A model generated the notes under the pieces. That model was not told the DNA's origin, made no database searches, and saw nothing but the letters and a program-made list of their open reading frames with translations. A program made the translations under genes and the position numbers. A stretch of 21,255 bases of DNA from a virus: IMG/VR virus record IMGVR_UViG_3300017753_000138, positions 1 through 21,255 of that record. One strand, 5' to 3'. This document shows positions 1 through 21,255 of this stretch, piece after piece. Position 1 is the first letter of the stretch. The number at the start of each line of letters is the position of its first letter.

Positions 1-624
1 ATACCTCAAGCATTCCAAATTATCCGAGGTGCTGACAGCATAGCTCGTAATTATTTGGATACGGGTCGCTCAAGATCTGCATCAGACTCTATATCCATGT
101 CTGGTGCAACAAAAAATCAGTCTGCTATATCAGCAGGATTGGTTCTTCATCATCATTGGATGGAAGGTGCTTTTACTTCTGATGTATGTGCTGGTCATTC
201 TAATCTTGGGATGAAAAAATTACATGCCAGTGAACGGAATGCTTTAGTTCAAAGGCTTTTTGAAAAAGACCCTGAAGCATGTGATTTAATATCTCAAAAA
301 GCTTTTAGAATGAGATCCAAATTTCCTGTTATCAACATAAGTGCGCTTTTTGCTTTTTTATATCGTGCTAAACAAAAACAAATGTTTGAAGAAGCATTGT
401 ATTTTGTAGAATCAGCCGTAGCAGGAGATGGTTTGCCTGAACTTGATTCAAGAAGACTGATGGTTCAAAGCTTGATGAAAATCAGTGTTTCAAAGCTAAA
501 AAACAGGAAAGGTCCGTTGATCCTTGCTTTGCTAGTAAATTTTTATAATAAAAGAAATACTGAAGTCAGATACACACTGACAAAATTTAAGCAATGCCCA
601 GATCTTCTTAACTTTAAGATCTAA
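1..624 (+). CDS. Hypothetical phage protein, 3' part only (cut by left edge)
   Basis: The reading frame is open from base 1, so this is the last 207 residues of a longer gene. The TTG at 55 is just an internal Leu codon, not a convincing start. It is the only gene on the plus strand and converges on the endolysin gene; its TAA (622-624) directly abuts the stop codon of that gene. I do not recognise the family with certainty. Visible features are a Ser-rich stretch after a 'YLDTGR' segment, a His cluster 'HHHWMEGAF' with another His about 15 residues later, and a helical second half rich in Phe, Lys and Leu ending in 'CPDLLNFKI'. There is no membrane segment or signal peptide. Being opposite to the structural operon, it probably belongs to another expression block (early or replication genes), which is inference. 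Gene reality is supported by the long open frame and the precise convergence. Confidence 0.72.
   Translation: MPQAFQIIRGADSIARNYLDTGRSRSASDSISMSGATKNQSAISAGLVLHHHWMEGAFTSDVCAGHSNLGMKKLHASERNALVQRLFEKDPEACDLISQKAFRMRSKFPVINISALFAFLYRAKQKQMFEEALYFVESAVAGDGLPELDSRRLMVQSLMKISVSKLKNRKGPLILALLVNFYNKRNTEVRYTLTKFKQCPDLLNFKI
600..622. repeat. Inverted repeat at convergent junction (7-bp arms)
   Basis: AGATCTT (600-606) and AAGATCT (616-622) are perfect inverted arms around a 9-base spacer, inside the last codons of the plus-strand gene and touching its stop. There is no T-run on either side, so it is not a canonical terminator by itself. It may act with the second inverted repeat at 634-657 to separate the two converging transcripts. 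Confidence 0.5.
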
Positions 625-1143
625 TTATTCGGTAAGGCCAGGATAATACTTGGCCTTGCCTTTCTTATCCTTAACCATCCTAAGAACTTCCTTCCTGTTA
701 TCTCCTACCGAACTGTAACTCACATGAACCCAACCTGAGTTGGGCCCTTCTGGTTCCCCAGTTATTTTAGAGACTTTATCAGGATTATAATTTTCTAGGA
801 TTAGCTGATCAAAGTTCAAATTGTCTCGAATCCATTCTGCCAATTGTAGGTTACTAACCTGTTCGCTGTAGATTTCGATATCTGCGGCACTTTTAGTTCC
901 TTGACAGCAATGTGCTGAATTCGATGATCCGTTGACCAGATCATTTAACGGCTTTGACCTAAAACAGCTATTGACTTTGGTGGGACCGAATTGGTCTCTC
1001 ACTGGCTGAAGCACAGCAAGGACCAATGCGGTTATACGGGCTACAGCGTTGGTATCAAGATGGTCTTCCTGATCAATTCCAGCGTGTAATGCGGTGGGGG
1101 AATAAACCAGTTCTTGTAAACTAAAGTTCTGACTTATTCTCAT
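625..1143 (-). CDS. M15A-type peptidase, phage endolysin
   Basis: A 172-residue protein resembling the peptidase M15 family 3 (zinc D-Ala-D-Ala carboxypeptidase / L-Ala-D-Glu endopeptidase type) used by many phages to cut peptidoglycan peptides at lysis. Counting from the ATG at 1143, the N-terminus reads 'NFSLQELVYSPTAL', typical of the family. The metal-site pattern is 'NSAH' (His78), Asp88 in 'AADIE' and His140 in 'WVHVSY', with Glu117 in the 'FDQLILE' strand. A longer frame reaches back to 1254, but the ATG at 1143 is preferred: it begins just after the upstream gene ends (1154), an AAGGA lies upstream, and homology-like sequence begins there. The His78-to-Asp88 spacing is three residues longer than the usual S-x-H-x6-D and contains a Cys-Cys pair. 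No signal peptide is seen, so export would need the holin candidates just upstream. Confidence 0.85.
   Translation of the reverse strand: MRISQNFSLQELVYSPTALHAGIDQEDHLDTNAVARITALVLAVLQPVRDQFGPTKVNSCFRSKPLNDLVNGSSNSAHCCQGTKSAADIEIYSEQVSNLQLAEWIRDNLNFDQLILENYNPDKVSKITGEPEGPNSGWVHVSYSSVGDNRKEVLRMVKDKKGKAKYYPGLTE
634..657 (+). terminator. Terminator-like hairpin after the plus-strand gene
   Basis: AAGGCCA (634-640) and TGGCCTT (651-657) form a perfect 7-bp stem with a 10-base loop, ten bases past the plus-strand stop codon. In the plus direction it is followed by a pyrimidine-rich, interrupted T stretch (GCCTTTCTTATCCTT), which is compatible with a weak intrinsic terminator. It lies inside the 3' end of the endolysin gene, so sequence on the opposite strand is constrained by coding too. 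In the minus direction there is no T tract. The terminator role is inference. Confidence 0.4.
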
Positions 1144-1153
1144 GGCAAGCCAT

Positions 1154-1351
1154 TTATCCTTTGATAAGGTCCATGACGGATTTGTGACCGTGGCTGTTGT
1201 CACCATCCACAGCACCGTCAAGTGCTTCTCGTACTTCTTTAGGAAGTTTTTCAAGATGTGGTTCTAGGTGTTCAACGGCTAAAGACTGAGCTTTATCGGC
1301 TACGATGTCTTTGAGCATGTTAGCCACGAATGGCAGGACGAGATTGAGCAT
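1154..1351 (-). CDS. Small hypothetical protein in lysis cassette
   Basis: A 65-residue protein starting 'MLNLVLPFVANML'. The open frame extends back to a TTG at 1408, but the ATG at 1351 has a strong Shine-Dalgarno (AAGGA, four bases upstream), so the shorter form is chosen; 43 non-coding bases then separate it from the upstream gene. It is mildly hydrophobic and helical at the N-terminus, then charged (Glu/Lys-rich, 'HLEKLPKEVREAL'), ending in 'SVMDLIKG'. There is no convincing transmembrane helix and no recognised domain. Its position between a holin candidate and the endolysin suggests a lysis accessory role, which is context only. Confidence 0.7.
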   Translation of the reverse strand: MLNLVLPFVANMLKDIVADKAQSLAVEHLEPHLEKLPKEVREALDGAVDGDNSHGHKSVMDLIKG

Positions 1352-1394
1352 GTCTTCCTTTTTAGGGTTGAGGTTAAAAAAGTCATAAAGCCAT

Positions 1395-1745
1395 TTAAGT
1401 AGTTGCAACTGGTTCCTTGTCGTTATGAGGTGGAATTTCGTGTTTTTCAGGTTCTTGAGCTAAGTCTCCTCCTGATTCAAAATAGAATTTTGCTATTCCT
1501 GCAATAATAGGAATAAAAGCTCCAATAAGGATATTCAGAAGATCTTTTGAGGAAGATGGTAATTCAGCAGATGCACCCAACATAATATGGACTACATAAG
1601 CAAATATTCCTAAAGCACTTAGAGCAATAGCAAACCGAGCCGCAAAGCGAAGCACCTGGATCTTTTCATTAACTGTTGTAATTGGTCCTTTAGGTTTAGG
1701 AGGATCTGGAGTTTCCTTAACTGTCGTTGTTGTTTCTTTAGCCAT
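1395..1745 (-). CDS. Two-TM membrane protein, holin candidate
   Basis: A 116-residue protein with a hydrophilic Thr/Pro/Lys-rich N-terminus, a first hydrophobic helix at about residues 33-57 ('FAIALSALGIFAYVVHIML'), a short Ser-rich turn, a second helix at about 69-88 ('LLNILIGAFIPIIAGIAKF') and a charged C-terminal tail rich in Glu, Pro and His. Two membrane helices in a small protein next to an endolysin is the usual class II holin layout. It would form the membrane lesion that releases or activates the endolysin. It starts by TAATG overlap with the upstream one-TM gene, so the two are translationally linked. No specific holin family is recognised, so this rests on topology and context. Confidence 0.65.
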   Translation of the reverse strand: MAKETTTTVKETPDPPKPKGPITTVNEKIQVLRFAARFAIALSALGIFAYVVHIMLGASAELPSSSKDLLNILIGAFIPIIAGIAKFYFESGGDLAQEPEKHEIPPHNDKEPVATT

Positions 1746-2059
1746 TATCGTGTTTTAAATGATTCAACTACTCGTGTGTTATTTTCAATTACTGTTGATA
1801 GTTTACTAATCGAATCAATCATTGATTTGTTAAAATCACGTTGTAGTTCTAAGACCTGCCTTTCGTTTTCGCTTCGGTCTTCTCTTGCTTCTTCACGTTC
1901 TTTTCTACTTTCATCAAACTGGTACTTAATAAACCACATCAGAATAACGCTGATAGCTACTGGAATACCAACCTGATTTAGTAAATCTAATACAGTATTT
2001 ACTTCCATGAGATCGGGGTGTGTTGTTCCATAAGTGTAAACATGATCAGCAGGATTCAT
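1745..2059 (-). CDS. One-TM protein, BhlA/UviB holin-like
   Basis: A 104-residue protein with one hydrophobic helix at about residues 28-46 ('QVGIPVAISVILMWFIKYQF') followed by a strongly charged coiled-coil-like region ('ESRKEREEAREDRSENE') and a final segment containing 'ENNTRVVE'. This plan (short N-terminus, one TM helix, KERE-type charged helix, Asn-Asn-Thr near the end) resembles the BhlA/UviB group of holin-like proteins. The start at 2059 overlaps the upstream stop (ATGA). An internal ATG at 2008 could give an 87-residue form beginning right before the TM region, but it lacks a clear ribosome-binding site. It could equally be an antiholin or a regulatory partner of the two-TM protein downstream. 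Confidence 0.65.
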   Translation of the reverse strand: MNPADHVYTYGTTHPDLMEVNTVLDLLNQVGIPVAISVILMWFIKYQFDESRKEREEAREDRSENERQVLELQRDFNKSMIDSISKLSTVIENNTRVVESFKTR

Positions 2060-2412
2060 GGTTTAGGGTACTTATCTTTCACGCTTTTAATGCGAGCTTT
2101 CCACCCATCTATATCATGGTAAATCTGGTCTAATTGTTCACCTATCCCGATGGCATTATATTCTTCTAATCTTTTCCTTTGGTACTCGTTATCAGCATAC
2201 TGCTTTTCAAGCTCTGCAATTTTGTCGTTTATCTGCTTATCAGTTGGTCTTGTAACAATTCCTTTATGAACTGAATTAACAATCACATATTTAGTTTGCA
2301 TCCTTTCAGAATTAGGAATTTTATTTCCTTCAGAATCTACTTTAGCCCAATCATACCAATTAGGGGTTTCTGGATAAAAACTCCATAAGGCTTTCTCAAT
2401 AGTTTTTATCAT
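2056..2412 (-). CDS. Small tail-fibre accessory protein with C-terminal 'YPKP' module
   Basis: 118 residues from the ATG at 2412, which overlaps the stop of the preceding fibre gene (ATGA); a TTG one codon earlier is ignored. The N-terminal half contains 'WSFYPETPNWYDW'. The middle is a Lys/Glu-rich helix, and the C-terminus reads 'EYNAIGIGEQLDQIYHD...YPKP'. The EQLDxIYHDI...W...IK..YPKP pattern is common in small proteins that follow marine phage fibre genes, where an assembly or chaperone role is usually assumed. Its last ~40 residues align with those of the other accessory gene at 3018-3335. No membrane segment is present. The family resemblance is seen; the function is inference. Confidence 0.68.
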   Translation of the reverse strand: MIKTIEKALWSFYPETPNWYDWAKVDSEGNKIPNSERMQTKYVIVNSVHKGIVTRPTDKQINDKIAELEKQYADNEYQRKRLEEYNAIGIGEQLDQIYHDIDGWKARIKSVKDKYPKP

Positions 2413-3014
2413 CAAGTGTCTCCCAATCTAACAAATGTAAATGTGGTTTGGTTTGAATTGGTATCGCCTATTGTAGCAAAACTGCTTGAAGCTGCAGCCC
2501 TTACAAATTTTACTTTTATATTTGTAGTATTATCGACATCAATTTGTGCAACGCAATGAGTGCTTCCATATTTTGACGTGTTACTGACTGAGCAATATTT
2601 TTCTGCTTGGTTTGCATAGTCTGCATTGTTTTCAGTAATTTGTATATGAACACCCCCATAATCTTGTCCACCACTATTACTGATATAATGTGCTGAACTT
2701 GTGACTAAATAAACACCAGTTTGAGGAAAAGTAAAAATACCAGAACTTTCTGTCATTCCTGTCCCTATTTGTGCAAACCATCCATCATCTACTCTTTCTA
2801 AATTGCTACTGATTGCCCCATTAGCGTGCGTAAGTGTTGCGGTAATCCGCCATTGATCTGCCATTTTAATACCTGCAAAGCCAGACGCATTACTTCCTAA
2901 CGTAATCGTAGGATTATTTTGATTAACTGTGATCTGACCATCTGATGCTATTGTAATCGCATTATTAGCATTAGCTTGGTCTTTTATATTAGTAATCTGA
3001 AGATTGCTAGGCAT
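2412..3014 (-). CDS. Short tail fibre / receptor-binding tip with C1q-like domain
   Basis: 200 residues. The N-terminal module 'LQITNIKDQ...IASDGQITV' (about 4-30) is shared with the 177 aa protein two genes upstream and is probably the segment that docks to the fibre or virion. The C-terminal part looks like a C1q/TNF-type jelly roll: 'GIFTFPQTGVYLVTSSAHY' at 92-110 matches the typical G-x-F-x-F-P-x-x-G-x-Y core, and the chain ends with the strand 'TTFTFVRLGD'. C1q-like tips form trimers and are used for binding surface ligands. The start is the ATG at 3014, three bases after the stop of the previous gene and without a good Shine-Dalgarno, suggesting translational coupling. It is paired with the YPKP accessory gene immediately downstream. 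Confidence 0.68.
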   Translation of the reverse strand: MPSNLQITNIKDQANANNAITIASDGQITVNQNNPTITLGSNASGFAGIKMADQWRITATLTHANGAISSNLERVDDGWFAQIGTGMTESSGIFTFPQTGVYLVTSSAHYISNSGGQDYGGVHIQITENNADYANQAEKYCSVSNTSKYGSTHCVAQIDVDNTTNIKVKFVRAAASSSFATIGDTNSNQTTFTFVRLGDT

Positions 3015-3017
3015 GAT

Positions 3018-3335
3018 TTATTCTGGTTTAGGAAATTTCTCTTTTACTATTTTCCGCTTTGCTTGCAATGCTGTTAAATCATCATCCAAAATTGCGTGAA
3101 TACACTCTTGAATAGATGGGTATTCTTGTTGCCTTAGTATTTTATACCCGTCTGCAGATTTTTTTAAATAATCTTGTTCAATCTTAAAATGTTCTTCTGG
3201 TGGTACTGTCTTAATTTCTAAATCTGATACATCAATTGAAGAATTATTTTGTATTATTGTTTCATCATTAGGAATAATACCTGAGTATGATTCCAGAATT
3301 TGTCCAGTTGATTTTTGTATTACAATCTTAGTCAT
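3018..3335 (-). CDS. Small tail-fibre accessory protein, second 'FPKP' copy
   Basis: 105 residues, starting by ATGA overlap with the upstream fibre gene. The N-terminus ('IVIQKSTGQILESYSG') looks like a beta-hairpin of the type seen in phage fibre assembly proteins. The C-terminus reads 'ADGYKILRQQEYPSI...' then a helical segment ending 'KRKIVKEKFPKP'. That ending has the same order of features (EY..I, D..., R/K-rich helix, [FY]PKP at the very end) as the 118 aa protein at 2056-2412. It therefore looks like a diverged paralogue assigned to a different fibre. Role in fibre folding or attachment is inferred from context only. Confidence 0.65.
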   Translation of the reverse strand: MTKIVIQKSTGQILESYSGIIPNDETIIQNNSSIDVSDLEIKTVPPEEHFKIEQDYLKKSADGYKILRQQEYPSIQECIHAILDDDLTALQAKRKIVKEKFPKPE

Positions 3336-3865
3336 GACATTGTGCCTATAAAATAAACTACATAAGTTAGATTGTGCGTTGAGCTTGGTAAACCTGATTT
3401 TGTATTAGCAATTGTAAATCCATCTGAATCAAAACTCTGAATTGCAAATTTTTGCATATTAGCATCAACGCCTGAAGTAGCATCAGAAGTTGATGCAAAG
3501 TAATTACTTAAAGTAAAATTTGAGGAATCAGCAAAAAATTGTGAGCATTGCTGAGTTAATGTTCCACCAACATCTCTGCAATACCCAAAAGACCTAAACC
3601 GATCATTTCCTATATAATTCACCCATGCTTCAATAAGATTAGGTTTAAAACCGATTCCTGTTATAGCAATAGTGCCTGAAGCTATACCTTGATCAAATTG
3701 GTAACTACCCATCTTTACTTTAGTTGGAAAAACAACTGAAGAATCTAAAGTCCCTGCATTAATAGTCCCATTAGCAATAGTCGCAGAACCATCACTCGCA
3801 AGCACCAGATTGTTACTGCCAGAACTTGGGTGCTTTATATTCGTTAATTTAAGTTCAGAACTCAT
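3332..3865 (-). CDS. Short tail fibre / receptor-binding tip with shared N-terminus
   Basis: 177 residues. The N-terminus 'LKLTNIKHPS...LASDGSATI' parallels 'LQITNIKDQ...IASDGQITV' of the 200 aa protein, while the C-terminal two thirds are unrelated to it. The second part contains 'ITGIGFKPNLIEAWV' (about 68-82), a motif common in beta-rich marine phage tip proteins, and ends in a hydrophobic strand 'LTYVVYFIGTMS'. This is consistent with a modular fibre tip: constant docking segment, variable binding domain. It starts six bases after the upstream stop with no clear Shine-Dalgarno. The accessory gene at 3018-3335 follows by ATGA overlap. Confidence 0.65.
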   Translation of the reverse strand: MSSELKLTNIKHPSSGSNNLVLASDGSATIANGTINAGTLDSSVVFPTKVKMGSYQFDQGIASGTIAITGIGFKPNLIEAWVNYIGNDRFRSFGYCRDVGGTLTQQCSQFFADSSNFTLSNYFASTSDATSGVDANMQKFAIQSFDSDGFTIANTKSGLPSSTHNLTYVVYFIGTMS

Positions 3866-3871
3866 GATGGC

Positions 3872-4492
3872 TTATGCTAGTGCTGTTATCCCAATTCTTG
3901 GTATGTGAAATTGATTTGTACCTCCACCATCCCAATGTTGCGTTGTATGTAATTGCATTTCGTAACTGGATGAATACTCTCTAAATGTCATCTTTAATGT
4001 TTTCGCAGAAGTCCAAGAAGCCACCCTACCTGTGTTAGTGTTCGCAGACCCCCCTATATTGATTCCCCATCTAAAATTATAAATTCCTGCTAAATTATTA
4101 GTTTCCCAAGATGAAATTTCGGATCTTGCATAAGTTGCCTCATCAGAATCTATGAAAAAACTAAAATGACCGATAACAGAGGCATCAGAAAAAGAGGCTT
4201 GAAAATCAAAATTATAAATTACAGTTTGTGTGCCTGTGGGTGGTGTATAAGAAATTGTAGAACCAGTAATATCTGCATGAGATGTTGTTCCTTCTTGTGC
4301 CGTTGAAACATTTCCAACAGTATAAGTACCACTTTGAACTGTAATTGCAGAACCATCACAAGGTGACATAAACTGCTCAATTACTGACCCTTTTGGTACG
4401 TTAGCACCCCAACTCCATACAGATCCAGAGTCACTAGCTAACTGTCTAGTGCCAGTTTTGTCCTTTATTGAATCAACGTATAATCCTGTCAT
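3872..4492 (-). CDS. Putative tail fibre / virion tip protein
   Basis: 206 residues. The N-terminus 'LYVDSIKDKTGTRQLASDSG' is a looser version of the docking motif in the next two fibre genes (x-x-I-K-D...ASD). It is followed by 'VPKGSVIEQFMSPCDG' and a Ser/Thr/Asn-rich, predicted beta-sheet domain with aromatic residues ('SSWETNNLAGIYNFRWG'), ending 'HIPRIGITALA'. This composition is typical of extracellular fibre proteins of marine podoviruses and myoviruses. It starts by ATGA overlap with the 75 aa gene. No catalytic motif is visible. There is no linked accessory gene of the YPKP type, unlike the next two fibres. The function is assigned from composition and location. Confidence 0.58.
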   Translation of the reverse strand: MTGLYVDSIKDKTGTRQLASDSGSVWSWGANVPKGSVIEQFMSPCDGSAITVQSGTYTVGNVSTAQEGTTSHADITGSTISYTPPTGTQTVIYNFDFQASFSDASVIGHFSFFIDSDEATYARSEISSWETNNLAGIYNFRWGINIGGSANTNTGRVASWTSAKTLKMTFREYSSSYEMQLHTTQHWDGGGTNQFHIPRIGITALA

Positions 4493-4716
4493 ACGATCAC
4501 CAAAGTGCCTTCCACAACTAAAGTTCCATCAATTTGGATTGGTCCTGCCATGACTACGTTTTCATCTGCCGAAATTGTAACAGTTCCCTTAATATTCTTA
4601 GGGTTTCTTAAAACACCTGTGAGCGTAGAACTAACGTGCCCTGTAATACCATTCTCATCTGTTTTAACAGATGTAAGATCACCTTGAGTAAGTGAGCCAG
4701 CACCTTGTCTTTTCAT
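4489..4716 (-). CDS. Small beta-solenoid-like virion/fibre protein
   Basis: 75 residues with an ATGA overlap on each side and a GGAG ribosome-binding site six bases from the start. The second half ('KGTVTISADENVVMAGPI' then 'QIDGTLVVEGTLVIV') alternates hydrophobic residues with turn glycines, as in short beta-solenoid ends of phage fibres. Many marine phage fibre proteins end with such an 'AGP-x-x-I-DGTL-x-V-x-GTL' tail. Here it is almost an entire stand-alone gene, so it could be a detached C-terminal cap of a fibre or a small decoration. No known enzyme motif is present. Confidence 0.6.
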   Translation of the reverse strand: MKRQGAGSLTQGDLTSVKTDENGITGHVSSTLTGVLRNPKNIKGTVTISADENVVMAGPIQIDGTLVVEGTLVIV

Positions 4717-5069
4717 GCGTTCTCCAGAATTGAAATAATGATATCTGCTTTAGTGTCTACACTGCATCTTGCGTGAAGTTTTGTAGTGTCAGAATCAATA
4801 ACAATTTTACCATCGACTAACTCAACATTTCCTCCAACTGGAATCGTAACGTCTTTAGCAATATAAGTTACTGTATTGCCAGAACTGTCGATAAAAGCCA
4901 CATCCACTGTTACTGAAGCAGTATGTATGTTTGCTACGTTACACCCAATAAGGACATGACCTTTGTTTGATGTTAGCGCAGTTAAAGTACCTACTAATGT
5001 ATCTGCCGTATCGTGAGCAGAAAAAGCAGTATTTTTGAGGTTTCTTTTTTTATTTACAAATTTAGCCAT
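4713..5069 (-). CDS. Small beta-sandwich-like structural protein
   Basis: 118 residues. After a basic start ('MAKFVNKKRNLKN') the chain shows regular beta-strands: 'HVLIGCNVANIHTASVTVDV', 'TYIAKDVTIPVGGNVELVDG', 'KIVIDSDTTKLHARCS' and 'ADIIISILENA'. The 'IPVGGNVELVDGKIVI...DTKADIIISILE' layout is often seen in small virion proteins encoded beside fibre genes in marine phages (Ig-like or neck/fibre-associated). It starts three bases after the fibre gene stop with a GGATG upstream and overlaps the next gene by four bases. A structural role is probable; a specific one is not supported. Confidence 0.6.
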   Translation of the reverse strand: MAKFVNKKRNLKNTAFSAHDTADTLVGTLTALTSNKGHVLIGCNVANIHTASVTVDVAFIDSSGNTVTYIAKDVTIPVGGNVELVDGKIVIDSDTTKLHARCSVDTKADIIISILENA

Positions 5070-5072
5070 AGG

Positions 5073-6209
5073 TCATCCGAGTGCGATACTGAACACAATT
5101 GAGTTTGATAAAGCATTTGCTTCTGTTGTTGTATCTTGAGTGTCTACATAACTTTTATTAGAAGCATGATTAGCATTTGTAGGATTACCAGATAACGTCA
5201 ATGCTCCTGTCATGGTATCTCCAACTTTAGAAACCTTTGCGACTACGTTAGTAATATCAGTTGCAACGGTATTAACATTTGCAATGTTGGTTGCAACAGT
5301 TGCCACATTTCCTGTTGTGGCATAGTGCTTTGCTGAATAATCACTGGTGTTTCCTACTGTTGCTCCAGTTTTAGTAGCCCAATCTTTTGCAGATCCAGCC
5401 GCACTATCTAGTCCTGTTCCACCAAGAGCATAGGCTTTTGCAGAATAATCTGTAGTTGTTGATCCAACGACTTGACCATCTGTTTTGGTAGACCATGCAA
5501 TAGCTTCAGTAAGTCCTCCAGATGCAGATGCAACGTCTAAAACCAAAGTCCATTTTGCACTGTCGCTTGCTAAAAGATTTGCTCCTGAAGACGTATGTTC
5601 AGCAATACAGATGTAAATGTTGTCTTTAGTTGAAGAACTGGTATCGCTGTTTTGTTTGACAAGATCTCTGGCAACATAAACTGTACTTGCCGCCCAATTT
5701 CCTTTAAATGTTCCTATTTCTTGTGTTACCTGGACATTCCCTTGAGCATCAAAAGAAATAAGTTTATTGGCTCTTGTTGTTGCGGCCGCAGTAATTTCTG
5801 TAACTGTTGATGTTATTCCAGTAGCGGTGTCACCAAATTTAATAGCACGATCAATTTTTCCAGTAGACTGCTGGGCTTGCATCGTTGATCGGTCAAACGA
5901 TGTTTCCAAAGTCTCAGCATCTAACGCAGTATTATTTTGATAATCGGAAGGTTGGGTGTAAGGTACGCTTCTGACTAAAACCACGTTTGCAGTACCCGAA
6001 ACAGGAAAATTTCCTGATGTAAAAGTTACAGTTGCGTTACTTGTTGTCCCTGCGTTTCCTACTGTGTAATGCGTTGTCAGGGTTTTTAGAGTACCACCGA
6101 CATAAACAAGAAGGTCACTGTTTGCAAGGATTCTAAAGTTGCATTGGAAAGGACCAGCAGATCCATTTCCATTCAGTTCGGTTCTGACTGATGTTGTAGA
6201 TAACGTCAT
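5073..6209 (-). CDS. T7-type tail fibre with carbohydrate-binding-like module
   Basis: 378 residues. The N-terminus ('TELNGNGSAGPFQCNFRI...DLLVYVGG', residues 10-38) matches the T7 gp17 N-terminal domain family that anchors fibres to the podovirus tail. At about 170-225 there is a W...Y...V...Y-x-C-I...HTS...W module like small carbohydrate-binding domains. Two tandem repeats follow at about 235-298 ('DYSAKAYA' and 'DYSAKHYA'), then an Asn/Val/Thr heptad-like stretch and a 'GDTMTGALTLSG...ASNKSYVD' motif typical of fibre shafts. The protein stops soon after that motif, so it has no large receptor-binding tip of its own (T7 gp17 is about 550 residues). The tips may be supplied by the small genes downstream. 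Its start has a strong GGAGG site and an ATGA overlap. Confidence 0.82.
   Translation of the reverse strand: MTLSTTSVRTELNGNGSAGPFQCNFRILANSDLLVYVGGTLKTLTTHYTVGNAGTTSNATVTFTSGNFPVSGTANVVLVRSVPYTQPSDYQNNTALDAETLETSFDRSTMQAQQSTGKIDRAIKFGDTATGITSTVTEITAAATTRANKLISFDAQGNVQVTQEIGTFKGNWAASTVYVARDLVKQNSDTSSSTKDNIYICIAEHTSSGANLLASDSAKWTLVLDVASASGGLTEAIAWSTKTDGQVVGSTTTDYSAKAYALGGTGLDSAAGSAKDWATKTGATVGNTSDYSAKHYATTGNVATVATNIANVNTVATDITNVVAKVSKVGDTMTGALTLSGNPTNANHASNKSYVDTQDTTTEANALSNSIVFSIALG
5310..5505 (-). repeat. Tandem protein repeat in the tail fibre gene (two units)
   Basis: Two consecutive units of about 32-34 codons encode a W-x-T-K-T...V-x-x-T...DYSAK-x-YA pattern (first unit around residues 235-265, second around 270-298 of the fibre). 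The DNA copies have diverged, so the repeat is clearest at protein level. Such DYSAK repeats are frequent in shafts of phage fibres and may vary in number between relatives. Confidence 0.6.
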
Positions 6210-8683
6210 TTAAAGCCTCCACCAGTTTCAATAAAATCTGTAGGTCTACCAAGTGGGTTAATAAACGGCAGTCCTACATCGATATATTCCTGATCCCGTT
6301 CAAATCGATACCAATTTTCTAAACGTCTTAGTGATCCTGGCATCATTGATTCCATAACTTGCCAGTTAAGAAAATGGTTATAGGCAAACTCGGTGTAGAA
6401 TAAATTTGCATAAGGAGTATTTGCTTTGATTGCTTTCCAGCCTTGCCATCCAAGTTCACCGTCTTCCATCATGTCGGCAAACAAAGTCACAAAATCTTTA
6501 CCCATTCCATATACTGGTCCTGCAATCTCTTCATCGAGTTTACCATAGTAATTTCCGTATTCTGCCGCTAAAGCATCACCCATAAATCCTAGAACTCCTG
6601 ATTGTCTTAATGCATTCCAGTATGTTTCAGGCTTATCAAGTGGTTGTGGCGTTAGTCCTTTTGCAAGATCTTTAAGGCTCATTGCGGCATATCCCATTCC
6701 CATTGCACCAACGGAATGATACATAACACCAGGAACTCCCATTTCGTACATTCGAGGAAATAAATTGGTCATCATTGCAACCTGATAAGATCTGAATTGC
6801 CAGAATGCTTGAGCGGCCGCACCAGGAACCGTTCCTCTTTGGAACGTCCTCATCATAATCGCCCGTTCATTGGCTCCAATTTCAGGAACGCCAATACGGG
6901 ATTCATTGACAAAAAACAAAGAAAGTTTGTCTGCAAGACGAGATTCAGTAGCTCCTGCCTGTTTTAAAACCCAATCCGAAGTAATAAAAGATTCATCAGG
7001 GAAGTTGGTTCCTTTCATTGATGGTTCGTTCTTAACCAAGTCTGATATTTTAAAAGAACCAATTTGTTGCAATTTATTCCAATCAGTTTCATCAATTCCG
7101 TATTGCACCAAAACTCTTTTAAAATCTTTACCAGCTTTTGATGCATCTAATTTTGCCCAACTTGTTTTTAAGTTTTTTGCAAAATGCATCGAGGCCATTT
7201 TAGAAAAACCTTCTCTGGCCCAATCCGTCCAGGCATTCAGTCCATTTATGTGGAAAAAGTTGTCAACGGCTTTTGACATTATTCCTGGGATTGCATCATC
7301 GATAGTAAACCTGGATGCGGCTGATCCAAGGATGGTGTCTGCACCAACCCCAAGCATTCGGTAGATATATTTTCTTTCTGCATCACTGACATTGGTTGCA
7401 ACATTTGTAAGAACTTTAGTGTAAGAATCCCAAACATTGACTCCCATGTGGTTCAATGACATTGCCGCAGTTGCAACATCTGTTACTGAAGAAAGTGTTG
7501 CTTTTCCTAGTTTAGAAAGAATGTTAAGTCCTGAAATAGTATTAATAATTTTTGCAATTCCAGGTTTTCCCACAATAAATGCTTCTCCTGTAACTTGTGC
7601 CATTCTGGATCGAAGCGCATTCCGATCCCATGCACTTAATGGCCTACCTTCTTTTTTTAATCTTCCTTCAAGTTGATCCATCATCTCCTCAAAGGTTTCT
7701 TTAGGATCTGGACCCATAAAGTCAATCAACACGGATCGGTTTGATTGAACTTCCAGGTCGTTGAATATGGCGTGGATCGGACTTGCGTGGCCGTACATTT
7801 CGTTGTAGGCCATCCATGATTCACTATCTTTAAAAATGAGTTCTCTGCTGTGCTGAAACTGTTCTGATGCACTTTCAGATAGTCGAAATTTAGATGTGTC
7901 GTATTGATCTGCCGCTTTGGTTCTTTCGTCAAAAACCTTTCCAAGATAATCATCGATGGCTTCTTCTTTGGTCATAATCACGGTGCCATCTTTTGCGGTC
8001 ATCTTGGATTTAGGCTGGGTTTTATCCCAATCAATCAATCCTCGGATATCCTGAATCCACTTTTCTTTTGATGCTTTGGAAAGTTTGTAGGGGTCGTGCC
8101 ATTGGGTAGCAACGTGATCAGCACGGTAACGGACTGCAACACCTGATCGGTTAAGATCTACAATAATTTTTTGTTTTGCATCTGCAATAGATTTAGCCAT
8201 TGAAAATGCCAAATCGTTGTTGGTTTTCTGAACTCCGTCAAAAGGGTAAAGCTCCTTAACCAAATCCTGCTGAAACGACTTAGAACCAAGCATTTTTCTA
8301 ATAGCTCTGGAAGACAACCCAGTTTCAGCAAAGATCTTCCCATGCAGGGTTTTAAGCTTTGCACGTTGCATTGTTCCTATTGAGTACAGAAACCCTTCTT
8401 TCTTCCGAGTCGATCCTGTTAAAAATGCTTTGAAGTTTCTGACAAAATCATCATCACCAAAGATCTTCCTCAACATTTCCTGTTTTACCGAAGCTTTTTT
8501 GACAATGCCAACTGATGCCATATTGGCTTCAAATTCAGCATCTTTAACACCAAGGTTGATGTCTTTGATGATATCCATCCAATCATGTCCAGCATCTATT
8601 CTGGATTGGATAGAATCAGATATATTTAGGATTTCCTGGGGAGATAGTCCTGCTTTAGAAAGGATTTCTTCGCAAGTAGCCAT
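6206..8683 (-). CDS. Large internal virion / ejection protein (gp16-like, C-terminal part)
   Basis: 825 residues, largely helical. It is placed where T7 gene 16 lies, right before the tail fibre. Features are a charged N-terminal region starting 'MATCEEILSKAGLS', an amphipathic Gly/Ala/Ser-rich segment at about 380-415 ('ISGLNILSKLGKATLSSVTDVATAAM'-like, with alternating small residues), a hydrophobic Gly/Met-rich stretch at about 650-670 ('SVGAMGMGYAAM') and a C-terminus rich in Trp, Tyr and Phe. This resembles the membrane-active internal core proteins that form the DNA translocation channel across the cell envelope. No lytic transglycosylase signature is seen. It starts by TAATG overlap with the 295 aa gene, so both products are probably made together and may jointly replace a single gp16-type protein. 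Confidence 0.72.
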   Translation of the reverse strand: MATCEEILSKAGLSPQEILNISDSIQSRIDAGHDWMDIIKDINLGVKDAEFEANMASVGIVKKASVKQEMLRKIFGDDDFVRNFKAFLTGSTRKKEGFLYSIGTMQRAKLKTLHGKIFAETGLSSRAIRKMLGSKSFQQDLVKELYPFDGVQKTNNDLAFSMAKSIADAKQKIIVDLNRSGVAVRYRADHVATQWHDPYKLSKASKEKWIQDIRGLIDWDKTQPKSKMTAKDGTVIMTKEEAIDDYLGKVFDERTKAADQYDTSKFRLSESASEQFQHSRELIFKDSESWMAYNEMYGHASPIHAIFNDLEVQSNRSVLIDFMGPDPKETFEEMMDQLEGRLKKEGRPLSAWDRNALRSRMAQVTGEAFIVGKPGIAKIINTISGLNILSKLGKATLSSVTDVATAAMSLNHMGVNVWDSYTKVLTNVATNVSDAERKYIYRMLGVGADTILGSAASRFTIDDAIPGIMSKAVDNFFHINGLNAWTDWAREGFSKMASMHFAKNLKTSWAKLDASKAGKDFKRVLVQYGIDETDWNKLQQIGSFKISDLVKNEPSMKGTNFPDESFITSDWVLKQAGATESRLADKLSLFFVNESRIGVPEIGANERAIMMRTFQRGTVPGAAAQAFWQFRSYQVAMMTNLFPRMYEMGVPGVMYHSVGAMGMGYAAMSLKDLAKGLTPQPLDKPETYWNALRQSGVLGFMGDALAAEYGNYYGKLDEEIAGPVYGMGKDFVTLFADMMEDGELGWQGWKAIKANTPYANLFYTEFAYNHFLNWQVMESMMPGSLRRLENWYRFERDQEYIDVGLPFINPLGRPTDFIETGGGFK

Positions 8684-9570
8684 TAGGTAGATTTACAAGT
8701 AATGTAATCCAATACTGCTTTTGGAGTTGTCTTCATTTTATCAGCAACAATTTTGACTTCTTCCTGGTCTGCCAAGCTTCTAATTTCCCGTTGAGCCACT
8801 TCTTTATATTCTTCAAGGGAATTTTCTATACTTTTAAGAACATCAATATTCTTATCAGGAGGTCTTGACCCTTCGATTTCTGCTCCATTTTTCCCAGATG
8901 CAATGTCATCCATTGCTTTTCCTGCGGCAAATGAAGTTTCTTGAACATCTTGTCCTCTAAGTTTTTTCACTACTGCACCCATTCCAGCAACGGTAGCTCC
9001 TAACGCTCCTGCAAACGCTACGTTCATCAAAGATGTAGTAAGGTCATATTCCACCTGAGTTGCTTTTTTATTGTGATATATTGGGACTTCACCAACTGCG
9101 GCTCCAATTGCGGCATCCCCAGCACCTCTTGCTAAAGTTTTCCCAATGTTTGCAACCTTCATCGATGCTCCCATCAACCGAGTCCAGGGAAGAAAATTTA
9201 ACGGATCAAATAAAGATCCTGCCAAACCTCCCATAACAGACGATAAGGTGTAGCCATCTGGCCCCATTGCCCATTGGAGTTTTTCCTGGTAGTCCTGTTC
9301 GTCTGCAACGGTTTGAGCTTGGTAGTGTGTCATCCCGTCAAACCATTTGGTGTTAGGTCTGGAATACATGGTTTCCCATGTTTCCTTATCTACTGGATCT
9401 GAATCTTCGTTCCAGTATCTGTATAAGTTGTACCCTGCAATCGTAGGGTTTTCATTGGATATAAAATTGTCAAATGCCCATGAAAATTGGGTGTAACCAG
9501 AAGGTTGCATTTCTTTTAAATGATCTTCTGAAATGCTCCCATAATTTTCTAAAGGAAATTCGTTGATCAT
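8683..9570 (-). CDS. Internal virion / ejection protein (gp16-like, N-terminal part?)
   Basis: 295 residues. The N-terminal third is aromatic and acidic ('SGYTQFSWAFDNFISNENP', 'LYRYWNED'). Hydrophobic Gly/Ala segments follow at about 108-130 ('SVMGGLAGSLFDPLNFLPW'), 147-162 ('GDAAIGAAVGEVPIY') and 178-200 ('SLMNVAFAGALGATVAGMGA'), then a charged coiled-coil-like C-terminus. 'DPLN' after a Gly-rich hydrophobic run and repeated Ala/Gly helices are common in podovirus ejection proteins that insert into the host envelope. It has a strong GGAGGGG site and a four-base overlap with the 1011 aa gene. Together with the 825 aa product it totals about 1120 residues, near the size of T7 gp16 (1318), supporting a split core protein. 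The molecular role is inferred. Confidence 0.68.
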   Translation of the reverse strand: MINEFPLENYGSISEDHLKEMQPSGYTQFSWAFDNFISNENPTIAGYNLYRYWNEDSDPVDKETWETMYSRPNTKWFDGMTHYQAQTVADEQDYQEKLQWAMGPDGYTLSSVMGGLAGSLFDPLNFLPWTRLMGASMKVANIGKTLARGAGDAAIGAAVGEVPIYHNKKATQVEYDLTTSLMNVAFAGALGATVAGMGAVVKKLRGQDVQETSFAAGKAMDDIASGKNGAEIEGSRPPDKNIDVLKSIENSLEEYKEVAQREIRSLADQEEVKIVADKMKTTPKAVLDYITCKST

Positions 9571-12500
9571 TCGTTAGCCCCTCCAATAAAAGGAATAAAG
9601 GATGGAACCCATTCCATTCTCCAATTGTTAATCCATTTCATGGGACTAATTGATTCTAAATCTTTTATTCCAGGTTTTAAGGATTCTGCACGTCTTTGAA
9701 TAAGCTTTGCTCCTTTCAAACCAGTTGTATTGAGTTCTTCTTCAGACATAGATTCTTTAACCCTTTTAACCATCATCTGAGTGCTTCTGTTTTGTCCTAT
9801 AACAAATTCGTTTAACCAATTTCCTGCTGTTTGATCTTTTTCGACTCCTGTTTTAACCAATCCAGTAATACCACCAGATCCAACGGCAATCCCATCTAAA
9901 GACTTTCTATGTTTAACTCTCAACGCCATGTCAATAATTCCTCCTGGTCCTTCAATAGAAATACCTGGAGAACTAACATTTCCATTTTCATCAACAGGTC
10001 CAACTCGTAATACCCCACCAAATGGATAGCTTTTCATGACTAAAGTAAGACTTTCTCCGTCAATGTTTCGATCCATTGAAATAAAAGGATTGTCAATGTT
10101 TTGAATAACTCCTGCTTCTTCTCGAATAGCAGTATTAAATCTTTTTAAAACGGTATCTTTAAGGAATTTTCTTTTTTCAAGATCTTCCTCATTCATCATT
10201 GCAAGTTGATCTTTGGTTGGCGTAAACGAATTCATAGGGGTGCTAAACACAACATCATCGTTATCAACTCCAAGATTGGTGACAATGTAACTTTCTAAAG
10301 CATTGCTAACGTCATCAGGAGATAAACCATTTTCATGAAGAAGTTCATTTGGGAACCATATTTTGTCTTGTTGATGTCCACTTAAATGAAAAGGAGCATC
10401 GACTAAAACAATCCCATCATTTTGACCACCTGAAGATCCAAACATTCTTTCTGCAAGATCTTTGGGGTTCATTGGCGTTCCTCTTCCAGCCATTGCCTGA
10501 TATGCATTTTTAAATAATTCAGAAAAAGATTTCCTGATTGCTTCTGAAGAAATTCCTCTTCCAAAACGATCATTAAATGCTTCAGCCAATTCCTGGCTCA
10601 TTGGACTATCAGTTGTTTTTTCTTTAGGCTTTTGCATCCACACCAAGGTTTCTGCAATAAGCCCTCTGCCTCCTTTTGATAAATAAGGAGATAATTGGAT
10701 GTAATCTTTTAGGATTCCTTTTCTCCTAAGTTCTGCGACTGCCTTGGGCCAATTGTCGGGGTATTTCGCTTTTAATGCTTCTTTGACAACAGGCCAGTTT
10801 TGTTCTGCGTTGTTCCATTGGAGAAGTGGTGATATTCCATTCAGGTCATCCTGGTTTAAAAGATTAACCCCTCTCATCTGTGCCAACACATTTGGATTTA
10901 ATGGCGCACTTGGATTGGATTGACCTTGCAATGCCATTTGGGTTCTTACATCCGATTCAACATTGGCATCACGGGCGAGGAATTGTTCACCCCATGCTCT
11001 TACATCACTTCCAGAAGTGTAGTTTTCGCGTGGGATTCCTCGGACCATTTCGGCATATCCTTTAGGATCTTCCTGGATCATTTTTTTTGTTTGAGCGACT
11101 GATCCCTGAACATCTCTATAAAGTGCTTGTCTTCTTGCAAATGAGGCTTGAGAAAAACCTTTAGTGTGTTCCGTAGGATTCAAACGAAGTATTTCGTTTT
11201 CCAATTCGGCAATGTTTCCACCACCTTTTAATAGATTGTAATGATGAAATATCTGTGAAGAGTATTTCATTACGTCCTGGTGGACTTTTAATTCAGTTGG
11301 ATCTGTAATAATTCCTGATGCATTAATCCTCATTACTGGTTGAGGATTCATATTTTCAGGACTAAGGTTGGATCGAAGGTAACTCTGAACTCTGCTGTTC
11401 AAAGCTTCTTTGGTCATATCAGGCTTTTCTAAAGCCTTTTTTTGAGCTTGTAACAAATTTGTAGCCGCTTGGGCTAATTCTGCTCTGTTTTCTAATCCTT
11501 TGTAGGTATCACCTGATATTAATTCTTTTACTAAAATTTCAAGATTGTCAGTGTCATTGTCGTAATCATATTTAACAATTGTGGACTTAACCCTGTTACT
11601 CCATTTGCTTTGTCTTTTCCTTTCAGCATTTTTTTCATTTGTTTGTTGCTTGCTTGAGGCATCTAGTTCCAACGAAATCTTCTGGGCTCCCGTCAGGTTT
11701 CCAAACAAATGATCATTCAACCCAGGATGTTTGATGATTTCTAAATACTCATCAGGGTTGGTGTTAATCAGTTTCCGACCTGATTCAAACTGTGCGTAAC
11801 TTTTCAGCTTTGGAATTAAGTTCTCATATTGCTCTTTATTTATCTGTCCTGTTTGCAGATCTTCTTTAGCTTTTATTTTTACTTGTTTAAAAAAAGATTC
11901 ATGCTCTTCTCTTAATTTTTGTAGGTTCCCTGCGGCGGCTTTTTCCATTCCTTTTCCAGTTCCAGTTTTGGACTTGGAATATCTTCGTGCCGCTACAAAT
12001 CCTTTATAATAATTTCTAGCGTAATTAAAATTTTTGTCTGTAAGCTCACCACTTTTGCTTTTGACAAATTCATCAAATGCAACCGAATTCTTCTGGGTTG
12101 TCAGCCTTATTCGATTCTGACGAACCGTTGAAAGCCCGTTGATGTAAATAGAACCCTTTCGGTTCTTCATCAGCGAATGTCTTCTGTCGTAGTTGGGCTT
12201 GTTGTAAGTCTTGGCTAAATCGTCATAGATTCTTTTTTCTTCACTTTTGTAATATGAACTGACTCCTTCAATACTTGATAAATCTAGGTTTTGGTATTGT
12301 TTTTCACGTTCAAAGTTTCCCTTGTTCATATTGTCAACAAGGGCTCCCATTTTATCTCCATATTCCACATAAAAATCATTTGCGGAATTCTGATCTTCTG
12401 TCTCTTTTAATCGTGTATTAATGTCCATTGCCACGGACCCTGCTTCCATAGCCATATCTGCAAAGCTTGACCATGCTTGCTGGGAAGCAGTTTCATCATC

Positions 12501-12602
12501 AAAAAACTGCAACGCATTAAGAGGAGGTGCAGGATCAGCCGCTTTTACGGCTTGTTGTGAGGTTACTTTTTCCTCACCACGGTAATACTGAAATTCAGCC
12601 AT
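9567..12602 (-). CDS. Large internal virion protein (gp15-like)
   Basis: 1011 residues, soluble and mostly helical, rich in Lys, Glu, Gln and Asn, without transmembrane segments. Position between a gp14-like protein and the gp16-like pair matches T7 gene 15 (about 750 residues), whose product forms part of the ejected internal core and the periplasmic tunnel. Recognisable stretches are 'SSFADMAMEAGSVAMDINTRL' near residues 45-66, the usual N-terminal look of such proteins, and a helical-repeat-like region at about 260-320 ('TNPDEYLEIIKHPGLNDHL'). The C-terminal 300 residues are less charged with several Gly-rich turns ('GGVLRVGPVDENGNV', 'GPGGIIDMAL'). It starts by TAATG overlap with the gp14-like gene, and an AAGGA lies upstream. 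Assignment rests on size, composition and gene order. Confidence 0.7.
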   Translation of the reverse strand: MAEFQYYRGEEKVTSQQAVKAADPAPPLNALQFFDDETASQQAWSSFADMAMEAGSVAMDINTRLKETEDQNSANDFYVEYGDKMGALVDNMNKGNFEREKQYQNLDLSSIEGVSSYYKSEEKRIYDDLAKTYNKPNYDRRHSLMKNRKGSIYINGLSTVRQNRIRLTTQKNSVAFDEFVKSKSGELTDKNFNYARNYYKGFVAARRYSKSKTGTGKGMEKAAAGNLQKLREEHESFFKQVKIKAKEDLQTGQINKEQYENLIPKLKSYAQFESGRKLINTNPDEYLEIIKHPGLNDHLFGNLTGAQKISLELDASSKQQTNEKNAERKRQSKWSNRVKSTIVKYDYDNDTDNLEILVKELISGDTYKGLENRAELAQAATNLLQAQKKALEKPDMTKEALNSRVQSYLRSNLSPENMNPQPVMRINASGIITDPTELKVHQDVMKYSSQIFHHYNLLKGGGNIAELENEILRLNPTEHTKGFSQASFARRQALYRDVQGSVAQTKKMIQEDPKGYAEMVRGIPRENYTSGSDVRAWGEQFLARDANVESDVRTQMALQGQSNPSAPLNPNVLAQMRGVNLLNQDDLNGISPLLQWNNAEQNWPVVKEALKAKYPDNWPKAVAELRRKGILKDYIQLSPYLSKGGRGLIAETLVWMQKPKEKTTDSPMSQELAEAFNDRFGRGISSEAIRKSFSELFKNAYQAMAGRGTPMNPKDLAERMFGSSGGQNDGIVLVDAPFHLSGHQQDKIWFPNELLHENGLSPDDVSNALESYIVTNLGVDNDDVVFSTPMNSFTPTKDQLAMMNEEDLEKRKFLKDTVLKRFNTAIREEAGVIQNIDNPFISMDRNIDGESLTLVMKSYPFGGVLRVGPVDENGNVSSPGISIEGPGGIIDMALRVKHRKSLDGIAVGSGGITGLVKTGVEKDQTAGNWLNEFVIGQNRSTQMMVKRVKESMSEEELNTTGLKGAKLIQRRAESLKPGIKDLESISPMKWINNWRMEWVPSFIPFIGGANE

Positions 12603-13255
12603 TATTGATTAGGTCCTTCTGTACCTGGATTTGATTCTGGTGATGACGATCCGTAAGCTTGTTGGTATTGCATCCCCATAGAAGCTCCACCAACTCCACC
12701 ACCTAAAATACTTATAAAAGCGTTCATGCCTCTTGATGCTTCAAGACCTTGGGCTCCTGCTCGAAGCTGATTAGCTTTGGCGTAGCGCATCTTTTGCTGA
12801 AACTTTGCAGACTTTTTCATTTCTGTGGTTTTCCACTTCACATCATCCCATTCAGATTTAATCTGATTTCGAGCATTCTGCTGTTCGGTGTAGGCTTCTC
12901 TGTCTCCCACTTCCATCTGCATTGCCGCTACTTCTAAAGGCGTTCCTCCACTAACGTCTGCACCTGATCCTGCGGCTTTTACAAGTAACGAAGATGCGTT
13001 TCTTTCTGCCTGTGCTTTAATCTGCATTGCTTTAGATGCAGATGAATTCATAATTCCTACACTTTTTCGGTAAGCAACCCGTTTAGTTCTTTTAGATGTT
13101 GTGTTGGCTTGATCAAGAACTTCATCACCATAGTCTTCTTCCCATCCTGCTTGCTGATACATTCCACGAATACGCATCCGAGTCATCTGGTCTTGCTGAC
13201 CAGCCCTCATCATACCCATCCCCATACCAGCTAATGCACCAACCCACCAAGCCAT
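12602..13255 (-). CDS. Internal virion protein (gp14-like)
   Basis: 217 residues. A hydrophobic Gly/Met-rich N-terminus ('WWVGALAGMGMGMM', 3-16), a long helical, Gln/Ala/Lys-rich middle ('SSASKAMQIKAQAERNASSLL', 'YTEQQNARNQIKSEW') and a second Gly-rich hydrophobic segment near the C-terminus ('AFISILGGGVGGASMGM', about 182-198) match the T7 gp14 type. That is the smallest core protein; it inserts in the outer membrane during ejection (T7 gp14 is 196 residues). The motif 'GSGADVSGGTPLEV' in the middle is also typical of this group. The start has an AAGGATT ribosome-binding site and lies eight bases after the nozzle gene. It is followed immediately by the gp15-like gene, as in T7. Confidence 0.8.
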   Translation of the reverse strand: MAWWVGALAGMGMGMMRAGQQDQMTRMRIRGMYQQAGWEEDYGDEVLDQANTTSKRTKRVAYRKSVGIMNSSASKAMQIKAQAERNASSLLVKAAGSGADVSGGTPLEVAAMQMEVGDREAYTEQQNARNQIKSEWDDVKWKTTEMKKSAKFQQKMRYAKANQLRAGAQGLEASRGMNAFISILGGGVGGASMGMQYQQAYGSSSPESNPGTEGPNQ

Positions 13256-13263
13256 ATTAATCC

Positions 13264-15798
13264 TTAAAGATCGTTAGATTCGTAATCAAAACCAATTAGC
13301 AAAATAGATAATGGAAACGGACCATCCTGGCCTATAACCACGTTATGATCGTCATAGGTCATATTGCCCATCGTTAATACTTCATCTCCTGAGAAAAATG
13401 GAACCGCATTTCCTAATTTATCTGTAGGAAATCGGTATATCATTTGATCTAATTCCTCAGTATTAGGTCCGTATTTCAGTCCCATCGTGTCCAAAAGCTT
13501 TACTACAATTCGGGAAATCTTTTTTCGGTTTCCAACTAAAATCCCTTGAGGTCCATTAGGGATATCCAAAGTTGTTACAAAGCTGTCATACCCTAGTCCT
13601 GCATGAATCTTATCAGCCTCTAAAATAGTTATTGCTCCTGAACTTACTGTAAATGTTCCTGTCTGAATTGCTGAATCTGCCAAAACTCTTAAAGATTGAC
13701 CTTCAAGATGGTTTAGTCCTGTCAGATTGGTAATGTCTGATCCTGTAGTGTAAATTCCTGAATCCACGTAATGAGCTTCATCGCTTGTGATTTCTCCTGA
13801 ATCATAAAACCGATCCATATATTCGACATAACGGACTGTTGCAGAATTTACAGTTCGTTTGACTACCATCCATAATTGATGATGTGTTGTTGTCGGAATA
13901 ACTGTAATCGATTCCACGACAGCATTAGTTCCTGCAATCTCGTGATTGCTCCATGCCATCATGTTCAAAGCTTTGTTGTAGGTACACGCAATCATTTTCC
14001 CATCGTTTAAACGGGCCCAGATTACGTTGTAAGGCATATCCTGGTAGGCAACATCTTTGATTACTCCAAGAGCAATATCATCGGCTCTCAAAGTCATATC
14101 AGATGCTTGGTTTCCTCCTCTGTCAGAACTATATGCAATGTCTCGAAGTTTCCGTCCGTTCTTTTGAACGTAGATTACATTCTGGTCAATGATCAGAGGT
14201 AACGCCCCTGTTTCAGTTGGGTAGGAAGTAACTCGGTCAATCGAAAAGTTAAATGGAGTAATCGTGATTTCTGTTTCCGATCCATACATCTGGAAAACTC
14301 CTCCAGAGGTTCCAACCGTAAGTTTCTTCCCAGAAATCATAAAATCAATCAAATCCACGGTTGCAGATGAGATTGTCAGTGTTAATCCATTGTCATCCTT
14401 GATTTGTTCTCCAACAACACGGGCTCCTGTTGCAGATACATTTCCTGATGAAACACCTATTTTTTCAGATGGAGAAAAATTGAAGAAATCTGCGGTTTTG
14501 GAAAACCAGATGGTTTGAGGATTATTGTTATTTCCCCCAAAACACATCCGTTGCTGGAAGATCTCAATAGATCGAGGCCACCCTGCATCAGAATTCCAGG
14601 CATATTTACGCCACTCATGGTTTGGACCTCTGGCAACCAGTTCTTCTTTAACTGTTGCCGTAACTTCCAATGCATTGGTTATTGCATCTAACTGAACATA
14701 ACCCCAATTGATTGCAGTTCCTTTAAGCGGATTTATCCGAAGGTAGGTATCTTGATCATAAGATTGAAACCCTAGTCCATTGTTGATTAAAAGCTTGTCC
14801 CAGTAATCTGCTCCAAGGGTTCCAGTAGGGTTTTTATTTGTTGCAGATGTATGAGCAACAATGCACGTATAGTAAACAGTCCCACCGCTTTCTTTAACAA
14901 TTGCACCTTTGGCATAAGATTGTGATGTAGCCCATGTCGAAGACGTTCCATCTCCAACTTTTAAAGTAACAGCAACACCTTTGGGATATGTTCTTTTAGA
15001 AATTGTAATAGTGTCAGTAGATGCTCTGAGATATACGGGTCTTCCATTAAGAGTCAGTGATAACTGAAATGTTGTTGCAGTTGCATTAACAACGAAATAA
15101 TCAGTAGTCCCATCAAAATCAACAGCCGTTGCCGTAGTTGATGTTGCGTGATATTTAGGATATGTCCCAGTAGTTGCCATTCTTATTTTCATCCCATCCA
15201 ACAACCCATGATTGGCAAACTGGAAAAAACTGTCTGTCAAATCTAATTGAGGATCACCAATTTCTTCTGAAGCCTCAGTTCCAACAATTTGTATTGTTGC
15301 AGAATCAAAAGGATTGATATCTCCGTAAGGACCGTCTTTGGTATGAAGGTATTCAAACGCCCAACTGGTGTCACCAGAACGGATTAATTGACGGGGCTGA
15401 TAAGATGGATGAGCAATAAATAAAATGTCGGCAGATTGAGTAAAACTTAGATTATCAAGATCTGCGATGCTGTAAGGCGAGGTTATTTCGTAAGCAGATC
15501 CTCCTGACTCAAGAACTGCACTATTTTTAAAGAATCGGACATATTGGTTTCCAAACTCCAATACATACGCTTGATCCTGACCAAAGTTAAATGGGATTAA
15601 TCGGACTTGGGCATTAGACTTTGTGGATGCCACATATCTCGTTCCTGGCCTCCTGGTGATTGACCCTTGGGGCATCACCACCATATTTTTAAGATCTTTT
15701 ACTGAGGATCGATAAGCATCAGTATCAACAAAACCTTCCAGCTTTGGAGATATCTGACCATCTGCAAAGGAAGTTTGGTAGGTAACTAACCGAGCCAT
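13264..15798 (-). CDS. Tail tubular protein B, nozzle (gp12-like)
   Basis: 844 residues, close to T7 gp12 (794). The N-terminus has the hallmark 'FADGQISPKLEGFVDTDAY' and 'MVVMPQGSITRRPGTRYV' (about 11-57), then 'YVLEFGNQYVRFF'. The middle holds 'GGVFQMYGSE' and 'NGRKLRDIAYS', both recurrent in this family, and the end a beta-rich part. The protein forms the hexameric tail nozzle below the adaptor and carries the fibres. At about 288-336 it has an inserted W...Y..G..V...Y-x-C-I-V-A-HTS...W module similar to the one in the tail fibre. It starts by TAATG overlap with the tail tubular protein A gene. Identity is confident; the extra module is noteworthy. Confidence 0.88.
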   Translation of the reverse strand: MARLVTYQTSFADGQISPKLEGFVDTDAYRSSVKDLKNMVVMPQGSITRRPGTRYVASTKSNAQVRLIPFNFGQDQAYVLEFGNQYVRFFKNSAVLESGGSAYEITSPYSIADLDNLSFTQSADILFIAHPSYQPRQLIRSGDTSWAFEYLHTKDGPYGDINPFDSATIQIVGTEASEEIGDPQLDLTDSFFQFANHGLLDGMKIRMATTGTYPKYHATSTTATAVDFDGTTDYFVVNATATTFQLSLTLNGRPVYLRASTDTITISKRTYPKGVAVTLKVGDGTSSTWATSQSYAKGAIVKESGGTVYYTCIVAHTSATNKNPTGTLGADYWDKLLINNGLGFQSYDQDTYLRINPLKGTAINWGYVQLDAITNALEVTATVKEELVARGPNHEWRKYAWNSDAGWPRSIEIFQQRMCFGGNNNNPQTIWFSKTADFFNFSPSEKIGVSSGNVSATGARVVGEQIKDDNGLTLTISSATVDLIDFMISGKKLTVGTSGGVFQMYGSETEITITPFNFSIDRVTSYPTETGALPLIIDQNVIYVQKNGRKLRDIAYSSDRGGNQASDMTLRADDIALGVIKDVAYQDMPYNVIWARLNDGKMIACTYNKALNMMAWSNHEIAGTNAVVESITVIPTTTHHQLWMVVKRTVNSATVRYVEYMDRFYDSGEITSDEAHYVDSGIYTTGSDITNLTGLNHLEGQSLRVLADSAIQTGTFTVSSGAITILEADKIHAGLGYDSFVTTLDIPNGPQGILVGNRKKISRIVVKLLDTMGLKYGPNTEELDQMIYRFPTDKLGNAVPFFSGDEVLTMGNMTYDDHNVVIGQDGPFPLSILLIGFDYESNDL

Positions 15799-16415
15799 TA
15801 GTAGGCATCTTTTTGAACCACTGATGCACTAAACGGCCTCCAAGAATCTATGCCCGTATAACGGGATTGGAGCCATAGATCCGATTCAATCTTTTGCGGT
15901 GTTCCTTCAGCCGCATCTGCACTCCTGGCTTCAGACAAGACTTCCCGATACTTTCGCATCAAGTTTTCTTTTAACTCAGTCTTTCCTGTTAAATCCTGCC
16001 CGATTTCGGTAGCAAGACGTAACGCAATCGCTTGGACCAGTAATGAATCGTATTTTGCAGTATCGGTGACACGCTCGATGTAAAGAATATTTAAAGTCGA
16101 GCTATCGGTAACAATGTTGTCACCTTCTATTTTAAAGGCATGTTCATTTTCCTTAACCGCAATCAGCCGAAGCATTTCTGCTGGTTTCGGATAAGCATAA
16201 CTATATCCCCATGCTGGGGCTGTGGCTAAAGAGGGCAATGGACCTTCCCTCTTTAACGCACAATTCCATAAATGACTCCGAAGGACGAGATCCCTCACAT
16301 CTTCAAACCGATTATCACAAGCTCTTGCCCGTTGATTCTGGTCGGTCCTATCGTTGATAGAACGCTCTCCCAAATTCGAGAGAGCGATGTTACAGATATC
16401 GACTTCAGAAGCCAT
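15798..16415 (-). CDS. Tail tubular protein A, head-tail adaptor (gp11-like)
   Basis: 205 residues, against 196 for T7 gp11. The N-terminus 'DICNIALSNLGERSIND' (6-22), followed by 'RACDNRFEDVRDLVLRSHLWNCA' (30-53 region), is the recognisable signature of the gp11-like tail tubular family, with 'AWGYSYAYPKPAEMLRL' next (68-84). The helical C-terminus ('LMRKYREVLSEARSADA') precedes 'ESDLWLQSRY'. Twelve copies would bind under the portal and receive the gp12-like nozzle encoded immediately downstream by TAATG overlap. It starts two bases after the 140 aa gene without a clear Shine-Dalgarno, suggesting coupled translation. Confidence 0.88.
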   Translation of the reverse strand: MASEVDICNIALSNLGERSINDRTDQNQRARACDNRFEDVRDLVLRSHLWNCALKREGPLPSLATAPAWGYSYAYPKPAEMLRLIAVKENEHAFKIEGDNIVTDSSTLNILYIERVTDTAKYDSLLVQAIALRLATEIGQDLTGKTELKENLMRKYREVLSEARSADAAEGTPQKIESDLWLQSRYTGIDSWRPFSASVVQKDAY

Positions 16416-16417
16416 AT

Positions 16418-16840
16418 TTATTCAACCGTATAAAGTATTGCTACTTGAATAACGGCATCTCCAGGTGTTGCCGCAACCGAAGTAGTCATCGTAATATCTG
16501 ACTCTGCGGTTGTGACGGTTCCTGCATTTTTTCCAAACCACAAAGGATCATACAAAGCATTAGTATGAACTCGTGCCGCAACCACTTCGGTTGAGCCGAT
16601 TTCAATTTTATATTTTGCAGACCCAAGAGATTTACTTGTAATCACATATCCAGCATGAAAGGTTGCATTTTTAGGCAAGCTTCCAAATTTGTATGTAGAA
16701 GTAGCATCTCCAGCGGCAGTTTCAGTATAAGAGTCATACATTACACGCATTTTGCCACCCCATTGAGCAGATTCAACCATTGCTCTGGGAGTAGAATCGT
16801 AGTTGGTGTAATTAACTCCTTTTCCATTAACAACGCCCAT
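16418..16840 (-). CDS. Small structural protein next to capsid, possible head decoration
   Basis: 140 residues between the major capsid and the gp11-like gene. The N-terminus is 'MGVVNGKGVNYTNYDSTP', followed by regular beta-strand patterns ('TFHAGYVITSKSLG', 'KYKIEIGSTEVVAARV') and a final strand 'DAVIQVAILYTVE'. The composition (Gly/Ala/Thr, no charged coiled coil, no membrane segment) fits a capsid-surface or head-neck protein. It starts 20 bases after the capsid stop with TACGGATT as ribosome-binding site, the same box used by the capsid gene. No family is firmly recognised; decoration protein is an inference from position, size and beta content. Confidence 0.62.
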   Translation of the reverse strand: MGVVNGKGVNYTNYDSTPRAMVESAQWGGKMRVMYDSYTETAAGDATSTYKFGSLPKNATFHAGYVITSKSLGSAKYKIEIGSTEVVAARVHTNALYDPLWFGKNAGTVTTAESDITMTTSVAATPGDAVIQVAILYTVE

Positions 16841-16860
16841 AATTCAATCCGTATTAGAGG

Positions 16861-17799
16861 TTAAGAGGTTGCGCCTTGTTTACAAGCAATATGGACAACA
16901 CGTTCTTCTTCCAGACGGACTGAACCAAGAGTCATTCTGTAATAGATGTATTGACTGAATCGCTTGTCAGGGCGTTCTGTGATTCTTGCGACAATATCTT
17001 CCCAAATACACAGGCCGATTCCTCGTCTGTGAAATGCGACAACTCCGTCACAAGTAATGGAATTGGAAGTCAACGTACCAATCCTTTCGGTTCGGATAAT
17101 GTTAAATCCCATGTACTGGTTAAGATCACCAGCAACCAATGCACGAATTTGGTTATAGTCTGCTGAATTTACTTTTGTAGATGTCAGCAACCATCCCAAT
17201 TGTTGAGCATTAACTACCAAAAACAGATTAGATTGACCGTTGATATCGTAATCATCGGCATCTGCGGCTCCGAGAATCTTACGTGCTTCAATCAACTTTC
17301 CAACTGTAAGTGGTTGGCTGTTAGTTTTATTATTACTATCAACATCAAATGTGTTTGCATCTGTTGCAATCAATTGATCTGACGGTAAAGTCGTTGGAGT
17401 CCCGCCTGTTTTTCCTGCGTATGCAGTACCAGTTAAGGCCGCAATGATTTCATCATCCATTGCTCTTCCCATTGCCATAGCGGCATTGACGGAATATGCA
17501 GATGCAGGATCAATCAAAGTCCGCAAGCGGTCAGGATTGTCAATGAGATCGCCCCAATCGTAATCGATAGGCGTGACACGTCTGCGATCATGTGGCGTGT
17601 CAATCTGAGGTGAATCCCCGTGACGGGTTGTTACCTTTTGGGCATCGGTAGCTGAAATTCGGTCCATATAGACTTCTTCACCTACCTTGCCAGCTTCCAG
17701 GGTTACGGCTCCACGAAGCCTGGACCCCATCTGCTGAACAAGCAGTTGCACATTTGCGCTGTACTGCTTTACAAACGAAGTTGTAATTTGAGTAGACAT
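16861..17799 (-). CDS. Major capsid protein (HK97-fold type)
   Basis: 312 residues, in the range of podovirus capsid proteins (T7 gp10A is 345). The N-terminal part 'ITTSFVKQYSANVQLLVQQM' and 'LRGAVTLEAGKVGEEVYMD' is followed by 'TRHGDSPQIDTPHDRRRV' (58-75) and 'AYSVNAAMAMGRAMDDEIIA' (101-120). That order is characteristic of a phage capsid family found in many marine and BPP-1-like podoviruses. Its product would build the icosahedral shell on the scaffold encoded just upstream. It is the only late gene preceded by a sizeable non-coding region (17800-17906). Its ribosome-binding site GGATT (six to seven bases from ATG) and codons 2-3 lie inside a long imperfect hairpin, so translation may be controlled by RNA structure. 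Confidence 0.88.
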   Translation of the reverse strand: MSTQITTSFVKQYSANVQLLVQQMGSRLRGAVTLEAGKVGEEVYMDRISATDAQKVTTRHGDSPQIDTPHDRRRVTPIDYDWGDLIDNPDRLRTLIDPASAYSVNAAMAMGRAMDDEIIAALTGTAYAGKTGGTPTTLPSDQLIATDANTFDVDSNNKTNSQPLTVGKLIEARKILGAADADDYDINGQSNLFLVVNAQQLGWLLTSTKVNSADYNQIRALVAGDLNQYMGFNIIRTERIGTLTSNSITCDGVVAFHRRGIGLCIWEDIVARITERPDKRFSQYIYYRMTLGSVRLEEERVVHIACKQGATS

Positions 17800-17854
17800 A
17801 TTAATCCGTAATAAATTGTTAATAAAATCAACAACATACGGATTGTCTACTAAA
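17787..17854 (-). promoter_or_regulatory. Long imperfect hairpin covering the capsid RBS and start codon
   Basis: On the minus-strand transcript, four complementary segments nest in order. AGTAGAC pairs with GTCTACT (17845-17851 with 17791-17797). AATCCGTA pairs with TACGGATT (17837-17844 with 17803-17810). TTGTT pairs with AACAA (17830-17834 with 17816-17820) around a 9-base loop, and TTT/AAA closes the base with a one-base bulge. That gives 23 pairs interrupted by a 2x5 internal loop and a 5-base bulge. The 3' arm includes the Shine-Dalgarno box GGATT, the last base of the ATG and codons 2-3. The complementarity is seen directly; folding and any regulatory effect are inference. Confidence 0.6.
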
Positions 17855-17906
17855 GGTAGGTCCGCTACATAACTGGTAGCTTCAGGCCCCGAATGGGGTT
17901 ATCTGA
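17800..17906 (-). other. Largest non-coding gap of the late operon (before capsid)
   Basis: These 107 bases between scaffold stop and capsid start hold the 12-base hairpin at 17887-17898, a linker with no recognisable motif, and most of the long hairpin over the capsid start. I see no convincing sigma-70 promoter and, with no second gap to compare, cannot identify a phage-specific promoter. All other late junctions are 43 bases or less, which marks this as the likely site for capsid-specific control of transcription, RNA processing or translation. Confidence 0.6.
17887..17898 (-). other. Short GC hairpin after the scaffold gene
   Basis: On the transcript, CCCC-ATTC-GGGG forms a four-pair GC stem with a four-base loop, eight bases past the scaffold stop codon. 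No T tract follows, so it is not a normal intrinsic terminator. It could slow exonuclease decay or mark a processing point between scaffold and capsid messages. Confidence 0.4.
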
Positions 17907-18782
17907 TCAAGCAAGTGCGTTGTGAAGCCTTTGCATTTCCTTAACGGCTTGAGCATGATTCGGATGCGTTCCGTCAAGGTACGCAGATCTGAATTCTTTA
18001 TCAGCCATTTTGGAATCAATAGATTCTTGTGCATGAACGGGTGTCATGCCTCCAATCGCACCTCTTGTTCCAGGCAGGACGTTATCTTCTGATAAGACCT
18101 GACCAATCCTGGCAAATGTTTTAAGCATCTCAGGATGATTACTCAGCCCTGTTTCTCTTAAAACGTCCATTAGCTCTTCAGATGCAAAATCTGTAAATGC
18201 CCTACGGGCAAGTTCAGCATTCTTGTTGAAAGAATCTCCCCATTCACTTTGAATGTCTTGGAGATATTCAACATTCATCTGCTCAAACTGTTCATCTTCT
18301 TGAGCCATATCATTTTGAGAAATCTGATTATAGATTCCTAAAATGTTTCTTGCTTGGTCGTTTGTAAGTCCTAATTCGTGTGCAACATTTTTAAAATCTG
18401 CAACTTCATCGGATTGTTCACCATCACCAAGTTCAAAGTCGTAACCATCAGGAGCATTGGGTCTTCCCAAACGCTCATAAACTGAATTCCATCCTTCTGC
18501 ATCATCTTCTTTGGGAAGCTGAAGCATCTGGTCTGGATCTGCTCCGATCATTTTCCGTGCATGAACATAGGACTTTGCCAACTTATCAACAGAGTCGAAG
18601 CTCTGAAGGGATGGCTCACCTCTTAGTTCATCTGGCAAGGAACCAGGATCGAAGGCTAAAGGGCTTGCTTGTTCTGTTGCATGAGATCCGTCTAGGACAT
18701 GACCTGATGCAGATCCGGCCGATTGAGGTCCGTCAGTTAAGATCGAAGGACTGCTCTCGGTTGTCGGTGCTGATTCTTCCAT
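17907..18782 (-). CDS. Capsid assembly scaffolding protein
   Basis: 291 residues, very acidic and Ser/Glu/Gln-rich, with a disordered N-terminus ('ESAPTTESSPS') and no membrane segment. The motif 'GWNSVYERLGRPNAPDGYDF' at 97-116 is a strong marker of podovirus scaffolding proteins. A long helical middle ('NDQARNILGIYNQISQND', 'QSEWGDSFNKNAELARRAF') and the C-terminal 'DKEFRSAYLDGTHPNHAQ' complete the usual pattern. It would direct procapsid assembly from the capsid protein encoded next, then leave the head. The start at 18782 lies 50 bases inside the preceding gene, with only a weak AGAG ribosome-binding site. Confidence 0.87.
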   Translation of the reverse strand: MEESAPTTESSPSILTDGPQSAGSASGHVLDGSHATEQASPLAFDPGSLPDELRGEPSLQSFDSVDKLAKSYVHARKMIGADPDQMLQLPKEDDAEGWNSVYERLGRPNAPDGYDFELGDGEQSDEVADFKNVAHELGLTNDQARNILGIYNQISQNDMAQEDEQFEQMNVEYLQDIQSEWGDSFNKNAELARRAFTDFASEELMDVLRETGLSNHPEMLKTFARIGQVLSEDNVLPGTRGAIGGMTPVHAQESIDSKMADKEFRSAYLDGTHPNHAQAVKEMQRLHNALA

Positions 18783-19017
18783 AAATCTCTGCCTGTTCTT
18801 CCATTAACTCTTGAGGGGATTTTTGTATATTGTGCATAATTGCCAATACCACTGCCCGTCTTCCCTCATTAAACGACATCTCCAAAGGATCTGAAGATTG
18901 CGTTGTGTTGAAAACGTAATTGTGTCTCATAATATCATGCAGAACTTCCTGTCCTGCTTCTGAATTAAAAACCTCCTTATATAAGGCTCTCCTACGCTTT
19001 TCCTTGTCAAAGATCAT
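18733..19017 (-). CDS. Bbp19-like small phage protein
   Basis: 94 residues. The core 'VFNSEAGQEVLHDIMRHNYV' (16-35) followed by 'DPLEMSFNEGRRAVVLAIMH' (43-62) fits the Bbp19-like domain found between portal and capsid genes of BPP-1-like and related podoviruses; its exact function is not established. The protein is helical and soluble. It starts by ATGA overlap with the portal stop and has a good AGGAGAG ribosome-binding site. Its last 50 bases are shared with the start of the scaffold gene in another frame, the longest overlap in this operon. Confidence 0.75.
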   Translation of the reverse strand: MIFDKEKRRRALYKEVFNSEAGQEVLHDIMRHNYVFNTTQSSDPLEMSFNEGRRAVVLAIMHNIQKSPQELMEEQAEIYGRISTDNREQSFDLN

Positions 19018-20687
19018 ATAGGCTCTCCTGCACCCAATAGGGTTGCTTCTGCGGAAGCTCGGTTTGCTTCTGCCTTAGACAAGGTTTCTTCTGTTTGTGC
19101 CATCGCCATTTGCTGTTGCATCATCTGCTGTTCCTGCATCATCTGTTGCTCCTGCATAATTTCCATCTGAAGTTCTTCTTCGGTTTTTAAGACAGATGGA
19201 GGAACCCTCAATATTTCTGCACCCAGTTCTGCAAGTTTGCCTGTGTTGAATCGTCTGATGACATTGGGATCGATCTGAGCAAATGGAACCATAAACTGCA
19301 TCAGTTGCGATACTGACGATAGTTCTCCAGATCTCATTGCAACGGAAACAGGGTTTTGGTATTCCAGTTTCATCTGCTGTTGCATAATTGCTGGGGGAGG
19401 AGGTGGAAGAAGACCTCCTCGACTGAGGACGGACATGGTTCGCTCAATCATGGGCCCCAGCATTTCGATTTCCTGTCTCGAAACAATAGGCCCAAGAATC
19501 GATAAACGGTCTCTTTGACGTGCGGCAATTTCGGTTGCAGTAAACCGCATTACATCTCCGTCTTCTGCCGTTGGTCCAGGAAGCTCCAACATATCCAAAT
19601 AAAAAGATTGTTGTATGGATTGACGAACCTTTGCCATTTTGGCTTCTGCATAGTCAATCCGTTGCGGAGTCGGCATCGGAACAATCCTGTCATCTTTGGT
19701 CATTCCTGCACGAAAATAGTTAATTCCTCCAGGTGTAGTTCTAATGGGTGAAATAAATCCGTCATCAGGAACCATCAACGGAGGATCGACTGCTTTCTGG
19801 AGTGCTTTCAGAAATGTTTTTTCCATTTCATTGAGCATACGGATGTCTGAAAGAGCCTCGTTTCCAGGCCCTCGTCCATAGGTTTCCATAGAATTTCGAT
19901 CCCACCTAGAGCATATAAACGGCTGTTCGTTAAATCCTCGGATCGACAAGATCTTGTTTTCCGATCTCAACCAGAAAATAGAGACATAAGGCATCTGCAT
20001 AGGAACAGGCAGATTAATATGTTTCGTAGGCTTTATGACGTTAATACACTCAAATCTTTTAAATGCATTGTTCTTTTCCAATGCTCCTAAAACGGATTCT
20101 GGAAGAGGTTCAGGACCAAAGGCATCCAGTAGCTCTTTTGCGGTATGCTCATAAAGGCGATAAAGGGTATCTACACGGCCTAAATCGTTAATTGCTAGAT
20201 AGCAGTCGTACAGAGGAATTGTGAGGTAATATGGCCCTTCTCCTGGTCTGTCTAAGATCATCATCACGCCCGTACCAAATGCTCCAAGATCCTGCATATA
20301 TTCATGGATCGCAGGATGAAAATTAGTCGAAGGTCTGTTGAAATTATCCTGAACGTAAAGTTGAGCTTGTTCCAACCAAAGCGATATGTCTCGATCCTTA
20401 GAAGCTTCTCGGTTCTGAGTCGAAATGATAAACCAAGGAATCGTAGACGGGACGAGCATATTGTGAAGCCCCGATGCAAAACGGGTCAGCGATCTAACAG
20501 GAGTCGAATCAAAAATCCTGGATCGTCTGTTTTCTCCTTTTGCACGATGGGTATTAAAATCAGCCCGTGCAGGAATCGTTAGTTCTCCAATATCCTGCCA
20601 CATGGATTCCCAATTGTGGCGTTGGTCCTGAAGAGCCCCGAATTCTGATTTTAGTTGCTCAATCAGCTTCTCTTGAAGCTGTTGCAT
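19014..20687 (-). CDS. Portal protein (head-to-tail connector)
   Basis: 557 residues from the ATG at 20687, one base after the upstream stop. The frame reaches back to a TTG at 20789, but that start would overlap the previous gene by about 100 bases and is rejected. The protein matches the podovirus head-to-tail connector family: 'HNWESMWQDIGELTIPARADF' near the N-terminus, 'RIFDSTPVRSLTRFASGLHNM' next, then 'YGRGPGNEALSDIRMLNEM' and 'TATEIAARQRDRLSILGPI', all typical landmarks (T7 gp8 is 536 residues). Twelve subunits form the ring through which DNA is packaged and ejected. The C-terminus is a Met/Gln-rich low-complexity stretch (about 507-527) followed by an Ala/Glu helix. Confidence 0.9.
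   Translation of the reverse strand: MQQLQEKLIEQLKSEFGALQDQRHNWESMWQDIGELTIPARADFNTHRAKGENRRSRIFDSTPVRSLTRFASGLHNMLVPSTIPWFIISTQNREASKDRDISLWLEQAQLYVQDNFNRPSTNFHPAIHEYMQDLGAFGTGVMMILDRPGEGPYYLTIPLYDCYLAINDLGRVDTLYRLYEHTAKELLDAFGPEPLPESVLGALEKNNAFKRFECINVIKPTKHINLPVPMQMPYVSIFWLRSENKILSIRGFNEQPFICSRWDRNSMETYGRGPGNEALSDIRMLNEMEKTFLKALQKAVDPPLMVPDDGFISPIRTTPGGINYFRAGMTKDDRIVPMPTPQRIDYAEAKMAKVRQSIQQSFYLDMLELPGPTAEDGDVMRFTATEIAARQRDRLSILGPIVSRQEIEMLGPMIERTMSVLSRGGLLPPPPPAIMQQQMKLEYQNPVSVAMRSGELSSVSQLMQFMVPFAQIDPNVIRRFNTGKLAELGAEILRVPPSVLKTEEELQMEIMQEQQMMQEQQMMQQQMAMAQTEETLSKAEANRASAEATLLGAGEPI
19105..19165 (-). repeat. Met/Gln low-complexity repeat in the portal C-terminus
   Basis: Repeated units encoding 'MQEQQMM' and 'QQQMAMAQ' (roughly portal residues 507-527) come from near-identical short DNA repeats of CTG/TTG/CAT triplets on the plus strand. 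Such stretches are frequent at the crown end of podovirus portals and are prone to slippage, so unit number may differ between relatives. Confidence 0.6.
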
Positions 20688-20688
20688 G

Positions 20689-21033
20689 TCAGGCGTAGTC
20701 GGTTGCTCCACGTCCACCTGTTCGGATTGTATCTGCTTTATTGAATCGTGCAGTAACAGCACGTCTACGCATTGCTCTGGTTTGAGCAAGTTTGGCTCTT
20801 TCTTCTGCGGTCAAACCTTCCATTTTGTTATCATCAACATCACTCATGTCTCCTGCATCATCAGGAACCGTAGTGGAATCAATAGACTCACTGGTATCTT
20901 CTTCTTTTTCTCTTAGAGATCCCATACCAGCACGGTCCATCCAATTCCCACCACCCCAGGATTCGTTGTATTGTCTACCGCAAGATTTTCCTCCTCCTCC
21001 ACTATGTCCTCCACCAAAAAAATTCATATTCAT
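20689..21033 (-). CDS. Gly-rich hypothetical protein upstream of portal
   Basis: 114 residues with an unusual composition: the N-terminus 'MNMNFFGGGHSGGGGKSCGR' is very Gly-rich, the centre acidic and Ser/Asp-rich ('EDTSESIDSTTVPDDAGDMSDVDD'-like), and the C-terminus basic ('TRAMRRRAVTARFNKADT'). It looks mainly disordered. I do not recognise a family. The start has a strong AAAGGGG site and follows the GNAT-like stop without a gap; the stop is one base before the portal ATG. The charge separation and place between packaging and portal genes fit a small head-assembly factor, but that is speculation. Confidence 0.65.
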   Translation of the reverse strand: MNMNFFGGGHSGGGGKSCGRQYNESWGGGNWMDRAGMGSLREKEEDTSESIDSTTVPDDAGDMSDVDDNKMEGLTAEERAKLAQTRAMRRRAVTARFNKADTIRTGGRGATDYA

Positions 21034-21255
21034 TTATTCCCCTTTCAGCTTTCTGCTAAAAAATTTGATGTTGTCTTCAACGGGTTCAAACCCGATTCTT
21101 TCCATGTTTTTAAAATAAGGGCTATCGGTATTGCAGGGCATGATATATCCATCAATTCCCTTATCCATTAAAAGTGCTTCCATGCATCTTGAAACTGCCC
21201 ATGATTCCCTGGAAGAACTATCTCTTTTCATCCACCAGTTAACCATTGGGACCAT
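21034..21255 (-). CDS. GNAT-like protein, C-terminal part (cut by right edge)
   Basis: 73 residues up to the window edge. The first ATG sits exactly at base 21255, so the real gene most likely starts outside the window. The sequence 'SRCMEALLMDKGIDGYIMPC' followed by 'SPYFKNMERIGFEPVEDNI' resembles the C-terminal half of phage GNAT-type acetyltransferases, where an aromatic-rich 'S-x-[FY]...ME-[RK]-[IL]-G[FY]' segment is common. The acetyl-CoA loop would lie upstream and cannot be checked. Small GNAT genes are often found between terminase and portal genes in podoviruses. Substrate unknown. Confidence 0.5.
   Translation of the reverse strand: MVPMVNWWMKRDSSSRESWAVSRCMEALLMDKGIDGYIMPCNTDSPYFKNMERIGFEPVEDNIKFFSRKLKGE

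Follow-up and report, generated by a model that had tools for sequence, protein, structure and literature searches.

The start of the major capsid gene in the window, the 21,255-nucleotide stretch of viral DNA that we analysed, is hidden in a hairpin (P2) that is probably the 3'-terminal part of an RNA leader controlling translation of this gene in cis, a reading that we draw from the sequence of the window and of its relatives. P2 forms the 3' part of a larger leader, in which tandem hairpins named A, B and C lie about 40-110 nt upstream of the capsid ATG, and the comparisons given below indicate that the A-B-C leader is conserved among relatives. The coordinates are collected in Table 1. The capsid gene also matches PHROG 3437 (E 1.4e-74), a gene with a profile match to the Head-tail_con portal protein lies near it as well, and the equivalent of the upstream gene is annotated in related phages as a capsid assembly protein or a protease. 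Between the end of this upstream gene and the capsid ATG are 107 nt, the sole large gap in the operon of the window, as the first-pass annotation had noticed. When the 451 bases around the capsid start were compared with phage records, no match was found at the DNA level.

Table 1. Capsid gene, upstream neighbour and leader elements in the window
Feature	Position	Strand	Description and basis
Major capsid protein gene	16861..17799	(-)	312 aa; Pfam PF19821 Phage_capsid_2, E 6e-76
Upstream gene, scaffold/capsid-assembly or protease-like	17907..18782	(-)	PHROG 3742 and 458
Hairpin A	17882..17906	(-)	UCAG-AUAA-CCCC-AUUC-GGGG-C-CUGA; strict descriptor match; within the match of covariance model R2
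Hairpin in B position	17864..17880	(-)	GCUAC-CAGUUAU-GUAGC; predicted fold; corresponds in position to helix 3 of alignment A5
Hairpin C	17838..17865	(-)	GCGGA-C-CUAC-CUUUA-GUAG-ACAA-UCCGU; descriptor, model R2 and fold of the shortened transcript
Start-hiding hairpin P2	17791..17851	(-)	Predicted fold; native versus swapped-partner pairing
SD-like ACGGA of the capsid gene	17805..17809	(-)	Read from the sequence; paired in the MFE fold, P2 3' arm

The minus-strand RNA of 17787-17854 is predicted to fold into a single nested hairpin of 24 pairs (8+7+9) with a 3-nt loop and with bulges of 5 and 4 nt on the 3' side. The nested hairpin that had been read by eye therefore stands, but not its count of 23 pairs around a 9-base loop. 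The folding energy is -21.9 kcal/mol in 68 nt, versus -7.3 +/- 2.4 kcal/mol for dinucleotide shuffles (z -6.1, 0/200). Within a 131-nt context the value is -36.2 kcal/mol (z -4.6, 0/200) and P2 is still the dominant fold, and the other starts of the operon, taken in the same 85-nt frame, range from -4 to -19.5 kcal/mol against -21.9 kcal/mol at the capsid gene. The inner helix consists of an anti-SD sequence paired with the SD, and the partners in the outer helix are the U and G of the AUG together with codons 2-3; the 3' arm thus holds the SD, part of the ATG and codons 2-3, exactly as first described. Native pairing in P2 amounts to -11.9 kcal/mol, versus -3.4 kcal/mol with swapped partners. 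Close relatives retain P2, and at about 68% capsid identity it is kept with GUGGAC/GUCCAC replacing GUAGAC/GUCUAC, a synonymous UCU to UCC change being matched by an A to G change on the opposite arm. Inside the close clade of the window, covariation of P2 was not above partner shuffles because the pairs hardly vary and the numbers are too small. The pairings of both C and P2 nevertheless withstand some changes in this clade, for example GCGAA/UUCGC in L015, and AUGGA/UCCGU in L110, which includes a G-U.

Low structure at gene starts is the usual rule, and the major capsid gene is usually viewed as a gene for maximal translation, with a start expected to be open. We collected capsid relatives from IMG/VR and among named phages, which gave 134 distinct start regions and, after thinning to below 85% identity, a set of 99 leaders. 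Compared with 241 other starts from the same loci, which come from a simple ORF-plus-SD rule and may include some wrong calls, the capsid starts showed more SD pairing (0.71 versus 0.49; p = 1.6e-17) and a higher opening energy (10.3 versus 7.5 kcal/mol; p = 5e-11), and opening of the region -15..+12 at the capsid start of the window costs 17.0 kcal/mol, the 98th percentile of these other starts. Codons 2-5 of the capsid genes are more structured than random synonymous codons (mean percentile 0.365, p = 8e-5; 0.04 in the window); at the other starts the native codons are less structured than random synonymous ones (percentile 0.607, p = 3e-4). The manner of hiding differs among clades. In L047, L206 and L228, which are large clades, and in L085, a local hairpin (GAC...AU-GUC) has the AUG within its loop or beside it; its energy is -6.8 to -8.7 kcal/mol natively versus -3.8 to -5.7 kcal/mol with foreign coding sequence, and the gain over swapped partners (overall p = 1.4e-9) is absent from other starts. 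Swapping the partners of P2 in clades WIN, L012, L164, L096, L255 and L228 changed the pairing from -7 to -15 kcal/mol to -1.5 to -4.5 kcal/mol (overall p = 0.002). Shuffling only the upstream part had a significant effect on SD pairing in just 12/99 leaders, since the SD is hidden locally in other clades. The HTVC010P-type isolates belong to clades L050 and L092, which have the capsid gap but gained nothing in the swap test and whose codons lower the structure (percentiles of 0.76 and 0.60, respectively); swap and codon tests alike revealed no hidden start in the HTVC010P-like isolates. Altogether, as far as sequence comparison can tell, hiding of the capsid start in structure is under selection, which acts jointly on coding and structure as the first-pass annotation had proposed. 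A third way of hiding was seen in L033 (2876-3000) and its relatives, where the SD is covered by codons deeper in the gene (GGUAU/AUACC).

The upstream hairpins have a characteristic geometry. Hairpin A carries a 4-nt bulge, RYAA, on its 5' side, facing one base (AUAA versus a single C in the window); in L033 it reads GGGAG-ACAA-UCGC-AGUA-GCGA-C-CUCCC. Hairpin C is the mirror of A, with the RYAA bulge on the 3' side (ACAA in the window), and it is found as GGAG-U-CCG-GUAA-CGG-GCAA-CUCC in L033 and as GGC-C-CUGUC-GUAA-GACAG-ACAA-GCC in L096. A strict descriptor of these bulges matched A in 0.48 and C in 0.52 of the leaders, against 0.10-0.13 in shuffles or in other stretches of the loci; as this is about half of the leaders, not every clade has the strict geometry. 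In the close clade, the positions of hairpin C were paired at 0.92, versus 0.89 with shuffled partners (P = 0.05). Hairpin B has a GARAGA hexaloop in many relatives, a loop that is absent from the window's hairpin in this position. A perfect B-type hexaloop motif (CAGGAAAGACUG) is found at 15977-15988 on the minus strand of the window, in a tail protein gene, and this match (E 1.8) is probably due to chance. In L097 (Alteromonas phage ZP6), 100 nt upstream of the capsid gene, a GUAG bulge replaces RYAA in two hairpins (CGG-GUAG-CC-AUA-GG-GU-CCG and UCAG-GUAG-CC-ACUA-GG-U-CUGA), which may be a remote variant of hairpin A; a covariance model run on L097 did not confirm them as such.

Since MAFFT alignments of whole leaders put the helices one column off, the first covariance model (R1) was seeded with five related leaders from one clade (alignment A4) and run on both strands of the 134 sources (744 kb). 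All matches with E <=1 were on the plus strand and in a capsid leader. R1 reached clades outside its training, namely L255 (0.012), L095 (0.022), L189, L194, L195, L190, L256, L257 and L096; the clade of the window was not reached. An alignment of 22 relatives (A5) had 96% of its cells paired, a percentage flattered by the fitting of A5 to the structure and by the inclusion of the five seed sequences, and two-sided changes in 16/18 pairs. Its covariation score was 0.622, versus 0.169 in shuffled controls and at most 0.102 with slid partners, and the slid control, which preserves relatedness, speaks against relatedness as the source of the covariation. The covariation sought among relatives is thus present across clades, but not for P2 within the close clade. 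A second model (R2) was built from A5, the clade of the window being outside the training. In an unfiltered scan of the window, its top match was the leader itself (17907..17839, E 0.011; next match 1.8), and it also found the leaders of L033 (4e-4), L040 (7e-4), L110 (0.005), L199, L198, L276 and others. The A-B-C covariance model seeded with five sequences matches almost only capsid leaders. The DNA pattern GGATAACCNNNNGGCCCN{10,30}GGARAGAC gave a similar picture: among 2.9 million IMG/VR contigs, 27/27 matches lay upstream of a PF19821-family capsid gene, at 105-119 nt in 25/27 and at about 354 nt in 2/27, and one of them, in L276, precedes a capsid gene whose closest relatives are the L096 group, with 45% identity. 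A search of 84,980 bacterial and archaeal genomes gave one match, which had no capsid gene and is probably a chance occurrence. The pattern was derived from one clade, so that the search shows specificity and not breadth. The A-B-C element also provides a DNA/RNA signature of the PF19821-type capsid family across diverged genomes.

We then consider how such a leader might act. One strand (UCCGU in the window) serves both as the 3' side of C and as the 5' arm of P2, and hence C, with the start open, and P2, with the start closed, exclude each other. This sharing of a strand was found in the window and in seven other clades examined. When the folding of a growing transcript was simulated, A, B and C appeared first and P2 replaced C once the SD and codons 2-3 were present; in the eight clades, folds containing P2 were 5.6-12.9 kcal/mol more stable than the best fold containing C. 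By sequence, the SD and the start codon are held in structure, by P2 in the window and several clades and by the short local hairpin in L047, L206 and L228. We propose that, during transcription, A, B and C would fold first, and P2 would then displace C and close the start, so that most capsid translation would take place while the leader is kept in the C form. This form might be held by a putative phage or host factor on the bulges of A and C or, without a factor, exist only on nascent RNA. Opening of the leader would raise translation, and the outcome would be a capsid synthesis timed or limited within the late operon. In the clades with a local hairpin the start is hidden without C; C must therefore have another or an additional role there. 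Control of translation through a hidden start, as initially suggested, is in keeping with the start-hiding folds, with complementarity specific to the native partners, that persist in clades whose capsid genes have diverged, but the hairpin alone was an incomplete account, being the last piece of the A-B-C leader. The analysis gave no support to the temperature sensing, the coupling to scaffold levels or the RNase III processing that had also been suggested. More tentatively, and with rather less confidence than in leader control as such, the element may represent an RNA family not described before, in which a capsid leader of tandem hairpins, with RYAA internal loops in mirrored order, would work as a putative protein-operated switch of capsid translation (open as C, closed as the start-hiding hairpin) in an abundant marine podophage family.

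By analogy, the nearest precedents in mode of action are T4 gene e and MS2-type leaders, neither of which has A-B-C. In the MS2 maturation-gene leader and other metastable leaders (PMC6733600), as in our proposal, the upstream SD-complement is first engaged in another hairpin and the closed state is final. However, MS2 is an RNA phage and a different gene is concerned, and unlike its MS2 counterpart, hairpin C, together with a specific bulge, is conserved and is present also where the SD is hidden locally. Translational riboswitches likewise alternate between two exclusive folds, the SD being hidden in one of them, whereas no candidate ligand emerged for the leader described here, and Rfam 15 at gathering thresholds gave no leader, riboswitch or ribozyme match to it in the window and 20-26 related loci. 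We found no description of this leader in the literature searched, many subscription papers lying beyond that search.

A special case of leader control, which we regard as possible although on balance unlikely, is autogenous regulation, the capsid or scaffold protein binding the leader hairpins to repress or activate capsid translation, in the manner of T4 gp32 and gp43 or of the coat proteins of RNA phages. A and C share a 4x1 internal loop (RYAA versus C/U) in mirrored orientation, as expected of a protein-binding site, and all the pattern matches link the element to a single capsid family. The operator of T4 gp43 also comprises a hairpin about 40 nt upstream together with the RBS, and its UAAC/CAAC loop (PMC3014915) is loosely like the YAAC found here; it is, however, a terminal loop there and an internal bulge here, so this is a resemblance only. 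Moreover, the HTVC010P-type phage skadi has no DNA polymerase (PMC10504331), which makes a gp43-like binder unlikely there, and capsid autoregulation in the PF19821-type family was not found in the literature searched.

A timing role of the structure, as in T4 gene e, is less probable. In that case long read-through transcripts would carry a silenced capsid gene, and a shorter, translated mRNA lacking the 5' arm would arise from a late promoter or from a processing cut within the leader. The precedents are the T4 genes e, soc, 49 and I-TevI, in which long transcripts have the SD or AUG hidden and transcripts from late promoters lack the 5' strand (PMC3014915); in e, soc and 49, as in our case, an RNA helix that related phages conserve holds the SD and/or AUG of a late gene (PMC3014915). 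The AU-rich, single-stranded loop of P2 might offer a region for cleavage. Those T4 hairpins, however, are single and bypassed by late promoters, whereas the capsid leader has three hairpins upstream, with conserved bulges, the gene is that of the major capsid protein, and a scan of 17600-18300 for sigma70-like promoters gave none. Intrinsic terminators (a GC stem followed by a T run) numbered 0 in the same region. Phages without their own polymerase could use other promoter types, which makes the scan weak counter-evidence; skadi has no phage RNA polymerase, and its authors found neither terminators nor riboswitches (PMC10504331). Timing of this kind leaves the conserved A-B-C hairpins unexplained, and the 5' arm of the local AUG hairpin starts about 20 nt or less from the AUG and would stay on the short transcript.

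Equally improbable, in our view, is an element for mRNA processing or stability (an RNase III site or 5' protective hairpins) of which the hidden start would be a by-product. Stable tandem hairpins ahead of the most needed gene would suit such a role, but codon choice and the partner-swap tests point to the start site itself. Furthermore, the typical RNase III duplex is long, and the helices of A, B and C are short, with 2-5 pairs each, and interrupted by bulges. Still less probable is a cis-acting antitermination or pausing RNA of the HK022 put type, conserved for the polymerase and not for the ribosome: tandem hairpins with conserved bulges in phages using the host RNA polymerase recall such elements, but a site 40-110 nt before one gene of the late operon, coupled to the capsid start, fits poorly, as do the absence of a terminator in 17600-18300 and the lack of an Rfam match. 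Finally, chance folding of an AT-rich gap, which the near invariance of the capsid-start pairs in the close clade might suggest, is scarcely credible in view of the z of -6.1, the covariation across clades and the model matches at capsid leaders, and for A-B-C it is refuted by the covariation in A5.

Many relatives choose codons that hide the capsid start, beside a leader RNA absent from Rfam, which suggests that a family of ocean phages controls the production of its coat protein through RNA folding. If the leader is a switch, it would be a case of RNA-based control specific to the capsid in tailed DNA phages with SAR11-infecting relatives. As a separate observation, the capsid genes of several relatives are split by group I introns (Rfam RF00028, E 9e-22 to 1e-11), which occupy more than one insertion site (L221:3189-3399, L230:3022-3245, L232:3605-3831, L236:3616-3827, L137:3135-3344 and L217:3104-3313); these introns are small, about 210-230 nt, and contain no notable ORF.
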